Source: Oceanimonas aquatica (GTDB taxonomy: Bacteria > Pseudomonadota > Gammaproteobacteria > Enterobacterales > Aeromonadaceae). From it: DNA of 64,000 nt. Below are positions 1-64,000 of this stretch, piece after piece. The position numbers were made by a program, and so were the translations under genes. The notes under the pieces are model-generated. The model was given only the letters and a program-made list of their open reading frames with translations, was not told the DNA's origin and did not search any database. Where the stretch lies: assembly GCF_030732065.1 (NCBI RefSeq), contig NZ_JAVBHX010000005.1, forward strand, positions 62,001-126,000. Reading direction: 5' to 3'. The number at the start of each line of letters is the position of its first letter. Positions within the stretch are counted from its first letter, which is position 1.

Positions 1-143
1 TCTTTTTTAAAAATGCTGATCCCTGAAAGCGCACGCTTCAGCGTAACAAAGCGCAATCACATGGCCTGCAAGGCCCTCATGTCAAAATGAACGGCAAAAT
101 ACAGCGGAGAGAAGACGACTGGCAGCAGTAAAACCAGGACGTG

Positions 144-172
144 AAAACGCCGGTGCCTGGCACCGGCGTTTT
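144..172. terminator. Terminator hairpin after cynS
   Basis: A 12-bp perfect stem (144-155 with 161-172) closes on a 5-base loop and has A/T tracts on both sides, so it can work in both directions. It lies 14 bases past the cynS stop codon. Positions 1-143 show no gene that I can support. Confidence 0.8.
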
Positions 173-185
173 TATACCGAAAGCA

Positions 186-656
186 TCAGAACGGTTTGTA
201 AGGAAGGAACTTGCCGTCCAGGGTGATCACGGCACGGGAGCCGCCTTCCGGATCTTCCACCTTCTTGATATCGGCCTTGAAGTTGATGGCGCTGATGATG
301 CCATCGCCGAACTCTTCATGGACCAGCGCCTTGAAGGTGGTGCCGTACACCTGCAGCATTTCGTAAAAGCGGTAAACAGTCGGGTCCGTCGGCACGCCCG
401 GCTCCAGACTGCCGCGCATCGGAATGGTCTGCAGCAGAGCGGTCGCTTCGGCATCCAGCGCCAGTTTTTCGGCCACCACCGCAGCCGCTTCGGCCGGCAG
501 CGGATGCTGGCCCAGCAATGCCGCGGTAATAAAGGTGGTGCTCAGGCCGGTGCCCTCGGCAAGCTGGGCATAGGACAGGTCCTTTTCGCCCTTGATGGCC
601 ATAATCCGATCGGTCAGGGCCAGGCGTGCATCTTTACTGTTTTGAGCATGTAGCAT
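186..656 (-). CDS. cynS: Cyanate hydratase CynS
   Basis: Cyanase converts cyanate and bicarbonate to ammonia and CO2 (via carbamate) in the cytoplasm. The protein is 156 residues, the usual family length. An N-terminal helical DNA-binding-like fold is followed by the conserved C-terminal catalytic domain. Arg96, Glu99 and Ser122 fall at exactly the catalytic positions known for the E. coli enzyme. It is the second gene of a cynT-cynS unit, 43 bases after cynT, and is followed by a strong hairpin terminator. The ATG has a GAGG sequence about 8 bases upstream. No cynX transporter gene is next to it, unlike in E. coli. Confidence 0.97.
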
Positions 657-699
657 GGTATTACCTCTTCAGGGTTGATGAATGGAACAAGGGAGGGCG

Positions 700-1359
700 T
701 TACACCGCCGTGGCAAACTGCGCGGGCGTTGCGCAGACCTCGGTGTGCTCGGCCAGGGACACAAAGCTACGGCTGGCGCCGTCAAAGGCCTCAATGCGTC
801 CCGATTCGATGTCGTACACCCAGCCGTGAAGGGCCAGCCGGCCTTCTTCCAGCGCCAGGCGTACCGAAGGGTGGGTTTGTATATTGGCCAGCTGGGCAAT
901 CACGTTTTCGCGGACCATCGACTCGATACGCGCCCGCTCGCTGGCATAATGACGGGCCTGGTTGACGATGCGGGCCGAGTCGGCATAGCGCAGCCAGCTG
1001 CCAACGGCGGGCATCTCGTCCATGCAGGCACAGGTGGCAATGGCCTTCATGGCACCACAATCCGAATGGCCGCAGATCACCACATCCGTTACCTGCAGGG
1101 CGGTGACGGCATATTCCACCGAGGCCGATACTCCGCCCGGCTCGGGCCCGTAAGAGGGCACGATGTTGCCGGCGTTGCGGATCACAAACAGACCACCGGG
1201 TTGATGCTGGGTCACCAGCTCGGGGACCAGACGACTGTCAGAGCAGGAAATAAACAGGGTGCGCGGACGCTGCTGATGCGCCAGCCCCCGGAACAGGTCT
1301 TCGTGTATCGGAAATACCTCTTCGCGGAACTTCAAAAAACCTTCGATGATCTCTTTCAT
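700..1359 (-). CDS. cynT: Beta-class carbonic anhydrase CynT
   Basis: This enzyme interconverts CO2 and bicarbonate and so resupplies the bicarbonate used by cyanase. At 219 residues it has the normal beta-class length. The zinc ligands are visible as Cys39 (in CSDSR, with the Asp41/Arg43 dyad), His98 and Cys101 (in GHSDCG). It is first in the cynTS unit and divergent from cynR. The start ATG is preceded by GGAGAG with about 8 bases spacing. The neighbourhood, more than the fold alone, supports the name CynT over a housekeeping Can enzyme. Confidence 0.95.
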
Positions 1360-1409
1360 GATTGGGCTCTCCGGACCACTCGCTAATCGATGAGGAGATG
1401 GTACGCCGC

Positions 1410-1422
1410 CCTTTTAATAAGG
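1410..1422. promoter_or_regulatory. Candidate CynR operator
   Basis: The 115-base gap between cynT and cynR contains an inverted repeat, CCTT-TTAAT-AAGG, in an AT-rich stretch. This is a typical place for a LysR-type regulator site serving both divergent promoters. Assignment to CynR is inferred from position only. Confidence 0.35.
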
Positions 1423-1474
1423 TGAAAGACCCATTTACAATTAAAGCAATAATTTAAACTTATAGGTAAACACC

Positions 1475-2365
1475 ATGCTGTTGCGTCACCTTCGTTACTT
1501 TCTGGCCGTGGTCGAACACCGTAACTTCACCCGGGCAGCCTCGGCACTGCATGTGTCGCAGCCGGCGCTGTCCCAGCAAATCAAACAATTTGAAGAAAGC
1601 CTGGGCACCCGCCTGTTCGATCGTTCGGGGCGCAGCATTGCGCTGACCGATGCCGGTGACATCTATGCCGACTACGCCCGCCGGGTGCTGCGGGAGCTTG
1701 AAGAAGGCAAGCGGGCCATTCATGATGTGAGCGATCTCAGTCGCGGTACCCTGCGCATCGCCATTACCCCCACCTTTACGCCTTACCTGATTGGCCCATT
1801 GGTGCGTCGCTTCCACCAGCGTCATGCCAATATCAGGGTACAGATTGAAGAGATGTCGCAGGAACGCATGGAAGAGCGACTGCTCGATGACGACTTCGAT
1901 CTGGGCATCGCCTTTGAAGAGGTGCACCACCCCGATATCGAATCCCGTTTCCTGCTGGAGGAGCGGCTGGCGCTGGTGATCAACCGAGAGCACCCACTCG
2001 CCGGACAGCAGCGTCTGGACGCCCAGATCCTGGGCTCGCTGTCGCTGGTACTGCTCAATGGCGAGTTTGCCACCCGCGAGCAAATCGATCGTTATTGCCG
2101 TCAGCACGACTTGCAGCCCAGGGTGATGATGGAAGCCAATTCGGTCAACGCGGTGATCGAAGTGGTCAGAAACACCCCGCTGGCGTCCTTGCTGCCCGCC
2201 CAGTTAACGCAGGAACGGGAAGATTTGGTGGCCCTGACGCTGACACCGGCAGAGCTGAAACGCACCGCCGTGCTGTTGCTGAGAAAGGGGGCTTATCAGA
2301 GCGCCGCCGCACGCGCTTTTATGACCCTGGCCGAGCCCATTTCGGCGCCGGAGCGGCCTTGTTGA
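1475..2365 (+). CDS. cynR: LysR-family regulator CynR
   Basis: LysR-type transcriptional regulator of 296 residues. The N-terminal winged helix-turn-helix (about residues 1-60, including SQPALSQQIKQFE) is followed by a linker and a periplasmic-binding-protein-like effector domain. It is divergent from cynTS, the same arrangement as E. coli cynR, where the regulator activates cyn genes in response to cyanate. Effector and target are inferred from synteny. The start is the only ATG placed ahead of the conserved LRHLRYFLAV segment. No clear Shine-Dalgarno sequence precedes it. Confidence 0.9.
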   Translation: MLLRHLRYFLAVVEHRNFTRAASALHVSQPALSQQIKQFEESLGTRLFDRSGRSIALTDAGDIYADYARRVLRELEEGKRAIHDVSDLSRGTLRIAITPTFTPYLIGPLVRRFHQRHANIRVQIEEMSQERMEERLLDDDFDLGIAFEEVHHPDIESRFLLEERLALVINREHPLAGQQRLDAQILGSLSLVLLNGEFATREQIDRYCRQHDLQPRVMMEANSVNAVIEVVRNTPLASLLPAQLTQEREDLVALTLTPAELKRTAVLLLRKGAYQSAAARAFMTLAEPISAPERPC

Positions 2366-2522
2366 CTTATTCCCCACCCTGCCTTGTTCTCCCTTCGTTT
2401 TTGTGACGTCTCCCGCAACAAAAACAACAACCCGTTAACACCAATAAGACAAAAGTATAGGGTTGCCTCACCAATAAAGTTCACAACCCACAGCTGACGC
2501 AGAAACAATCAAGGAAGAAACC

Positions 2523-3575
2523 ATGAACAGAATCGGACGTAACCTGCTGATCGCCGCCGGCCTGGCCCTCACTCCCCTGGCGCAGGCCATGGCTGCCGAC
2601 ACCGACATTGCCGTGCTGATCCCCGGCAAGCACGACGACGGCGGCTTTATGCAGGCCGCTCACCGTGGCTATGAAAAGATTCGCGATCAGCTGGATGTAA
2701 ACGCCAGCTTTGTATCCAATATTTCCGCCACCTCGGATCCGGTGCTGCTCACCGACGCCATGCGCGAGCTGGCCAAGAAAGGCCCGGACATGATCATCGC
2801 CCACGGAGGCCAGTGCAACGGCCCGGCCGAGACCGTGAGCCGAGAATTCCCCGACATCAAGTTTGTGGTCATTCAGGGCCATGTGCAGGGGCCCAACCTG
2901 TCGAGCTATGTGGTGCGCCAGGAAGACTCCGCCTGGCTGGCCGGTGCGCTGGCGGGCCTGACCACCGAATCGGATGTGGTGGGCCATATTTCCGGTGCCT
3001 GGCCCAAGCCGGGCCTGATTGGCCGCGCCGCCTTTTATGACGGCCTGATGCACGTCAACCCCGACGCCAAATACCTGACCTGGTTCACCGGTGATCTGGA
3101 CAACACCGGCATCAATGCCGACGCGGCCGCCGCCGAGATTGAACAGGGTGTTGACGTTATCTACACCATGCTCAACGGCGGTCGCCAGGGCGTGATTGAC
3201 GAGATCAAGAAGCACAATGGCGACGTACGCCATATCGGTAATGTGTCCGACTGGACCCAGGTGGACGACACTTTCGTGGGCTCGGCAGTGGCCGATGCCA
3301 GCGTGGCCATTTTGAACGCCGCCCAGGATTTCACCAATGGCGAATGGCAGCCCAACCAGATTACCGAAATCGGCCTGGGTCAGGGCGAGGTGGTCAAGCT
3401 GACCCTGGCGGACGACGTGTCCCCCGAGGTACGCGCCAAACTGGATGAACTGGCCCAGCAGCTGATTAACGGCGACATCGTCATGAAAACCACCTATGAG
3501 GGCAAGGAATTCCACCCCGCCACCGGCGACTTTGTGGATCAGTCCTTCAAGGAAACCCTGAAGACCAAATCCTGA
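2523..3575 (+). CDS. BMP-family (PnrA-like) periplasmic binding protein
   Basis: Substrate-binding protein of the basic membrane protein family, 350 residues. Residues 1-25 form a Sec signal peptide ending AQAMAAD. The mature part carries the family pattern, including DGGFMQAAHRGYEK near the N terminus. Characterised members bind purine nucleosides or related ligands for ABC importers. No ATPase or permease gene adjoins it here, so this is an orphan component or serves a transporter encoded elsewhere. AAGGAAG precedes the ATG. It is transcribed alone and ends at a strong hairpin. The ligand cannot be told from sequence. Confidence 0.85.
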   Translation: MNRIGRNLLIAAGLALTPLAQAMAADTDIAVLIPGKHDDGGFMQAAHRGYEKIRDQLDVNASFVSNISATSDPVLLTDAMRELAKKGPDMIIAHGGQCNGPAETVSREFPDIKFVVIQGHVQGPNLSSYVVRQEDSAWLAGALAGLTTESDVVGHISGAWPKPGLIGRAAFYDGLMHVNPDAKYLTWFTGDLDNTGINADAAAAEIEQGVDVIYTMLNGGRQGVIDEIKKHNGDVRHIGNVSDWTQVDDTFVGSAVADASVAILNAAQDFTNGEWQPNQITEIGLGQGEVVKLTLADDVSPEVRAKLDELAQQLINGDIVMKTTYEGKEFHPATGDFVDQSFKETLKTKS

Positions 3576-3579
3576 TAGA

Positions 3580-3606
3580 AAAACCCCGCTCATCGAGCGG
3601 GGTTTT
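3580..3606 (+). terminator. Rho-independent terminator after BMP-family gene
   Basis: An 11-bp perfect stem (AAAACCCCGCT with AGCGGGGTTTT) with a 5-base loop starts 4 bases past the stop codon. The T tract makes up the 3' arm. The remaining 195 bases up to ettA contain no supported gene. Confidence 0.9.
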
Positions 3607-3801
3607 AGGTCAGACACACCGCAATGCGAAGCACCAGCACGGCTGCCTGTACTTTTTCACCCCACTCGCCACTGGCATTCCCCGCCCAGCCAAGTACCAT
3701 ATAGCGCCATGGCCCTGCGTTGGCCGCAGGCGTTAGGCATTCCCTAGCAAAGCCTGCCAATATGGCCTGTCAACTCACTGATTTATCAGGACAATATAGA
3801 A

Positions 3802-5469
3802 ATGGCTCAATTTGTTTACACCATGCACCGCGTGGGCAAGGTGGTTCCGCCCAAGCGTCATATTCTGAAAAATATCTCCCTGTCGTTTTTCCCCGGCGCC
3901 AAAATTGGTGTTCTGGGTCTGAACGGCGCGGGTAAGTCCACCCTGCTGCGCATCATGGCCGGCATCGACACCGAGATTGAAGGTGAAGCCCGCGCCCAGC
4001 CCGGCATCAAGATCGGCTACCTGCCTCAGGAGCCCCAGCTCAACCCCGAGCACACCGTGCGCCAGGAAGTAGAAGAAGGCGTAGCCGAAGTGGCCGGCGC
4101 CCTCAAGGAGCTGGACGAGGTCTACACCGCCTACGCCGACCCGGATGCCGACTTCGACAAGCTGGCCAAGCGCCAGGGCGAGCTGGAAGCCATTATTCAG
4201 GCCCACGACGGCCACAACCTCGACAACCAGCTTGAGCGCGCTGCCGACGCCCTGCGCCTGCCGCCCTGGGATGCCGTTGTAGGCAAGCTGTCCGGTGGTG
4301 AGCGCCGCCGAGTGGCCATGTGCAAGCTGCTGCTGGAAAAGCCCGACATGCTGCTGCTTGACGAACCCACCAACCACCTGGACGCCGAGTCCGTGGCCTG
4401 GCTGGAGCGCTTCCTGCACGACTACGAAGGCACCGTCGTGGCCATTACCCACGACCGTTACTTCCTCGACAACGTCGCCGGCTGGATCCTGGAGCTGGAC
4501 CGGGGCGAAGGCATTCCCTGGGAAGGCAACTACTCTTCCTGGCTGGAGCAAAAGGATCAGCGTCTGGCCCAGGAGCAATCCTCCGAAGCCGCCCGCCAGA
4601 AGTCCATTCAAAAGGAACTGGAGTGGGTGCGTCAGAACCCGAAAGGTCGTCAGGCCAAGTCCAAGGCCCGTATGGCCCGCTTTGAAGAGCTGCAGACCCA
4701 GGATTACCAGAAGCGCAACGAGACCAACGAGCTGTTCATTCCGCCCGGTCCGCGCCTGGGTGACAAGGTGGTGGACGTTGAGAATCTGACCAAGTCCTAC
4801 GGCGACCGTGTGCTGATCGACGATCTGTCATTCAGCATTCCCAAGGGCGCCATTGTCGGCATTATCGGCCCCAACGGTGCCGGTAAGTCCACCCTGTTCC
4901 GCATGCTCACCGGTGCCGAGCAGCCGGACTCCGGCAACATCACCCTTGGGGACACAGTGCAGCTGGCCTCGGTGGAGCAGTTCCGCGACGCCATGGACAA
5001 CAACAAGACCGTATGGGAAGAAGTGTCCGGCGGCCTCGACATGATGCGCATCGGCAACCTGGAGATCCCCAGCCGGGCTTATCTCGGCCGGTTCAACTTC
5101 AAGGGCACCGACCAGCAAAAGCGGGTTGGCGAGCTGTCTGGTGGTGAGCGCGGCCGTCTGCATATGGCCAAGCTGCTGCAGACCGGCGGCAACGTGCTGC
5201 TGCTCGACGAACCCACCAACGACCTGGACGTGGAAACCCTGCGCGCCCTGGAAAACGCCCTGCTGGAATTCCCCGGCTGCGCCATGGTGATCTCTCACGA
5301 CCGCTGGTTCCTCGACCGTATCGCCACCCATATCCTCGACTACCAGGATGAGGGCAAGGTGGAATTCTTCGAAGGCAACTTCACCGAATACGAAGACTGG
5401 AAGAAGAAAACCTACGGCGCCGAGGCCATTCAGCCTCACCGCATCAAGTACAAGCGCATCGCCAAGTAA
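3802..5469 (+). CDS. ettA: Energy-dependent translational throttle protein EttA (ABC-F)
   Basis: ABC-F ATPase that binds the ribosomal E site and gates the start of elongation according to the ATP/ADP ratio. The 555-residue length is typical of EttA. It has two ABC domains, each with a Walker A motif (GLNGAGKST near residue 39 and GPNGAGKST near 357) and signature sequences LSGGERRR and LSGGERGR. The charged linker between them and the RIKYKRIAK tail are typical of EttA. There are no membrane segments. It is monocistronic, with an upstream AGGA about 11 bases before the ATG and a terminator right after it. Confidence 0.96.
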   Translation: MAQFVYTMHRVGKVVPPKRHILKNISLSFFPGAKIGVLGLNGAGKSTLLRIMAGIDTEIEGEARAQPGIKIGYLPQEPQLNPEHTVRQEVEEGVAEVAGALKELDEVYTAYADPDADFDKLAKRQGELEAIIQAHDGHNLDNQLERAADALRLPPWDAVVGKLSGGERRRVAMCKLLLEKPDMLLLDEPTNHLDAESVAWLERFLHDYEGTVVAITHDRYFLDNVAGWILELDRGEGIPWEGNYSSWLEQKDQRLAQEQSSEAARQKSIQKELEWVRQNPKGRQAKSKARMARFEELQTQDYQKRNETNELFIPPGPRLGDKVVDVENLTKSYGDRVLIDDLSFSIPKGAIVGIIGPNGAGKSTLFRMLTGAEQPDSGNITLGDTVQLASVEQFRDAMDNNKTVWEEVSGGLDMMRIGNLEIPSRAYLGRFNFKGTDQQKRVGELSGGERGRLHMAKLLQTGGNVLLLDEPTNDLDVETLRALENALLEFPGCAMVISHDRWFLDRIATHILDYQDEGKVEFFEGNFTEYEDWKKKTYGAEAIQPHRIKYKRIAK

Positions 5470-5489
5470 GGCTTGCCGCTAGTGCCGAC

Positions 5490-5514
5490 AAAGGCCCGCC
5501 CCGTGCGGGCCTTT
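5490..5514 (+). terminator. Terminator after ettA
   Basis: The stem AAAGGCCCGC / GCGGGCCTTT has a 5-base loop and a T-rich 3' end. It lies about 20 bases past the ettA stop. Confidence 0.88.
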
Positions 5515-5595
5515 TGGTATCTGTGATCCTTCGCCTCGCCCTTGCCGCTCCCTATGATATGCTGTCGGTTTTACGTCTTCACACGCGGAATACCT

Positions 5596-6300
5596 ATGGA
5601 CACCCATGCGGCCCAGGCACGGCTGGACCGGCAGGACACCTGGCAGGGCTTCAAGCAGTTGCTGCCGCTTTCCTTTTTTGTGGCCGCCTTTGGCCTGGCC
5701 TTTGGTCTGGCGGCACACCAGACCGGTCTCAGCGACGGCCACATTGTGCTGATGAGCGCCACCGTGTTTGCCGGCACCTCCCAGTTCGCCGCCCTCGACA
5801 TCTGGGGCCTGCAGGTGCCCGTGGTGCCACTGGCGATCACCACCTTTGCCATTAATGCCCGCCACCTGCTGATGGGGGCCACTCTGTACCCCTGGCTGCG
5901 CCACCTGCCCCCGGCCAAACGCTACGGCATTATGCTGTTTGCTTCAGACGCCAACTGGGCCCTGGCCATGCAGCACTTTCACAAGGGCGAGCGGGCGCTG
6001 GGCATTTTGTTTGGCGGCGGCATGGCGATCTGGGGCTTCTGGATGGTCGGCACCTTTCTCGGCATTCGCTTTGGCAGCGCCATTGAGGATCCGGTCAGCA
6101 TTGGCCTCGACATGGTGCTGGGCTGCTTTCTGCTGGCCATGGCCCTGGGTGCCCGCAAGGATATGCGTACCCTGGCCATTTGGGTGGTGGCCGGCATGAG
6201 CTCCATGGCCGCCTACTGGTGGCTGCCGGAAAACAGTCATGTGGTGGTAGGGGCGCTGGCCGGCGGCACCCTTGGCGCCATCTGGATGGAGAAGCACTGA
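5596..6300 (+). CDS. azlC: AzlC-family branched-chain amino acid exporter, large subunit
   Basis: Integral membrane protein of 234 residues with several hydrophobic segments, matching the AzlC/YgaZ family. With the small AzlD subunit these export branched-chain amino acids or related compounds. The conserved family region includes FAGTSQFAALD near residue 57 and the NARHLLMGA segment. I chose the ATG at 5596 over one 54 bases upstream because conserved AzlC sequence begins soon after it. The stop overlaps the azlD start by one base (TGATG), which indicates translational coupling. Confidence 0.88.
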   Translation: MDTHAAQARLDRQDTWQGFKQLLPLSFFVAAFGLAFGLAAHQTGLSDGHIVLMSATVFAGTSQFAALDIWGLQVPVVPLAITTFAINARHLLMGATLYPWLRHLPPAKRYGIMLFASDANWALAMQHFHKGERALGILFGGGMAIWGFWMVGTFLGIRFGSAIEDPVSIGLDMVLGCFLLAMALGARKDMRTLAIWVVAGMSSMAAYWWLPENSHVVVGALAGGTLGAIWMEKH

Positions 6301-6611
6301 TGATGCTCGAAACCGCCGGTCACGGCACTCTGCTGATTATCGCCATCATGGCGGTGGTCACCCTGTTCACCCGCCTGGGTGGGGTGCTGGTGATGTCGTT
6401 TATTCCCATCAACCGCCGGGTACAGAACTTTATCAGCGCCATGTCGGGCTCTGTGCTGATCGCCATTCTTACTCCCCAGGCAATAAATGGTGACGGCGGC
6501 GCCCGGGCCGCCCTGCTGGCCACCGGCCTGGTAATGCTGGTGCTGAAAAAGCCCCTGCCCGCCATCGCCGCCGGCGTACTCACCGCCGCCCTGTGGCGAC
6601 AAATGCTTTAA
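6300..6611 (+). CDS. azlD: AzlD-family exporter small subunit
   Basis: Small hydrophobic protein of 103 residues with about four membrane segments, the usual AzlD/YgaH size. It contains a TRLGG sequence near residue 23, a position where this family is conserved. It is the second gene of an azlCD operon and is expected to form the export complex with AzlC in the inner membrane. A second in-frame ATG lies directly after the first. The exported amino acid cannot be read from sequence. Confidence 0.87.
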   Translation: MMLETAGHGTLLIIAIMAVVTLFTRLGGVLVMSFIPINRRVQNFISAMSGSVLIAILTPQAINGDGGARAALLATGLVMLVLKKPLPAIAAGVLTAALWRQML

Positions 6612-6654
6612 AACATATACAGTATCCCCCTTGCGATCACATAAAAATCGAAAC

Positions 6655-6669
6655 AATATGTCTCATATT
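6655..6669. promoter_or_regulatory. Inverted repeat AATATG-TCT-CATATT upstream of mocR-type gene
   Basis: A perfect 6-bp inverted repeat with a 3-base spacer lies in the AT-rich gap between azlD and the MocR-type regulator, about 75 bases before its start. It could be the autoregulatory operator or overlap its promoter. The assignment is inferred. Confidence 0.35.
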
Positions 6670-6744
6670 ATTTCGTTTTTAGCTGTACTGTAGCAGGCCG
6701 GTCATCACTGGCCCGATTTATCGATAGCAAGGGAGAGCACCACC

Positions 6745-8226
6745 ATGCCCGCATTGTTTCACCTGGACAGAAGCGCTCCGGCCACCCTGCAGCGGCAGGT
6801 AAGGGAGCAGCTGGTCAGCTCCATTCTGGGCGGCTTTCTGCCCACCGACAAGCCCCTGCCTTCCTGCCGCAACCTGGCCAAAAATCTGAATGTGTCCCGC
6901 AATACCGTGGTATTGGTGTACGACAGTCTGGTGGCCGATGGTTATCTTATCTCCCGTGAGCGACATGGTTATTTCGTCAACCCCCACTTTCAGGCCGAGC
7001 CGGCGAGCCCTGCCAGTCCCGGCAGCACCGCCAGGCCGGGAGCAAGCCTGGACTGGACCAGCAGGCTGAAGTCCCGGCCGGGCCAGCAGCCCAATGCCAG
7101 TCTGTCTCACAACTGGCAGCATTACCGCTATCCCTTTGTCTACAGTCAGCTCGACAACAGTCTGTTCCCGGTACAGCACTGGCGCCGGTGCTGGCGCGAT
7201 GCCGTGAGCGTGCAGGCCATTCGGGACTGGGGCTCGGATCGCTATGACAGCGACGACCCCATGCTGATCGAGCAACTGCAAAAACGCATTCTGCCCAGCC
7301 GGGGCATACAGGCAAATAATGATGAGATCCTGATCACCGTCGGCTCCCAGCAGGCGCTTTATCTGCTGGCCCAACTGCTGCTGGACGACCAGTCCTGTTT
7401 CGGTATCGAGGATCCCGGATACCCCAGTGCCGCCCATATCGCCCGCCTGTTCGGCGCCCGGGTGCAGAGCCTGGCGGTGGACGAGCAGGGGCTGGTAGTG
7501 GACGACCGCCTGTCCGGTTGCGACGCCATCTACCTGACGCCCAGCCACCAGTGTCCAACCACGGTTACCCTGCCACTGGTACGCCGGCAGGCATTGCTCG
7601 AGCAGGCCGAACAGCACGATTTTCTGCTGATTGAAGACGATTACGAAATGGAGATGAATTTTGACAGTCATCCGACCCCGGCGCTGAAAAGCCTGGATGA
7701 CAAGGGCCGGGTGCTCTATGTGGGCAGCCTGTCAAAAACCCTGGCGCCCGGCCTGCGCATGGGCTTTCTGGTGGCACCGGCGCCGGTCATTCAGGAGGCC
7801 CGCAACCTGCGCCAGCTGATGCTGCGCCACCCGCCCCTCAACAACCAGCGGGCCGTGGCCCTGTTTCTGTCGCTCGGCTATCACGACACCCTGATGCGCA
7901 AACTGGCCCGGGAGTTTGAACAGCGGGCCCGTTGCCTGGCCGAGGCCCTGCAGCAGCACCTGCCGGACTGCCAGGTGTCATCGATCGGCGGCTCGTCCTG
8001 CTGGCTGACCCTGCCTCCCGGGCTGGATGGCGCCGCCCTGAAGCGACTAGCGGCGGAGCAAGATCTGCTGATCATCAGCGGCGACAGCTACCACATTGGT
8101 GAAGGCCTGCCAACCAACACCCTCAAGCTCGGTTTCTCGGCCATACCGCTGGAGCGCATCGAGCCGGGCATTCGGCTGCTGGCCGAGTTGAAAAATAAGC
8201 TGAAGAACAGGCTGAGTCACCCTTAA
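6745..8226 (+). CDS. MocR-family PLP-dependent transcriptional regulator
   Basis: This 493-residue protein joins an N-terminal GntR-type winged helix (about residues 8-75) to a fold-type I aminotransferase-like domain (about 110-480). The predicted PLP-binding lysine lies in the motif SLSKTLAPGLR. Characterised members such as GabR and PdxR use PLP-linked ligands to control amino-acid or vitamin B6 genes. It follows azlCD on the same strand, so control of that exporter is possible. GGGAG lies about 9 bases before the ATG. It converges on the IclR gene with a 4-base overlap at the ends. Confidence 0.9.
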   Translation: MPALFHLDRSAPATLQRQVREQLVSSILGGFLPTDKPLPSCRNLAKNLNVSRNTVVLVYDSLVADGYLISRERHGYFVNPHFQAEPASPASPGSTARPGASLDWTSRLKSRPGQQPNASLSHNWQHYRYPFVYSQLDNSLFPVQHWRRCWRDAVSVQAIRDWGSDRYDSDDPMLIEQLQKRILPSRGIQANNDEILITVGSQQALYLLAQLLLDDQSCFGIEDPGYPSAAHIARLFGARVQSLAVDEQGLVVDDRLSGCDAIYLTPSHQCPTTVTLPLVRRQALLEQAEQHDFLLIEDDYEMEMNFDSHPTPALKSLDDKGRVLYVGSLSKTLAPGLRMGFLVAPAPVIQEARNLRQLMLRHPPLNNQRAVALFLSLGYHDTLMRKLAREFEQRARCLAEALQQHLPDCQVSSIGGSSCWLTLPPGLDGAALKRLAAEQDLLIISGDSYHIGEGLPTNTLKLGFSAIPLERIEPGIRLLAELKNKLKNRLSHP

Positions 8227-8990
8227 AGGTCGATCACCTTTTCCAGTTGCAGGGCCGCCTGGCGCAGGGCCGGCGCCCACTCCATCAGGCTAGACAGCGG
8301 CTTGCGAATGGTGGGGGCATGCACTGCCACCGCCGCCCGCACCTGGCCCACCTCGTTGTAAATGGGCACCGCCAGCGCCACCATGCCTTCGATCAGTTCT
8401 TCGTTATCGGTGCTCAGGGCCTGGGCGGCAATGGTGTCCAGCTCCTGCTCCAGCCGCTCCCGGTCGGTAATGGTCCGGGCAGTGTGGGCCTTCAGGGACA
8501 GTCCCGACAACAGTGCCTTGCGCTGATGCACCGGCATCATGGCCAGAAACAGCTTGCCGCTGGCGGTGCAGTGCAGCGGCATGCGTGAGCCCGGATGCAG
8601 CTGAATGCGTACCGGCCAGTTGGTTTCCACCCGTTCGAAATACACCAGCTCATGGCCATCCAGCAGGGTCAGGTTGCAGGTTTCCCCCAGCTCGTCCGCC
8701 AGCCGCTGCAACACCGCTCGGCGGGCGGCCCCCACGCTGCGGTGGGCCAGCGTGTTCAGGGCCATGCGCCGCAGCCGGGGACCCGGCGCCAGATAACGGC
8801 CATCCGGCTCCTTTTGTAGCAGGCCTTCCTGCTCCAGCTGACCGATAATGCGGTGTATGGTGGGTTTGGGCACATCGAGCCGCTGGCACAGCTCGGCGGC
8901 CGTCACGCCCCTCTCCTCTGCAAGAACTTCCTCCAGCAGGGCAAAGGCACGAAGCAGGGTTGAATTGGTGGCACTGGCGGCGGTGCTCAT
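8223..8990 (-). CDS. IclR-family transcriptional regulator
   Basis: 255-residue regulator with an N-terminal winged helix-turn-helix (about residues 10-70, including VPKPTIHRIIGQLEQEG) and a C-terminal IclR effector-binding domain. I chose the ATG at 8990 over an in-frame ATG 36 bases upstream because AGGAGAG lies at the right distance before it. It is last in a run with the HbpS-like gene, dctQM and dctP, so it probably controls this uptake and oxidation cluster. The ligand is unknown. IclR regulators often act on aromatic-acid or polyol catabolism. Confidence 0.9.
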   Translation of the reverse strand: MSTAASATNSTLLRAFALLEEVLAEERGVTAAELCQRLDVPKPTIHRIIGQLEQEGLLQKEPDGRYLAPGPRLRRMALNTLAHRSVGAARRAVLQRLADELGETCNLTLLDGHELVYFERVETNWPVRIQLHPGSRMPLHCTASGKLFLAMMPVHQRKALLSGLSLKAHTARTITDRERLEQELDTIAAQALSTDNEELIEGMVALAVPIYNEVGQVRAAVAVHAPTIRKPLSSLMEWAPALRQAALQLEKVIDL

Positions 8991-9033
8991 AGGCTCTCCT
9001 CTATCCTTGAGCAGGCATCTTATCATAGGGAAA

Positions 9034-9462
9034 TCAGGATGCTACGCCGCTTCCCTGCAAGTCCATGTTCAGGCCGTCGAGCCAGCGCCGGCACAGCTGC
9101 TCATCCTCGTCCAAGGTGCGGCCACTGATCCCCAGGCCGGCCAAAAGGTTACCGGCCCGCTGCAGCGGCCAGCCTCCTGGCAGGGAGGTCAGCCCCGCAT
9201 CCTGAAAATCCGCCAGAGTCAGCTTTTCCTGCTCCAGCCGCTCACGAAAGGCCCGGGTCGGCTGGCCCATTCTGACTGCGGTATAGGCTTTGGCGGTGGC
9301 AATGGCCACCAGCCGGGGCGGCGCCCCGGCCATGCGATAGAGATATACCAGGCTGCCGCTGTCATCCACCACCGTCAGGCACACCGGCGACCCGGGTTCA
9401 CTTTCAAGCCGGGTCGCCAGCCGCTCGCCAGCCCTCACCGCATCGTATAATGACGCCATCAT
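9034..9462 (-). CDS. HbpS/GlcG-like (DUF336) protein
   Basis: 142-residue protein of the GlcG/HbpS family. The family core appears as TVVDDSGSLVYLYRMAGAPP, followed by an Ala-rich helix (SIATAKAY-like) and a C-terminal GISG segment. Family members occur beside glycolate, propanediol and other oxidation genes, and some bind heme or cobalamin. The start at 9462 (or the ATG next to it) is chosen for the AGGAG just upstream. A longer Cys-rich extension has no such signal. It lies between dctQM and iclR. Biochemical role unknown. Confidence 0.82.
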   Translation of the reverse strand: MMASLYDAVRAGERLATRLESEPGSPVCLTVVDDSGSLVYLYRMAGAPPRLVAIATAKAYTAVRMGQPTRAFRERLEQEKLTLADFQDAGLTSLPGGWPLQRAGNLLAGLGISGRTLDEDEQLCRRWLDGLNMDLQGSGVAS

Positions 9463-9477
9463 GCGCTCCTTGATCAC

Positions 9478-9498
9478 AAAAGGGGCCCGAAGGCCCCT
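9478..9498 (-). terminator. UUCG-tetraloop terminator after dctQM
   Basis: Read on the minus strand, the stem AGGGGCC / GGCCCCT closes on TTCG and is followed by a short T tract. It sits between dctQM and the HbpS-like gene, so it should reduce readthrough into the last two genes of the run. Confidence 0.75.
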
Positions 9499-9511
9499 GA
9501 ATACCGGGTTT

Positions 9512-11464
9512 TTACAGCAACAACAGGGAAAGAGATGGCACATAGGTGATCAGTAGCAGCACCGCTATCATCACCAGCAGATAGGGCCATACCCGACTGG
9601 CCAGCCCTCCGATGCTCACCTTGGCGAGACCACTGGCCACAAACAAGTTGACCCCCACTGGCGGAGTGATAAAGCCGATGGCCAGGTTCATCACCATCAT
9701 TACCCCAAAGTGCACCGGGTGTACGCCCACGGCGGTGACCAGGGGCAGCAGAATGGGCGTCAAGATCACGATGGCCGCCAGCGCTTCCATAAAGATGCCG
9801 ATCCACAGCAGGAAGAGGTTGATCATGATGAGGATCGCCCACTTGTTGCTGGTGATGGACAGGATCAGATCGGCGATGGTTTCGGGGATCTGCTCTATGG
9901 TCATGATATTACCGAAGATTGTGGCCATGGCCATCAGCACGATAATAATGGAGGAAATACCCACCGCTTCCTGACTGGCATGCCACAGGCTGGCCAGAGA
10001 GAGCTCCTTGTGAATAAAGAGCCCCACCAGCAGGCCGTAAAAGGCCGCCACCGCCGCCGCCTCGGTCGGCGTCATGATGCCGCCATAAATCCCACCCAGC
10101 ACGATCACCGGCACCATCAGCGCCCACTTGGCCTGCCAGGTGCAAACCAGCAGGGTTTTCAGGGAGCGCTCGCGCACCTCACCGTACCAGCCATGCTTTT
10201 TGGAGATCAGGAAGGCCACCAGCATCAGCGCGCCGCCCATAATCAAGCCGGGAATAATACCGGCGATAAACAGTTCACCGATGGACACCTGGGCCGAGAC
10301 GCCATAGACCACAAAGGGGTTGCTGGGCGGAATAATCACTCCGATAGCCCCAGCGCAGGCCACCACAGTGGCAGCAAAATACTTGTCGTAGCCCCGGGCC
10401 ACCATGGCCGGTATGGTAATGGAGCCGATGGCCGCCACCGTGGCCGGGCCCGAGCCGCTGATGGCGGCAAAGAAAATACAGGTCATGATGCTGGCCAGCG
10501 CCATGCCCCCGGGCAGGGCTCCAACCAGTTCGTCGCCCAGCGCCAGCAAGCGGCTGGACAGGCCACCCGCGCCCATAAAGACGCCGGCGGCGATAAAGAA
10601 GGGAATGGCCATAATGGGAAAAGAGTCGATGGAAGAAAAGGCGATTTGCGCCAGATAATCCACCGGCAGGGTGCCCGCCCCCAGCACGGTGACCAGACCG
10701 GCCAGCCCCAGGGCAAAGGCGATGGGCACACCCAGCAGCAGAAACAGTACAAAGTAGCCAAACAGCAGGCCAGTGGCGCTCCATTCGTCCGACAGCATGA
10801 CCGGCAAGAACAACGCAGCCGCCAGAGCCAGGCCCAGCAGCACATGGGTAAAGGGCATGGCGCGTCCCTGACGCCACAGCGACTGCAGGGTGCGCAGCAC
10901 CATCAGGCCAAAGCCGATGGGCAGGATCAGGTAGGGCAAGTAGTAGCCGATCTGCAGCGCCGGGGTGGTCTGGGGCATCAGCAGCTGCATTTTCACATAA
11001 TCCGCCCCCATCACCGCAAACATTGTTACCAATACCAGAGTGCAGGCATCAATGGCAATCCACAGCACGGCCTGAGCCCGCTCGGGCAGACGGTTATGCA
11101 ACACGTCCACCCGTATGCCACTGCGGGTCAGAATGGACAGCGATACCGCCAGGTAGGAGATCCAGATAAAGATGTAGCGGGCCAGCTCTTCGGTCCAGAC
11201 GCCCCAACCAGCGGTATTGCGCAGGCTCTGGCGCAGGGCATCCGGGTCAATCCAGCCTGCCACCGCCTGGGCAAAGCCAGGGGTCGCCACTAGCTCAAGC
11301 AGGGTCGAGAGAGTGTAACGAAAGAAGGTCTGATAGTTGATGATCAGTATCATCGCCAGCAGACCGATAAACAGCAAGGGTTTTTCCAGGCTATGAAACA
11401 GCCGGGTCAGTTGCAGACACGGCCGTTTGTGCGCCAGGGCACCGTCCAGCTTCAGGGTATCCAT
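9512..11464 (-). CDS. dctM: Fused TRAP transporter permease DctQM
   Basis: Inner-membrane permease of 650 residues formed by fusion of the small DctQ domain (about residues 28-210, four predicted membrane segments) and the large DctM domain (about 215-650, roughly 12 segments). The DctM part shows FFIAAGVFMGAGG, GSGPATVAAIGSI and IIPPSNPFVVYG. With the DctP binding protein it would take up an organic acid or similar solute using a sodium gradient. It is 59 bases downstream of dctP. The substrate is unknown. The linked GMC dehydrogenase hints at an alcohol-bearing compound. Confidence 0.93.
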   Translation of the reverse strand: MDTLKLDGALAHKRPCLQLTRLFHSLEKPLLFIGLLAMILIINYQTFFRYTLSTLLELVATPGFAQAVAGWIDPDALRQSLRNTAGWGVWTEELARYIFIWISYLAVSLSILTRSGIRVDVLHNRLPERAQAVLWIAIDACTLVLVTMFAVMGADYVKMQLLMPQTTPALQIGYYLPYLILPIGFGLMVLRTLQSLWRQGRAMPFTHVLLGLALAAALFLPVMLSDEWSATGLLFGYFVLFLLLGVPIAFALGLAGLVTVLGAGTLPVDYLAQIAFSSIDSFPIMAIPFFIAAGVFMGAGGLSSRLLALGDELVGALPGGMALASIMTCIFFAAISGSGPATVAAIGSITIPAMVARGYDKYFAATVVACAGAIGVIIPPSNPFVVYGVSAQVSIGELFIAGIIPGLIMGGALMLVAFLISKKHGWYGEVRERSLKTLLVCTWQAKWALMVPVIVLGGIYGGIMTPTEAAAVAAFYGLLVGLFIHKELSLASLWHASQEAVGISSIIIVLMAMATIFGNIMTIEQIPETIADLILSITSNKWAILIMINLFLLWIGIFMEALAAIVILTPILLPLVTAVGVHPVHFGVMMVMNLAIGFITPPVGVNLFVASGLAKVSIGGLASRVWPYLLVMIAVLLLITYVPSLSLLLL

Positions 11465-11490
11465 AGGTGGCTCCGGAATCGGGTTGGCTA

Positions 11491-11512
11491 CAGCCCGGGA
11501 CTACCCGGGCTG
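11491..11512 (-). other. Intercistronic hairpin dctP-dctQM
   Basis: A perfect 9-bp stem (CAGCCCGGG with CCCGGGCTG, 4-base loop) lies between dctP and dctQM with no T tract after it on the transcribed strand. It is better read as an mRNA-stabilising or partial-attenuation element that favours the binding protein over the permease. Confidence 0.6.
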
Positions 11513-11523
11513 AAGGAAAAAAC

Positions 11524-12537
11524 TCAGCTCTGGGTGTCCTGTACCAGCTTCACCAGCTCGTCGGGCAGGCGCTCGGCAAACTGATTAAACACAGGCCGGG
11601 TCAGCTCCTTGAAACGGGCCATGTCCTCTTCGGTAGTTTCATGAATGGTGACACCGGCGGCCAGCATGCTTTCCCGCGCTTTCTGTTGATCGGCGGGGTA
11701 GGCCACGGTACGCTGATATTCCAGTGCCTCGGTGGACGCCTCTTCCAGCAGGGCCCTAGCCTCGTTCGTCAGACTGTCCCACCATTTCTTGTTGGCCATG
11801 GCCACCTGCATGCCGTAGTTGTGGGCCGAGGTAATGGCGTATTGCAGATTTTCGTGGTGTTTGGCCCCCACCATCAAATCAAAGGTGTTACCCTCGGCAT
11901 CGATGGTGCCCTGTTGCAGGGCGGTATACACCTCACCCCAGGAAATGGGAGACGGGTTGGCGCCCAGCGCCTTCGTCACCGCCACGTCCACCGGCGAGTC
12001 GGTGGTGCGCATCTTGAGCCCGGCCAGGGAATCGGGCCCGGTCAGCGGACGCTCCTTCGACACAAAGTTGCGATAGCCATATTCGGCATACATCAGCGGC
12101 TGCAGGCCGATGTCGTTGGCCGCCTGCTCCAGGTAGGCATGCAGCGGCTGACCCTTGTCGAGGGCGCGGTACAGCTGCTCCTGCTTGTCTGGGCTGGTGA
12201 TATAGGGCAGATCAAAGACCTGAAAGACGGGGGTAAAACTGGCCAGATTGGGAGTGGAGCTGACTCCCACCTCCAGGGTGCCGCGCTGGGCTCCTTCGAT
12301 CATCACCCGATCGCTGCCCAGAATGGAGCCCGGAAACACCTTGACCCGAATGCGACCATCGGACTTTTCCTTCACCAGCTCAGCAAATTTCTTGTATGCC
12401 GCCGTTATATGACTGCCCGGGGGGGCCGGATGCGCCAGCTTGAACTGAACCTTGGGGCCCTGATACTCGGCGGCGGCCTGACCGCTGAACAGCATGGCCA
12501 GCACGGCGGATGATACGACACCTGATATGCACTTCAT
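11524..12537 (-). CDS. dctP: TRAP transporter solute-binding protein DctP
   Basis: Periplasmic solute-binding subunit of 337 residues, with a signal peptide (about residues 1-23, ending SGQAAAE). The TRAP DctP fold is indicated by KFKLAHPAPPGSHITAAYKK-like sequence at the N terminus and by the central LAGLKMRTTDSPV region, which carries the conserved arginine that usually binds a substrate carboxylate. It is first gene of the minus-strand run and lies back-to-back with the GMC dehydrogenase gene across a 336-base control region. The arginine suggests an organic acid ligand. Confidence 0.93.
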   Translation of the reverse strand: MKCISGVVSSAVLAMLFSGQAAAEYQGPKVQFKLAHPAPPGSHITAAYKKFAELVKEKSDGRIRVKVFPGSILGSDRVMIEGAQRGTLEVGVSSTPNLASFTPVFQVFDLPYITSPDKQEQLYRALDKGQPLHAYLEQAANDIGLQPLMYAEYGYRNFVSKERPLTGPDSLAGLKMRTTDSPVDVAVTKALGANPSPISWGEVYTALQQGTIDAEGNTFDLMVGAKHHENLQYAITSAHNYGMQVAMANKKWWDSLTNEARALLEEASTEALEYQRTVAYPADQQKARESMLAAGVTIHETTEEDMARFKELTRPVFNQFAERLPDELVKLVQDTQS

Positions 12538-12654
12538 AAATGACTTCTCCCTGTCTCACTGTTGATCAATGTTAAAAAATGGTTACCGTCAATCCAACAA
12601 GTGGAACTATAAAAACCGAACAGTGAAGATGTCAATAAAACGATCAATAAAATC

Positions 12655-12669
12655 GATACAAAAAGTATC
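12655..12669. promoter_or_regulatory. Operator-like GATAC-N5-GTATC, dctP side
   Basis: A perfect inverted repeat, GATAC-AAAAA-GTATC, lies in the 336-base AT-rich region (12538-12873) between dctP and the divergent GMC dehydrogenase gene. A near copy lies at 12842. The rest of this region shows no gene. The pair is probably bound by the cluster regulator, most likely the IclR protein. Confidence 0.5.
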
Positions 12670-12841
12670 ATTTAAATAAATTTAATTGTTTTTCAAAATC
12701 TTAAAATAGAAGCGCCAGCATCATCAGCACCAATCTTTTCCTTTCAGGGTACTCTTACTGCAAAAAGCACCGGATCTCAGTCTCAAAATCACAACAAAAA
12801 CCCAACAAAAAACTTGCCAAATGCGTCGACTTAATTATTTT

Positions 12842-12856
12842 GATACAAAATGTCTC
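12842..12856. promoter_or_regulatory. Second operator-like copy, dehydrogenase side
   Basis: GATAC-AAAAT-GTCTC matches the site at 12655 with one changed base in the right arm and the same ATTT flank. It ends 17 bases before the dehydrogenase ATG, where bound protein would block expression. Confidence 0.5.
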
Positions 12857-12873
12857 ATTTTCATGGAGTGATT

Positions 12874-14496
12874 ATGTCTTTATACCAGGATAAGGTGTTC
12901 GGCGAGTTTGACTATGTCGTGGTGGGCGCCGGCTCCGCCGGTTGTGTGCTGGCCAACCGGCTCAGCGAGGATCCCGCCGTTAGCGTGCTGTTACTGGAAG
13001 CGGGTGGCAGGGATGTGAACCCCTGGATCCATGTACCGGTAGGCTACTTCAAGACCATGCACAACCCGGCCACCGACTGGTGCTATGTGACGGATCCGGA
13101 TCAGGGCATCGCCGGTCGTCAGCTGCAGTGGCCCCGAGGCAAGGTCCTGGGCGGGTCCAGCTCCCTCAACGGCCTGCTTTATATTCGTGGCCAGCATCAG
13201 GACTACGACGACTGGGCCGCCCTCGGCAACGAAGGCTGGAGTTTTAATGAAGTGCTGCCTTATTTCAAAAAGTCCGAGTGTCAGTCCAGGGGCCCGGACG
13301 CCTACCACGGCGTGAACGGACCGCTCAAGGTGTCCGATTTGCGGCTGCGCCGGGAAATTGCCGATCGCTTTATCGAGGCGGCCCGGCAAACCGGCATTCC
13401 CGCCAACCCGGACTGCAATGGCGAGCGCCAGGAAGGAGTGGGCTATTTTCAGCAGACCGCCCACAAGGGCCTGCGCTGCAGCAGTGCCAAGGCCTTTTTG
13501 CGACCGGCGCTCAGGCGTCCCAACCTTACCCTGCTCACCCGAGCCCATACCCGGCGCATTCTGCTGGAAGGCAAGCAGGCCACCGGTATCGAGTTTGAAC
13601 ACAAGGGTAAGCGGCTGCTGGCCCGGGCCACCCGGGAAGTTGTGCTGAGCGCCGGCGCCATTGGCTCACCGCAAATTCTGCAATGCTCCGGCATTGGCGA
13701 TCCCGAACACCTGGCCTCGGTGGGCGTTAAATGCCAGCACGCCCTGCCCGGCGTGGGCGAAAATCTGCAGGATCACCTGCAGATCCGCCTGGTGTTCAAA
13801 ACCAGCTGCCGCACCCTGAACGACGAGGTGAACAACCTGCTGAAAAAAATGGGCGTTGGCATACAGTATGCGCTGTCCCGCACCGGCCCCCTAACCCTGG
13901 CCGCCAGCCAAGTCTACGTGTTTACTCAATCACGAGACGGAATGGGCAGGCCTGACATCCAGTTCCACATGCAGCCGCTGAGTGCGGACAAACCCGGTGA
14001 CGGAGTGCATCCATTCTCGGCCTTCACCGCCTCGGTATGTCAGCTACGTCCCTACAGCCGGGGCCGGATCCGTATTCGCAGCGCCGATCCGTATCAGTAC
14101 CCCTCCATTCAGCCCAACTACCTGTCTGCCGAAGAAGACTGCCGGGTGGCGGTGGATGCCATCAAGGTGGCCCGGCGCATTGCCGAAGCCGAGGCCCTGA
14201 AACCGGTGATCACCGACGAACATGTGCCTGGTCGCCAGTACCAGAGTGACGAGGAACTGCTGAAGGCGGCCCGGCGTTTCAGCCAGACCATTTACCATCC
14301 CACCAGTACCTGCAAAATGGGACAGGACGAGATGGCGGTGGTCGACAGCCGGCTGCGCGTGCATGGCATCGAGGGGCTGAGGGTGGCCGACGCCTCCATC
14401 ATGCCGGTGATCGTGTCCGGCAACACCAATGCCCCCTCCATCATGATCGGAGAAAAGGCCGCCGACATGATCAAGGAAGATCAAGGCCACGGCTGA
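12874..14496 (+). CDS. GMC-family (choline dehydrogenase-like) oxidoreductase
   Basis: FAD-dependent alcohol oxidoreductase of 540 residues. The N-terminal ADP-binding motif [16 protein letters not shown] is followed by the GMC signatures [14 protein letters not shown] and, near residue 255, [15 protein letters not shown]. The C-terminal catalytic histidine is in [10 protein letters not shown]. The start at 12874 has GGAG just upstream. A longer form begins 24 bases earlier without one. Choline, PEG or long-chain alcohol dehydrogenases share this family, so the substrate is open. Its position opposite the TRAP operon suggests it oxidises the imported compound. Confidence 0.92.
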
Positions 14497-14518
14497 ACGA
14501 AAGCATGGAGACACAAAA

Positions 14519-14539
14519 AAGCCCGCTTGATGCGGGCTT
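14519..14539. terminator. Terminator between GMC gene and yeeE
   Basis: The stem AAGCCCGC / GCGGGCTT has a 5-base loop and is preceded by six A bases. It lies between convergent genes and could stop transcription from both sides. Confidence 0.8.
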
Positions 14540-14560
14540 CTTGGCATTAACGACGTTATC

Positions 14561-15772
14561 TCAGCAGCCGTTCAGGGCCGGCTTGGGACGCTCGCCGGGA
14601 AAGAACCAGCCGCGCAGGCGCACACCCACCAGGTTGCCGGTAAAGGCCGCCACCAGCCAGATCCAGCCATGCAGGCTGCCGGAGGCGATACCGCTGAAGT
14701 AGGCACCGATATTACAGCCATAGGCCATGCGGGCACCGTAGCCCAGCAGCAGGCCGCCGATCACCGCGGCCAGCAGGGAGCGACGCGGAATACGCAGGTT
14801 GGGAGCAAACTTGCCGGCCAGCACCGCCGCCAGCAAGGCACCCAGCATGATGCCGATGTTCATGACACTGGTGATGTCCTGCCACACCGGCGCCGCCAGG
14901 GCACTGGCATTACCCGGGAACTGCCAGAAGGCCCAACCGGTTACATCCAGCCCGGCCCCCTGGGCCAGTTTGGCACTCCACAGCGCAAAGGCGGAAGTCA
15001 CGCCCCAGGGACGACCAGCCAGTGCCAGAGTGGCGTAGTTCAGCAGCACCAGCGCCACGGCGCCCCATACCAGCGGCCAGGGTCCCTTCAGCAGGCGTGC
15101 CAGACCCCGATGGGAGCTGGCCGGCTCCGCTTCCAGACGACCATGACGACGCTTCTCCAGGATCAGGGTCAGCCAGGCAATACCGGCAAACACCACCAGG
15201 TTAAGCACCAGCGCCGGGGCCAGCCCCAGTTGCTCGACCAGGGAGACGGGCTCAAACGCCGGCAGAGAAAACCACCAGTCCACATGGTGAGTGGAGATCA
15301 GCGAACCCACACAGAAAAACACCAGCGTCACCAGCATGCGGGCATTGCCGCCGCCGGCGGTGAACAGGGTGCCCGAGGCGCAGCCACCACCCAATTGCAT
15401 GCCGATACCGAAGATAAAGGCCCCCACCACTACCGACACCCCCACGGGATCCACAAAGCCGTTGACCGCCTGGCCGGCCAGCTCACCCTGGCTCAGGGCC
15501 GGGAAAAACAACATTACCGCCAGTGCCAGCATCACCATCTGGGCCCGCAGGCCGCGCCCGCGCCGCTCGGCGATCATGACCCGCCAGGAGGAAGTAAAGC
15601 CAAAGGCGGCGTGATACAGCACCAGCCCCAGGGCAGCGCCCACCGCAAACAGGGCCATCTGACGCACACCGGCCAGTTGCAGCAGAGCCAGGGTGCCGGC
15701 CAGGATCAGCGCCAGAACGCCCAGGCTCAGGGGCGTGCGGCGCTCGCTCGCCGCGGCAATGGCTGTGGTCAT
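14561..15772 (-). CDS. YeeE/YedE-family sulfur-compound transporter
   Basis: Polytopic inner-membrane protein of 403 residues with about nine or more hydrophobic segments. Two repeated family motifs carry the conserved cysteines, GGGCASGTLF (about residue 130) and YGCNIGAYFSG (about residue 355). In the characterised TsuA protein such cysteines relay thiosulfate through the membrane. No TusA-like partner gene adjoins it, so the exact substrate is not fixed by context. It stands alone between terminators. Confidence 0.88.
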   Translation of the reverse strand: MTTAIAAASERRTPLSLGVLALILAGTLALLQLAGVRQMALFAVGAALGLVLYHAAFGFTSSWRVMIAERRGRGLRAQMVMLALAVMLFFPALSQGELAGQAVNGFVDPVGVSVVVGAFIFGIGMQLGGGCASGTLFTAGGGNARMLVTLVFFCVGSLISTHHVDWWFSLPAFEPVSLVEQLGLAPALVLNLVVFAGIAWLTLILEKRRHGRLEAEPASSHRGLARLLKGPWPLVWGAVALVLLNYATLALAGRPWGVTSAFALWSAKLAQGAGLDVTGWAFWQFPGNASALAAPVWQDITSVMNIGIMLGALLAAVLAGKFAPNLRIPRRSLLAAVIGGLLLGYGARMAYGCNIGAYFSGIASGSLHGWIWLVAAFTGNLVGVRLRGWFFPGERPKPALNGC

Positions 15773-15844
15773 TTTGTTTCTCCGGTAACCAATAAAAGGC
15801 GGGATTCTAGCGAGGCTGGACTGAGGGCCGAAATAACAAAATAA

Positions 15845-15875
15845 AACAGGTTATGCTGAAAAAGCATAACCTGTT
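15845..15875 (-). terminator. Terminator after phyH-type gene
   Basis: A perfect 13-bp inverted repeat (arms 15845-15857 and 15863-15875, 5-base loop) is followed on the minus strand by a T-rich run. It lies about 30 bases after the dioxygenase stop codon. Confidence 0.88.
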
Positions 15876-15905
15876 GAATTATTCAGCTAGCAAACCGAAT
15901 TGGTA

Positions 15906-16721
15906 TTAGCGGCGCCATACCACCGGAAACCAGTCTTCACGCATTTTATCGCCGGTTTGCAGGTTGATGCCGTCAAAGGGCGGTGAAGTGGGGCCGCCCC
16001 GGTTCACGTAACGGACGTCGTCGCCCATAAAGCGGGTGGAAAAAGCCCGGCGGCGGTGTTGAGTCTGGTTGCCGGGGGCGCCGTGCACGGTTTTAAAGTT
16101 GAACAGCAGGGCGTCGCCCAGCTCCAGCTCCGGGATCAAAATCTCAAAGTCGCCGTTATCGATGTCCGGCATGTCCATGTAGGGGCTGTCGTCGGCATAC
16201 CAGGACGCATTGGTGGACCACTTGCTCGGGCGCACCGGCTTGGGCCAGCGGTGCGAGCCCAATACCACCTGCAGGGCATTTTCCGGGGTGATGGGATCGA
16301 GCGGTATCCAGTAGCTACCGGTCTGCTCGCCGTCCACGCAGTAATAGGGGTTATCCTGGTGCCAGGGCGTGGCCTTGGAGGTACCCGGCTCCTTGACCAG
16401 AATGTGCTCGTGAAACACCTGAATCGCTTTGGAGTCGGTAGCCTCACCCACAATGGCCGCGCCGGGTGACTGCTCAATCCACTGGCGAAATTCGGGAATA
16501 CGCTGCCAGTTACAGTAATCTTCAAAGAAACGGCCGGTTTCGGTGCCGGTGACGTTTTCCCGGCCGTGCTCGCTGGGATTTTGCAGCACGCGGTCAAAAC
16601 CGGCGCGCAGTGGTTCGATCCAGTCCTTGAATACGCCCTTGATGATAATGGCGCCGTCACGCTGGTAGGCGGCTTTCTGCTCGTCGGTCAGCCAGGTTTG
16701 GCTGGCGGTGGCGGTGGTCAT
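15906..16721 (-). CDS. Phytanoyl-CoA dioxygenase (PhyH) family Fe(II)/2-oxoglutarate oxygenase
   Basis: 271-residue cytoplasmic oxygenase. The iron facial triad is visible as His121-x-Asp123 (WHQDNPYY) and His213 (TVHGAPGN). An Arg near residue 224-230 is placed to bind 2-oxoglutarate. The family hydroxylates varied small molecules, including phosphonates and ectoine, but this protein lacks features that would let me name one. It is divergent from a LysR regulator with a 95-base shared control region and ends at a strong terminator, so it is probably a single-gene unit under that regulator. Confidence 0.86.
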   Translation of the reverse strand: MTTATASQTWLTDEQKAAYQRDGAIIIKGVFKDWIEPLRAGFDRVLQNPSEHGRENVTGTETGRFFEDYCNWQRIPEFRQWIEQSPGAAIVGEATDSKAIQVFHEHILVKEPGTSKATPWHQDNPYYCVDGEQTGSYWIPLDPITPENALQVVLGSHRWPKPVRPSKWSTNASWYADDSPYMDMPDIDNGDFEILIPELELGDALLFNFKTVHGAPGNQTQHRRRAFSTRFMGDDVRYVNRGGPTSPPFDGINLQTGDKMREDWFPVVWRR

Positions 16722-16774
16722 GTTTCACTCCTTCCCCAATGTTCGTTCACGGCTCGACTTTAACAGCCTTTTTA

Positions 16775-16817
16775 CATAGCATAAAAATACAGTTTAAATA
16801 TAAAGCTCATAGCATAA
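16775..16817. promoter_or_regulatory. Direct repeats CATAGCATAA in divergent LysR/phyH region
   Basis: CATAGCATAA occurs at 16775-16784 and 16808-16817, 33 bases apart start to start (about three helical turns). The second copy overlaps the regulator ATG. This fits a LysR-type tetramer binding two sites and repressing itself. No experimental link is known to me. Confidence 0.4.
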
Positions 16818-17731
16818 TGACTATACCCTTTACCTTTCGTCAGCTTGGCTACTTTGTGGCCGTGGCCCAGCACGGCAGCATCAGCAAGGCTGCCGAGGCA
16901 CTGCATGTGTCCCAGCCATCTGTGTCCATCGCCATTACCCAGCTGGAAGGCCTGCTTGGCCAACCCTTGTTTCAGCGTCACCGGGGCCAGGGCGTCAGTC
17001 TGAGCCCCAAGGGCGAAGTGCTGTTCAAGGAAGCCCGGCATATTCTCACCCTGTCCCACAACCTGCTCGACAGCCAGCACCAGCACGACACCGAGGTGGA
17101 AGGTCAGCTGGTGATCGGCTGCTTTCGGGACATCGCCCCCTACTACCTGCCCCGGCTGGTGAGCGAATTTGAACGCCGTTACCCCCGCATTCGCGTGATC
17201 ATGCAGGAGCAGGATCTGGCCGGGGTGCGCAAGGGCCTGGAGCAGGGCAAAGCCGAGCTGGTGCTGAGTTATGGCCTGGGGCTGCCGCCGGAGTGTGAGC
17301 TGCACGTGCTGGACGAACTCAGGCCCTACGCCCTGCTGCCCGCCAGCCATGCCCTGGCCGGGCAGGCACAACTGAGCCTGGCGGAACTGGCCGAAGACAT
17401 GCTGATATTGCAGGACTTGCCGCTGACCCGGGAATATTTTCTGTCGCTGTTCTGGCACCGGGATCTGCAGCCGGCGCGCATACATCACACCCTGTCGTTT
17501 GAAATGCAGCGCGGCCTGGTGGCCCATGGCCACGGCGTGGCGCTGTCGTGCACCCGGCCCGCTGGCGATCAAAGCTACGACGGCGCCCCCATTGCCTGTG
17601 TGCCTCTCTCCGATGACGTGCCGCCCCAGCGAGTGGTGCTGGCCCGCTCTGCAGACTTTCCGCTGTCGTTGCCGGCGCGGCTGTTTCTGGAACAGGTCAC
17701 CGGGGCTGCGCCTCGTTCCGGGCAGGGCTGA
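16817..17731 (+). CDS. LysR-family transcriptional regulator
   Basis: 304-residue LysR regulator with an N-terminal winged helix (FRQLGYFVAVAQHGSISKAA onward) and a C-terminal type 2 periplasmic-binding effector domain. The start at 16817 is chosen because the conserved helix-turn-helix begins there. An ORF extension upstream is AT-rich intergenic sequence. It lies back-to-back with the PhyH-family dioxygenase, its most likely target. The effector is unknown. Confidence 0.88.
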   Translation: MTIPFTFRQLGYFVAVAQHGSISKAAEALHVSQPSVSIAITQLEGLLGQPLFQRHRGQGVSLSPKGEVLFKEARHILTLSHNLLDSQHQHDTEVEGQLVIGCFRDIAPYYLPRLVSEFERRYPRIRVIMQEQDLAGVRKGLEQGKAELVLSYGLGLPPECELHVLDELRPYALLPASHALAGQAQLSLAELAEDMLILQDLPLTREYFLSLFWHRDLQPARIHHTLSFEMQRGLVAHGHGVALSCTRPAGDQSYDGAPIACVPLSDDVPPQRVVLARSADFPLSLPARLFLEQVTGAAPRSGQG

Positions 17732-17836
17732 GTCCGGCGCTCCGCTTTTTCTGGCTCTGTTCGATAATGCCAGCAGCAAAACGCCCCGTGAGCGCTACAC
17801 TGCGGTGTAGCTTTTCGACTCAGGCGAACCCTGGCC

Positions 17837-18889
17837 ATGACCATCAAACCGCCCACGCCCGCTAACGGCCCCTTCCATGACAAACGGCTGCCGGAGTTGC
17901 GCATGCTCGAGCGGCTGATCCGCCGAGGGGCGCCGGCCTTGCGCAGCCGGGTACTGGCCGAGGTGGAAGACAAGGGCCGCACACTGCCGGTGTATGCTCT
18001 TGAGCTCGGCAGTCCCCGGCGCGAAGCACCGGTGCTGCTGCTCTGCGGCGGTGTGCACGGCATAGAGCGAATCGGCACTCAGCTGGTGCTGGCACAGCTC
18101 GACACCCTGCTTCAGCGTCTGCGCTGGGATCGCAGCCTGCAACAACTGCTGCAGCGGGTGCGTATCGTGCTCTGCCCCCTGCTCAATCCGGTGGGCATGG
18201 CGCGGGGCTGGCGCTGCAACGGCAATGGCATCGATCTGATGCGCAATGCCCCGGTCAACGCCGAGCAGCCCGGCCCCTGGCCGGTCTGCGGGCATCGCCT
18301 GGGTCGCTGGCTGCCCTGGTACCGGGGCGAGCCGGAGACCCCCATGCAAACGGAAGCACTGGCAATCTGCTCACTGGCAGAAGAGCAGCTCGCGACCGCC
18401 CCCTTTACCCTGGCCCTGGACTGCCACTCGGGCTTTGGCATGCGCGACCGGATCTGGTTTCCGTACGCGGGGCGACGCCAGTTGCTGGAGCATGCCGCCG
18501 AGCTGCATGCCCTGTTGCGGCTGTTTGAACGCAGCCACCCCCACCATCCCTATCTGTTCGAGCCGCAACATCATCATTACCGTACCCACGGTGATCTCTG
18601 GGATTACCTGTACCGTCGGCACCTGCCCCGCGAGACACAGATCTTTCTGCCCCTGACGCTGGAAATGGGATCCTGGCTCTGGGTAAAAAAGAACCTGCGC
18701 CAGCTCACCAGCTATACCGGCCTGTTCAACCCCCTGGTGCCCCACCGCCATCAGCGCACTCTGCGCCGCCATCAGTTGCTGCTCGACTTTCTGTTGCGGG
18801 CCGTCGATGGCTGGCAAAACTGGCTGCCGGCCGGGGCTCAACGGCATCACCATCAAACCGGCGCCGAGCGCCGCTGGGGAACAAAATGA
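17837..18889 (+). CDS. M14-family zinc metallopeptidase-like protein
   Basis: 350-residue protein of the M14 carboxypeptidase/amidohydrolase fold. The predicted zinc ligands are His74 and Glu77 (GGVHGIE) and His197 (LDCHSGFG), and the general base is Glu276 (LTLEMGSW). No signal peptide is seen, so it is probably cytoplasmic. Related proteins include murein tripeptide amidase MpaA and DUF2817 peptidases. The exact substrate is unknown. The stop overlaps the start of the alpha/beta hydrolase gene by 4 bases (ATGA), implying coupled translation and a shared role. Confidence 0.78.
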   Translation: MTIKPPTPANGPFHDKRLPELRMLERLIRRGAPALRSRVLAEVEDKGRTLPVYALELGSPRREAPVLLLCGGVHGIERIGTQLVLAQLDTLLQRLRWDRSLQQLLQRVRIVLCPLLNPVGMARGWRCNGNGIDLMRNAPVNAEQPGPWPVCGHRLGRWLPWYRGEPETPMQTEALAICSLAEEQLATAPFTLALDCHSGFGMRDRIWFPYAGRRQLLEHAAELHALLRLFERSHPHHPYLFEPQHHHYRTHGDLWDYLYRRHLPRETQIFLPLTLEMGSWLWVKKNLRQLTSYTGLFNPLVPHRHQRTLRRHQLLLDFLLRAVDGWQNWLPAGAQRHHHQTGAERRWGTK

Positions 18890-19674
18890 CCCAAGTACCG
18901 GCCCAAACCCGCCTTGCTCAGCCCTTAACCAAGCCAGGTACCCCTCCGCCCGGCTGGATCCTGCTGCGCGGCCTGGCGCGGGAATGCCGCTACTGGGGAG
19001 ACTTTCCCGACCGGCTCGCCACCCGTCTGGGTGCGCCGGTGCAGTGCCTGGAGCTGGCCGGCAATGGCGTGAAGCACGAGCAACACAGTGCCCGTTTCAT
19101 TGCCGGCATGCTGGAGCAGGTCCGTATGGAAGCCAATCTTACCGCGCCGGTAAACCTGCTGGGACTGTCGATGGGCGGCATGATAGCGGCACAGTGGGCC
19201 GCCCGTTATCCGCGTGAAGTGGCCGGGCTGGTGCTGGTCAACTCGAGCTGCGGCCTCAGTCCGTTCTGGCAGCGCATGCGTCCCGTCGCCCTGCCTCGGT
19301 TGTTGCTGGCATTGCTGCTGCCAAGAAAACAGCGGGAAGCCCAGGTGTACCGGCTGACCTGCGCCCGCCGCGATGATCGCCGCGCTACCCTGCAGCGCTG
19401 GGTGGGCTACGCCAATGAATACCCGGTGCTGCATCGCAACTTTGTGCGCCAGCTTGCCGCCGCCGCCCGCTTTCGAGTGCCCGCTCAAGCACTCGGCATC
19501 ACACCCCTGATCCTGTGCAGCCGCCATGACCGGCTGGTGGATGCACGCTGCAGCCATGCCCTGGCCGACTACTGGCACACACAAGTGCGTGAGCATGCCT
19601 GGGCCGGCCATGACCTGCCCCACGACGATCCGGACTGGCTGCTGAACGAGCTGGCCGGTTATGTGAACGAATAA
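18886..19674 (+). CDS. Alpha/beta hydrolase
   Basis: 262-residue hydrolase of the alpha/beta fold. The nucleophile elbow GLSMG places the catalytic serine at residue 95. A likely acid lies in SRHDRLVD and a likely base histidine in WAGHDLPHDDP. It is translationally coupled to the M14 metallopeptidase gene. The substrate is unknown. The family includes esterases, lipases and C-C hydrolases. A rho-independent hairpin follows within a few bases. Confidence 0.82.
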   Translation: MTQVPAQTRLAQPLTKPGTPPPGWILLRGLARECRYWGDFPDRLATRLGAPVQCLELAGNGVKHEQHSARFIAGMLEQVRMEANLTAPVNLLGLSMGGMIAAQWAARYPREVAGLVLVNSSCGLSPFWQRMRPVALPRLLLALLLPRKQREAQVYRLTCARRDDRRATLQRWVGYANEYPVLHRNFVRQLAAAARFRVPAQALGITPLILCSRHDRLVDARCSHALADYWHTQVREHAWAGHDLPHDDPDWLLNELAGYVNE

Positions 19675-19678
19675 GAAA

Positions 19679-19698
19679 AAAGCGCCTTTCGGCGCTTT
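19679..19698 (+). terminator. Terminator after hydrolase gene
   Basis: The stem AAAGCGCC / GGCGCTTT has a 4-base loop, with an A tract before it and T bases in the 3' arm. It could also serve the convergent antiporter gene. Confidence 0.85.
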
Positions 19699-19727
19699 TG
19701 CAGGCGGTTGTCGGCTTCATGTTGCAA

Positions 19728-21074
19728 TTACAGTACCTGGGCCGCTATCCAGCCAAAAATCACCAGCGGAATGTTGTAGTGAATAAAGGTGGGGATCACC
19801 GAATCACGAATATGATCATGCTGACCATCGGCGTTCAGGCCGGCGGTGGGCCCCAGGGTGGAGTCGGATGCCGGTGAGCCCGCATCGCCCAGCGCACCGG
19901 CGGTACCCACCAGCGCCAGGGTGGCCAGCGGCGAAAAGCCAAAGCTGATGGCCAGGGGCACATAGATGGCCGCAATGATAGGAATGGTGGAAAACGACGA
20001 GCCGATGCCCATGGTAATAAACAGCCCCACCAGCAGCATCACCAGCGCCGCCAGCCCCGGATTGTCGCCGATCAGATCACCGGAGCCCGCCACCAGCTCG
20101 GGAATGGCGCCGGACGCCTTCATGACCCCGGCAAAGCCGGAAGCGGCGATCATGATAAAGCCGATCAGCGCCATCAGCCGCATGCCCTGCGTAAACACAT
20201 CGTCCTGATCCTTCCACTTGAACAGGCCGTTCATCGACAGCAGCGCAAAGCCCAGCAGCCCACCCAGTACCATGGAGCCGGTGGTCAGCTGCACCACCAG
20301 GGCCCCCACAATGGCCACCCCGATCATCAGCAGCTGTTTGCGGCTAAGCGTTGGCCGGCTGACCTTTTCATCCTTCACTTCATTCAGCGGCGACTGATAG
20401 CCCCGGGGACGACGGTAGCTGAACAGCACCGCCACCAGCAGCCCCAGCACCATGCCGACCGCCGGCAGCAGCATGGCCTTGGGAGCCATGCCCGTGCTGA
20501 CATGCATGCCCAGCCCTTCACCGGCCTGGTTCACGCTGTTGGTGAGAATATCGTTGAGGAAAATGGTGCCAAAGCCCACCGGCGTGGTCATGTACATAAT
20601 GGTGATACTAAAGGTGATCACGCAGGCCACCGCGCGCCGGTCCAGCTGCAGCATGTTCATCAGCCCGAGCAGGGGCGGCACCAGAATGGGAATAAAGGCA
20701 ATATGCACCGGCACCACGGTACCGGATGCCGCTCCCACCAGGATCAGCGCCACAAACAGCAACCATTTAATGCCACCGGCCTGACCGGGCTCTCCCTGAG
20801 ACCGGGCGCCCACCCAGGCCAGGGCCTTGTCGGACACCATGGCGGTAATACCGGTGCGCGACAGCGCCACCGCAAAGGCCCCCAGAGTGGCGTAGGCCAG
20901 CGCCACGGTCGCGCCGCCGCCCAGGCCCTCGTTAAAGGCCGAAATCACCTGGTCCACCGACATGCCGGCCCAGAGCCCACCGACCAGGGCAGCCACCACC
21001 AGTGAAAACACCACCGATACCCGGGCCAGACACAGGCCCACCATTACCAAAATCGCCAGCACTATGGCATTCAT
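19728..21074 (-). CDS. NhaC-like Na+/H+ antiporter family transporter
   Basis: Inner-membrane protein of 448 residues with roughly 11-12 hydrophobic segments. It resembles the NhaC/YuiF branch of the ion transporter superfamily, including GVSV-type gate regions and the polar GTAGALGDAGSPASDSTLGP segment near residue 395. Members exchange sodium for protons or take up amino acids. The precise cargo cannot be assigned. It is monocistronic; the 133 bases after its start (to the DUF4202 gene end) are AT-rich and hold only its presumed promoter. Confidence 0.82.
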   Translation of the reverse strand: MNAIVLAILVMVGLCLARVSVVFSLVVAALVGGLWAGMSVDQVISAFNEGLGGGATVALAYATLGAFAVALSRTGITAMVSDKALAWVGARSQGEPGQAGGIKWLLFVALILVGAASGTVVPVHIAFIPILVPPLLGLMNMLQLDRRAVACVITFSITIMYMTTPVGFGTIFLNDILTNSVNQAGEGLGMHVSTGMAPKAMLLPAVGMVLGLLVAVLFSYRRPRGYQSPLNEVKDEKVSRPTLSRKQLLMIGVAIVGALVVQLTTGSMVLGGLLGFALLSMNGLFKWKDQDDVFTQGMRLMALIGFIMIAASGFAGVMKASGAIPELVAGSGDLIGDNPGLAALVMLLVGLFITMGIGSSFSTIPIIAAIYVPLAISFGFSPLATLALVGTAGALGDAGSPASDSTLGPTAGLNADGQHDHIRDSVIPTFIHYNIPLVIFGWIAAQVL

Positions 21075-21207
21075 CGGATCCTCTCCCCTTCTCGCTCACA
21101 TCCTGTTAAGGGTGCACCGGCCCCGATGCACAACAAAAAATTAACATTATTAACAAATTTAAAATAAATATATTTTGCGTATGCCGTACATAGCCTTAAC
21201 GCTATGT

Positions 21208-21804
21208 TCATTCGGCCAGCGCCTTGCCTACCAGTGTCTGCATGGCCGGTGGCAGCGTCAGCGCCAGCGCCAGGGCGGCGTTATGGCCTTTTTCCGACAT
21301 TTTCCGCCAGGTTTTGCCGATAATGTCCACCACCTTGCTTTCTTCATGACGGGCGGCGAAGTCTTCCAGGTAAAACTGCAGGAACACCAGACAGATCACG
21401 TCTTCCAGGGTCTGCACGCTCTCATCCTGCTTGAGCCGCTTTTTCAGCAGCAGTTCGCTGACCCGCAATTGCTCGTCTTCACCGTATCCCGCTTCCGCCA
21501 TCAGCCCGGTGGTGACATCGGCGTGATACTGCGCCAGTTCACTGCGCCAGCGCTTGTAGCCGGCCCGGTCCATAGGGTAATCGCTTCGGGGAATGGCCCA
21601 GCGGCGTACATGTTGCGCCCGGGCGGCAATATGCAGCAGTTCGTCGGCATCGGGGGCAAAATCATGCAGTTGTTGCGTCATTCGCTCGCTGTACAACAAC
21701 TCCTTGGGCCAGTCTTTACCCTCGTGGGTCTGCAGGTTGGGATCCTCGGCGTTAAGTTGATCGATGGCGGATATTACTCGGCTGAAACCCGATGAAGACG
21801 ACAT
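21208..21804 (-). CDS. DUF4202 family protein
   Basis: 198-residue soluble protein matching my recollection of DUF4202, a family without an established function. His- and Asp-containing stretches (AARAQHVRRW, SDYPMDRAGYKRWR) resemble a metal-dependent HD-like arrangement, but this is only an impression. The start at 21804 has AGGAG about 7 bases upstream. An upstream Cys-rich extension has none. It is divergent from hmp, and both flank a good NsrR-like operator, so nitrosative stress control is likely. Confidence 0.75.
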   Translation of the reverse strand: MSSSSGFSRVISAIDQLNAEDPNLQTHEGKDWPKELLYSERMTQQLHDFAPDADELLHIAARAQHVRRWAIPRSDYPMDRAGYKRWRSELAQYHADVTTGLMAEAGYGEDEQLRVSELLLKKRLKQDESVQTLEDVICLVFLQFYLEDFAARHEESKVVDIIGKTWRKMSEKGHNAALALALTLPPAMQTLVGKALAE

Positions 21805-21894
21805 TTGGCAGACTCCTTTCACACAATGCCCGCAATCATACCGGCAGCGGCCCGCCAGCTCGAGCCTGATGCATAAAAAATGCAAATATTCATT

Positions 21895-21913
21895 GATGCA
21901 TTTCAAATGTACC
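21895..21913. promoter_or_regulatory. NsrR-like operator at hmp promoter
   Basis: GATGCATTT-C-AAATGTACC is an imperfect 9-1-9 inverted repeat that closely matches known NsrR sites of gammaproteobacterial hmp promoters. A TATATT -10-like element follows directly. A weaker related sequence (GATGCATAAAAAATGC) lies at 21868-21883, nearer the DUF4202 gene. Confidence 0.75.
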
Positions 21914-21976
21914 TATATTATTCCGGCCCCATAAGTGACATTTTGAATACACCTTAATACAGCCAACGAGGTACTC

Positions 21977-23173
21977 ATGCTGGATGCTCGCACCATTGAT
22001 ATCGTGAAAAGCACCGTTCCCCTGCTGGAGTCGGCCAATACCGCCCTTACCGAACATTTTTACCAGCGGATGTTTCGCGACAACCCCGAGCTGAAGGATG
22101 TGTTCAACCTCAGTCACCAGAAAACCGGTCGCCAGCCCGCCGCCCTGTTTGCCGCCGTGCTGGCCTACGCCAAAAACATCGACAATCCCGCCGTGCTGAG
22201 CGCCGCCGTGGAGCGCATTGCCCACAAGCACACCGGCTTTGCCATTCAGCCCGAGCAGTACGCCATTGTTGGCCACCACCTGCTGGAGACCATTAAAGAG
22301 CTGGCTCCCGACGCCGCCACCCCCGAGGTGATCGACGCCTGGGCCCAGGCCTACGGCGCCCTGGCCGACATCTTTATTGGCCGGGAAGAGCAGATCTACC
22401 AGGACAACGAAACTCGAGCCGGTGGCTGGCGCGGCACCCGGGCTTTTGTGGTGAAGGAAAAGCGAGTGGAAAGCGAGCACATCACCAGCTTTCTGCTGGC
22501 GCCCGCCGACGGCGGCGCTGTGGTGGACTTTCAGCCCGGCCAGTACCTTAACCTGCACCTGGACTCGGACCGGCTGGAGCATAAGGAATACCGCCAGTAT
22601 TCCCTGTGCCAGGCCCCCAACGGTGAGCACTACCGTATTGCGGTCAAGCGCGAACAGGGTGGCGTGGCATCAAACTTTATGCACGACCATGTGCAGCAAG
22701 GCGATACCCTTCAGGTGCTGCCCCCTGCCGGCGACTTCTTTATGGAAGTAGCGCCCGATACCCCGGTGGTGCTGATCTCCGGCGGCGTGGGCCTGACCCC
22801 GATGCGCGCCATGCTCGACCAGCTGCTGAGCCAGAATCACCCGGCCCCCGTTCACTGGCTGCACGCCTGTGAAAACGGCGCCCAGCACGCCTTTAAAGCA
22901 GACATTCAGGCCCGCCGCCAGGCTCATGCCAACCTGGAAACCCACACCTGGTACCGGGCACCGCTGGAAAGCGACCGGCCTGCGGAAGACTTTGACGCCA
23001 CCGGCATGATGGATTTGAGCAAGCTGCGTGAGGCCATCAGCCAGCCGGGCGCTCACTACTATTTCTGCGGACCTGTGCCCTTTATGGCCATGGTGAAAGA
23101 CACCCTGTCCGGCTGGGGTATTGCCGACGAACAACTGCACTACGAAGTGTTCGGCCCGCACCAGAGCCTGTAA
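21977..23173 (+). CDS. hmp: Flavohemoglobin Hmp (nitric oxide dioxygenase)
   Basis: 398-residue NO dioxygenase that oxidises nitric oxide to nitrate with O2 and NADH. The globin domain (about 1-140) has Tyr29 in the distal pocket and proximal His85, the same numbers as E. coli Hmp. The FAD domain (about 150-255) carries RQYSLC and the NAD domain carries GGVGLTPM. A C-terminal EVFGP sequence is typical. A strong NsrR-like operator lies upstream, and a terminator follows. Expression should rise under NO stress, in common with the divergent DUF4202 gene. Confidence 0.97.
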   Translation: MLDARTIDIVKSTVPLLESANTALTEHFYQRMFRDNPELKDVFNLSHQKTGRQPAALFAAVLAYAKNIDNPAVLSAAVERIAHKHTGFAIQPEQYAIVGHHLLETIKELAPDAATPEVIDAWAQAYGALADIFIGREEQIYQDNETRAGGWRGTRAFVVKEKRVESEHITSFLLAPADGGAVVDFQPGQYLNLHLDSDRLEHKEYRQYSLCQAPNGEHYRIAVKREQGGVASNFMHDHVQQGDTLQVLPPAGDFFMEVAPDTPVVLISGGVGLTPMRAMLDQLLSQNHPAPVHWLHACENGAQHAFKADIQARRQAHANLETHTWYRAPLESDRPAEDFDATGMMDLSKLREAISQPGAHYYFCGPVPFMAMVKDTLSGWGIADEQLHYEVFGPHQSL

Positions 23174-23210
23174 TTCAGGCTCGGGCACCGCTGCTCCGTC
23201 AAAGTGATAT

Positions 23211-23245
23211 AACAAGGCCCGTGCTGCTTGCAGCCGGGCCTTGTT
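23211..23245 (+). terminator. Terminator after hmp
   Basis: The stem AACAAGGCCCG / CGGGCCTTGTT spans a 13-base loop that can form its own small hairpin. T-rich sequence follows. Confidence 0.8.
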
Positions 23246-23308
23246 TGTTCTAAACAGAAGGCTCCTTCACATCGCTTTGCCCAGGCGAAGGGTTACATGG
23301 AGTTTTCT

Positions 23309-24148
23309 ATGAATATCAATGCGCTGCAGACCCTGCTGTTTGTACCGGCCAACCGCCCGGAGCGGTTTGCCAAGGCCCTGAACAGTGGTGCCGATGCCGT
23401 TATCATCGATCTGGAAGACGCCGTGCCGCCGGCGGACAAGGACGCCGCCCGGGGCACGCTGACCAGCTGGCTGATGGAGCAGCCGCCGGCCTCCGTGCTG
23501 GTGCGCATCAACGGCACCGGCAGTCCCTGGTTCAACCAGGACATGGCGCTGTGCCGCTCCGATGCCGTGGCCGCGGTCGTGGTGCCCAAGGCGGAAGACG
23601 CCGAGGCGCTGGCGGAGCTGGCCAACGTGACCGACAAGCCGCTGCTGCCCTTTATCGAATCGGCCTGCGCCCTGCACCGGCTGAATGACATTGCCGCTAC
23701 TCACGGCGTGGCCCGGCTGCTGTTTGGCCAGCTCGACATGGCGCTGGATCTGGCCATGGACTACCCGCCGCCGGCGGGTGAACCACATGATCAGATGCCC
23801 TTTCTGCCCATTCGCAGTCAGCTGGTGGTGGTTTCACGGGCCCACGGGCTGGCCGCTCCGCTGGATGCCGTTTATACCGCCTTTAACGATGACGCCGGAT
23901 TGCAGAACTATGTGCGCGAGGGCCTGAAACTGGGCTTTGGCGGAGTGCTGCTGGTTCATCCCCGTCAGGTGGCAACCGCCACGCAGGCACTGGCTCCCAC
24001 GCCGGCCCAGCGGGCCTGGGCCGATCGGGTGCTGGCTGCCGAGCAAAAGGTCAACGGGGCCGTGGTGGCGGTGAATGAACGCATGGTGGACAGCCCGGTC
24101 ATGGCCCGGGCCCGGCGCATACTGCAAGAAAGCAACGCGACCGAATAA
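23309..24148 (+). CDS. CitE-like HpcH/HpaI-family CoA-ester lyase
   Basis: 279-residue TIM-barrel enzyme related to citrate lyase beta subunit and malyl-CoA lyases. The family motif FVPANRPERFAKAL, the metal-site region IIDLEDAVPP and VLVRINGTGSPW are clear. I chose ATG 23309, which has GGAG at the right spacing, over an ATG 12 bases earlier. No citrate lyase alpha or gamma genes are nearby, so it is a stand-alone CoA-ester lyase or thioesterase. It is transcribed alone with a terminator that also serves the opposite gene. Confidence 0.86.
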   Translation: MNINALQTLLFVPANRPERFAKALNSGADAVIIDLEDAVPPADKDAARGTLTSWLMEQPPASVLVRINGTGSPWFNQDMALCRSDAVAAVVVPKAEDAEALAELANVTDKPLLPFIESACALHRLNDIAATHGVARLLFGQLDMALDLAMDYPPPAGEPHDQMPFLPIRSQLVVVSRAHGLAAPLDAVYTAFNDDAGLQNYVREGLKLGFGGVLLVHPRQVATATQALAPTPAQRAWADRVLAAEQKVNGAVVAVNERMVDSPVMARARRILQESNATE

Positions 24149-24151
24149 GCA

Positions 24152-24177
24152 AAAGCCGGGACAGGTGTCCCGGCTTT
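24152..24177. terminator. Bidirectional terminator
   Basis: An 11-bp perfect stem (AAAGCCGGGAC / GTCCCGGCTTT, 4-base loop) lies between the CitE-like gene and the convergent entericidin-like gene. Confidence 0.9.
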
Positions 24178-24194
24178 GGTCGAGCCTGGGGCCA

Positions 24195-24347
24195 TTAATA
24201 CCTGCTCTGTACGTCCCGGGCCGCTTCCTGCACCGCCTCACCGCCCTTCTCAATGTCCTTGCCGGCACCGGCAAAGGTGTTGCAACCGGCCAGGCTCAGG
24301 GTCAGTCCGGCCAGGATCCATAACGCCATACGTCGCACTGCCATCAT
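24195..24347 (-). CDS. Entericidin EcnA/B-like small lipoprotein
   Basis: A 50-residue ORF too short for most gene-calling cut-offs. The sequence runs from a positively charged start through a hydrophobic stretch to the lipobox LAGC (Cys22). The mature part NTFAGAGKDIEKGGEAVQ is the hallmark of the entericidin family. AGGAGG lies 6 bases before the first ATG. Entericidins are small outer-membrane-directed lipoproteins, some linked to stationary-phase lysis. No partner entericidin gene is present. It shares the bidirectional terminator with the CitE-like gene. Confidence 0.87.
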   Translation of the reverse strand: MMAVRRMALWILAGLTLSLAGCNTFAGAGKDIEKGGEAVQEAARDVQSRY

Positions 24348-24411
24348 TCGCTTCCTCCTGTAGAAAAAACGCTATCAGTATAGTCGTGCCGGCGGCGTTT
24401 GAAGCTTGATT

Positions 24412-26988
24412 TCAGAGCGATTCCATCTGCAGCCAGGTGCTCAGTTGCGGATGGGGTCGGCCGACATGAAACCCTTGCGCATGATCGATGCCGGTGGCCC
24501 TGACCATGTCCAGTACGTCCTGGTTTTCCACGTACTCGGCCACGGTTTTCACCCCCAGTTGCCTGGCCAGTTGCGTAATGCTGCTGACAAAGGCCAAATC
24601 CCGGCTGTCGTGGGTCATGTTGGCAATAAACTCGCCCTCGATTTTCACAAAATCGATGGGCAGGTGTTTCAGGTAATGAAATGACGAGAACCCCGAGCCA
24701 AAGTCGTCGATCGCCAGTAAAAAGCCGGAATCCTTCAGGGCCCGCACAAACTGCTCCAGCAGCGTCATGCTCTTGATGGTGTCGCGCTCGGTGATCTCGA
24801 ACACCACCCGCTCGGCATCAATGCCGTAATCGGCCACCAGGGTGCGCACCCGGGTAAGAAAATCCCCCACCAGCACGGCCCGGGGCGACAGGTTGATAAA
24901 CACCAGGCCGTCAAATCCGGTTTCCCGCACCTGGGCAAAGGCCTTTTCCATCACGATATAGTCCAGCAGGTGCACCTTGCCCATGGACTCGGCAATTTCA
25001 ATAAACTCGCCGGCGTTCATCAGGCTGTCGTCGGCCAGACGAATACGGCTCAGCACCTCCACCGCCATGGGCGCCCCGGCCTCCAGCGGCAGTATGGGCT
25101 GAAACACCGGCAGCAGGGTACGCTGCTCAATAGCCTGCACCACCAGCTGAGTTTTTTCGCTCAGATCGCGAAAGATGTCCGCCACATCCTCGTCACCGGG
25201 CAGGCATACCCGGTTTTTGCCCTGGCTCTTGGCCCGGTACATGAGGTTATCAACAAACAAAAACAGATCCTTGGCGTTACCGGCATGTTCGGGGAAGATG
25301 CCCACACCCACCGAGCAGGTCACTCTTATCTGGCCGCCGTCGTGATCCATGGCAAAACCGTCCACCGCCGCCAATATGCGCTCACTGACGTCCCGGGCGC
25401 GCTCCATGCCGGCCTCGGTCAGCACGATCACGAACTCGTCGCCCCCGTAGCGGGCCAGCACGTCCCCGGTGCCCAGCTGGCCTTTCAGCAGTACCGACAG
25501 CTCGGTCAGCAGGTGATCGCCACAGGCATGGCCGTAACCATCGTTAATGGACTTGAAGTTATCGAGATCGAGCAGCAGCATGGCCACCGAATAGCCATGC
25601 CGGCGACTGCGATCCAGCTCGTAGTCGAGCAGTTCCCACAGCATGCGCTGGTTATACAGGTTGGTGAGCGGATCCCGCGTGGCGTAGTACTCCAGATCCC
25701 GCGTGTACTTGTAGATGGCCTTGACCGAGCCCACCACGTTGAGCAGGGTGGACAGAATGCTCTCCAGCACCAGTACCCGGGTCTTGTCCTTGACGATGTC
25801 GGCCTGCACGCCGATACCGACAATGCCGCCGATCTTGGGGGCTTCCACCAGCAGCGACTTGGTCTGCAGTTCAATGTCCTTTTCATCCAGCTCCAGCACA
25901 TGGTCGTGATCATGGTTGACCACGTTGTGATGCAGGGTGAATTCGCCATGGCTGAAGGGCGTATCGCCGGTACGCAGCCGGGCCAGCACCGCCTGCTCCA
26001 TCATTTCCCTGGTAGCCGGCGCCGGTGGGTACAGCCAGAAGATTTCCAGATCGAACAGCTCGTCGTCCACCTTGAAGATGGAAAACATGGTGTAAATATC
26101 GAGTACCTGATTGATGTCGAGCATCAGTACATTGACGTATTCTCGCCAGTCACGCACTACCTCCGAGGTGATCACGAATTTTTCCAGCAGCCGGATCTCG
26201 AATTCCAGCAGATCCTTGTCTACGGCGATGTTGCGCAGCTTGTCGGCCAGCTGCTCTACCTGACCAAAGATGGAGTTCATCTCACTAAAGCGAAATTGCT
26301 GCCGTTCACTGCCCATTCGCGACAGATCAGACAGGCTTTCCACCTGGGCAATGCTGCGGGACAGGTGCTGCACCGACTGATTGATATTGAGGCTGACCCG
26401 CCGCACCGCCCAGAAGGCAAACAGCAGGGGCAGCGGCGACAGCAGCAACAGGTAATAAAGCAGGTTGCGGCTGGCCATGCCCAGCTGGCCGGACAGATCC
26501 TGCTCCACCGAAATCACTCCAAGGGTGTCGCCCGCCCTGGCATTGGTGTGGCAGGCCAGGCAATCGCTGTGCGCCTTGAGCGGATAGAGATAACGCAGGT
26601 GTTCGCCCTGATCCAGGGCGGTGATCCGCCCGCTGGTGGCGGCGGCCAGCAGCACCTCGTCGGGGGCGCGCTGTTCAATGGGGCCAAAACGCTCGCTTAC
26701 CAGCTCGCCCCGGTACAGGCCGATATGAAAGCCCTGCTCTCGGCTGCCCTGCTCCAGCTGGGTCAGAAAGGTTTCCAGCTGAGTGCGGCTCCAGCCCTGA
26801 CTCATGATGGAATACATGGAATTAAAGGTGGTCTGCGCCACCGAGGCCGCCACCTGACGCGCACTTTGCCGCACACTGCTTTGATAGGCCTGATTGGCCA
26901 CCACCAGCAACAGCAAAAAACCGATGACGGAAAACAGCAGGGTGCGGTTAAGCAGATACCGCCGAATGGTGGTCGGACGTCCGGCCAT
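24412..26988 (-). CDS. Membrane GGDEF-EAL c-di-GMP enzyme with periplasmic heme motif
   Basis: 858 residues. Membrane segments at about 12-32 and 174-195 enclose a periplasmic domain with a c-type heme motif CLACH (143-147). A cytoplasmic region carries a histidine cluster (HH at 353-354, H359, H361, H363), then a GGDEF domain (GGDEF at 515-519) and an EAL domain (EVLSRIR from 644, plus NLSPR, EITER, DDFGSG). The active-site residues of both enzymes look intact, and the RxxD inhibitory site is missing. It could make or degrade c-di-GMP in response to redox state or gas binding. GGAGAG precedes the ATG. Confidence 0.9.
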   Translation of the reverse strand: MAGRPTTIRRYLLNRTLLFSVIGFLLLLVVANQAYQSSVRQSARQVAASVAQTTFNSMYSIMSQGWSRTQLETFLTQLEQGSREQGFHIGLYRGELVSERFGPIEQRAPDEVLLAAATSGRITALDQGEHLRYLYPLKAHSDCLACHTNARAGDTLGVISVEQDLSGQLGMASRNLLYYLLLLSPLPLLFAFWAVRRVSLNINQSVQHLSRSIAQVESLSDLSRMGSERQQFRFSEMNSIFGQVEQLADKLRNIAVDKDLLEFEIRLLEKFVITSEVVRDWREYVNVLMLDINQVLDIYTMFSIFKVDDELFDLEIFWLYPPAPATREMMEQAVLARLRTGDTPFSHGEFTLHHNVVNHDHDHVLELDEKDIELQTKSLLVEAPKIGGIVGIGVQADIVKDKTRVLVLESILSTLLNVVGSVKAIYKYTRDLEYYATRDPLTNLYNQRMLWELLDYELDRSRRHGYSVAMLLLDLDNFKSINDGYGHACGDHLLTELSVLLKGQLGTGDVLARYGGDEFVIVLTEAGMERARDVSERILAAVDGFAMDHDGGQIRVTCSVGVGIFPEHAGNAKDLFLFVDNLMYRAKSQGKNRVCLPGDEDVADIFRDLSEKTQLVVQAIEQRTLLPVFQPILPLEAGAPMAVEVLSRIRLADDSLMNAGEFIEIAESMGKVHLLDYIVMEKAFAQVRETGFDGLVFINLSPRAVLVGDFLTRVRTLVADYGIDAERVVFEITERDTIKSMTLLEQFVRALKDSGFLLAIDDFGSGFSSFHYLKHLPIDFVKIEGEFIANMTHDSRDLAFVSSITQLARQLGVKTVAEYVENQDVLDMVRATGIDHAQGFHVGRPHPQLSTWLQMESL

Positions 26989-27077
26989 AATATGGAACTC
27001 TCCCTGTTTCCAAAGCGGCGATTATATGTGAGGGCGTCATTCGACGCACCGCCAACCCCAGGGTTATTTGATGCAAA

Positions 27078-27377
27078 TCAAAATCGCTGGTTCAGCGCCG
27101 CCAGCATTACCAGCAGGGCCAGCAGCAGGGCCGCCCCCACCACCGGATACACCAGGTAGCCGTCGTTGCTGCGTCGGGCCTGCAAAAACAGCAGCCGGCC
27201 CATGGCCCACTGGTAACCCAGCAACAGCAGGCTGGCCAGGGCAAATTCCCCCAGCCGCATGTAAGGTGCGCGCCAGGCGTAGAGCAGCAACAACAGTGGC
27301 TGCAGCACGATAAGATAAAGGGTCAGTTTATGCAGTTGGCGTCCGAGGGTCGGCCGCAGCCCCTGGGGCTGGCGCAT
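27078..27377 (-). CDS. Small inner-membrane protein of unknown function
   Basis: 99-residue protein with three hydrophobic segments and a basic N terminus (MRQPQGLRPTLGRQLHK). The start at 27377 has AGGAG six bases upstream. The longer reading frame upstream lacks one. It resembles small DUF2069-like membrane proteins, but I cannot assign a family with confidence. It is divergent from the transglycosylase gene. Confidence 0.6.
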   Translation of the reverse strand: MRQPQGLRPTLGRQLHKLTLYLIVLQPLLLLLYAWRAPYMRLGEFALASLLLLGYQWAMGRLLFLQARRSNDGYLVYPVVGAALLLALLVMLAALNQRF

Positions 27378-27550
27378 GGTGTCTCCTTGGAATAAAGTCT
27401 CCCATCCTGACAAACGGCCAAATGCGATGCGAAATGAAACCGGGTGCGAGACCGGGTTCCCAGCGAGTGAAAAACCGGATTCCCCATGCGCCACCAGGCC
27501 GGCATCAAACGGCTTTGCGACCGGGTACGCAACTTGCTAGTCACTTCGCC

Positions 27551-28462
27551 ATGAAAATTCTGTTTCCTCTGTTTGCGCTGTGGCTCTGGGCCACGCCGGC
27601 TTCGGCTTTTTCCTTTGACGAAGGGCTGTACGCTCATCCTGCGGTCAAAAAAGAGCTCGACTACCTGCGCCGCCATCCGGCTTACCTCGAGCGCAGCCGC
27701 GCCAGGGCGGAAGCCTGGCTTCCCCACCTGCTGCCGCTGCTGCGCGCCCATCGTCTGCCCGCCCGGCTGGCCTGGCTGCCGGTGGTGGAAAGCGCCTATC
27801 TGCCCGGCGCCCTGTCGCCCGCCGGCGCCGCCGGACTGTGGCAGCTGATGCCGGCCACGGCAGAGCGCTTTGGCATTCTGGTGAACGACGACTACGACGG
27901 CCGGCTGGCCCCGCTCAGCGCCAGCCGGGCGGCGCTCACCTACCTGGCCTGGCTGCATGACTATTTCGACGGCGACTGGCTGCTGGCCCTGGCGGCCTAT
28001 AACGCCGGCGAAGGACGGGTGCGGCGGGCCATGAAGCGCAGCGGCAGCCGTAATTTCTGGCAGCTGCCGCTGCCCGCCGAAACCCGGCGCTATGTGCCCC
28101 GCTTTCTGGCGGTACAAAAGCTGCTGGGGCCCCCCAGGGCCAGCCGGCCGTCACTGACCGAGCACAAGGTCAAAGGCCCGCTGTCACTGAGCACCCTGGC
28201 GCACCGGCTGGGAGTCACGGTCAAGGAGCTGAAGGCCCAGAACCTGGCCCTGAAAGGGAACAGCGTGCCGGCGGAGCGGGAAGTCTCGATTCTTGTGGGC
28301 CACACCGGTCAACACCGGGCACAGCGGCTGGTACCCATTAATGCGCAACCGCTGTTTACGACGCAGGCCGCGGGGCTGGACTTGTCCGGCGCCGGCGGCC
28401 TGTTTGGGGAAGTGGGGGCTGTCTTCAGCCAGGACGCCCCACCGGGCTGGCGCCCTTACTGA
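27551..28462 (+). CDS. Soluble lytic transglycosylase (SLT domain)
   Basis: 303-residue secreted murein hydrolase. A signal peptide (about residues 1-19, ending ASAFS) precedes an SLT domain with the catalytic glutamate in VVESAYLPGALSPAGAAGLWQLMP. It also has AYNAGEG, typical of this fold. A C-terminal part (from about 200) contains a LysM-like stretch (LSTLAHRLGVTVKELKAQN). It cleaves glycan strands with 1,6-anhydro ends. It converges on motB with a 7-base overlap, next to a flagellar cluster whose FlgJ lacks its own murein hydrolase domain. There is no clear ribosome binding site at this ATG. Confidence 0.87.
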   Translation: MKILFPLFALWLWATPASAFSFDEGLYAHPAVKKELDYLRRHPAYLERSRARAEAWLPHLLPLLRAHRLPARLAWLPVVESAYLPGALSPAGAAGLWQLMPATAERFGILVNDDYDGRLAPLSASRAALTYLAWLHDYFDGDWLLALAAYNAGEGRVRRAMKRSGSRNFWQLPLPAETRRYVPRFLAVQKLLGPPRASRPSLTEHKVKGPLSLSTLAHRLGVTVKELKAQNLALKGNSVPAEREVSILVGHTGQHRAQRLVPINAQPLFTTQAAGLDLSGAGGLFGEVGAVFSQDAPPGWRPY

Positions 28463-29394
28463 GTGATGATCGCCGGCTTTGCCTCGGCGGCCAGACGGGC
28501 ACTTTGCTGCTGCTTGTTGAAGATGCCGTCGGGCAGCCCCGCTTCAAACAGCGTCTGCAACAATTGCTCTGCCTGCTGGCTCAGCAGCAGCAGCTCGACC
28601 CGGCGATTGTCACCGGAGGTGGGGTTGTCCCGGTCAAAGGGCGCCTGATCGGCCATGGCCACCACCTGCAGCACCCGTTCACGGGGGACGCCGGACAGCT
28701 CCAGCAGCTGGCGCACATTCTGCGCCCGGGCACCGGACAGATCCCAGTTGGAATAGTGCTGACTGACGTAGCGCACCGAGTCGGTATGGCCGGAGATCAC
28801 CAGGCGGTTTTCCACCTTTTCAAAAATCGGCGCCAGGGTATGCAGTAACTGCTCGAACTCCTTTTCCATGCGGGCGCTGCCACGGGTGAACATGGGCTGG
28901 TCGCTCTGATCGTGAATGCGAATACGCAATCCTTCGGGCACGATATCCAGCTCCAGGTTGTTTTCCATGCCCTGACGTTCCGCCAGCTCACCGATCAGGA
29001 GCGCCAGCCGGCGCTTGTCCTGCTCGCTTTCCACCCGGCCCGGGCGCAGCTCGGCGGGGCTTTGCAACGGCTCGGTGGCCAGGGAAATATCCTGCAGCTC
29101 GGTGGCCTGACCGGGGATCTGCTCCAGCGGCTGGCCCTGCAAATCCACCGGAAAGGGCGTGCCGCCCAGCAGGTAGGGACTGGTGCTGCCCTCAAACACC
29201 GAGTAATCGCGCAGCTTGCTGGATACGGTTTCCCGCTCCTGTTCGCTCGATACCGCCAGGATCCACAACACCATGAACAAGGCCATCATGGCCAGGGCGA
29301 AGTCGGCAAAGGCCACCTTCCAGGCGCCACCGTGACTGGCCTCCCCCTTATTGCGCGACCGGCGCTTGACGATAACAGTTCCGTGTTCGCGCAT
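28456..29394 (-). CDS. motB: Lateral flagellar stator protein MotB (LafU)
   Basis: 312-residue stator subunit anchored to peptidoglycan. A single membrane helix (about 28-48) contains the proton-binding Asp31 in VAFADFALAMMALF. A C-terminal OmpA/MotB domain carries VISGHTDSVRY. The transmembrane sequence is MotB-like, not PomB-like, which fits a proton-driven lateral motor. The start overlaps the motA stop by one base. It is the last gene of the lafB-U block and ends against the transglycosylase gene. Confidence 0.94.
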   Translation of the reverse strand: MREHGTVIVKRRSRNKGEASHGGAWKVAFADFALAMMALFMVLWILAVSSEQERETVSSKLRDYSVFEGSTSPYLLGGTPFPVDLQGQPLEQIPGQATELQDISLATEPLQSPAELRPGRVESEQDKRRLALLIGELAERQGMENNLELDIVPEGLRIRIHDQSDQPMFTRGSARMEKEFEQLLHTLAPIFEKVENRLVISGHTDSVRYVSQHYSNWDLSGARAQNVRQLLELSGVPRERVLQVVAMADQAPFDRDNPTSGDNRRVELLLLSQQAEQLLQTLFEAGLPDGIFNKQQQSARLAAEAKPAIITQ

Positions 29395-30275
29395 CAGGCC
29401 GCTTCCGCACCGTTATTGTTGTTGTCGTTCTCACTGACCCAGGACTCCATGTCGATAAAGCCGGGCTTGATGTCCTGCTCAATCAGCTTGCGGCCCGCAT
29501 CCACCGCCAGCAACGGCGACTTGCCGCCGACATGGGCAACCAGCACCGATTTCACACACTCCAGGGCAGTAATGCGCCGGCTGACCCACTGCTCCATGGC
29601 GTTGCTGAGCGGGCTCAGCAGGCAATAACAGACGAAAATACCGAGAAAGGTGCCCACCAGGGCCGCGGCCACGTGCACCCCTATGTAGGTAAGGGGACCG
29701 TCCAGGTGCTGCATGGTGATGATGATGCCCATCACCGCCGCCAGAATGCCAAAACCGGGCATGGCGTCGGCGGTTTTGGCCATGGCATGGGACGGTTTGA
29801 GCATGCTTTCTTCCAGGGCGTCGATTTCCTGCTCCAGCAGGGTTTCCAGCTCATGGGCGGTGAGCTTGCCCATGCCCAGCATGCGCAGATTATCGATAAT
29901 AAACCCCAGCAGTTCGGGGTTCTCGGCCACCAATGGGTAACGGCCGAACAGCGGGCTGGAACCCGGCGACTCCACGTGGCCATCGAGCGCCTTCAGGCCC
30001 TTGAGCCGGGTTTCCTGCAACAGCTGGTGCAGCAGCGGCAGCAACTGGCGATACAGCTCGGCATCGTTTTTCTGGCCGCGGGCCACCGCCTTGAGCTGAT
30101 GCCAGATGCCCTTGAGCACGGCACCGGAGTTACCGAGGATCAAGGCCCCCAGGCCGGCACCCAGAATGATCACGATCTCCGCCGGCTGCCACAGCGCCGC
30201 CAGCTTGCCGTTGGCCATGATAAACCCACCAAACACGCACACCAGAATAACGGCGATACCTGCGAGCTTCTGCAT
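29394..30275 (-). CDS. motA: Lateral flagellar stator protein MotA (LafT)
   Basis: 293-residue proton-channel subunit with four membrane segments (N-terminal pair about 3-50 and second pair about 165-225) and a large cytoplasmic loop that contacts the FliG rotor protein. The conserved proline segment PGFGILAAVMGI is present. The start at 30275 overlaps the fliA stop as TAATG. A longer frame upstream lies inside fliA. With MotB it forms the dedicated stator of the lateral flagellum. Confidence 0.94.
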   Translation of the reverse strand: MQKLAGIAVILVCVFGGFIMANGKLAALWQPAEIVIILGAGLGALILGNSGAVLKGIWHQLKAVARGQKNDAELYRQLLPLLHQLLQETRLKGLKALDGHVESPGSSPLFGRYPLVAENPELLGFIIDNLRMLGMGKLTAHELETLLEQEIDALEESMLKPSHAMAKTADAMPGFGILAAVMGIIITMQHLDGPLTYIGVHVAAALVGTFLGIFVCYCLLSPLSNAMEQWVSRRITALECVKSVLVAHVGGKSPLLAVDAGRKLIEQDIKPGFIDMESWVSENDNNNNGAEAA

Positions 30276-30985
30276 TATTTTTCTCCACCCTGGGCAAATT
30301 CCCGGTTCAACAACGCCAGGCACTGCTTGTGCAGCTGGCATACCCTGGATTCGGTCAAATCCAGCACCAGGGCGATTTCCTTCATGTTCAGATCGTGCTG
30401 GTAATACAGCGACATCAGCCGCTGCTCCCGCTCCGGCAGGCGGCCCAGCAGCGCCCGAATGTGGCGCTGCTGCTCCAGCCGGTCGAGGGCTTCATCCTGG
30501 GCCGGCTCATGGCCGTGCTCCAGCAATTGCTGCAGGCTGTCCATTTCCGCCATCTGGCCCGCGTAAAGAATGTTTCGCAACTCGTCCATCTCCACCCCCA
30601 TGGCATCGGCCAGCTCGGTCTCGGTGGGGCGCCGACCCAGACTGCGCATCAGCTCGCGCTCGGTCTGCGCACACTGATGGCTTTGCTGGCGCAGCTGGCG
30701 CGGGCGCCAGTCGTGGCGGCGCAGCTCGTCGAGAATGGCCCCGCGCACCCGTTTGAAGGCAAAGCCGGCAAAGCCCTCATCGGGCGGGCCGCCATAGCGG
30801 CGAATGGCTTCCAGCAGCCCCATGATGCCAATCTGGGACAGATCGTCGGCGTCGATCACCGTGTTGACCTGGTTTCTGAGCTGGCCCAGCACCCGCTTGA
30901 CCAGCGGCAGGTACTGATTAAGCCAGTAGCTTTCGTTGTGGGTGCCCGCATCGCAGTCCCGGGACCATTCCTGCTCCAGCAACAT
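30275..30985 (-). CDS. fliA: Lateral flagellar sigma-28 factor FliA (LafS)
   Basis: 236-residue RNA polymerase sigma factor for late flagellar genes. Region 2 (RNQVNTVIDADDLSQIGIMGLLEAIRRYG), region 3 and region 4 with its helix-turn-helix (MKEIALVLDLTESRVCQL) are in order. I chose ATG 30985 because AGGAG lies 6 bases upstream. An ATG 6 bases earlier abuts the AGGAG. It should transcribe lafA and be held in check by FlgM, encoded in the same cluster. Confidence 0.94.
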   Translation of the reverse strand: MLLEQEWSRDCDAGTHNESYWLNQYLPLVKRVLGQLRNQVNTVIDADDLSQIGIMGLLEAIRRYGGPPDEGFAGFAFKRVRGAILDELRRHDWRPRQLRQQSHQCAQTERELMRSLGRRPTETELADAMGVEMDELRNILYAGQMAEMDSLQQLLEHGHEPAQDEALDRLEQQRHIRALLGRLPEREQRLMSLYYQHDLNMKEIALVLDLTESRVCQLHKQCLALLNREFAQGGEK

Positions 30986-30994
30986 GGCCATCTC

Positions 30995-31480
30995 CTATTG
31001 AATAACCAGCTTGGTGATCAGCACGGCTTCCACCGACGGCGCATAGCCATAGCCCTGCAGCCGCTGGTTCAATGCCACCTGCAGTTCACTCTCGAATTTG
31101 CTCATGTCCTGCAACTGCGCCTGTACCTGCTCGTGATCAAAGCCGCTGAAGTAGGTCAGGGTAGTGTTGCGCAAGGCCGGCAGCACGCCTTCCCACAACG
31201 CCACCTGCTGTGGCCGGCGACTCATCAGCGCCAGCTCCAGCACCATATAATGGTTACGCTCGGCGCCGGGCAGGCCGATCACGAATTGCTCCAATGGCTG
31301 AAATTGCGGCTCGGTCACCGGCTCGGGCTCGGGGCTCGACTTGAACAGGGCCAGCCAGCCATCCGCTTCCAGTTGCTGCCGGTAATCGGCCAGCACAAAG
31401 GTACCGGCGCCCATGCCGGTCAGCAGTACCGCCAGCAGCAGCAATGCCATCATCAGGGGGGAACGGGATTTTTTAGCCAC
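30995..31480 (-). CDS. fliL: Flagellar protein FliL (LafF)
   Basis: 161-residue single-pass inner-membrane protein that assembles around the stator and supports torque. A membrane helix at about residues 9-30 is followed by a periplasmic stomatin-like domain. The reading frame starts with GTG, with AGGA upstream. It lies between fliK and fliA, 9 bases before fliA. Confidence 0.88.
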   Translation of the reverse strand: MAKKSRSPLMMALLLLAVLLTGMGAGTFVLADYRQQLEADGWLALFKSSPEPEPVTEPQFQPLEQFVIGLPGAERNHYMVLELALMSRRPQQVALWEGVLPALRNTTLTYFSGFDHEQVQAQLQDMSKFESELQVALNQRLQGYGYAPSVEAVLITKLVIQ

Positions 31481-31497
31481 TTGATTGGTTTCCTCTG

Positions 31498-32670
31498 TCA
31501 GGCCAGGGCGTTGATCCAGCCAAGGCCCATGGGCCCGCTGGCACGCTCGTCTTCCGGTTCGGCCACTGCCGCACCGATTTGCATGTCTTGGTTAAATAAG
31601 GGGGGCTGCTCCTGCCGGCCATCCTGACCCACGTGCACTTCCACGCCAGCGCCGTGATGGGCCAGCAGATCGTGACGCAGCCGGTCGGCCTGGGCGGTAA
31701 TGGCGTCGCGCAAACCGCTGTGGCTGGCGTTGATCTGCACATGCAGGCGCTCACCCTCGAGCCGCACGGTTAGCTCCATGCGTCCCATTTCGGGCGGATC
31801 CAGCTTGATGCGGGCCTGCTGTACCCGCTGGTTGAGTTGCAGTTCCACCTTGTCTTTCAGTGTTTGTAGCAGCTGTTCGCCGAGGGCGGCCTTGTCACCG
31901 GGCTGCAACTGCACCGGCGCCCATTCGTGACTGCCGGTGGGGGCCGTGCGCAGTGCGGACAGGGCATGAGCAAAGAGCGGAGGCGCCTCTGGGGTGGCCG
32001 GGCTGGTTGCTGCCTGCGCAGCAGGTGCCGCTTCGCTGCCGCTCAGACGTTGCAGCAGCAGGGCGTTGGGCTCGGGCAACCTGGAGGTCTGGCGAGCCGC
32101 GGTGTCGGGCAGAGTATGCCGGGGCTCAGTCCCTCTGGTCTGGGCCTGCTCACGCAGGCGCCAGAGCTGCACCGGCGCTTCGGCGGAAGCCGCCTGAGCC
32201 TGAGGAGCAGGCACCGCATCGGGCTCGGGCTCACTCAGCCCTGAAACCGATATCACCGCCTGAGCATTCGCTTCGGTTTCAACAGCGGTATTTGTGCCGG
32301 TATCGGCTGGCGCGCTCTCTTCCTTGTCGAGAGCGCCCTCGTCGCGAAGAATGAGCTCATCATTCGGGCTCGAATCGGACTGAACGATGTCCGGGGCCGC
32401 ATCATCTTTCCGGGCAACGCCGGCGTCGGTTTCGGCGCCTTCGGCAGCCGGTGTGTGTTCGGGTTCGACGCCGGTACTCACCGGCTCATCCGCCGGCAGG
32501 GCCAGTGCCTCACCGGTCACGGCGGAAGAATCAAGGCGGCTGCGAATGCGTTCGGCCACACCGGCAAAGCCGCCCGCTTCCGTCCGGGCATCGGCTCCGG
32601 CCATGACGCTGTTGCCGGCCCCCGCCGGCGCCGCCCTGCCCTGTGCCGGCAGGGCCGCAGGCAATGACAT
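31498..32670 (-). CDS. fliK: Hook-length control protein FliK (LafE)
   Basis: 390-residue protein that sets hook length and switches export specificity through FlhB. The long N-terminal region is low complexity, rich in Ala, Glu and Pro, as is usual. The conserved C-terminal Flg_hook domain (about 285-365) includes LDPPEMGRMELTVRLEGERL. The ATG at 32670 overlaps the stop of the upstream fliT-like gene by one base. A GTG codon lies directly before it. Confidence 0.9.
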   Translation of the reverse strand: MSLPAALPAQGRAAPAGAGNSVMAGADARTEAGGFAGVAERIRSRLDSSAVTGEALALPADEPVSTGVEPEHTPAAEGAETDAGVARKDDAAPDIVQSDSSPNDELILRDEGALDKEESAPADTGTNTAVETEANAQAVISVSGLSEPEPDAVPAPQAQAASAEAPVQLWRLREQAQTRGTEPRHTLPDTAARQTSRLPEPNALLLQRLSGSEAAPAAQAATSPATPEAPPLFAHALSALRTAPTGSHEWAPVQLQPGDKAALGEQLLQTLKDKVELQLNQRVQQARIKLDPPEMGRMELTVRLEGERLHVQINASHSGLRDAITAQADRLRHDLLAHHGAGVEVHVGQDGRQEQPPLFNQDMQIGAAVAEPEDERASGPMGLGWINALA

Positions 32671-33074
32671 CACGCTCCGTCCTCCAGCTGGCTGACCCAG
32701 TCATAGGCCAGAGAGCCCTGGCGCTGGTCGCGCAAGCGGCCAAGCTGGCGATCCAGCTCACCGGCCTGCTCGCTGACCTTGCGCCAGTGCTGGCGATACT
32801 GCTCGGCAAACCGCTGCAGCAGGCTGGTTTGTTTGGGGTTCAGTTGCGCCCGGTAGGGTTCCAGTTCGGTCAGGGCCTTTTGCAGCTGGCTGTCGAGTTC
32901 ACTCAGCCAGCCCCACTGGCCGGCATCCAGCGCCTGAGCGGTACGCTGTTGCAGCATCAGCAAACGGGCAAAGATGGGCGCCAGCTCGGAGCGACCGCCC
33001 TCATCCCGCACGCCGGCAGCGGAAGGAATCGCCGCTTCCGCCGCGGGACCGGAACCATTCCGCTCCCGCGTCAT
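32670..33074 (-). CDS. fliT: FliT-like protein (LafD position)
   Basis: 134-residue, mostly helical charged protein between fliS and fliK, the position of LafD/FliT in lateral systems. In well-studied flagella FliT is the export chaperone of the cap protein FliD. Sequence similarity is weak, so the assignment rests on gene order, size and predicted coiled coil (about residues 40-125). It overlaps fliS by 4 bases (ATGA) and fliK by one base. Confidence 0.68.
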   Translation of the reverse strand: MTRERNGSGPAAEAAIPSAAGVRDEGGRSELAPIFARLLMLQQRTAQALDAGQWGWLSELDSQLQKALTELEPYRAQLNPKQTSLLQRFAEQYRQHWRKVSEQAGELDRQLGRLRDQRQGSLAYDWVSQLEDGA

Positions 33075-33466
33075 GCCGGTACCTCGCTGCCCAGACCCTG
33101 CCAGCCGTCACGCAAATCGGTCAGCACTCTGTTTACCGGCTCCAGCAGTGAGGCATCGTTGTTCACGCTGGCGCTGAACAGCTGGCGACCGCAAAAGTCG
33201 TACAGGGCATGCAGGTTGAGGGCCAGCTCACCGCCGTTGTTCATGTCCAGGGAGCTGTCCAAACCTCCAATAATATCAATGGCTTTGGAGATAGACTTGC
33301 CCTTTTGCTCAACCCGGCCGGCAACAATATGGCCCTCGGCCCGGGCGATCTCATCCATCAGTCCGTCCATCAGCATCAGTACCAGCTCCCGGGGCGAGGC
33401 CTGAGCGGCGCGGGCATCGGTCTGGGTGTGCTGGTAAATATCAAGGCCGGCATCGGCATCAAACAT
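33071..33466 (-). CDS. fliS: Flagellin export chaperone FliS (LafC)
   Basis: 131-residue helical chaperone that binds the C terminus of flagellin in the cytoplasm and prevents early polymerisation. The motif SPRELVLMLMDGLMDEIARAEGHI and the later LNLHALYDFCGRQLF region are typical of the family. It lies 18 bases after fliD and overlaps the fliT-like gene by 4 bases. Confidence 0.92.
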   Translation of the reverse strand: MFDADAGLDIYQHTQTDARAAQASPRELVLMLMDGLMDEIARAEGHIVAGRVEQKGKSISKAIDIIGGLDSSLDMNNGGELALNLHALYDFCGRQLFSASVNNDASLLEPVNRVLTDLRDGWQGLGSEVPA

Positions 33467-33484
33467 GGTCAGCTCCTGGCTCCG

Positions 33485-34819
33485 TTAAAACATGCTCATG
33501 GTCTGTTGCATTTGCTGTGCCAATGTTTGCATGCGGGTGAACTGGGACAGATAGCGCTGATAGACCTTGTCCATTCTCATATCCAGGGCTTCCTGCCGGT
33601 CGGCAATGCGGTCCAGACCGCTTTGCAGGCTGCGGTCCCGCTGCACCAGGGTGCCGTTGCGATCCAGATAGGGTTTGGCGTCGGCCTCCAGCCGGGTCAG
33701 CAGGCCATTGGCACCGGTAAAGGCCTCTTCCAGTGCGCCGGGCTGGCTTTCCTGCAGTTTGGCCATGGCGGCGGTGTCGAGGGACAGCTTGCCGTAACGG
33801 TCGGTTTTGATGCCGAGCTGTGCCAGGCTGAAATCGGCGGGCGGATTGGACAAGGTACCGCGCAACCGCCCCAGCAGGCCCCGGGCCATGCTGTCGCCGG
33901 CGAGCGCGGCCCCCTTGCCTTCCTTACTTTGGGTGTGCTTCTGCACCTCGCTTACCAGGGCGTTGTAGGCGTCCACAATGCCACTCAGCGACTCCTCAAT
34001 GGCGGCCTGATCCGTCGCCACGCTGAGCCCGAGCGGCGCATCGGTGTAATTGCCGAATTCATCCTGAGCGTGGGCTTTGGTCACCGTCAGGGTGAGGCCG
34101 TCTATCTGGCCATCAAAGGTGTTGGTACTGCTCGACACCTGCAAGCCGCTGGCGCCGCCGAGTTCGATGACTGCATCCTGGGCACCGGACAATTGGGTCT
34201 TGTTGGTGATGGCGGTTTGCAGCTCTGTGTAGGCGGCTTCACCGTTACCTCCGCTCAGGTTGATGGTCATGGCCTGGCTGGCACCGGTTTTGCTGCCGGT
34301 CAGCATCAGGTGGGTCTGGCCATCGGCCCGCACCAGAGACGCCTGCACGCCGTTGTTGTCTGCCGCCTGATTGATGGCGTCCCGCAGACCGGAGAGACCA
34401 GTGGACGGATCCAGGGTCGACAGATCCAGGCTCAGGGTCTGGCCATCGAGGGTGATATCGAGCAGGCCCTGGCTGGGTACGGTCCAGTTCTCGTCCAGCG
34501 CCAGAGAGTACTGATCCGGCTGAGCCAGCTGTTTGACATAAAGCTGATAGTCGGCATTGGCCGCCCCCGATTTCACCGTGGCGCTGGCGTACCCTTCGGC
34601 ACTGAAACTGGCCGACTGACTGCTGAGGCCGGTGCCCGTGGTAAGACTCTTGATGGCATCCTGCAATGCCTGCAGCTTTCCCTTGATCTGGCTGTAGGCC
34701 TCTTTCTGGGCGCTCAGCTGGCCGCGCTGGGTGCGCAGCAGGCCGTCGAGGGGAGCCCGGTCCGCCGACATCAGCATCTGTGCCATTGAGGACGGATCCA
34801 TTCCGTTCATTCCAAACAT
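33485..34819 (-). CDS. fliD: Flagellar cap protein FliD (LafB)
   Basis: 444-residue hook-associated protein 2 that caps the growing filament and guides flagellin polymerisation. Conserved N-terminal (about 20-110) and C-terminal helical regions flank a variable head. The start at 34819 has GGAGG six bases upstream. The longer upstream frame crosses the terminator and is not coding. It heads the fliDSTKLA-motAB block downstream of the flagellin terminators. Confidence 0.93.
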   Translation of the reverse strand: MFGMNGMDPSSMAQMLMSADRAPLDGLLRTQRGQLSAQKEAYSQIKGKLQALQDAIKSLTTGTGLSSQSASFSAEGYASATVKSGAANADYQLYVKQLAQPDQYSLALDENWTVPSQGLLDITLDGQTLSLDLSTLDPSTGLSGLRDAINQAADNNGVQASLVRADGQTHLMLTGSKTGASQAMTINLSGGNGEAAYTELQTAITNKTQLSGAQDAVIELGGASGLQVSSSTNTFDGQIDGLTLTVTKAHAQDEFGNYTDAPLGLSVATDQAAIEESLSGIVDAYNALVSEVQKHTQSKEGKGAALAGDSMARGLLGRLRGTLSNPPADFSLAQLGIKTDRYGKLSLDTAAMAKLQESQPGALEEAFTGANGLLTRLEADAKPYLDRNGTLVQRDRSLQSGLDRIADRQEALDMRMDKVYQRYLSQFTRMQTLAQQMQQTMSMF

Positions 34820-34934
34820 CGCCACCTCCGAAATAATAAATAACTGCGTACTTATTATTCGAACAACGACAACGACAACCTGTGACTTGAATAATAAAAA
34901 GAAGGGAAAAGCAGAAACAAAAAAAATAAAAAAG

Positions 34935-34954
34935 CGGCCCACAACAGTGGGCCG
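34935..34954 (-). terminator. Second terminator after lafA
   Basis: A perfect 8-bp stem (CGGCCCAC / GTGGGCCG, 4-base loop) is followed on the minus strand by a long T-rich run, giving a strong intrinsic terminator about 100 bases past the flagellin stop. The rest of the 230-base gap (34820-35049) holds AT-rich sequence with a short CGACAA-type repeat (34864-34880) and presumably the fliD promoter. Confidence 0.85.
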
Positions 34955-35016
34955 AAAAAGAAAGAAGACGTACCTGTGGCGGTATTACCGCCCGGCAAAA
35001 AAGAAAGGAACACAAC

Positions 35017-35038
35017 CGGGGCCGATGCTTCGGCCCCG
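35017..35038 (-). terminator. First terminator after lafA
   Basis: A 9-bp stem (CGGGGCCGA / TCGGCCCCG, 4-base loop) lies about 12 bases after the flagellin stop. The following T run is weaker than that of the hairpin at 34935, so the two may act in tandem. Confidence 0.75.
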
Positions 35039-35049
35039 TTAATCCGCGC

Positions 35050-35931
35050 TTAGCGCAGCAGAGACATCACCAGACCGCTCATCTGGTTGGCATTGCTCAG
35101 CACCGACATGCCGGACTGCATCAGCATCTGGTTCTTGGACATGCTGGACGCTTCCTGGGCAAAGTCGGCATCCATGATGCGGCCCTTGGCGGCTTCGTTG
35201 TTCTCACGCATGTTGGACAGGTTGTTGATGGTGTGCTCCAGACGGTTCATGTTGGCACCAAACTGGGCACGCACGGTACCGATGGCATCGAGGGCGGTAT
35301 TGGCCAGGTCGATGGCACCGCTGGCGCCGGCCTGGGTTTCCAGCTTGGCATCGGCAGCGGGAGCAGCGGCAAACTGGGCGTTCAGAGCTCCCAGGGCGGT
35401 AGCCACGGCACCCACTTCGGTGGATACGTCCATGGTCATGGCTTCGGCGGAGCTGGAGCCAATCTGGAAGGTCATACCACCGGCGGTACCGAACTTGCCA
35501 CCGGTACCGGCCACGTCGAACAGGGCTTCGCCGGCATACTGGGTGTTGGTCATGACGTTGGCCAGCTCTTTGCCCAGTTCGTTGAACTCGGCAGACAGGG
35601 CCTTGCGATCGTCGGCGCTGTTGGTGTCGTTCGCCGCCTGAGTAGACAGGTCTTTCATGCGCTGAACGATGTTGGTCATTTCATCGAAAGAACCTTCGGC
35701 GGTCTGCAGCAGAGAGATGGCGTCCTGAGAGTTGCGCATGGCCACGCTCATGCCGTTGCTCTGGGCTTGCAGGCGGGTAGCGATCTGCAGGCCGGCAGCA
35801 TCATCGGCGGCACTGTTAATGCGGAAACCGGTGCCCAGGCGCTCCATGGCGGTGCCCAGCATTTTGTTGGTGCTGTTCAGGGTGTTCTGGGTGACCAGTG
35901 CGGTGTAATTGGTATGAATAGACAGGCCCAT
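35050..35931 (-). CDS. lafA: Lateral flagellin LafA
   Basis: 293-residue flagellin with the conserved N-terminal D0/D1 ([17 protein letters not shown] onward) and C-terminal D1/D0 domains and a short variable centre of about 100 residues. The start at 35931 has AAGGAAA upstream. A longer form lacks the flagellin N terminus. It is the only flagellin gene in the window, stands alone between a candidate sigma-28 promoter and two terminators, and polymerises into the filament outside the cell. Confidence 0.95.
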
Positions 35932-35976
35932 AATCGTTTCCTTTTTAAAAGCATGATTGGCTTGATTCACCCATTT

Positions 35977-36004
35977 AAAACGGCGACGAATTGGGACAAC
36001 TTGA
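35977..36004 (-). promoter_or_regulatory. Candidate sigma-28 promoter of lafA
   Basis: On the minus strand TCAAGTTG, a 12-base spacer and GCCGTTTT lie about 45 bases before the flagellin start. The sigma-28 consensus is TAAAGTTT-N11-GCCGATAA, so the match is partial and the spacer is one base long. Confidence 0.5.
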
Positions 36005-36094
36005 AAGAAAAAATAAAAAAATTTGCAAGTCGTAAAGCGAAAGAGGTGAGAAGTAAAACGCGAGAGCTAAAACGAATGAATACTGAAAAAAGAA

Positions 36095-36121
36095 AAACTC
36101 CGGCAGACAATGCCGGAGTTT
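36095..36121 (-). terminator. Terminator after flgB-lafW operon
   Basis: An 11-bp perfect stem (AAACTCCGGCA / TGCCGGAGTTT, 5-base loop) followed by a T-rich run on the minus strand closes the flgB-to-lafW transcript, 19 bases past the lafW stop. Confidence 0.9.
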
Positions 36122-36139
36122 AACAAGTGCGAAGCTGGC

Positions 36140-37138
36140 TTACTCCTTGCGCAATAACGCCACGGCGTTATGGCGGGCGACGTTGGCCTGAGCCACCAGG
36201 GCCGACACCAGCTTTTCAAAGGGGCTGCCGCGGTTGCCGAGTGGCGCCTCGCCGGTGGGGGTTGGCACCGCCGGCCATTCAGCAGACATTTGCTGCAAAA
36301 TAAAGCGGCGCTGCTCCTGTAACCGGGCGGTGTAGTCCTGAATGTGGTTTAGTACCCGCTGCAGGTGCTCCCGTTCGCTGGCCAGCTCTCCCTTGCGCGC
36401 CGCCTGCTGCAGAGGCAGCAGCGCATCAGACTCGGGAGTGGGCTTGATCAGCACCGGCTCACCCGCCGGCACACGAACGCCCTCGCCCTGCATCAATATG
36501 GGCTGGCGCAAAATGGCCTCGGCTCTGTCGGTGGCCACCAGCTGTACCCGGCCCTGCTCCGCGGAGGCTGCGATGCCGAGGGGTTTTAAATGGCGGTTAA
36601 GCTGGCCAAGCGTGTCGGCGGGCCGCTGGCCGGGCCGAATGGTAATGCCCATGGCCTGCTGCTGGCCCGCCAGCAGCAGGGTAATGCGCTCCCGCGTGCC
36701 CTTGACGCCCAGCAGATCCACCTTGTCGAGCTGAAAGCGATGACGGGCGGCGTTGCCTTCCAGTGCCTTGGGTTGCAGCCGGGCATCGAGCCGGCCCTGC
36801 TGTTGCAGCTGGTCGCTGAGCCGCGACAATTGCTCACCCCATTGTTGCTGCTGGTCGGCACTCATGGTGGAGGCCTGCATGCGCTGGGCCAGGGTGCGCA
36901 ACTGCTGCCAGGCCTGGCTCAGGGATTGCTCCGCCGCCTGCAGCCGGGCCACGCTGGACTGGGCCTGACTGAGCTTGCCCCATTGCTGATAGCGGCCCGG
37001 CGCCGACAGCCCGGCAGGAGAACCAGAAAGAGCTTTGCTGCTGTCGGCCTTGTCGGCCAGGCCGGGCGCGGCGGCAATGCCACCGGCGGGATCAAGCGAC
37101 GTCTGAACCGCGCCGGGGCGCGTGCTGGCGAGTTGCAT
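36140..37138 (-). CDS. lafW: LafW-like hook-associated protein
   Basis: 332-residue protein directly downstream of flgL and upstream of flagellin, the position of LafW in Flag-2/lateral clusters. A flagellin-hook-IN-like stretch (about 145-205, around GITIRPGQRPADTLGQLNRHLKPLG) and long helical ends resemble hook-associated proteins. Its function is not established. It may be an extra junction or filament component. It lies 9 bases after flgL and is the last gene before the operon terminator. Confidence 0.72.
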   Translation of the reverse strand: MQLASTRPGAVQTSLDPAGGIAAAPGLADKADSSKALSGSPAGLSAPGRYQQWGKLSQAQSSVARLQAAEQSLSQAWQQLRTLAQRMQASTMSADQQQQWGEQLSRLSDQLQQQGRLDARLQPKALEGNAARHRFQLDKVDLLGVKGTRERITLLLAGQQQAMGITIRPGQRPADTLGQLNRHLKPLGIAASAEQGRVQLVATDRAEAILRQPILMQGEGVRVPAGEPVLIKPTPESDALLPLQQAARKGELASEREHLQRVLNHIQDYTARLQEQRRFILQQMSAEWPAVPTPTGEAPLGNRGSPFEKLVSALVAQANVARHNAVALLRKE

Positions 37139-37147
37139 CAGATGTCC

Positions 37148-38044
37148 TTACACGGCATTGAACAGCGACAGCTTGTTCACATTCACAAAGGCCTGCTGGC
37201 TGCTTTGCAGCGCCAGCAGCATCTGCTGCATGTTCATGGCCGCTTCGCCGTAATCCAGTGCCGACAGCTCATTGTGCAGGCCCTGGCCGAACACCTTCAT
37301 TTCACCATGGGTGGCCACCACCTGCTCCAGGCCGTTGATGCGCCCGCCAATGTCGGTGAGGGTGCGGGTCAGGTTGCCGATGCCCTTGTCCAGGCTGTTG
37401 AGCATGTCGGCCACCGAAGTGCCGATATTGCCGGTGGCGGTGTCCAGCAGCCCGATAAAATCGTGCACCTCCTGCAGCAGGTTGCCACCGTTGAACATCA
37501 GCCCTTCGGCGGTGTCGTTGGCGGCCACAGTCACGCCGTTGGCAATGGTCACCTGGCGCTGGTAGTCATCCCCCTGATAGGTGAACACGCCAGGGGCGGT
37601 TTCGGCCACCGCCGGCACGTCGGTCCGGGAACCGGAAAACAGGTAATGCCCCTCTTCGTTGCGGGCATTGACCAGATCCAGCAGGGTGGCCTTGAGGGAC
37701 TCCATCTCCTGAGTCAGGGCCCGGCGCTCTTCCAGGTTGTAGGTGCCGTTACCCGCCTCCACCGTCATGTCCCGCAGGCGCAGCAGTATGTCCTTCATGG
37801 CGTCGATCTGGGTTTCCTGCTGGCCCAGCCGGCTGGTGACCTGTACCGCGTTTTTCTCGTACTGCTCGATGGCACTGATTTCCTTGTCGATCCCCTGCAG
37901 CCGTACCGTGGCGAGGGGATCGTCCGACGGCTTCATGATGCGGTCACCGCTGCCCATCTGTTGCAGCAGCTTGCCGTAGTCGGCGCCGCCCTGCTGCATG
38001 CTCTGCATCATGATCCGCTGAATTTGTCCTGTACTGACGCGCAT
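37148..38044 (-). CDS. flgL: Hook-filament junction protein FlgL
   Basis: 298-residue hook-associated protein 3 that joins the hook to the filament. The flagellin-like N terminus (GQIQRIMMQSMQQGG, helical, about 1-130) and the C-terminal helix ending QAFVNVNKLSLFNAV are characteristic. It lies 11 bases after flgK in the flgB-lafW operon. Exported by the flagellar type III apparatus. Confidence 0.94.
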   Translation of the reverse strand: MRVSTGQIQRIMMQSMQQGGADYGKLLQQMGSGDRIMKPSDDPLATVRLQGIDKEISAIEQYEKNAVQVTSRLGQQETQIDAMKDILLRLRDMTVEAGNGTYNLEERRALTQEMESLKATLLDLVNARNEEGHYLFSGSRTDVPAVAETAPGVFTYQGDDYQRQVTIANGVTVAANDTAEGLMFNGGNLLQEVHDFIGLLDTATGNIGTSVADMLNSLDKGIGNLTRTLTDIGGRINGLEQVVATHGEMKVFGQGLHNELSALDYGEAAMNMQQMLLALQSSQQAFVNVNKLSLFNAV

Positions 38045-38055
38045 ATCGGCTCCCG

Positions 38056-39378
38056 TTAAATCATGTTCAGCAGGGTATTGAACAGCTGATCGGCGGTGCC
38101 GATCACCTTGGCGTTGGCCTGGTAGTTCTGCACATAGTTCATCATGTTCATGGCTTCTTCGTCGAGGTTGACGCCGCTCACGCCATCGCGCCGGGCCTGG
38201 GCCTCAATACGAATATTGTCGGACGCCGCCGCATCGGCCTGCCACTGGGCGCTGGTAATGGCGAGATCGCCCACCAGGCCGCGATAACTTTCGTAACTGC
38301 CGTCTTCCAGCCCCAGCAGGGCCTGCAGGTTATCGTTGTTGCCCGGCCCCGGGCTGGTGCTGCCGGACAGGGCCAGCTGCTCGGGGGTAAAACCGTCACT
38401 GACCTTGAGGCTGCCGGCGCCATCACCGGGAGTAAAACTGAACAGCGGCGCACCCGGCTGGCCGTTGAGATCCACCCCCTGAGCCAGCTGCTGGTTAATC
38501 TGGTCGGCCATCCCTTCGGCAATGGTGTCGAGCTCGTCACGGGCCGGTTGCAGCTGCTGTGCCCGGTGCAGCATCAGCCCGCCCAGGCTGCCGCCGATGT
38601 CCCCGTTAAGGGGATAGTCCTGGCCACTGAAATGCACGGATACCTGGGTATCGTCGCGGCTGATTTGCGCCGCCTGGTTACCCAAGACCAGTGGCTGCCC
38701 TTGAGTCAGGCTGACATTGATGGTGCCGTCGGCCTGACGGGACGAGCGAATATCCACCAGCCCGGCAAGCTGGCGCAGGGTCTCGTCACGACTGTCTTCC
38801 AGAATGCCAACATTACCGCCCTTGGCGCCCACCGCCTTGATTTTTTCGTTGAGCTCCGCCACCTGGGTCAGCAGGCTGTTGGCCTGACTGTTGGTGGCAT
38901 CGAGCTGATCCAGCACTCGCCGCTCCTGGGCATCGAGCTGGGAGCTGAGGTGGTTGAAGCGCTGGGCCAGGGCCTTGGCGGAGGCGATGATCTGCTGGCG
39001 CGGCGCCACACTCTGGGGGGTTTCCGCCGCCCCGTGCAGGGAGGCGAAAAACTGGTTAAGCCCGGGCAGCAGGCTGCTGTCTTCACTGCCCAGCACGGTT
39101 TCCATCTGTCCCAGGTAATCGCTTACCTGCCGGCGCTGGCCCGCCTCCGACTCGGCCCGCCACAACTGGGCGGTGAGAAACTCGTCGGCCACCCGGCGCA
39201 GACCGGTCACCTGAACGCCGCTGCCGCCCATTACCCCAAAGCCGGTCTGGCGGGCCGCCAACTGCACTTCCTGACGGCTGTAACCGGGTACGTTCACGTT
39301 GGCCACATTCTGGCTCATGGTGTTGAGGGCGGTCTGGGCCGCCTGCAGCCCCGACAGGCCATTGTTAATCATCGCCAT
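38056..39378 (-). CDS. flgK: Hook-associated protein FlgK
   Basis: 440-residue hook-associated protein 1. The N-terminal rod/hook motif (NNGLSGLQAAQTALNTMSQNVAN) and C-terminal helix with NLDEEAMNMMNYVQNYQANAKVI mark the family. It adds to the hook tip before FlgL. The start ATG lies 6 bases after the flgJ stop. Confidence 0.95.
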   Translation of the reverse strand: MAMINNGLSGLQAAQTALNTMSQNVANVNVPGYSRQEVQLAARQTGFGVMGGSGVQVTGLRRVADEFLTAQLWRAESEAGQRRQVSDYLGQMETVLGSEDSSLLPGLNQFFASLHGAAETPQSVAPRQQIIASAKALAQRFNHLSSQLDAQERRVLDQLDATNSQANSLLTQVAELNEKIKAVGAKGGNVGILEDSRDETLRQLAGLVDIRSSRQADGTINVSLTQGQPLVLGNQAAQISRDDTQVSVHFSGQDYPLNGDIGGSLGGLMLHRAQQLQPARDELDTIAEGMADQINQQLAQGVDLNGQPGAPLFSFTPGDGAGSLKVSDGFTPEQLALSGSTSPGPGNNDNLQALLGLEDGSYESYRGLVGDLAITSAQWQADAAASDNIRIEAQARRDGVSGVNLDEEAMNMMNYVQNYQANAKVIGTADQLFNTLLNMI

Positions 39379-39384
39379 TTCACA

Positions 39385-39771
39385 TTATCCGTTTTTGGCC
39401 ACCCGCAGCGGCTGGCTGAAGGCGGCAAGGGAGGTCTCATTGTTGTTAACGACCGCCCCGGCGGCACTCTTTAACTGGCCCCCAAGCTGGTTCACCATCA
39501 GCTCCCGAAGCCCGGTCTGGCCCTGGGAAGCCATGTTCATGGCAATCTGGCCATCGTGCCAGTCACGCATCATCGCCTGCTGAGGGCCCGGGGCAAAAGG
39601 GCTGTCGGGATCCCGCAGGGCATCGGTGGCGGAGCGCATGTTTTTCAGCACCATCTGCAAAAACATGGCTTCAAACTGCTCGGCGGCCTTTTCCAGCCCC
39701 TGCTCGGGCGACTGGCGCTTGATGCGCTCCAGCCCCTGCCAGTTAAGATACTGGCTCTGTTCGGTTTTCAT
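39385..39771 (-). CDS. flgJ: Rod-binding protein FlgJ (single domain)
   Basis: 128 residues, corresponding only to the N-terminal rod-cap domain (EKAAEQFEAMFLQMVLKNMRSAT). Enterobacterial FlgJ is over 300 residues and has a C-terminal glucosaminidase domain that opens the murein sacculus for the rod. That domain is missing here with no frameshift visible, so a separate hydrolase must do the job. Lateral FlgJ proteins are often short. Lies 17 bases after flgI and 6 before flgK. Confidence 0.9.
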   Translation of the reverse strand: MKTEQSQYLNWQGLERIKRQSPEQGLEKAAEQFEAMFLQMVLKNMRSATDALRDPDSPFAPGPQQAMMRDWHDGQIAMNMASQGQTGLRELMVNQLGGQLKSAAGAVVNNNETSLAAFSQPLRVAKNG

Positions 39772-39788
39772 TGTTGTTTTGCTCCCCG

Positions 39789-40895
39789 TTACAACACCAC
39801 CAGCTCGCCCTCAAGGGCGCCGGCTTCGTCCAGTGCCTGCAGAATCGACATCAGCGCATCCGGCTTGGCACCCAGACTGTTGACCGCCTGTACGATTTCA
39901 TTGAGTTCGGTGCCTTCGGGCCAGACAAACATCTTGCCCGGCTCCTGATCCACCTTGAGATCCGACTCGGGCGTGACCGCGGTTTCACCCTGAGACAGGG
40001 CATTGGGCTGGCTCACGTTAAAGCGCTCGGTAATGGTCACCGTCAGATCGCCGTGGCTCACCGCCGCCGGACGCACCCGTACGTTCTGCCCCACCACCAC
40101 GGTGCCGGTGCGACTGTTGAACACCACTTTCGGGCGTTTGGGCCCCGTCTCGACGCGCACATCTTCTAGCATCGACATAAAGGTCACCCGCTGGCGGGCA
40201 TCCGCCGGCGCCCGTACCTCAATGGCCCGGGGGCCGGTAGCCTGGGCCACATCGGGACCAAACACCTGATTAATGGCCAGCTCCACGTTACGAGCGCTGC
40301 GAAAGTTGGCGTCCTTCAGGTTCAGGGTCACCACCGGCTCGCTGACAAAGCTCGAAGGAATTTCCTGCTCGATCAGCGCACCGTTGGGAATGCGTCCGGC
40401 GGTGGGCACATTGACGGTAATGGAGGAGCCGCTGTTGCCCTCGGCCTTGAGCCCGCCCACCACCAGGTTGCCCTGAGCCACGGCGTAGACCTGGCCGTCC
40501 ACCCCGCGCAGGGGCGTCAGCAGCAGGGTGCCGCCGCGCAGGCTCTTGGCGTCACCGATAGACGACACCGTCACATCCAGAGTCTGGCCGCGCCCGGCCA
40601 GCGCCGGCAAAGTGGCATGCACCGACACCGCCGCCACGTTCTTGAGCCGGGGGTCGGTGCCGTCTTCGAGCTGCACGCCGAACTGGCGCAGCATGTTGGT
40701 CATCGATTGGCCGGTAAACTTGACCTGGCTGCGATCACCGGTGCCCGACAGGCCCACCACCAGGCCGTAGCCCACCAGCTGGTTGTCGCGAATGCCCTGC
40801 ACGTCCACCACGTCCAGCAAGGGCCGCTCACTGGCCCGGGCCGGCGCCAGAGCAGCGAGCACCAGCCAGAGCATGATCACAAAGGAATATTTCAT
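39789..40895 (-). CDS. flgI: Flagellar P-ring protein FlgI
   Basis: 368-residue periplasmic protein that forms the P ring in the peptidoglycan layer. A Sec signal peptide (about residues 1-21, ending APARAS) precedes conserved [26 protein letters not shown]. The length is typical. It lies 8 bases after flgH. Confidence 0.96.
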
Positions 40896-40903
40896 CTTCG
40901 CTC

Positions 40904-41575
40904 CTAGAGGGGGAACCAGCTGCTGTTAAAGAACCGCGACAGCCAGCCGGCCTGGTTGGTGTCGGCCAGGGCGCCGCGGCCGGCATAGGTAATGCGGGCA
41001 TCGCCCAGACGCTGGGACGGCACCCGGTTCTGGCTGTCGATGTCGTCGATGCGCACCAGCCCCTGCAGGCGCACGTATTCATCACCCTGATTCAGCCGAA
41101 TCCACTTCTCCCCTTTCACGCGAAGCACGCTGTTGGGCAGCACCTCGGCCACGGTCACCGTGATCGAGCCCGACAGGGTGTTCTGCTGGCTGGTGCTGGC
41201 CGAGCCGTTGAAGTCCCGGTCGGCACCGCCTTCCACCGTCAGGTTGGTGCGCAGCTTGCGCCCCACCAGCGGCACCGGAATATCGATGTTGCTGCTCTTG
41301 TCGAGGCTGGTGTCGGCCTTCTTGCTGGACTGGGTGCGCTCCTGCAGCAACACCGTCAGCATGTCGCCCACGCGAAAGGCGCGCCTGTCCTGAAACAGGG
41401 CGATCATGGTCTGGTTGCTGAAGGCACTGCCATGGCGGGCCTGCTGGTGAGCAGGCACGGTCGGTGGCGTTGGCGCCCAGTCGTCCTCGCCCGGCTCGGG
41501 CGGGATCAGCTCATAGGTGGTGCAGCCGCTCAGCATCAGCAACACGGCCGCCAGCATGCAATAACGAGATTTCAT
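40904..41575 (-). CDS. flgH: Flagellar L-ring lipoprotein FlgH
   Basis: 223-residue outer-membrane lipoprotein that forms the L ring. The signal sequence ends at a lipobox LSGC with the lipidated Cys18, followed by [13 protein letters not shown]. The conserved [20 protein letters not shown] region is present. I chose ATG 41575, which overlaps the flgG stop by one base. A GTG codon lies directly before it. Confidence 0.95.
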
Positions 41576-42360
41576 CACAGCGACTGGCTGACGAACTTCA
41601 GCATCTGATCGGCGGCGGACACCACCTTGGCGTTCATCTCGTAGGAGCGCTGAGTGGTGATCATGTCCACCATTTCCTCCACCACGTTGACGTTGGAACC
41701 TTCCAGGGTGCCCTGCTTGAGGGTGCCCAGGGCATCGTCCCCGGCCTGGCCTTCCATCGGCTCGCCGGAGGCGGCGGTCTGGCGATACAGGTTACCGCCC
41801 ATGGCCTCGAGGCCGGCGGGGTTGGAGAAATTGGCCAGGGTGATCAGGCCCAGCTCCTGAGGCTCGGCCTGCCCCGCCAGGTTGGCGGTAACAATGCCGT
41901 TGGTGCCCACGGTGACGTTGATGGCGTTTTCCGGTATCTCAACCTGGGGCACCAGCGGCAGGCCCTCGGCGTTGACCATCAGGCCTTCGGAATTGCGGTG
42001 AAACTGGCCATTACGGGTATACACCAGCTCGCCGTTGGGGCGCTCAATCTGAAAAAAGCCCTGGCCGACAATGGCCATGTCCAGCTCCTGACCGGTGTTC
42101 TGAAAATTGCCGGTGGTAAACACCTTCTGGGTACCCACCACCTTGACGCCGTTACCCATCTGAATGCCGGTAGGGATCTGGTTTTGCTGATCCGCCGCCG
42201 CGCCCGGCTGGCGCTGCACCTGGTAGAACAGATCTTCAAAGGCGACTCTGTCCCGCTTGAACCCCACGGTATTGACGTTGGCCAGGTTGTTGGAAATGGC
42301 GGTCATGCGCGCATCCTGCGCGGTCAGACCGGTCTTGCTTACCCATAATGCTGCATGCAT
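41575..42360 (-). CDS. flgG: Distal rod protein FlgG
   Basis: 261-residue distal rod subunit. The N terminus HAALWVSKTGLTAQDARMT and C terminus EMVDMITTQRSYEMNAKVVSAA are family signatures. It is 54 bases downstream of flgF and overlaps flgH by one base. AGGG lies about 8 bases before the ATG. Confidence 0.96.
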   Translation of the reverse strand: MHAALWVSKTGLTAQDARMTAISNNLANVNTVGFKRDRVAFEDLFYQVQRQPGAAADQQNQIPTGIQMGNGVKVVGTQKVFTTGNFQNTGQELDMAIVGQGFFQIERPNGELVYTRNGQFHRNSEGLMVNAEGLPLVPQVEIPENAINVTVGTNGIVTANLAGQAEPQELGLITLANFSNPAGLEAMGGNLYRQTAASGEPMEGQAGDDALGTLKQGTLEGSNVNVVEEMVDMITTQRSYEMNAKVVSAADQMLKFVSQSL

Positions 42361-42414
42361 GCGTAATTACCCTGTTCTGTTTACTCGGCTGCCGAAGGCC
42401 GGCAGCCCTGTTGA

Positions 42415-43143
42415 TCAGCTGCCGCGGATCAGCCGGGCGCCGGCCCGGGCCTGATCGTCGGCGGTTTTCATGGCCCGAACCTGCAGCTCGAACTGCCGTC
42501 CCAGGGCCATGGTCTGCACCATCTCTTCCACCACGTTGACGTTGGCCCCTTCCAGGTAGCCCTGCTTCAGCGCAATGTCCTCGTCCATGGCCAGCGGCAC
42601 CGGCTGGTCGGCGTAGAACAGGCCGTCCAAACCCTTTTGCAGCTGGCCTTCCTCGGGCCGCACCAGCTTGATGCGGCCCCCTTCAATCAGGGCGCCGCCC
42701 CCCGGTGGAGTCAGGCTGACGGTGCCGTCACGGCCGATTTCAAGCCGGCTGAACTCGGGCAGCACCAGGGGGCCGTCTTCCCCCACCACCGGGTGGCCGT
42801 TGATGGTCAGGGCGCCTTCCGGGCTGACCAGCATGTTGCCGGCCCGGGTGTAGCCTTCATTCTCACCGCTCTGCACCGCGATAAAGCCCTCGCCCTGAAT
42901 GGCGATATCCAGCTCGCGGCCGGTTTGCTGCAGGGGGCCGGCAGCCAGGTTGGTGCCGGCAGGCAGGCTTCGGGCCAGGGCCCGGGTATGCAGACCGTCA
43001 CCGTTCAGAAAACGGGCCGAGGCCTGCTCGTAGTCGGCGCGAAACCCCTGGGTATTGGCATTGGCCAGGTTATTGGCACGAATACCCTGAGCCATCATGG
43101 CGTGCTGGGCCCCGGACATAGCGGTATAAAGCAAACGATCCAT
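42415..43143 (-). CDS. flgF: Proximal rod protein FlgF
   Basis: 242-residue rod subunit. It starts with MDRLLYTAMSGAQHAM and carries the rod-family sequence NLANANTQGFRADYE and C-terminal NVVEEMVQTMALGRQFELQV. It lies 9 bases after flgE. Confidence 0.95.
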   Translation of the reverse strand: MDRLLYTAMSGAQHAMMAQGIRANNLANANTQGFRADYEQASARFLNGDGLHTRALARSLPAGTNLAAGPLQQTGRELDIAIQGEGFIAVQSGENEGYTRAGNMLVSPEGALTINGHPVVGEDGPLVLPEFSRLEIGRDGTVSLTPPGGGALIEGGRIKLVRPEEGQLQKGLDGLFYADQPVPLAMDEDIALKQGYLEGANVNVVEEMVQTMALGRQFELQVRAMKTADDQARAGARLIRGS

Positions 43144-43152
43144 TCAGCGACC

Positions 43153-44340
43153 TCAGAAGGAGTTGAACAGCACCTGCGTCATCTTGTCGGCGGCGCTGAT
43201 GCTTTTGGAGTTGGCCTGGTAGTTGCGCTGGGCGGTCATCAGGTTGACCAGCTCACCGGTCAGCTCGACGTTGGAGCCTTCATAGGCGCCGGCGGTCAGG
43301 CTGCCCAGGGTGCCGGTACCCGGGTCACCCAGGGTGGGTGCGCCGGACGCAAAGCTCTGATACCAGCTGGTGCCGTCGCCCTGACGCAGGCCGTTGGGGT
43401 TGGCGAAGTCCGCCATCACCACCTTGCCCTTGAGCTGATCCTGACCATTGGTGAACACCGCATACATGTCGCCATTGGACTCAAAACGAATCCCTGCCAG
43501 CTCGCCGGCGGTGTAGCCATCGGGCTGGTTGCGGGACACGCTGAAGTCGCCGGCATACTGGCTGGTGCCTTCCAGATTCAGGGTGATGTTGAGGGGGTCG
43601 GCCGAGGCCAGGGTGTGGGTCAGGTTCACGGTATTGGCGGAAGTCAGCTTGCCGGCGGTGTCAAAGGTCATGGTCTGAGGCGTGCCCATGGCGGCGCCGT
43701 CCATCTGGTAATTCACCTGCCAGGTGTTGTCGGCGGTCTTGACGAAATACTGGGTCATCACATGACGGGTGCCGAGCGAATCAAAGACTTCACTGGACTG
43801 GGAAAAGTTGTAGCTGTTGGCATCGGCCGGATCAAAGGGCGTCACCGCCGGGTCGATGGTTTCGGCGTCCGCCTTCAGGTTGGCGGTAAATTCCACCCGG
43901 GTGCTGGCCTTGGCCGGCAGGCCGGCACCGTCCACCCGCAGATCCTCGACCACCCCCTGCTGCAGCTCACCGACCTCGTTGGTCATGAACCCCTGCAGGC
44001 GCATGCCATTGCCGGCCACCACATAGTTGTCGGCATCGCGGTTAAAGGTGCCGGCCCGGGTAAAGGCGGTCTGGCCGTTCAGACTGGTCATGAAAAAACC
44101 GTTGCCGGAAATGGCCAGATCCAGGGCGCGGCCGGTGTTGACCACGTCTCCGTCCCGCTCGAAGTTCTGGGACACGTTGTTCACTTCTACCCCGCCCGGC
44201 TGACCGCCACCGTAAACGGCGGCAAATTCCGCCCGGGCACTCTTGAAGCCGGCGGTGGAGACGTTGGCGATGTTGTGGCTGATCACGCCCAGCGACTGGC
44301 TGGTGGCCCGCAGGCCGCTGAGGCCGATACTCATGGACAT
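43153..44340 (-). CDS. flgE: Flagellar hook protein FlgE
   Basis: 395-residue hook subunit. Conserved ends (SIGLSGLRATSQSLGVISHN and SNVELTGELVNLMTAQRNYQ) frame the variable outer domains. The hook is the universal joint between rod and filament, exported by the type III apparatus after assembly of a cap by FlgD. An alternative ATG lies 6 bases inside. It is 19 bases after flgD. Confidence 0.95.
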   Translation of the reverse strand: MSMSIGLSGLRATSQSLGVISHNIANVSTAGFKSARAEFAAVYGGGQPGGVEVNNVSQNFERDGDVVNTGRALDLAISGNGFFMTSLNGQTAFTRAGTFNRDADNYVVAGNGMRLQGFMTNEVGELQQGVVEDLRVDGAGLPAKASTRVEFTANLKADAETIDPAVTPFDPADANSYNFSQSSEVFDSLGTRHVMTQYFVKTADNTWQVNYQMDGAAMGTPQTMTFDTAGKLTSANTVNLTHTLASADPLNITLNLEGTSQYAGDFSVSRNQPDGYTAGELAGIRFESNGDMYAVFTNGQDQLKGKVVMADFANPNGLRQGDGTSWYQSFASGAPTLGDPGTGTLGSLTAGAYEGSNVELTGELVNLMTAQRNYQANSKSISAADKMTQVLFNSF

Positions 44341-44359
44341 AACTGACTTCCTTAATGTG

Positions 44360-45016
44360 TTAGGACTGACCGAACTCGGTCACCTGAAACAATGACATCT
44401 GGCCGACACCGGCCAGTCCCAGCATGATGTCGCCGCCCCCGGCAGGCAGGCTGACTTTTTCCACGGTGCGCTCCATGTAGGGCGACAGCGACAGGCTCTC
44501 GCCGTCCCGAGTGGCGGTCACCCTGAACTCGTACTCACCGGCAGGCAGCTCGGCCAGCGCAAAAGTCTGATCGCCGGTGGGAGAAGTCCACTCCTGCTGG
44601 TGCACCCGCTGGCCCTGCTGGTCATAGACCTCCAGGGTGAGCTGCTCGGTGCCCGCCGGCACCGGCAGGGTACCGCTCAGGCTTTCCGCATCACTCAGGC
44701 TGATGGACTGCACCGGTACCGTGACCTTTTTGCCCATCAGCGAGGTGCTGCCCAGCACCTGCAGGGTATCGAGCAGGGTGGCCTGCTGCTGCCCCTGCAA
44801 CTTCATCTGCTCAATGCCTTCCACCATGCTGAACTGGGCCAGCTGGGTGACGTACTGAGTGCCGTCGAGCGGGTTGAGGGGATCCTGGTTGTTGATCTGG
44901 GCCACCATCATCTGCAGAAATTCACTGCGCAGGTTGCCCACCTCGTTGCCCGGCGCGATGGCGCTCTTCTGGCTGCCCATGGCGTTGTCCAGCCCGTTAA
45001 TGCTTGCCAGTGCCAT
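44360..45016 (-). CDS. flgD: Hook cap protein FlgD
   Basis: 218-residue scaffolding cap for hook assembly. The conserved N-terminal part includes FLQMMVAQINNQDPLNPLDGTQ, and the C-terminal half has FlgD immunoglobulin-like and tudor-like domains. It lies 2 bases after flgC and 19 before flgE. Confidence 0.95.
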   Translation of the reverse strand: MALASINGLDNAMGSQKSAIAPGNEVGNLRSEFLQMMVAQINNQDPLNPLDGTQYVTQLAQFSMVEGIEQMKLQGQQQATLLDTLQVLGSTSLMGKKVTVPVQSISLSDAESLSGTLPVPAGTEQLTLEVYDQQGQRVHQQEWTSPTGDQTFALAELPAGEYEFRVTATRDGESLSLSPYMERTVEKVSLPAGGGDIMLGLAGVGQMSLFQVTEFGQS

Positions 45017-45018
45017 GA

Positions 45019-45438
45019 TTAACGCTGCCCCAGGTTGAGCAGGCCCTGCTGCATGCTGTTGACCCGGCCGATCACCTCCACCGCCGATTCAAAACTGCGC
45101 GAGGCGGACATCATGTCGGCCATTTCTTCCATCACATTGACCCCGGCGTAGTAAACGTGGCCGTCGGCGTTGGCCAGCGGATGATCCGGCTGGTAACGCT
45201 GCTCGGGCAGACGATCCGAGGGCAGCACCCCGGCAATATTGACCTTGGCACCAGCCAGCTCGCCGGCCTGGGTTTGCTGGTAAAGGGTGGCAAACACCGG
45301 TTTGATGGCCCGGTAGGCCTCCTCTTCACTGGCGGCCACCGAGCCGGCGTTGGCCAGGTTGGAGGCCACGGTATTCATGCGGCTGGTCTGCGCCTGCAGG
45401 GCGCTGGCCGCGATGTCATAAACTCCGCGAAACGACAT
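45019..45438 (-). CDS. flgC: Proximal rod protein FlgC
   Basis: 139-residue rod protein. It starts MSFRGVYDIAASALQAQTSR and ends with the family helix EEMADMMSASRSFESAVEV. The reading frame continues upstream through flgB in another frame, but the start at 45438 matches FlgC length and homology. It lies 2 bases after flgB. Confidence 0.94.
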   Translation of the reverse strand: MSFRGVYDIAASALQAQTSRMNTVASNLANAGSVAASEEEAYRAIKPVFATLYQQTQAGELAGAKVNIAGVLPSDRLPEQRYQPDHPLANADGHVYYAGVNVMEEMADMMSASRSFESAVEVIGRVNSMQQGLLNLGQR

Positions 45439-45440
45439 AA

Positions 45441-45806
45441 TCAACGTCCTTCTATGGCCTGTTGCAGGCCGCGTAACTTGATGTTCAGAAAGGTCAGGCT
45501 GGTCTGAAAGTCCATGGCGTTTTCGGCAAAGGCGGTCTGCTCCACCGACAGCTCGACGGTATTGCCATCCCGGGACGGCTGGTAAGGCACCCGGTACAGG
45601 CTGTCGGCCTGCACACCCGGCTTGTCCACGCCCTGCTGCAGGGCATTTTCGGTCTGCTGCAACACCGCCTTGTAGTCGATATCCCGGGCCTGATAGCCGG
45701 GGGTATCCACGTTGGCCAGGTTGCCGGCCAGTAATTGCGTTCTGTCCATCCTGAGCGATAATGCGTGTGGATGAATGCCCAGCGCCTTGTCGAACCCCAG
45801 TGCCAT
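45441..45806 (-). CDS. flgB: Proximal rod protein FlgB
   Basis: 121-residue rod protein. The family sequence LSLRMDRTQLLAGNLANVDTPGYQARDIDYKA-type region is clear. It is the first gene of the flgBCDEFGHIJKL-lafW operon. A candidate sigma-54 promoter lies 45-60 bases upstream. It is divergent from flgA with a 68-base gap. Confidence 0.94.
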   Translation of the reverse strand: MALGFDKALGIHPHALSLRMDRTQLLAGNLANVDTPGYQARDIDYKAVLQQTENALQQGVDKPGVQADSLYRVPYQPSRDGNTVELSVEQTAFAENAMDFQTSLTFLNIKLRGLQQAIEGR

Positions 45807-45850
45807 TTGCTGTACCTTTCGAGTTGCTCACATTGGTTTCGCCCTCGACT

Positions 45851-45866
45851 TACAAGATTTGTGCCA
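45851..45866 (-). promoter_or_regulatory. Candidate sigma-54 promoter of flgB operon
   Basis: On the minus strand TGGCAC-AAATC-TTGTA matches the sigma-54 consensus TGGCAC-N5-TTGCA except for the -12 C. It is placed correctly for a short flgB leader and would be activated by LafK. Confidence 0.65.
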
Positions 45867-45874
45867 TCAAATAA

Positions 45875-46636
45875 ATGACAATACTTTCAAACATTTACAA
45901 GTTAACCCCCGGCATTTTCCGGTGCATTCGGGAAGGGCTTTTTCCCCCCGGAAAGCGGGCCTGGCTGCTGTTGCTGACCTTATCCTGCTCGGTGCAGGCG
46001 GAGCTGGCCGGGGATCTGACTCAGGCTGCCGAGCAACGCCTGGCGCGGCACGCCGCCGAGCAGGACTGGCTGCCCTACCAGGCCGAATTCACGCCCTGGC
46101 TGCCCGCCGGTGCATCCCGCCTGCCCGCGTGCTCCCGGCCGCTGCGCTTTGAGCCGGCCCAGGCCGATGGCGAACCCTGGGGCAGGGTGCCTTATCTTGT
46201 TCATTGCCCGGATGAGCCCGGCTGGACCACCCGCGCCCGGGTGAAAGTGACGGTGCGCATGCCGGTGTGGGTGGCCGCCGAGCGCCTGCGCCGGGAGCAG
46301 GAGCTGACGCCGTCGGCAGTGCAGTTACAGAGCCTGAGCCTGGAGCGGCTGTACAGGGGCTTTGTGGCCGGGCGCCAGCCACCCCGGCAGCGACTGCTGC
46401 GGGATCTGCCGGCGGGGGAGCCTCTGTATCCGGCGCTGCTGGCGCCACCGTGGCTGGTCAAAAAGAAGGAACAGGTGGTGATCGAGGCGGTAGGTGACGG
46501 CTTTACCATCACTACTCGGGGCCTGGCCTTGAGTAACGGCAGCCAGGGCGAGCTGGTGCGGGTGCGCAACACCGGCTCGGGCAAGGTCATTCAAGCCAGA
46601 GTCGTAGACAAAAACCGGGTACAAAGTCTGCGTTAA
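45875..46636 (+). CDS. flgA: P-ring assembly chaperone FlgA
   Basis: 253-residue periplasmic chaperone for P-ring assembly. A hydrophobic signal sequence (about residues 28-43, RAWLLLLTLSCSVQA) is followed by the SAF-like C-terminal domain (about 130-250) with ITTRGLALSNGSQGELVRVRNTGSGKVIQ. The first about 26 residues precede the signal sequence and no ribosome binding site precedes this ATG, so the true start may be further in. It is divergent from flgB and upstream of flgM-flgN. Confidence 0.87.
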   Translation: MTILSNIYKLTPGIFRCIREGLFPPGKRAWLLLLTLSCSVQAELAGDLTQAAEQRLARHAAEQDWLPYQAEFTPWLPAGASRLPACSRPLRFEPAQADGEPWGRVPYLVHCPDEPGWTTRARVKVTVRMPVWVAAERLRREQELTPSAVQLQSLSLERLYRGFVAGRQPPRQRLLRDLPAGEPLYPALLAPPWLVKKKEQVVIEAVGDGFTITTRGLALSNGSQGELVRVRNTGSGKVIQARVVDKNRVQSLR

Positions 46637-46694
46637 AGATGGCCGTCAACGGGGTCGTTGATTACAGACAGCTGCAAACACAATGGAACCTCAT

Positions 46695-46973
46695 ATGAAA
46701 ATCAGCCCGCATCGCACACCTCCTCTGACCCTGGTTTCAAGCCAGGATTCCCCCCGGGTGACCACGGCCAGGCCTCAGGCTCAGGGTAAACAGGCTCAGG
46801 CCGAACTCAGCCCGGAGCTGGCCATGGTGCAACAGGCACAGGAAAGCCTGAATGCCTTGCCCGAGGTCGACATGGAAAAGGTCGCCCGGCTGCGCCAGGC
46901 CATCGCCAATGACGAGCTGCCGCTGGATCTCGACGCCCTGTCCCAGGCCATACTCGAGCTGCATCGTCGATGA
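46695..46973 (+). CDS. flgM: Anti-sigma-28 factor FlgM
   Basis: 92-residue small protein. The disordered N terminus and C-terminal amphipathic helices (VDMEKVARLRQAIANDELPLD) match FlgM. It binds FliA until hook completion, when it is exported. The ATG at 46695 has GGA at 7 bases. Another ATG lies 12 bases upstream without one. It overlaps flgN by 4 bases (ATGA). Confidence 0.87.
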   Translation: MKISPHRTPPLTLVSSQDSPRVTTARPQAQGKQAQAELSPELAMVQQAQESLNALPEVDMEKVARLRQAIANDELPLDLDALSQAILELHRR

Positions 46974-47380
46974 ACAAGGTGATCCTGAAGCAACTCTGGC
47001 AGGCGCTGCAACAGGAGCTGGAAGGCTACCGGCGCCTGCACCGGCTGCTGCAACACCAGGCCCGCCTGCTCACCGGTCAGGATCATCAGGGCTTGCTGAG
47101 TCATAACCCCGGGCAAATAAGGCTGACCGAACAACTGGCCGGCCTGGCCGCCCGGCGTGAAACCCTGCAGGTCGAACTCGGTGCCGCTTCCCTTGAGCAG
47201 CTTTGTCACAAGCTGCCCGCCCCGCTCTCCGGGCGGCTCGGTGAACTCTGGCAGGGTCTGCAGCAACAGGCTCGTTTGTGCCGGGCCCTGAACGACAGCA
47301 ATGGCCGGCTGCTGGCCAGCCAGAAGGAATGGCTGGAGCGGCGCCTGGGCGTTACCGAAGCGGTTTATCAGCCGGTCTGA
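46970..47380 (+). CDS. flgN: FlgN-family chaperone
   Basis: 136-residue helical coiled-coil protein that acts as an export chaperone for FlgK and FlgL in well-studied systems. Sequence is Gln/Leu-rich (YRRLHRLLQHQARLLTG) and the length fits. It is encoded right after flgM and converges with fliJ, with a 29-base overlap at the ends. Confidence 0.82.
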   Translation: MNKVILKQLWQALQQELEGYRRLHRLLQHQARLLTGQDHQGLLSHNPGQIRLTEQLAGLAARRETLQVELGAASLEQLCHKLPAPLSGRLGELWQGLQQQARLCRALNDSNGRLLASQKEWLERRLGVTEAVYQPV

Positions 47381-47765
47381 TACACCACTCCAGCTGGGCT
47401 TCCCATTCCCGTCGCTGCGCATCACGCCGGGCCTCTTGCTCCCGGCGTTGCTCCAGCAGTTCCAGTCCCTTGACCTTGCCCGCCTGTTGCCGGCTGAGCC
47501 GCTGCAGGCGTTCGCTGTCCTGCTGTGCCGCTTTCAGCTGATGCAAGTGGCCGTCGATCACGGTATTGAGCTGTTGGCGAATGTGTCCCTGATTCAGCAG
47601 ACTGATGGCACTGGCGGCCAGTGGTGCACCGGCCAGACCATTTCTGGCCTGCTCCAGGGCCGACTGTTGGCGCTGCAATTGTTCGGCCCGCTTATTCAGT
47701 CTGTCCCGCTGCTGCACCAGGCTGTCCAGTTGCTCCCGTTGCTGACCAATAAGCCGTTTACGCAT
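47352..47765 (-). CDS. fliJ: Flagellar export protein FliJ
   Basis: 137-residue coiled-coil protein that links the FliI ATPase ring to the export gate. It is almost wholly helical and Gln/Arg-rich, as FliJ proteins usually are. It overlaps fliI by 8 bases and is the last gene of the motY-fliJ run. Similarity among FliJ proteins is low, so position is the main evidence. Confidence 0.82.
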   Translation of the reverse strand: MRKRLIGQQREQLDSLVQQRDRLNKRAEQLQRQQSALEQARNGLAGAPLAASAISLLNQGHIRQQLNTVIDGHLHQLKAAQQDSERLQRLSRQQAGKVKGLELLEQRREQEARRDAQRREWEAQLEWCIRPADKPLR

Positions 47766-49101
47766 GCTCTCCTCCGGTCAGTTCCGTCAATTGCTGCAAC
47801 GTCTGCGCCAGGCTCACCGGCTCCAGCTCGCCCTGTTGCAAAAAGGCGGCCAGCGCCGGATAGTGAGCGATGGCGTCATCGGTTTCCTGGCTTTTGCCAC
47901 TTTGAATGCCCCCCAGCGGCAGCAGCTCGCGTATCTGCTGATAGAGGCCGAACCAGCGCTTGCACTGCACCGCCCGAGCCAAATGTTCGGGACTCGCCAC
48001 CTTGCTCATCACCCGGCTGATGGAGGCGCCGACATCAATGGCCGGATAGTGGCCCTGCTCCGCCAGCTGCCGGCTGAGCACCACATGGCCATCGAGGATC
48101 GCCCGGGCCGCATCGGCCACCGGATCCTGCTGATCATCCCCTTCCGCCAGCACGGTATAAAAGGCGGTCAGGCTGCCCTCGGGCTGCTCGCCGTTGCCGG
48201 CGCGCTCCACCAGCTCGGTGAGGGCACTGAAGGCCGAGGGCGGATAGCCCCGGGCCACCGGCGGCTCGCCCACCGCCAGACCGATTTCCCGCCGGGCCTG
48301 CACGTAACGGGTGAGCGAGTCCATCAGCAGCAGTACATCCTTGCCCTGATCGCGAAAATATTCCGCCACCCGGTGACAGCTTTCCGCCGCCCGCACCCGC
48401 AGCAGCGGACTCTGATCGGCGGGGGCGGCGATCACCACCGCCCGGGCCCGGCCCTCTTCACCCAGGCAGTCGTCGATAAACTCCCTGACTTCCCGGCCCC
48501 GCTCGCCAATCAGCCCCACCACCACCACGTCGGCCTGAGTGTAACGGGCCATCATGCCAAGCAGCACACTCTTGCCCACGCCGGGGCCGGCGAACAATCC
48601 CAGGCGCTGGCCCTTGCCCGGTGTCAGCAGGCCGTTGATGGCGCGTACGCCCACGTCCAGGGGCTCGGTCACGCGGCGGCGCAACAGCGGGTTGGGCACC
48701 GGGGTATGCCAGGAGACTGGCTGGCCCCTGGAGGGCGGCCGGCCATCGAGCGGGCGCAGCAGGCCGTCGACGATGCGCCCCAGCAGGGCCGGCGACACCG
48801 ACAGCCTGGCCTCGCTGGCACAGGGGCGAACCCGGGCGCCGGTATACAAGCCCGACGCTGAGGTCAGCGGCAGCAGCAGCGCCTGCTCCCGGTCCAGGGC
48901 CACCACTTCCGCCTCCAGTTCGCCGCCACCCTCGGTGTCGATGCTACAGCGCTGGCCCAGCACCAGCCGGCAGCCGGACACTTCCAGCAGGTTGCCGGTG
49001 ACCCTGAGCAGACGGCCGTAAACCTGGCCGATATCAAGCTCGTCACTGAGGGCGGCCCGGGCCAGCTGCAGCCGGTGCTCAAGCAGGCTCATCGGGGGCA
49101 T
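47758..49101 (-). CDS. fliI: Flagellar export ATPase FliI
   Basis: 447-residue hexameric ATPase of the flagellar type III export system. Walker A is GPGVGKS at about 172-178. The downstream LLLMDSLTRYVQARREIG and GYPPSAFSALTELVERAG sequences are typical. The first ATG lies inside fliH. An ATG 9 bases later is an alternative. It overlaps fliH by 23 bases and fliJ by 8. Confidence 0.96.
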   Translation of the reverse strand: MPPMSLLEHRLQLARAALSDELDIGQVYGRLLRVTGNLLEVSGCRLVLGQRCSIDTEGGGELEAEVVALDREQALLLPLTSASGLYTGARVRPCASEARLSVSPALLGRIVDGLLRPLDGRPPSRGQPVSWHTPVPNPLLRRRVTEPLDVGVRAINGLLTPGKGQRLGLFAGPGVGKSVLLGMMARYTQADVVVVGLIGERGREVREFIDDCLGEEGRARAVVIAAPADQSPLLRVRAAESCHRVAEYFRDQGKDVLLLMDSLTRYVQARREIGLAVGEPPVARGYPPSAFSALTELVERAGNGEQPEGSLTAFYTVLAEGDDQQDPVADAARAILDGHVVLSRQLAEQGHYPAIDVGASISRVMSKVASPEHLARAVQCKRWFGLYQQIRELLPLGGIQSGKSQETDDAIAHYPALAAFLQQGELEPVSLAQTLQQLTELTGGEHA

Positions 49102-49792
49102 CCAGGCTTTGGGCGACCCGAGCCATGCCCTTTTGCAGACGTTCTTCGGTCAGGGCTTCCAGGGTCAGGGTTTCGGTTTCGATGCGGCAGTCCCCCGGCG
49201 CCAATGCCGCATCCTCATGCAGCGCCCAGCCCTGGCACTCGGTAATGCCGATCTCGCTCAGCCGGGCGCGGTCGTCGGGATTAACGAACAATTGCAGTTC
49301 CTGGGTGCGGGCATCAATGCCGGCCAGGGCTTCTTCCACAATGGCCAGCACCTGCTCCGGGTTCAGGGTCAGCTCGGTACGGATCACGCGCCGGGCCACC
49401 TGCTCCACCAGCTCGCACAGTTGCTCCCGCTGCTGGCGCAGGGCCGACATCGACAGCTGCTGCCACTGCTGTTCGGCGCCGCTTTGCCACTGGCGCAGCT
49501 CATCGGCCAGGGTATGCTGCAGCTCGCGCAGCTGGGCCATGCCCTGCTGACGGCCCTGCTCGGTGCCCTGCTCCATGCCCTGAGCCAACCCCAATTTCAG
49601 GCCTTCCTGACGACCGCTTTCAAGACCGGCATTACGGCCTTGCTGAAAGCCTTCTTCGTACCCCTGCTCCAGTCTCTGACTGTAGGCCGGCGGCTCTTCT
49701 TCCTGGGTCGCCTCCTGCACCGACGGCTCGCCGTAGAGGGGCGGAAAGCGGTAGCGGCGATAGGCGCGCGTGCCCTTTGTGTGTCCTGTCAC
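49079..49792 (-). CDS. fliH: Flagellar assembly protein FliH
   Basis: 237-residue negative regulator and membrane-anchor partner of FliI. A GxxxG-rich helix (about 35-75: YEEGFQQGRNAGLESG) precedes a C-terminal domain that binds FliI. It starts with GTG, overlapping the fliG stop by one base (TAGTG). Confidence 0.92.
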   Translation of the reverse strand: MTGHTKGTRAYRRYRFPPLYGEPSVQEATQEEEPPAYSQRLEQGYEEGFQQGRNAGLESGRQEGLKLGLAQGMEQGTEQGRQQGMAQLRELQHTLADELRQWQSGAEQQWQQLSMSALRQQREQLCELVEQVARRVIRTELTLNPEQVLAIVEEALAGIDARTQELQLFVNPDDRARLSEIGITECQGWALHEDAALAPGDCRIETETLTLEALTEERLQKGMARVAQSLDAPDEPA

Positions 49793-50817
49793 TAGTTCAC
49801 CACCTGCTCTTCATAGAGCTGGAATTCCAGCTCGCCCTGCTCCACCAGATCGCGTACCAGGTTCATCACGTCCTGGCGGGCATTTTCTACCCGGCTCACG
49901 GCCACCGCGCCCTGACGCAGCATATCCTGCTCCATCTGCTGGGCCATGCGCCGGGGCATGGCTTCCAGCATCACCCGGCGAACCGGGCTTTCGGCGCCCT
50001 TGAGCGCCAGCCCCAGTACTTCCAGCGGCAGATCCTGCACAATGCGCTGCAGGGTCTCCTGGGTCTGCCGGGCCAGGCTGGTGAAGTCGTACATGTTGCG
50101 CTCGATGTCGCCGGCCTTTTCCGCGTTATGCAGCTTGATGGACTCCATCAGCTCACCGCGGTTGCCCTGATAGCGGTTGACGATGTCCGCCACCTGACGC
50201 ACGCCATCGACCCGTGCGCCGGCATTGTGGGCCACAAACTCCATGCAGCGGGCCAGCGCCGCCTTGAGCTCCACCACCACGAATTCGCTCACTTCATTGA
50301 GGTTGGCCACCCTGAGTAACAGCTCGTCGTGGCTGTCTGCGGGCAGCAGCGAGAGCACGGCGGCGGCGGAGTCGGCGGGCAAAAAGGCCAGGATCACCGC
50401 CTGCATCTGAGGGTGCTCCTGCTGCAGAAAGCGCGCCAGCAGCTCGGGCTGTACCCATTGCAGACGCTGAATTTCCTGACGCACCACGTCGCCGTACATG
50501 GAGTCCAGCAGGCCCCGGGCCAGTTTCTCGCCCAGAGCCAGATCCAGGGTGCGCTCCAGGTATTCCCGGGACGCCGAATTGATGCCGCTCTGCTGACGAT
50601 AGAGGTCAAAGAATTCCTGCAGGGTGCCCCGGGCCGACTCGGCGGAGACACCGGCAAGCCGTGCCATGGCGGTGGTCACCTTGTTAACGTCGTCACGGTC
50701 CAGGCGCTGCAGCACCCGGGCGGCGGCGTTTTCACCCATGCTCAGCAGCAGCACGGCGGCCTTTTCGGTTTCTTTCAGGGTCAGGCCCGCGGCCTGCTCG
50801 GTCACTTGCTCAGTCAT
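49792..50817 (-). CDS. fliG: Flagellar rotor/switch protein FliG
   Basis: 341-residue rotor protein that contacts the stator MotA and the FliF ring. The middle EHPQ motif (QEHPQMQAVILAFLP) and the C-terminal torque helix with charged residues are present. Overlaps fliF by 8 bases. Confidence 0.95.
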   Translation of the reverse strand: MTEQVTEQAAGLTLKETEKAAVLLLSMGENAAARVLQRLDRDDVNKVTTAMARLAGVSAESARGTLQEFFDLYRQQSGINSASREYLERTLDLALGEKLARGLLDSMYGDVVRQEIQRLQWVQPELLARFLQQEHPQMQAVILAFLPADSAAAVLSLLPADSHDELLLRVANLNEVSEFVVVELKAALARCMEFVAHNAGARVDGVRQVADIVNRYQGNRGELMESIKLHNAEKAGDIERNMYDFTSLARQTQETLQRIVQDLPLEVLGLALKGAESPVRRVMLEAMPRRMAQQMEQDMLRQGAVAVSRVENARQDVMNLVRDLVEQGELEFQLYEEQVVN

Positions 50818-52504
50818 GATCTTTAATCCAGTGCTTGATGACTTCCGCCACCCTGTCGGTTTCCCGCTCCGCCAGCAGTTGCAGGTGAGTCACCTGCACC
50901 GTCAGCTCGCTGCCCGGCGGCGGCAGTTGCCACTCGCGCTCATCGGCTTCCCAGGGCAGGGTGGTGTGCGGCCCGGGCCGCTCGCTGTCGGTTTTGCTCG
51001 CCAGCGCCGTGGCGCCCTCACTCTGGCCCGCTGCGGGCAGGGTGGCCTGCAGTTCACGCAGGGCCGCCGCCTTCTGGTTGGTACCCAGGTGGCGCACCAG
51101 CGGGCGAACCCCCAACAGCAGCACCGCCAGCACCATAAAGGCCCCCAGCAGGTAACGGGCATAGGTCTGGGTTTCGGGCTGCTGCCACCAGGCCAGCTGA
51201 TCCGGAAACTCGCTCAGCACCGCCTGGGGCGCAAAGTCAAAGCTCGACAGGGCAAAGCTGTCTCCCCGAACCTGGCTGAAGCCCACGGCGCCCTGCACCA
51301 TTTGCCCCAGCTGAGTGAGCTGGTCCTCGCCCCAGCCCCCTTCCGGCGCCGCCCCCTTGTTGAGCAGCACCGACACGCTCAGCTGATTGATGCGTCCGCT
51401 CTGGTAGCGGGTATGCACCACGGAGCGGCCGCTTTCAAACTGACGCTGGTACTCCCGCTGCTTGCGCTGGCTCTGATTGTTATTGCTCTCGGTCTCTTCA
51501 CCGTCGGCATCGGTTTTCGGCGGCGTGTTGGACAGCGCGCCCGGAATGCCCAGCCCCAGGCTGTTCCGGGTGGTGTTTTCACTGCCGGTTTCCCGCAGCA
51601 GCACCGGCGTCTGATCCAGGCTCTCCCGGGTTTCTTCCACGGCGTTGAAGTCGAGATCGGCGGTGACCTGTACACGAAAGTTGCTGGCCCCCAGCACCGG
51701 ATAGAGCATGTCCCGGGCCCGCTGGGCCAGTTGCTGCTCCAGCTGGCGGGTATATTCCACCTGGCGCAGGCTCATGCCCCGGCTCTGGCCGTTCAGCGAC
51801 AGCTCATCGCTGAGCAGCTGGCCGCTCTGATCGATCACCGACACCTTTTTACGGGTCATGCCCGGCACGCTGCCCGACACCAGATTGATGATACCTTCCA
51901 CCTGGGCCGGATCCGGCCCATGGCCGGGGACCACGTCCAGCATCACCGAAGCGGTGGGTACCTGCTCGGCGCGGCCGATAAACAGGGTGCGCTCGGGCAT
52001 GGCCAGATGAATCCGGGCCTGACGCACCCAGTCCAGCGCCATGATGGTACGCGCCAGCTCCCCTTCCAGGGCGTGGCGGTAACGGCGGGTTTCCATAAAC
52101 TGGCTGGTGCCAAAGCCGGTGTTCAGGGCCAGCTCATCCATACCGGAGGGCAACATCGCCTTGACGCCCTGAGACGCCAGCCGCATGCGCACCGGCCCCA
52201 GCTGCTGCTCTTCCACCAGAACCTGACCACTGTGAGGATCCAGGCGAAAGGGAATTTGATCCTGCTCCAGCACCTCGACGATACGGGACTGATCGTACAG
52301 TTCCTGCTTGCCATAGAGGGGCACGAAGCTGCGCCCGGCCTGCCACAGAAACGCCACCACCACGGCGGCGATGATGAGTGCCAGGCTGCCCAGCAGCAAT
52401 ACCTGGCGATGATGATCCGACAGCCCCTGCCAGCGGGCCCGAGCCTTGCCTACGCCCGCCATCAGCGGCTGGCCGGCGGCCATCAGTGTGCTTGCTTGTG
52501 CCAT
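50810..52504 (-). CDS. fliF: Flagellar MS-ring protein FliF
   Basis: 564-residue inner-membrane ring protein. Two membrane helices (about 40-60 and 445-465) flank ring-building motif domains in the periplasm, including SVMLDVVPGHGPDPAQVEGIINL. The C-terminal tail is expected to bind FliG. It lies 9 bases after fliE. Confidence 0.95.
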   Translation of the reverse strand: MAQASTLMAAGQPLMAGVGKARARWQGLSDHHRQVLLLGSLALIIAAVVVAFLWQAGRSFVPLYGKQELYDQSRIVEVLEQDQIPFRLDPHSGQVLVEEQQLGPVRMRLASQGVKAMLPSGMDELALNTGFGTSQFMETRRYRHALEGELARTIMALDWVRQARIHLAMPERTLFIGRAEQVPTASVMLDVVPGHGPDPAQVEGIINLVSGSVPGMTRKKVSVIDQSGQLLSDELSLNGQSRGMSLRQVEYTRQLEQQLAQRARDMLYPVLGASNFRVQVTADLDFNAVEETRESLDQTPVLLRETGSENTTRNSLGLGIPGALSNTPPKTDADGEETESNNNQSQRKQREYQRQFESGRSVVHTRYQSGRINQLSVSVLLNKGAAPEGGWGEDQLTQLGQMVQGAVGFSQVRGDSFALSSFDFAPQAVLSEFPDQLAWWQQPETQTYARYLLGAFMVLAVLLLGVRPLVRHLGTNQKAAALRELQATLPAAGQSEGATALASKTDSERPGPHTTLPWEADEREWQLPPPGSELTVQVTHLQLLAERETDRVAEVIKHWIKDHD

Positions 52505-52513
52505 AACAGCTCC

Positions 52514-52837
52514 TTACAGCGGCATGCGCATGATGTCGTCAAAGGCAGTCATCATTTTGTTGCGCACCTGCACCAGGGTGGAAAAACTCAGGCCCGCCTT
52601 CTGACTGGCCAGCATGGCCCCCACCAGATCCTCGCTGGCGCCGGTTTCCACCGCCGTCATCAGGCTGGACGCCTGCACCTGCTCGTGGTTGATGGCGCGC
52701 ACCGTGGTTTTCATCAGTTCGCCAAAGGAGCCCTGCTCCACCGCCGGCGTGATGGCAACGCCGCCCTGAGCCTGCTGTTGCAGCTGACTGAGCCGCACCA
52801 GCATGGCCTGCTGAGCGCTTTCGGGTGAAATGGTCAT
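52514..52837 (-). CDS. fliE: Hook-basal body protein FliE
   Basis: 107-residue adaptor between the MS ring and the rod. The family motif GELMKTTVRAINHEQVQASSLM and the C-terminal VRNKMMTAFDDIMRMPL end are clear. It lies 2 bases after lafK and 9 before fliF. Confidence 0.92.
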   Translation of the reverse strand: MTISPESAQQAMLVRLSQLQQQAQGGVAITPAVEQGSFGELMKTTVRAINHEQVQASSLMTAVETGASEDLVGAMLASQKAGLSFSTLVQVRNKMMTAFDDIMRMPL

Positions 52838-52839
52838 GG

Positions 52840-54192
52840 TCAGGCTCCTACGGCACGGTCAATATCAATGCCCTGCTCACGCATGGCGGCCAGCTTGTAG
52901 CGCAGCGCCCGGGTGGTCAGGCCCAGGGCTTCGGCGGTGCGGGAACGGTGGCCGCTGTACTGACGCAGTATCTGCAGCACGTAGTCGAACTCGGCGCGCT
53001 GACGGCTGGCCTGCAGGCCCTCGGCGGGGGTGTCGGCCACCGGCTGACTCAGGGTGATCAGGCTGTTGGCCGAGCGGCTCTGGGCGGACTCGGGCAGCAT
53101 GAGATCAACCACGTCAATAATGGCGCTGCGGGCCAGGATCAGCGCCCGCTGAATGACGTTTTCCAGCTCACGAATGTTGCCCGGCCAGGGGTGGCTCAGC
53201 AGGGCGCGTTCGGCCTCGGCGCTGAAGCGGAATGACTCGCCCTGTCCGTATTTCTGCAGAAAGTGGCGGGCCAGCGGCATGATGTCTTCGGCCCGCTCGC
53301 GCAGCGGTGGCCAGCCCAGGGGCAGCACGTCGAGGCGGTAGAACAGATCTTCGCGGAATTCACCGGCGCTCACCGCCTCGCGCAGATCCCTGTTGCTGGC
53401 CGCCACAATGCGCACATCCAGGCGCACCTTCTGATGGCTGCCCAGGCGTTCCACTTCCTTTTCCTGCAGCACCCGCAACAGCTTGGCCTGCAGCGCCAGG
53501 GGCATTTCGGAGATCTCATCCAGCAGCAGGGTACCGCCGTTGGCCAGCTCGAACTTGCCCGCCTGGGCCTGGCTGGCACCGGTATAGGCGCCCTTGCTGT
53601 AACCGAACAGCACGGCTTCCAGCATGCTTTCGGGAATGGCGGCACAGTTCACCGCCACAAAGGGGCCATCGCTTCGGTCGGACACCTGGTGAATATAACG
53701 GGCCAGACACTCCTTGCCGGTGCCGGACTCGCCGCCGATCAGCACCGCCGCCGGGGTCTGTGCCGCCCGGTAGGCCAGCTGCAGCACCTGCAGGCCGGCC
53801 CGGGAGCGCACCACCATGTCGCCGGTGCTGTTGCGCAATGCCAGGCTCTGGCCCAGCACCCGCAGCAGCTGGCTGGGCTGAAACGGCTTGAGCACATAGT
53901 CACTGGCGCCAGCGCGCAGGGCCTCCCCCGCCAGGGCACTTTCACCCTGCTCCACCATGGCCAGAATGACGGCCTGAGGAAACCGGCTCACCAGGGTCTG
54001 GATCTGCTCGGCAAAGCCGGCCCCAGTGTCGCTGTCTACCAGGATCACGCCCGGCTTGTGCTCACTGCGGGACATCAGGTTCATGGCCTCGACCCGGTAA
54101 CCTTCGGCCAGCAGGGCGCCGTGACACACGTCGGACAGGCCGCCCTTTGAAATCAGCCACAGCAAAGAAGAAGACTGAGTACCCATGTTCAT
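52840..54192 (-). CDS. lafK: Sigma-54-dependent lateral flagellar activator LafK
   Basis: 450-residue activator. The N terminus (about 1-120) is a degenerate receiver-like domain. The AAA+ domain has Walker A GESGTGKE (154-161), the sigma-54 contact motif GAYTGA (201-206, Tyr in place of the usual Phe) and Walker B LLLDEI (222-227). A Fis-type helix-turn-helix ([24 protein letters not shown]) closes the protein. LafK activates early lateral flagellar genes in Vibrio. Here it overlaps motY by 4 bases and sits downstream of the c-di-GMP riboswitch. Confidence 0.94.
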
Positions 54193-55049
54193 GATGCTTG
54201 TTCCGCCTTGATGAAAGAAATAACGACGCGCCGGTTCTGGTAACGGCCAGCCGGAGTGGTGTTGTCGGTCGAGGGATAGGCTTCGCCAAAGGCGCGAATG
54301 GCCATTGGCAGCGAAGGATGAAAACGGCGCAGCTCATCGGCCACCCGCTCCGCCCGTTGCCGGGACAGCTTGAGGTTCAGCGTCTCGTCGCCGCTGTTGT
54401 CGGTGTGGGATTCCAGCAGCAGGGAACCCGGCTTCTGCGTGCCGATGTGGGCGGCCAGGGCCGCCAGCTGCCGGCGCTGCTCCGGGCTCAGCTCCCTGGC
54501 TCCGCGTTGAAAGTGCAGGGTCAGGCGTTCGCCGTTCACGGCGTGGTCCACGCCGTCCTCGCCCCGGCACAGCCGAAAATCGTTGTGGGCCAGCTGAAAA
54601 TGAATGCCCGACATCACCAGGCGGTGGGGATTGCCCGGCTCGGCAATGGCCAGCCAGCGGCCATTTGCCAGGGCGTTCAGGGCCTCGGAGGTGTGCTGGT
54701 CAAAGCGCAGCTGCTGGCGCTGCCAGTGGCTTTGAGTCAGGGGCTGCTCGGGTGCCTGTTGCCAGGGGGCCGGCACAATGGACAGGGTGGCCTGGCCGCC
54801 CTGAATACCCCGGGCGCGCCAGTCCACGCTCAGCACCGGGCGTTCACCACGACCGGCGCTGAAGCGGGCAATGGCCACCTGTCCGATGTGGTGCTCCAGC
54901 ACACAACGGGAAGCGCTGCGTTCGGCGCGCCAGACAGCCTGATCCAGATCGGTCACGTAATCGGCCGATGCTCCGGGACTGCCCAGCAACACACCAAGGC
55001 AGGCCATGCCTTTCAGTCTTGCAAGGTTGTTCATCTTGTTTCTTGTCAT
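54189..55049 (-). CDS. motY: MotY-like OmpA-domain protein (lateral)
   Basis: 286-residue secreted protein. A signal peptide (about 1-29, ending SPGASAD) is followed by an N-terminal MotY domain and a C-terminal OmpA-like peptidoglycan-binding domain (LLESHTDNSGDETLNLKLSRQRA). In Vibrio the MotY T-ring protein anchors stators. The gene order motY-lafK-fliEFGHIJ matches lateral clusters. Its start codon follows a hairpin that could hide the ribosome binding site, and a c-di-GMP riboswitch lies upstream. Confidence 0.88.
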   Translation of the reverse strand: MTRNKMNNLARLKGMACLGVLLGSPGASADYVTDLDQAVWRAERSASRCVLEHHIGQVAIARFSAGRGERPVLSVDWRARGIQGGQATLSIVPAPWQQAPEQPLTQSHWQRQQLRFDQHTSEALNALANGRWLAIAEPGNPHRLVMSGIHFQLAHNDFRLCRGEDGVDHAVNGERLTLHFQRGARELSPEQRRQLAALAAHIGTQKPGSLLLESHTDNSGDETLNLKLSRQRAERVADELRRFHPSLPMAIRAFGEAYPSTDNTTPAGRYQNRRVVISFIKAEQAS

Positions 55050-55055
55050 TTACTT

Positions 55056-55073
55056 CCGGCAGCAGAGTGCCGG
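55056..55073 (-). promoter_or_regulatory. Hairpin over the motY ribosome binding site
   Basis: CCGGCA and TGCCGG (6-bp arms, 6-base loop) end 6 bases before the motY ATG. The 3' arm overlaps the likely Shine-Dalgarno GGAAG, so folding could reduce translation. It may be part of the riboswitch output. Confidence 0.5.
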
Positions 55074-55118
55074 CCCGGCACCAGGCCAGGATGGGAAATA
55101 ACGCTGAGAAAGGTATTA

Positions 55119-55147
55119 CAGGTGGCGAAACGCCGGAAGGTAACCTG
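55119..55147 (-). promoter_or_regulatory. Candidate expression-platform hairpin
   Basis: CAGGT / ACCTG with an inner GGCG-TTT-CGCC hairpin lies right after the riboswitch core and shares bases with its 3' edge. That overlap would allow mutually exclusive folding. No clear T tract follows. Confidence 0.4.
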
Positions 55148-55240
55148 CCTTGGCGGCCCCGCTATCGTAGGAAAATCATTCCCTTAGACCGGAAGCTTTG
55201 CGTCCTGCGTTTTCACGCAGTTTGCCCTTGTCATCAGCAA
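55145..55240 (-). ncRNA. Cyclic di-GMP-I (GEMM) riboswitch upstream of motY-lafK
   Basis: Minus strand. Conserved GEMM-I pieces occur in order: GGGCAAAC (55227-55220), the stem CTGCGT-GAAA-ACGCAG with its GNRA tetraloop, GGACGCAAAGC (55205-55195), TTCCGGTCTAAG, the stem AGGGAA-TGAT-TTTCCT, then AGCGGGG (55163-55157). These match the known class I aptamer closely. It sits in the 318-base gap between flhA and motY. No second aptamer was seen. A weak TTGAAA -35-like element lies near 55289. Whether binding turns expression on or off cannot be read from sequence. Confidence 0.93.
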
Positions 55241-55327
55241 TCGTTTTTCAGTGCGACAGTAGTTGACTAAAAAAACAGGAAAATTTCAACCCCAAACCGG
55301 CATTTTTCTTATGGGTATTGAGTGGCG

Positions 55328-55352
55328 GGAGGAAGGAAAGCCCCCTTCCTCC
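55328..55352 (-). terminator. Hairpin after flhA
   Basis: GGAGGAAGG / CCTTCCTCC (9-bp stem, 7-base loop) lies 16 bases past the flhA stop. There is no T run after it on the minus strand, so it may be a weak terminator or an mRNA-stabilising 3' end between the fliM-flhA operon and the riboswitch leader. Confidence 0.5.
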
Positions 55353-55367
55353 GTAAGGGAATGGCGA

Positions 55368-57446
55368 TCAGCCCAGGGTGCCGACCACGTCGATTTGAAT
55401 GTGCTCGGGCACCTCGTTGTAGGACAGCACCTTGAGCCCCCTGGCAAACACGGCGCCGTAGCGGGCCAGTAATGGCCGCAGCTGAGGCATCACCAGCAGC
55501 ACTGCCGGCACGCCCTGCTCCTGCAGGGTTTCGGCCACTGCCGGCATTTTCTGCTGCAACTGGGAGAGCAGGTTGGGCTCGACCGGAAAGCTGTCGATGC
55601 TGGTTTTGGCGTTCTGTTGCTGGGCCTGCCCCAGGGCGCCGAGCAGGGTCTGCTCCAGGGTATCGGCCAGGGTAAATGCGCTTAATACGTCGCGTTCTCC
55701 CATGATCTGGCGCACAATAACCCGCTTCAGCGCACAGCGCACATCGGCCGCCAGCAGCACCGGATCCTGGGTGATCTCGGCCCCTTCCACCAGGGCGGTG
55801 GCAATGGTGACCACATCAGAGAGGCTAACCTGCTCCTTCAGCAGGTAGCGAAACACTTTCAGCTGCAGCACCGGCGGCACTGCCTCGGCCAGCAGCCCGG
55901 CCAGTTTGGGTGCCTGCTGCTGCAACCGCTCCTGCCAGTGAGTCACATCGTCCAGCACCAGCAACTCCGGCAGGTGCTCACGCATCAGCTTGCTGACATG
56001 GGTGGCCACCACGCTGGCGGAGTCCACCACCGCATAGCCGTAGTTCAGGGCCTTGGCCTTGTTGCCGGGCTCGATCCACACCGCCGGCATGCCATAGGCC
56101 GGCTCCTGGGTCAGCTCGCCGTCCACCTCGCCATAGGTGTCGCCCTTGTTGATGGCGAGCATGCGTTCGCCGTCGGCGCTGCCGCTGGCCATCACCACCC
56201 CGGCCAGCTTGATGCGGTATTCCTGGGGTGACAGTTGCAGGTTGTCGCGCACCCGCACCTCGGGCAGCAGAAAGCCGGCCTGCTCCGACAGGCTCTTGCG
56301 CACCCCGCGAATACGCCCCAGCAGCGGCGCGCCCTGCTCTTCATTGACCAGATTGACCAGCCGGTAGCCCAGCTCCAGAGTCAGCAAATCGACCCGGGGC
56401 AGGTCCTGCCAGCCCAGGCTGGCGGCGCTGTCCTGTTCACGGGCCAGCAGGGTCTCGGCCTGCTCCAGCGGCTCGGCCTGCCTGGCTTCGGCCTGCTGCA
56501 GGCGCCAGGCGGCGTAGCCGAGCACGGCGGCAAACAGCAGAAACACCAGGGTCGGCATGCCGGGCACCAGCCCCAGAATGAGCATGACGGCGGCCCCGGT
56601 CCATACCACGCGAGGGGATGCCAGCAGCTGCTGCCCGACCTGAGTGGACATGTCACTGTCGTCGTTGACCCGGGTGACGATAATGGCGGCGGCGGTGGCC
56701 AGCAGCAGTGAGGGGATCTGCGCCACCAGGCCGTCACCTATGGTGAGCAGGGCAAAACGCTGAAAGGCTTCGGCGGCACTCAGTTCATACTGGAACATGC
56801 CGATCATGAAGCCGCCCAGCAGGTTGATGAACAGGATCAACAGGCCGGCAATGGCGTCGCCGCGCACAAACTTGGAGGCGCCGTCCATGGAGCCGTAGAA
56901 GTCGGCTTCCCGGGCCACCTCCTGACGGCGGTTGCGGGCCTGCTCCTGATCGATGGCGCCAGCGTTGAGATCGGCGTCGATGGCCATCTGCTTGCCCGGC
57001 AGGGCGTCCAGGGTAAAGCGCGCCGCCACTTCCGAGATGCGCTCGCCGCCCTTGGTGATCACCACAAAGTTGATGATCATCAGGATCACGAACACCACCA
57101 TGCCCACCACGTAGTTGCCGCCGATCACCACCTCGCCAAAGGCTTCGATCACCTTGCCCGCGGCCCCCGCCCCCTCATGGCCGCTGAGCAGCACCACCCG
57201 GGTCGAGGCCACGTTGAGCGTGAGCCGCATCAGGGTGGCCACCAGCAGCACGGTGGGAAACACCGAGAAGTCCAGCGGCCGGCGCGCCGATACCGCCACC
57301 AGCAACACCAGAATGGCCAGCACGATATTGAAGGTAAAGAGCGCGTCCAGCAGCCAGGGCGGCAGCGGCAGTATCACCATGGCCAGCACGGCAATCAGCA
57401 GCAGGGGAACGGCCGCATAAGGGCGGCCAAGGCCTTTCCAGTTCAC
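55368..57446 (-). CDS. flhA: Flagellar export gate protein FlhA
   Basis: 692-residue core of the export gate. About eight N-terminal membrane helices (to about residue 310) precede the cytoplasmic nonameric ring domain. The conserved LPGKQMAIDADLNAGAIDQEQA region is present. It starts with GTG, with GAGGTGAAG upstream. It is the last gene of fliMNPQR-flhBA, and a 318-base leader separates it from motY. Confidence 0.96.
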   Translation of the reverse strand: MNWKGLGRPYAAVPLLLIAVLAMVILPLPPWLLDALFTFNIVLAILVLLVAVSARRPLDFSVFPTVLLVATLMRLTLNVASTRVVLLSGHEGAGAAGKVIEAFGEVVIGGNYVVGMVVFVILMIINFVVITKGGERISEVAARFTLDALPGKQMAIDADLNAGAIDQEQARNRRQEVAREADFYGSMDGASKFVRGDAIAGLLILFINLLGGFMIGMFQYELSAAEAFQRFALLTIGDGLVAQIPSLLLATAAAIIVTRVNDDSDMSTQVGQQLLASPRVVWTGAAVMLILGLVPGMPTLVFLLFAAVLGYAAWRLQQAEARQAEPLEQAETLLAREQDSAASLGWQDLPRVDLLTLELGYRLVNLVNEEQGAPLLGRIRGVRKSLSEQAGFLLPEVRVRDNLQLSPQEYRIKLAGVVMASGSADGERMLAINKGDTYGEVDGELTQEPAYGMPAVWIEPGNKAKALNYGYAVVDSASVVATHVSKLMREHLPELLVLDDVTHWQERLQQQAPKLAGLLAEAVPPVLQLKVFRYLLKEQVSLSDVVTIATALVEGAEITQDPVLLAADVRCALKRVIVRQIMGERDVLSAFTLADTLEQTLLGALGQAQQQNAKTSIDSFPVEPNLLSQLQQKMPAVAETLQEQGVPAVLLVMPQLRPLLARYGAVFARGLKVLSYNEVPEHIQIDVVGTLG

Positions 57447-57456
57447 ACTTCACCTC

Positions 57457-58587
57457 TTAATGTTGGTATTTCTCGGGAATTCGAAACTCGGGCAGGTTGC
57501 CGGGACGGCGCCCTCGCCCTTCGCGCCAGGCCTTGAGCTGCAACACATGGGTCAGCACATAGGCCACGGCGCTGTACAGGCCCGCCGGCACCTGCTGATC
57601 CACCCGGGTGGAGTAATACAGGGCGCGGGTCAGGGGGGGCAGGCTGATCACCTCGAGATCGTGTAGCCGGGCCAGCTCGCGAATGCGGGTGGCCAGGGCA
57701 TCGGTGCCCTTGGCAATGACAAAGGGCGCCTCGGCGCGCTCGGGATCGTACTTGAGCGCCACGGCGAAATGGGTGGGGTTAACGATGACCACGTCCGCGT
57801 CCGGCACTCGCTGCTCGATACGGCCGGTGGCCATCTGAAACTGAATTTGCCGAATGCGCTGCTTGATTTCGGGCCGGCCCTCGGTGTTTTTCTGCTCTTC
57901 CTTGACTTCCTGCTTGGTCATTTTCAGTTTCTGGTTCATCGACCATTTCTGAAAGGGCACGTCGATAATCGCAATCAACGCCAGCGCCGCACACAGCGCC
58001 AGCACCGCCAGCACCAGCAGCCCCAGGCCCTGACCAAAGCCGCTGACCAGCGGCATGCGACCGAGAAACATCAGCCGCTGCCACTGGCTGACCAGCAGCA
58101 CGCCCAGGGTGCCGCCCAGCAGGGTGACCTTGAGCATGGACTTGAACAGCTCCACCAGCGTCTGTTTGGAGAACATGCGCTTGAGCCCCGACAGCGGGTT
58201 GAGCCGGCTGAGCTTGAGTTGCAGGCTGTCCCAGGAAAACAGCAGACCGCCGGGCACCAGCCCCGACAACACCAGCAGCACCGAGATGGTGAGGAAGACC
58301 GGCAGCAGCGCCCACAGGGTGGCCATCAGCGCCTGCTCCAGCAGCTCCAGCATGCGCGCCGGCTCGCGCGTGGCCGCCGCTGGCAGTTCCATGGCCGATG
58401 TAAACAGCCGGCGAAAAAAGGCGCCCAGCGCCGCGGTCTGCCACCAGAGCACCAGGCCGCCGAGCAACAGCAGCACCAGGGTATTGAGATCCTTGGAGCG
58501 GGCCACCTGGCCTTCGCGCCGGGCCTTGCGCTTGCGCTGCTCCGTGGGCTGTTCGCTTTTGTCCTGAGAAGAATCCTGCCCGGCCAT
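57457..58587 (-). CDS. flhB: Flagellar export gate protein FlhB
   Basis: 376-residue export component and substrate-specificity switch. Four membrane helices are followed by a cytoplasmic domain with the self-cleavage site NPTH (VIVNPTHFAVALKYDPE). It lies 3 bases after fliR and 10 before flhA. Confidence 0.96.
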   Translation of the reverse strand: MAGQDSSQDKSEQPTEQRKRKARREGQVARSKDLNTLVLLLLGGLVLWWQTAALGAFFRRLFTSAMELPAAATREPARMLELLEQALMATLWALLPVFLTISVLLVLSGLVPGGLLFSWDSLQLKLSRLNPLSGLKRMFSKQTLVELFKSMLKVTLLGGTLGVLLVSQWQRLMFLGRMPLVSGFGQGLGLLVLAVLALCAALALIAIIDVPFQKWSMNQKLKMTKQEVKEEQKNTEGRPEIKQRIRQIQFQMATGRIEQRVPDADVVIVNPTHFAVALKYDPERAEAPFVIAKGTDALATRIRELARLHDLEVISLPPLTRALYYSTRVDQQVPAGLYSAVAYVLTHVLQLKAWREGRGRRPGNLPEFRIPEKYQH

Positions 58588-58590
58588 GGC

Positions 58591-59367
58591 TCAGCTCCAG
58601 TGACGCATGAGATCAAACACGTCCTGGCTGAATTCCAGGTAGCGTTGGGGAATATTGGCCAGCATCAGCAGCAGCGATACCAGCCCAAGCATCATGGTCA
58701 TGGGAAAACCCAGGGCAAAGATATTGAGCGAGGGCGCGCTGCGGTTCATCACCCCAAAGGTGATGTTGACCAGCAGCATGGCGATCACCGCCGGCAGCGC
58801 CAGTAACAGGGCGGCGCCAAACATCCAGCCGGCCAGGTTCACCAGCAGTGACAGGTCCAGCTCATAGAGACTGTGGCCCACCGGCCAACTGCGAAAACTC
58901 TCGACGATCACATCCAGTGCCAGCAAGTGGCCATTCCAGGCCAGGAACAGCAGCGCCACAAAAATCCACAACAACTGGCCCAGCAGCGGTGCCGAGCCGC
59001 CATTGACCGGATCGTTCATCACCGCCATGGCCAGGCCCATCTGCATCGACAATATTTGCCCGGCCATGGTCACCACGGTAAACAGCAGTTGCAGCATCAG
59101 CGCCAGCAGGGCACCAAACAGCAACTGCTCCAGGGTGATCACCAGGGTGGCAAAGGAAAACAGGTCGATTTCGGGCCCCTTCGGCAACAGCGGCATCAGC
59201 ACCATGGCCAGGGCAAAGGCCAACAACAGCCGGATTTGCGGACTCAGGTGGCCGTCACCAAACAGCGGCAGCACCCAGAAAAACGCCGCCAGCCGGCAAA
59301 AGGGCCACCAGCCCTTGCCTATCCAGGCCATCAGCTCGGGGGTGGTCAGGCTGAGCAGAGGCGTCAT
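58591..59367 (-). CDS. fliR: Flagellar export protein FliR
   Basis: 258-residue polytopic inner-membrane protein of the export gate with about six hydrophobic segments. The sequence begins MTPLLSLTTPELMAWIGKGW and fits the family length. Directly abuts fliQ and is 3 bases before flhB. Confidence 0.94.
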   Translation of the reverse strand: MTPLLSLTTPELMAWIGKGWWPFCRLAAFFWVLPLFGDGHLSPQIRLLLAFALAMVLMPLLPKGPEIDLFSFATLVITLEQLLFGALLALMLQLLFTVVTMAGQILSMQMGLAMAVMNDPVNGGSAPLLGQLLWIFVALLFLAWNGHLLALDVIVESFRSWPVGHSLYELDLSLLVNLAGWMFGAALLLALPAVIAMLLVNITFGVMNRSAPSLNIFALGFPMTMMLGLVSLLLMLANIPQRYLEFSQDVFDLMRHWS

Positions 59368-59634
59368 TCACAGGCTTCCAGGAATCATGGTGTAGAGCAT
59401 ATCGAACAGCTCCATCAGCTCCCGCAGCAGCCAATGGCCGGCAAAGATCAGCATCAGCAGGGTCACCAGCAGGCGCGGAAAGAAGCTCAGGGTCTGCTCC
59501 TGAATTTGCGTGGCCGACTGAATAATGCTGACCACCAGGCCCACCACCATGCCGGGAATGATCAGCACGCTGACCATGGCGATGATGGTGAGTACCGCCT
59601 GGCTGATGATGTCCACCGTCTGCTCGGGCGTCAT
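59368..59634 (-). CDS. fliQ: Flagellar export protein FliQ
   Basis: 88-residue gate protein with two membrane hairpin helices and the family PGMVVGLVVSIIQSATQIQEQTL pattern. It abuts fliP and fliR without gaps. Confidence 0.94.
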   Translation of the reverse strand: MTPEQTVDIISQAVLTIIAMVSVLIIPGMVVGLVVSIIQSATQIQEQTLSFFPRLLVTLLMLIFAGHWLLRELMELFDMLYTMIPGSL

Positions 59635-60378
59635 TCAGCCTCCGAAACTGCGGGCCAGGGTGCCCACCGTCATGGCCCAGCCGTCCACCAGCACAAACAG
59701 CATCAGCTTGAACGGCAATGAGATCACCAGGGGCGACAGCATCATCATGCCCATGGCCATGAGCACGCTGGCCACCACCAGGTCGATCACCAAAAAGGGA
59801 ATAAACAGCATAAAGCCAATCTGAAAGGCGGTTTTGAGCTCGCTCAGCACAAAGGCCGGGATCAGTACCTCAAAAGGGACCTCCTCCGGGGCCAGATCCG
59901 TGGGCTCCTGGGCGATATTAAGGATCTGCTCCAGATCCGTTTCCCGGGTCTGGGCCAGCATAAAGCTCTGCAGCGGCGCCCTGGCGGTCACCAGCGCCTG
60001 CTCAAAGCCGATGGCGCCATTGTCATAGGGCACAAAGGCGTTGTGGTAGATGTCCTGCCATACCGGCCGCATGATCAGCAGGGTCAGCGACAGGGCGATG
60101 CCGATCAACACCCGGTTGGGCGGGCTCTGCTGCAGACCCAGGGCCTGACGCAACACCGCCAGCACCACGATAATGCGGGTAAAGCTGGTGAGCATCAGCA
60201 AAAACGCCGGCAACAGCCCCAGCGCCGTCATCAGCAGCAGAATCTGCAGTTTCAGGCTGTATTCGGTGTCGCCGTCGGGGCCGGTGACCGACAACAGCGG
60301 CACGTCGGCCGAAGCCTGCCCCGGCAACAGCGCCAGCACAGTGACCAGGAGCGGGGCCAGCCAGAGCTTATGCTTCAT
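59635..60378 (-). CDS. fliP: Flagellar export protein FliP
   Basis: 247-residue gate protein with a signal peptide (about 1-24, ending GQASAD) and four membrane helices. The family motif RIIVVLAVLRQALGLQQSPPNRVL is clear, and LIPAFVLSELKTAFQIGF follows. It overlaps fliN by 11 bases. Confidence 0.96.
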   Translation of the reverse strand: MKHKLWLAPLLVTVLALLPGQASADVPLLSVTGPDGDTEYSLKLQILLLMTALGLLPAFLLMLTSFTRIIVVLAVLRQALGLQQSPPNRVLIGIALSLTLLIMRPVWQDIYHNAFVPYDNGAIGFEQALVTARAPLQSFMLAQTRETDLEQILNIAQEPTDLAPEEVPFEVLIPAFVLSELKTAFQIGFMLFIPFLVIDLVVASVLMAMGMMMLSPLVISLPFKLMLFVLVDGWAMTVGTLARSFGG

Positions 60379-60742
60379 TCGCTCCCGCCTGGCTTGCGGG
60401 CCGGTTGATGATGCGGGTCAGGCGCACCCCATAGCGACCATTGGCCACCACCACTTCTCCCTGGGCCAGCAAGGCACCGTTCACCCTGACATCCAGGGGC
60501 TCGCCGGCCATTTTGTTCAGCTCAATCACAGCGCCCTCGCCCGCCTGCATCAGCTCACCCAGGCTGACCTCGGCACTGGCCACTTCCAGCGATACCTTGA
60601 CCGGCAGTTGCTGAAAATAACCGAGCCCCCGGGTCTCATCCGCCGGTGAGGCCGCGCTTTCCGGCTCCATGGCCGCATCGTTAAACAGGCTGTCCAGGTC
60701 ATCGCCCAGCAACAGGCCGTTGTCTTGTTGTGTATCCATCAT
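60368..60742 (-). CDS. fliN: Flagellar switch protein FliN
   Basis: 124-residue C-ring protein. The C-terminal SpoA domain (about 45-120: LPVKVSLEVASAEVSLGELM, VIELNKMAGEPLDVRVNGAL) is complete. The variable N terminus is acidic. Lies 18 bases after fliM and overlaps fliP. Confidence 0.94.
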   Translation of the reverse strand: MMDTQQDNGLLLGDDLDSLFNDAAMEPESAASPADETRGLGYFQQLPVKVSLEVASAEVSLGELMQAGEGAVIELNKMAGEPLDVRVNGALLAQGEVVVANGRYGVRLTRIINRPASQAGANEA

Positions 60743-60760
60743 TTGCCGCTCCGTAACTGC

Positions 60761-61642
60761 TCAGTCTATGAATCCGTGGCTGGCAAACACCAGCATGCCG
60801 TCGCGCTCGGCCACCCGCCCTTTCAGCACCGGCTGTTCGCCGGCCCGGGCCACCACCTCCTGCAACAGGTTGATGGGCAGCACGTCGCCTTCATTGAGTT
60901 CGGCGATTTGCCCCAAAGGCAGCTCAAAGGTCGCCAGGGGCACCGACAAGTGCGTACTCAACCGGGGCAGGCTGGCGTTCAGGGCCTCGGTGAGCCCGCC
61001 ATCGGCGGGCACCGGCAAGGCTTCCGGCTCGGCCGACCGCAGCGCGGGCAGTGTCAGGGTCCAGCCCAGATGCTGACCGGCGAAGTGAATGTCAAAGGCC
61101 AGCTGCGTTTCCACCTCAAACTCCGCTGCGCCGGCCAGCATGCGGGCGCATCCCGGCACGGCTTCTGGCAATATCCGTGCCACCAGGTCGTCGGTGATCA
61201 TGCCAAGCAGACTGGCGCCCAGCCGGCGCTCGGTTTCGGACACCGCACGCAGCGGGCCAATGCTGTCCAATGGCTGGCCACCAAAGGTCATTTCCGCCAG
61301 CCGGTATAGGGTGGCGTGCTCAATGTGCAGGGCGGCGGACGCTTGCAGCCGGCCATCCCATTGATGTTCCATCAAAAAATGAAGCTGCTCCGCCGGTGCC
61401 GGCGCGCCTTCCCGCACACGGCAGTCCAGACTCAGCTCGCTGCGGTAAAGCATGGCCTCGAGCCGGCGACGCCAGCCGTCCCGGCATGCTTCCAGGGCCG
61501 GAAGCAGGCGCTCACTCTGCCGCTCACCGGCTTGCTCCTGTTGAAAAAAGTCATAAAGGGGAAACCCGGCTTCCCCTGCCGGGTGGACTTTTCCGCTGGC
61601 CGGGGCGAACAGGGTGTTCGCGGCCCGCTGCTTGTTGCTCAC
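60761..61642 (-). CDS. fliM: Flagellar switch protein FliM
   Basis: 293-residue C-ring protein with a middle CheC-like domain and a C-terminal SpoA domain (about 215-285, SVPLATFELPLGQIAELNEGDVLPIN). The N terminus (MSNKQRAANTLF) shows no LSQxEIDALL-type CheY-binding motif, so this switch may not respond to CheY, which would fit a lateral motor. It starts with GTG; GGAGG lies about 8 bases upstream. It heads the fliMNPQR-flhBA operon behind a candidate sigma-54 promoter. Confidence 0.9.
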   Translation of the reverse strand: MSNKQRAANTLFAPASGKVHPAGEAGFPLYDFFQQEQAGERQSERLLPALEACRDGWRRRLEAMLYRSELSLDCRVREGAPAPAEQLHFLMEHQWDGRLQASAALHIEHATLYRLAEMTFGGQPLDSIGPLRAVSETERRLGASLLGMITDDLVARILPEAVPGCARMLAGAAEFEVETQLAFDIHFAGQHLGWTLTLPALRSAEPEALPVPADGGLTEALNASLPRLSTHLSVPLATFELPLGQIAELNEGDVLPINLLQEVVARAGEQPVLKGRVAERDGMLVFASHGFID

Positions 61643-61677
61643 TGCCTTTACCTCCGCGGCGGCGTGCCGCCTGACGC

Positions 61678-61709
61678 GCCGGCAGCGCCACCAGGGCGGC
61701 GCTGCCGGC
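61678..61709 (-). other. Long hairpin in fliM leader
   Basis: Perfect 12-bp arms (GCCGGCAGCGCC / GGCGCTGCCGGC) with an 8-base loop lie between the candidate sigma-54 promoter and fliM. A second repeat (GGCGGC-AC-GCCGCC) follows immediately before the GGAGG ribosome binding site. Confidence 0.7.
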
Positions 61710-61734
61710 TTTTACATTCATTGGCAGGGGTATT

Positions 61735-61750
61735 AGCAATTAGCGTTCCA
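61735..61750 (-). promoter_or_regulatory. Candidate sigma-54 promoter of fliM operon
   Basis: On the minus strand TGGAAC-GCTAA-TTGCT keeps the invariant GG-N10-GC of sigma-54 promoters (consensus TGGCAC-N5-TTGCA). It lies about 93 bases before the fliM GTG. Confidence 0.65.
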
Positions 61751-61789
61751 CAATGACGCGGAGATGTTCGGCAGAAAGGAAATCAGGGG

Positions 61790-61812
61790 AAGCACGGCAG
61801 GGCGCCGTGCTT
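61790..61812 (-). terminator. Hairpin after response-regulator gene
   Basis: AAGCACGGC / GCCGTGCTT (9 bp, 5-base loop) lies 9 bases past the response-regulator stop, with only a weak T-rich tail on the minus strand. Confidence 0.6.
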
Positions 61813-61820
61813 CGGCGGAG

Positions 61821-62906
61821 TTACGCGGGCACCAGGCCTGGCAGCCCCAGGGCACCGTGCACCTTGTCCATCAGCAGCTTTTGGCTGAAGGGCTTGGCCA
61901 CAAAGGCGGTGGCGCCCAGCTGCACGCATTCCACAATCACGCTCTTCTGGCTTTGGCTGCTGATGATGATCACCGGTACCTCCTTCATTGGCTCCACTTC
62001 CTTGAGCAGGCGAACGGCCTCGGCGCCGCTCAGGCCCGGCATCAGAATCTCCATCAGCACCAGATCCGGCATGTGCTGCTCGAGCAGGCTGATGGCCGCT
62101 GCCGTTGAGTCGGCGGTCAGTATATGAAAGTCGTGGGACTTGAGAATGGAGGTCATCATTTTGCGGTACGCCGGATCTTCCTCCACCACCAGTATGGTGC
62201 CGTTGTGGTGACTGACCTTGCTCAGGGCCTGGCGCAAGTCGCGCAGACTGCTGGATGACAGGGATTCAAAGTTGCGGACCGAGCTGTCGAGCTGTTTTAT
62301 CTGCTCATACAAGCGGTTCGGGCTGGGCATGTCATGCTCCGGCGTCTGTGCCTCGGTACCGGCAGCCAGGTTCAGCAGGGTTCTCAGACTGCCGGTCAGA
62401 TCCTCACCGCCATCCAGCTGCCGGGACAATATGGCTTCCAGCTCGCTCACCACCAGCTGCTGACCGTCCAGCTTGTCCTGCCGGCCCTGAGCGGCCCGTT
62501 GCTGCTCCAGTTCGTAAAATTCCTGATAAATGGCCATGCTGAGCCGAAAGGGATCAAAGGACAGGGGCCAGAACACCACATAGTTGTTGAACTTGCCCTG
62601 GCGACACAACTGGTAGGCCTGTTTCGCTTCCAGCTTGTCGCACAGCAGCACCAGCCGGCAGTTCTCATCCTGAAAACGCCGGCTCTTGGCCCTGAACAGC
62701 TCCGCCAGTTTCAGGGACTGCTCCACCTGCTTGAAGGCAAAGATCAGTACCCGGGCGTGACTGGCATCAAAGGCCTTGATCAGACTCTGATCCTTATTGG
62801 GCACTTCAACATCGATATGGTCATTTTCCAGAATGCCGGTCACCATTTCACGGGTATCGGAACTGCCGGCGGCCACAAATACCGGCTGGCTGGATTCTTC
62901 ATTCAT
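61821..62906 (-). CDS. Response-regulator protein with Glu at the phosphoacceptor site
   Basis: 361-residue soluble protein. The N-terminal part (about 8-130) looks like a degenerate receiver domain. A linker with a coiled coil follows. The C-terminal receiver domain (about 236-355) has acidic residues E242/E243/D244, Ser316 and Lys338, but the phosphoacceptor position is Glu286 (LVLMEILMPG) in place of Asp. There is no DNA-binding or output domain. It is upstream of fliM on the same strand and may act as a constitutively active-like partner protein. A CAAGGGA sequence precedes the ATG. Confidence 0.85.
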   Translation of the reverse strand: MNEESSQPVFVAAGSSDTREMVTGILENDHIDVEVPNKDQSLIKAFDASHARVLIFAFKQVEQSLKLAELFRAKSRRFQDENCRLVLLCDKLEAKQAYQLCRQGKFNNYVVFWPLSFDPFRLSMAIYQEFYELEQQRAAQGRQDKLDGQQLVVSELEAILSRQLDGGEDLTGSLRTLLNLAAGTEAQTPEHDMPSPNRLYEQIKQLDSSVRNFESLSSSSLRDLRQALSKVSHHNGTILVVEEDPAYRKMMTSILKSHDFHILTADSTAAAISLLEQHMPDLVLMEILMPGLSGAEAVRLLKEVEPMKEVPVIIISSQSQKSVIVECVQLGATAFVAKPFSQKLLMDKVHGALGLPGLVPA

Positions 62907-63233
62907 TCCCTTGCTCTCCAGTAATGCCGGGCGAACGGTCTGGTATGTTCCAGCCCGGCTTATTCAATTCGAAAGCATCCGGCTTTCGCATCCATTGCCG
63001 AGGTGCACCTCAAGCCATGTCGGAAGTGGCCTGCTTTTTTATTATTTGTTGAGGGCCGGCGGCCCGTTATTTTTGTTACTCAAATGGAATCTTTCGTAGT
63101 ATTAAACCTCGGCCCCCGCTTGTATAGCCACCGCACATTTTTTTACATTTTTTGTTACCTTGCCGGTATTTCTGGTGTCATGTTGGCGAGCCATCATGAT
63201 GTCGCAATAATTAATCTGGAGTGAATTCACACT
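62907..63233. other. Intergenic region before chrA and response-regulator gene
   Basis: No gene is seen in these 327 bases. Three inverted repeats lie in the response-regulator leader: GCCGGGC (62926-62932) with GCCCGGC (62953-62959), GAAAGC (62971-62976) with GCTTTC (62982-62987), and the palindrome GAGGTGCACCTC (63000-63011). The right half is AT- and T-rich and likely carries the chrA promoter. Confidence 0.6.
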
Positions 63234-64000
63234 ATGCTTTCGGTGTTCTGGCAATTCTTTATGCTGGGTTGGGTCAGCTTTGGCGGACCGGCTGCTCATA
63301 TCGGTTATTTTCAGCGCCATTTCGTGCAAAAGCTCGGCTGGCTGCCGCAAGACCGCTTTGCCTCTACCCTGGCGCTGTGCCAGTTTCTGCCCGGCCCCGC
63401 TTCCAGCCAGCTGGGCTTTGCCATCGGTTACCAGCGCGCCGGTCTGGGCGGTGCCATTGCCGCCTTTCTCGGCTTTACCCTGCCTTCCTTTACTCTGATG
63501 CTGGTGCTGGCCTTGCTGGGACAACACTACGCGGACTCTCCGGTCACCTCGGCGGTGGTCGGCGGCCTCAAGCTGTTTGCGCTGGTGGTGGTGGCCGACG
63601 CCGTGCTGACCATGGCCGGCCAGTTCTGCCGCCAGCGCCTGCCGCTGAGCCTGGCGGTGGGCACCGCCGCGGGGCTTTGGCTGTGGCCCGGGCTGGCCGC
63701 CCAGTTTGTCGCCCTGCTGGCGGCGGCACTGATTGGCGCCTTCTGGCTGCGTCGAGACAGTGGCGAGCCGGGTCGCTCTCCATCCCTCAACTGGCCGTTT
63801 TTGCTGCTGTTTGCCGGCCTGTTTGTGCTGTTGCCGGTACTTGGCTTGGGCGGCTCGGCAGGCCTGTTCGCCGACTTTTACCAGGCCGGCAGCCTGGTGT
63901 TTGGCGGCGGTCACGTGGTGCTGCCGCTGCTGCAAAACCTGCTGGCGGATACGCTTTCCAGTGACCTGTTTCTGACCGGCTACGCCGCCGCCCAGGCCAT
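63234..64000 (+). CDS. chrA: Chromate transporter ChrA (partial)
   Basis: The 5' part of an inner-membrane transporter gene that runs past the right edge (255 codons visible). The product starts MLSVFWQFFMLGWVSFGGPAAHIGYF and shows LCQFLPGPASSQLGFAIG, the N-terminal CHR domain signature. The second CHR domain begins at FGGGHVVLPLLQNLL near residue 227. Family members export chromate or related oxyanions. A GGAG lies about 12 bases before the ATG. A frame starting at 63221 over the same bases is an artefact. Confidence 0.88.
   Translation, partial: MLSVFWQFFMLGWVSFGGPAAHIGYFQRHFVQKLGWLPQDRFASTLALCQFLPGPASSQLGFAIGYQRAGLGGAIAAFLGFTLPSFTLMLVLALLGQHYADSPVTSAVVGGLKLFALVVVADAVLTMAGQFCRQRLPLSLAVGTAAGLWLWPGLAAQFVALLAAALIGAFWLRRDSGEPGRSPSLNWPFLLLFAGLFVLLPVLGLGGSAGLFADFYQAGSLVFGGGHVVLPLLQNLLADTLSSDLFLTGYAAAQA

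Follow-up and report, generated by a model that had tools for sequence, protein, structure and literature searches.

A c-di-GMP-I aptamer precedes the lateral flagellar genes motY and lafK in Oceanimonas aquatica and accompanies lafK in many relatives

Results

A full-length aptamer between flhA and motY

The window, by which we mean the whole 64,000-nucleotide stretch of Oceanimonas aquatica DNA analyzed here, carries on its minus strand genes in the order fliM-like, fliN, fliP, fliR, flhB and flhA, then an aptamer, then motY, lafK, fliE, fliF, fliG, fliH and fliI; beyond fliI lie hook, rod and flagellin genes, a gene for a flagellar-type sigma factor and motAB. Because of this gene order together with the further genes, we take the window to hold a lateral flagella cluster in which the aptamer opens the motY-lafK run. 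The main features are:

60761-61642, minus strand: fliM-like gene
55368-57446, minus strand: flhA, end of the upstream gene run (TIGR01398 FlhA above cut-off)
55149-55236, minus strand: c-di-GMP-I (GEMM-I) aptamer (RF01051, 80.8 bits; compensatory changes among 26 distinct relatives)
54189-55049, minus strand: motY, lateral (Pfam MotY_N 6.1e-14, OmpA 1.9e-11)
52840-54192, minus strand: lafK, sigma-54-dependent activator (Pfam Sigma54_activat 2.1e-69, HTH_8; lateral LafK clade)
52514-52837, minus strand: fliE (Pfam FliE 1.2e-23)
50810-52504, minus strand: fliF (Pfam YscJ_FliF 3.1e-54)
49792-50817, minus strand: fliG (Pfam FliG_N, FliG_M, FliG_C)
49079-49792, minus strand: fliH (Pfam FliH 1.3e-22)
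47758-49101, minus strand: fliI (Pfam ATP-synt_ab, T3SS_ATPase_C; best NCBIfam match FliI_clade1, somewhat below cut-off)

The neighbors flhA, motY and lafK are thus as an earlier, sequence-only reading of this DNA had given them, all on the minus strand. In the window lafK overlaps motY by 4 bases, and motY may start at the inner ATG at 55034, which is common to most relatives, instead of at 55049. Directly after flhA and before the leader, a hairpin with a pyrimidine-rich tail was found at 55341-55361 on the minus strand (one match, with 0.7 expected by chance). The GGDEF-EAL protein previously noted in the window is also there (24412-26988, minus strand); it is encoded ~1.5 kb past the lateral motAB genes, its GGDEF motif is intact and EVL replaces EAL. 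In V. parahaemolyticus, a degenerate EAL protein, LafV, is described at the end of the lateral operon (PMC9303241, available portion).

The sequence-only reading had proposed a near-canonical GEMM-I aptamer on the minus strand of the gap between flhA and motY-lafK and had named a covariance-model search with the Rfam GEMM family as the way to check it. In a cmscan search of Rfam, RF01051 (c-di-GMP-I, GEMM-I) matched positions 55236-55149 on the minus strand with 80.8 bits (gathering score, 35 bits) and E 2.5e-14, which bears out the proposal; the match is full length (model positions 1-87 of 87) with one non-standard pair marked. The conserved blocks singled out earlier are all present, namely GGCAAAC, the GAAA-capped stem, GGACGCAAAGC, CCGGUCUAA, AUAGCGGGG and GCC. 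No further Rfam match at or above the gathering score was found elsewhere in the 64 kb window, and across the 3.45 Mb genome no second RF01051 match was found. The type example of RF01051 is Vc2. Like members of this family, the window element has a full-length aptamer, the core bases, a G at the position of Vc2 G20 and, in its stem, the GAAA loop; unlike them, its target would be the lateral flagellar activator operon, and its expression platform was not recognized.

We aligned 29 of 42 aptamers from relatives for the helix test, 26 of them distinct; the 12 of other lengths and L120, although of fitting length, were left out. Across the 29, the core columns are invariant and model position 11 is G, as in the window (29/29); read by eye, G occupies this position in 41 of the 42 leaders. 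Model position 11 is equivalent to Vc2 G20, a selectivity factor among cyclic dinucleotides (PMC9262584, in the part available). Over the 22 Rfam pairs, 98.3% of cells are standard (0/500 shuffles as high), 10 pairs have changes on both sides (0/500 shuffles as many) and the covariation score is 0.354 compared with 0.154 after shuffling (0/500 as high), all shuffle and permutation counts in this study being less strict than probabilities because the sequences are related. Model pair 40:81 departs from the standard pairs in the window row and in five more of the 26 distinct rows. The conservation of the aptamer is strong enough for us to treat it as functional.

P1 and the leader between aptamer and motY

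Comparison of the window with the leaders of its genus, eight in all, and with the wider set of 42 leaders pointed to the following elements around the aptamer:

55251-55275, minus strand: upstream block (T-run, AGTCAA..CGCAC), perhaps a promoter or an operator, nearly invariant in 8/8 genus leaders
55237-55240, minus strand: P1 5' strand (UUGC), outside the Rfam model (invariant in 8/8 genus leaders; swap test)
55146-55148, minus strand: P1 3' strand (GCA), also the start of the downstream hairpin (swap test; sequence)
55118-55148, minus strand: possible alternative hairpin, GCAGG...CCUGU, which could not form together with P1 (GCAGG and CCUGUA each the same in 8/8 genus leaders)
55103-55113, minus strand: invariant CCUUUCUCAGC element, which could pair with 5' GCUGA..AAGG (8/8 genus leaders)
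55074-55090, minus strand: leader hairpin HA (93.6% of cells paired, one compensatory pair, 8 leaders)
55056-55073, minus strand: leader hairpin HB, close to where motY starts (97.9% of cells paired, one compensatory pair, 8 leaders)

P1 is predicted to join the ends of the aptamer, and the swap test and compensatory changes support this pairing. Specifically, among 42 leaders the P1 strands pair at -7.03 kcal/mol with their own partner versus -4.89 kcal/mol with those of other clades (0/2000 permutations), and with 19 representatives of these leaders the count was 1/2000 permutations. In the window, P1 is short and weakly paired (-4.4 kcal/mol), and in one relative, G071, it is nearly absent (-0.8).

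Before and within the aptamer, UUGCUGAUGACAAGG is invariant in all eight genus leaders, and so are GCAGG, CCUGUA and CCUUUCUCAGC after it (8/8 each). Because GCAGG overlaps the P1 3' strand, an exchange between P1 and the alternative hairpin would be natural. Cross-family swap tests gave this hairpin no support (138/2000 permutations, and 229 to 1276/5000 in a second test with 21 representatives of the 42 leaders), and in the modeled apo ensemble of the whole leader its probability is at most 0.14 in 8/8 genus leaders. A long-range pairing of GCUGA..AAGG with CCUU..UCAGC appeared in some single folds but was rejected, having a probability of at most 0.08 in 7/8 ensembles and a swap-test count of 748/2000. 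For HA and HB jointly, 95.8% of cells are paired (0/500 shuffles as high) and two pairs are changed on both sides, which 14/500 shuffles reach.

We considered an intrinsic terminator between aptamer and motY and discarded it for the window, in which the only match within 54900-55500 precedes the aptamer. Scanning more widely, we found none in 7/8 genus leaders and, in the eighth (G055), a weak match equaled in strength by 4/40 mononucleotide shuffles. Terminator-like hairpins with U-tracts do occur in several Aeromonas leaders and in the f7 leader of G299, matched by few or none of 40 shuffles. Over 12 modeled leaders, terminator formation with versus without a free P1 3' strand showed no common direction; the one clear difference, in the leader G063b, was towards ON (0.84 apo, 0.09 holo). 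Modeled access to the motY start showed no consistent shift between apo and holo states in 8 leaders, and this, together with the fact that the ATG at 55049 is not common to all relatives, weakens the idea that a Shine-Dalgarno sequence is sequestered at that ATG. The upstream block at 55251-55275 occupies bases 15-39 ahead of the aptamer. It fits no consensus sigma-70 promoter, nor did a search of 54900-55500 reveal one.

The aptamer accompanies lafK across relatives

Lateral-type LafK loci have an aptamer immediately before them on the same strand in 40 of 57 cases, a figure that becomes 40 of 56 if G038 is set aside. The search of the window's family for LafK took in 75 genomes, 32 with a match at E <= 1e-118, and 28 of these 32 loci have the aptamer; by genus, it is present in 8/8 loci of the window's genus (g1), 19/20 of g2, 1/1 of g4, 0/2 of g5 and 0/1 of g3. 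From an order sample of 394 genomes, in which adjacency was examined for matches down to E 1.4e-121 plus G102, 25 further loci outside the family were examined and 12 have the aptamer: 4/4 in family f16, 3/3 in f7, 4/4 in f2, 1/9 in f6 and 0/5 in f22. One of the four f2 loci is split between contigs, and three of the four f2 aptamers score best with the sister family RF03167. Within the window's family, the G042 locus is also divided: one contig ends with the aptamer and the beginning of motY, and the remaining motY and lafK are at the edge of another. We take g2 as Aeromonas because the polar locus of its member G024 is 88.6% identical to an A. caviae chromosome, and f22 is Vibrio-like (a 5 kb query matched V. 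campbellii at 75% over 40% of its length). At 16 of the 57 loci no Rfam-level aptamer lies nearby, and at one more (G071) it is unlinked: there the aptamer (L128, 777-871, minus strand) is close to a contig end, on the far side of a gene for another sigma-54 activator, and lafK is on another contig.

In tblastn searches with the window's MotY (E <= 1e-4), MotY lies between aptamer and lafK in the window's genus, f16, f2 and the one aptamer-bearing f6 locus (G298), and also occurs at aptamer-free f22 and f6 loci; none was found at the lafK loci of g2, g4 and g5, nor in f7, although an ORF of 284-310 residues sits there. The relatives' ORFs were picked automatically, and the first start codons given are not all true ones. 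In Aeromonas, whose lafK loci gave no MotY match, the aptamer is immediately upstream of lafK, and we therefore consider that it follows lafK. Its attachment to lafK across relatives, which formed no part of the sequence-only reading, is new to this analysis, and the comparison suggests that a switch before the lateral regulator is old and conserved and not a one-off.

A MotY scan of the genome contigs gave 10 loci with OmpA-domain matches of 26-39% identity and was set aside, and an in-frame stop in f2 LafK proved to be outside the aligned protein. Among plasmids, a LafK query matched 827 records, none with at least 60% identity among the 20 matches listed, and window positions 54000-56000 gave 21 matching records, all of them covering less than 80% of the query and the 8 listed covering at most 11%.

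Absence of the aptamer looks derived

In a maximum-likelihood tree of LafK with 63 rows, the 56 lateral rows, including that of the window, group together as a clade that excludes the 6 polar rows and G038. Thirteen aptamer-free rows, the Vibrio-like f22 rows and eight from f6, form a single clade within LafK (96/93), a join that may be false, as the tree program warns of long branches meeting. With the ambiguous G071 counted among the aptamer rows, the aptamer label needs three changes on the tree, and 0/500 shuffles are as low.

We also searched the 16 aptamer-free loci for remnants using a custom model with filters off. G028, the sole aptamer-free Aeromonas locus, has a remnant in the right place (L097, 1231-1321; 42.7 bits, E 1.7e-8); its helices contain broken pairs, its GAAA loop is changed, and the genome lacks any Rfam-level c-di-GMP-I match. 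G074 has a marginal remnant ~1 kb before lafK (14.9 bits, E 0.11), and nothing was found at E < 0.2 at the other 14 loci. Because of the G028 remnant and the one-clade absences, we read the pattern as loss from an aptamer-bearing ancestor, with the deep branching left unsettled by the tree; comparative evidence of this kind points to the absence being derived. A wider proposal, for which we see the case as evenly balanced, is that the c-di-GMP-I riboswitch was the ancestral switch of lateral flagella in the order: it would be on most of the main lateral LafK branches sampled, kept without motY and lost once in the line leading to the Vibrio-like and most f6 loci, so that the best-studied systems would be rewired exceptions.

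Discussion

We propose, with moderate confidence, that the element is a riboswitch leader of motY-lafK-fliEFGHI that acts by P1/downstream exchange as an OFF switch, and that this accounts for the observations as a whole. Specifically, the c-di-GMP-I riboswitch would form the 5' leader of a single motY-lafK-fliEFGHI transcript. Binding of c-di-GMP would stabilize the aptamer together with P1, and in the ligand-free state the P1 3' strand would become available for downstream pairing. This exchange would set the amount of LafK, which would drive the sigma-54-dependent lateral genes. Swarming generally accompanies low c-di-GMP. Based on this physiology and by analogy with Cd1 of C. difficile, the element is most likely an OFF switch, such that high c-di-GMP, as in the sessile state, would lower LafK. 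Because no intrinsic terminator was seen, the read-out in the genus is perhaps translational or Rho-dependent. Counting the leader-ensemble modeling and the G063b difference lowered our confidence in this reading slightly. The step from control of LafK to control of every sigma-54-dependent lateral gene would follow from published work on LafK (PMC9303241, PMC5013049; both in part); in A. hydrophila, LafK is described as master regulator of the lateral system (PMC5013049, same portion).

The same riboswitch could also have the opposite sign, a surface-contact rise in c-di-GMP switching motY-lafK on and so starting lateral flagella. We consider this possible but rather unlikely. Swarming being a low-c-di-GMP state argues against it, as do the seven functional class I switches of C. 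difficile, the flagellar one included, which are all OFF in the available part of PMC6366702; yet the sequence itself does not fix the sign because leader modeling gave no common direction and the modeled difference in G063b favors ON, and highly similar aptamers are described as working as either ON or OFF switches (PMC9262584, in part). An aptamer that binds its ligand without controlling lafK, being part of a short transcript or acting only on motY while lafK is served by an internal promoter, would accord with the lack of a consensus sigma-70 promoter in the region searched; in view of the 4-base motY/lafK overlap in the window and of the Aeromonas loci in which the aptamer directly precedes lafK, we regard it as very unlikely. 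Most unlikely, in our judgment, is an aptamer that has decayed or reads another cyclic dinucleotide: the non-standard pair 40:81 and the A seen by eye at the selectivity position in G298 could be read in this way, but the 80.8-bit match, the invariant core columns and the retained G11 speak against it, and the truly decayed copy in G028 looks quite different.

Returning to the proposed OFF-switch leader, it can be compared with known systems. Cd1 (Cdi-1-3), before the flgB flagellar operon of C. difficile, is likewise a class I leader riboswitch, and its operon carries a regulator gene, sigD (PMC6366702, in part); unlike the window leader, in which no terminator was found, Cd1 has been proven to switch its operon OFF by terminating transcription, and the window aptamer precedes a sigma-54 activator in a Gram-negative bacterium. 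The lateral system of PMC9303241 (as far as available) resembles the window in having lateral genes under LafK with c-di-GMP signaling genes tied in, and differs in that the aptamer is absent from 5/5 Vibrio-like lateral loci examined here. The PilZ proteins FilZ (PMC10304486) and MotL (PMC8203827), in the accessible portions of these papers, are also c-di-GMP effectors in lateral flagellar clusters; they are proteins acting on chemotaxis or the motor, whereas the window element is a leader RNA.

In the search listings and passages covered, we found no published report of a riboswitch at lafK, although an earlier mention, for instance in the founding GEMM papers (Sudarsan 2008, Weinberg 2007), is possible; the locus thus combines a known riboswitch class with a target for which no report was found in print. 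In the available part of PMC6366702, c-di-GMP riboswitches of A. hydrophila are named before fimbrial and chitinase genes and not lafK; PMC4406679 mentions lafK, and its single passage on riboswitches, a table, gives c-di-GMP-II and purine riboswitches that lie elsewhere; and for A. salmonicida 11 riboswitches are given without being itemized in the accessible text of PMC2556355. In Aeromonas and a number of other lineages, our proposal, if true, would give a direct and testable RNA link from c-di-GMP, the main motile/sessile signal, to the master regulator of swarming flagella, and at that step lateral flagella could respond to c-di-GMP with no protein receptor. The riboswitch would then have escaped notice in Vibrio parahaemolyticus because Vibrio-like loci lack the aptamer.

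Three further observations concern relatives of the window. In three f16 leaders a second conserved element, CUACUC...GAGUAGGCACGA...UGUACG.UGCA.CUGG, lies between aptamer and motY (L098, ~1230-1290; L099, ~1100-1160; L100, ~1160-1220); it matches no Rfam family at E up to 1, and its exact pattern occurs once in each of 2/5 genomes of the genus, a third having a variant. The f6 aptamer of G298 before motY-lafK (L102, 3243-3332, minus strand) has, by eye, an A at model position 11 (Vc2 G20), possibly reflecting a change in ligand preference. Finally, G063 of g4 has tandem c-di-GMP-I aptamers directly before lafK (L127, 1164-1255 and 1393-1485), possibly a cooperative switch, and a third aptamer ~7 kb off (L138, 1484-1571).
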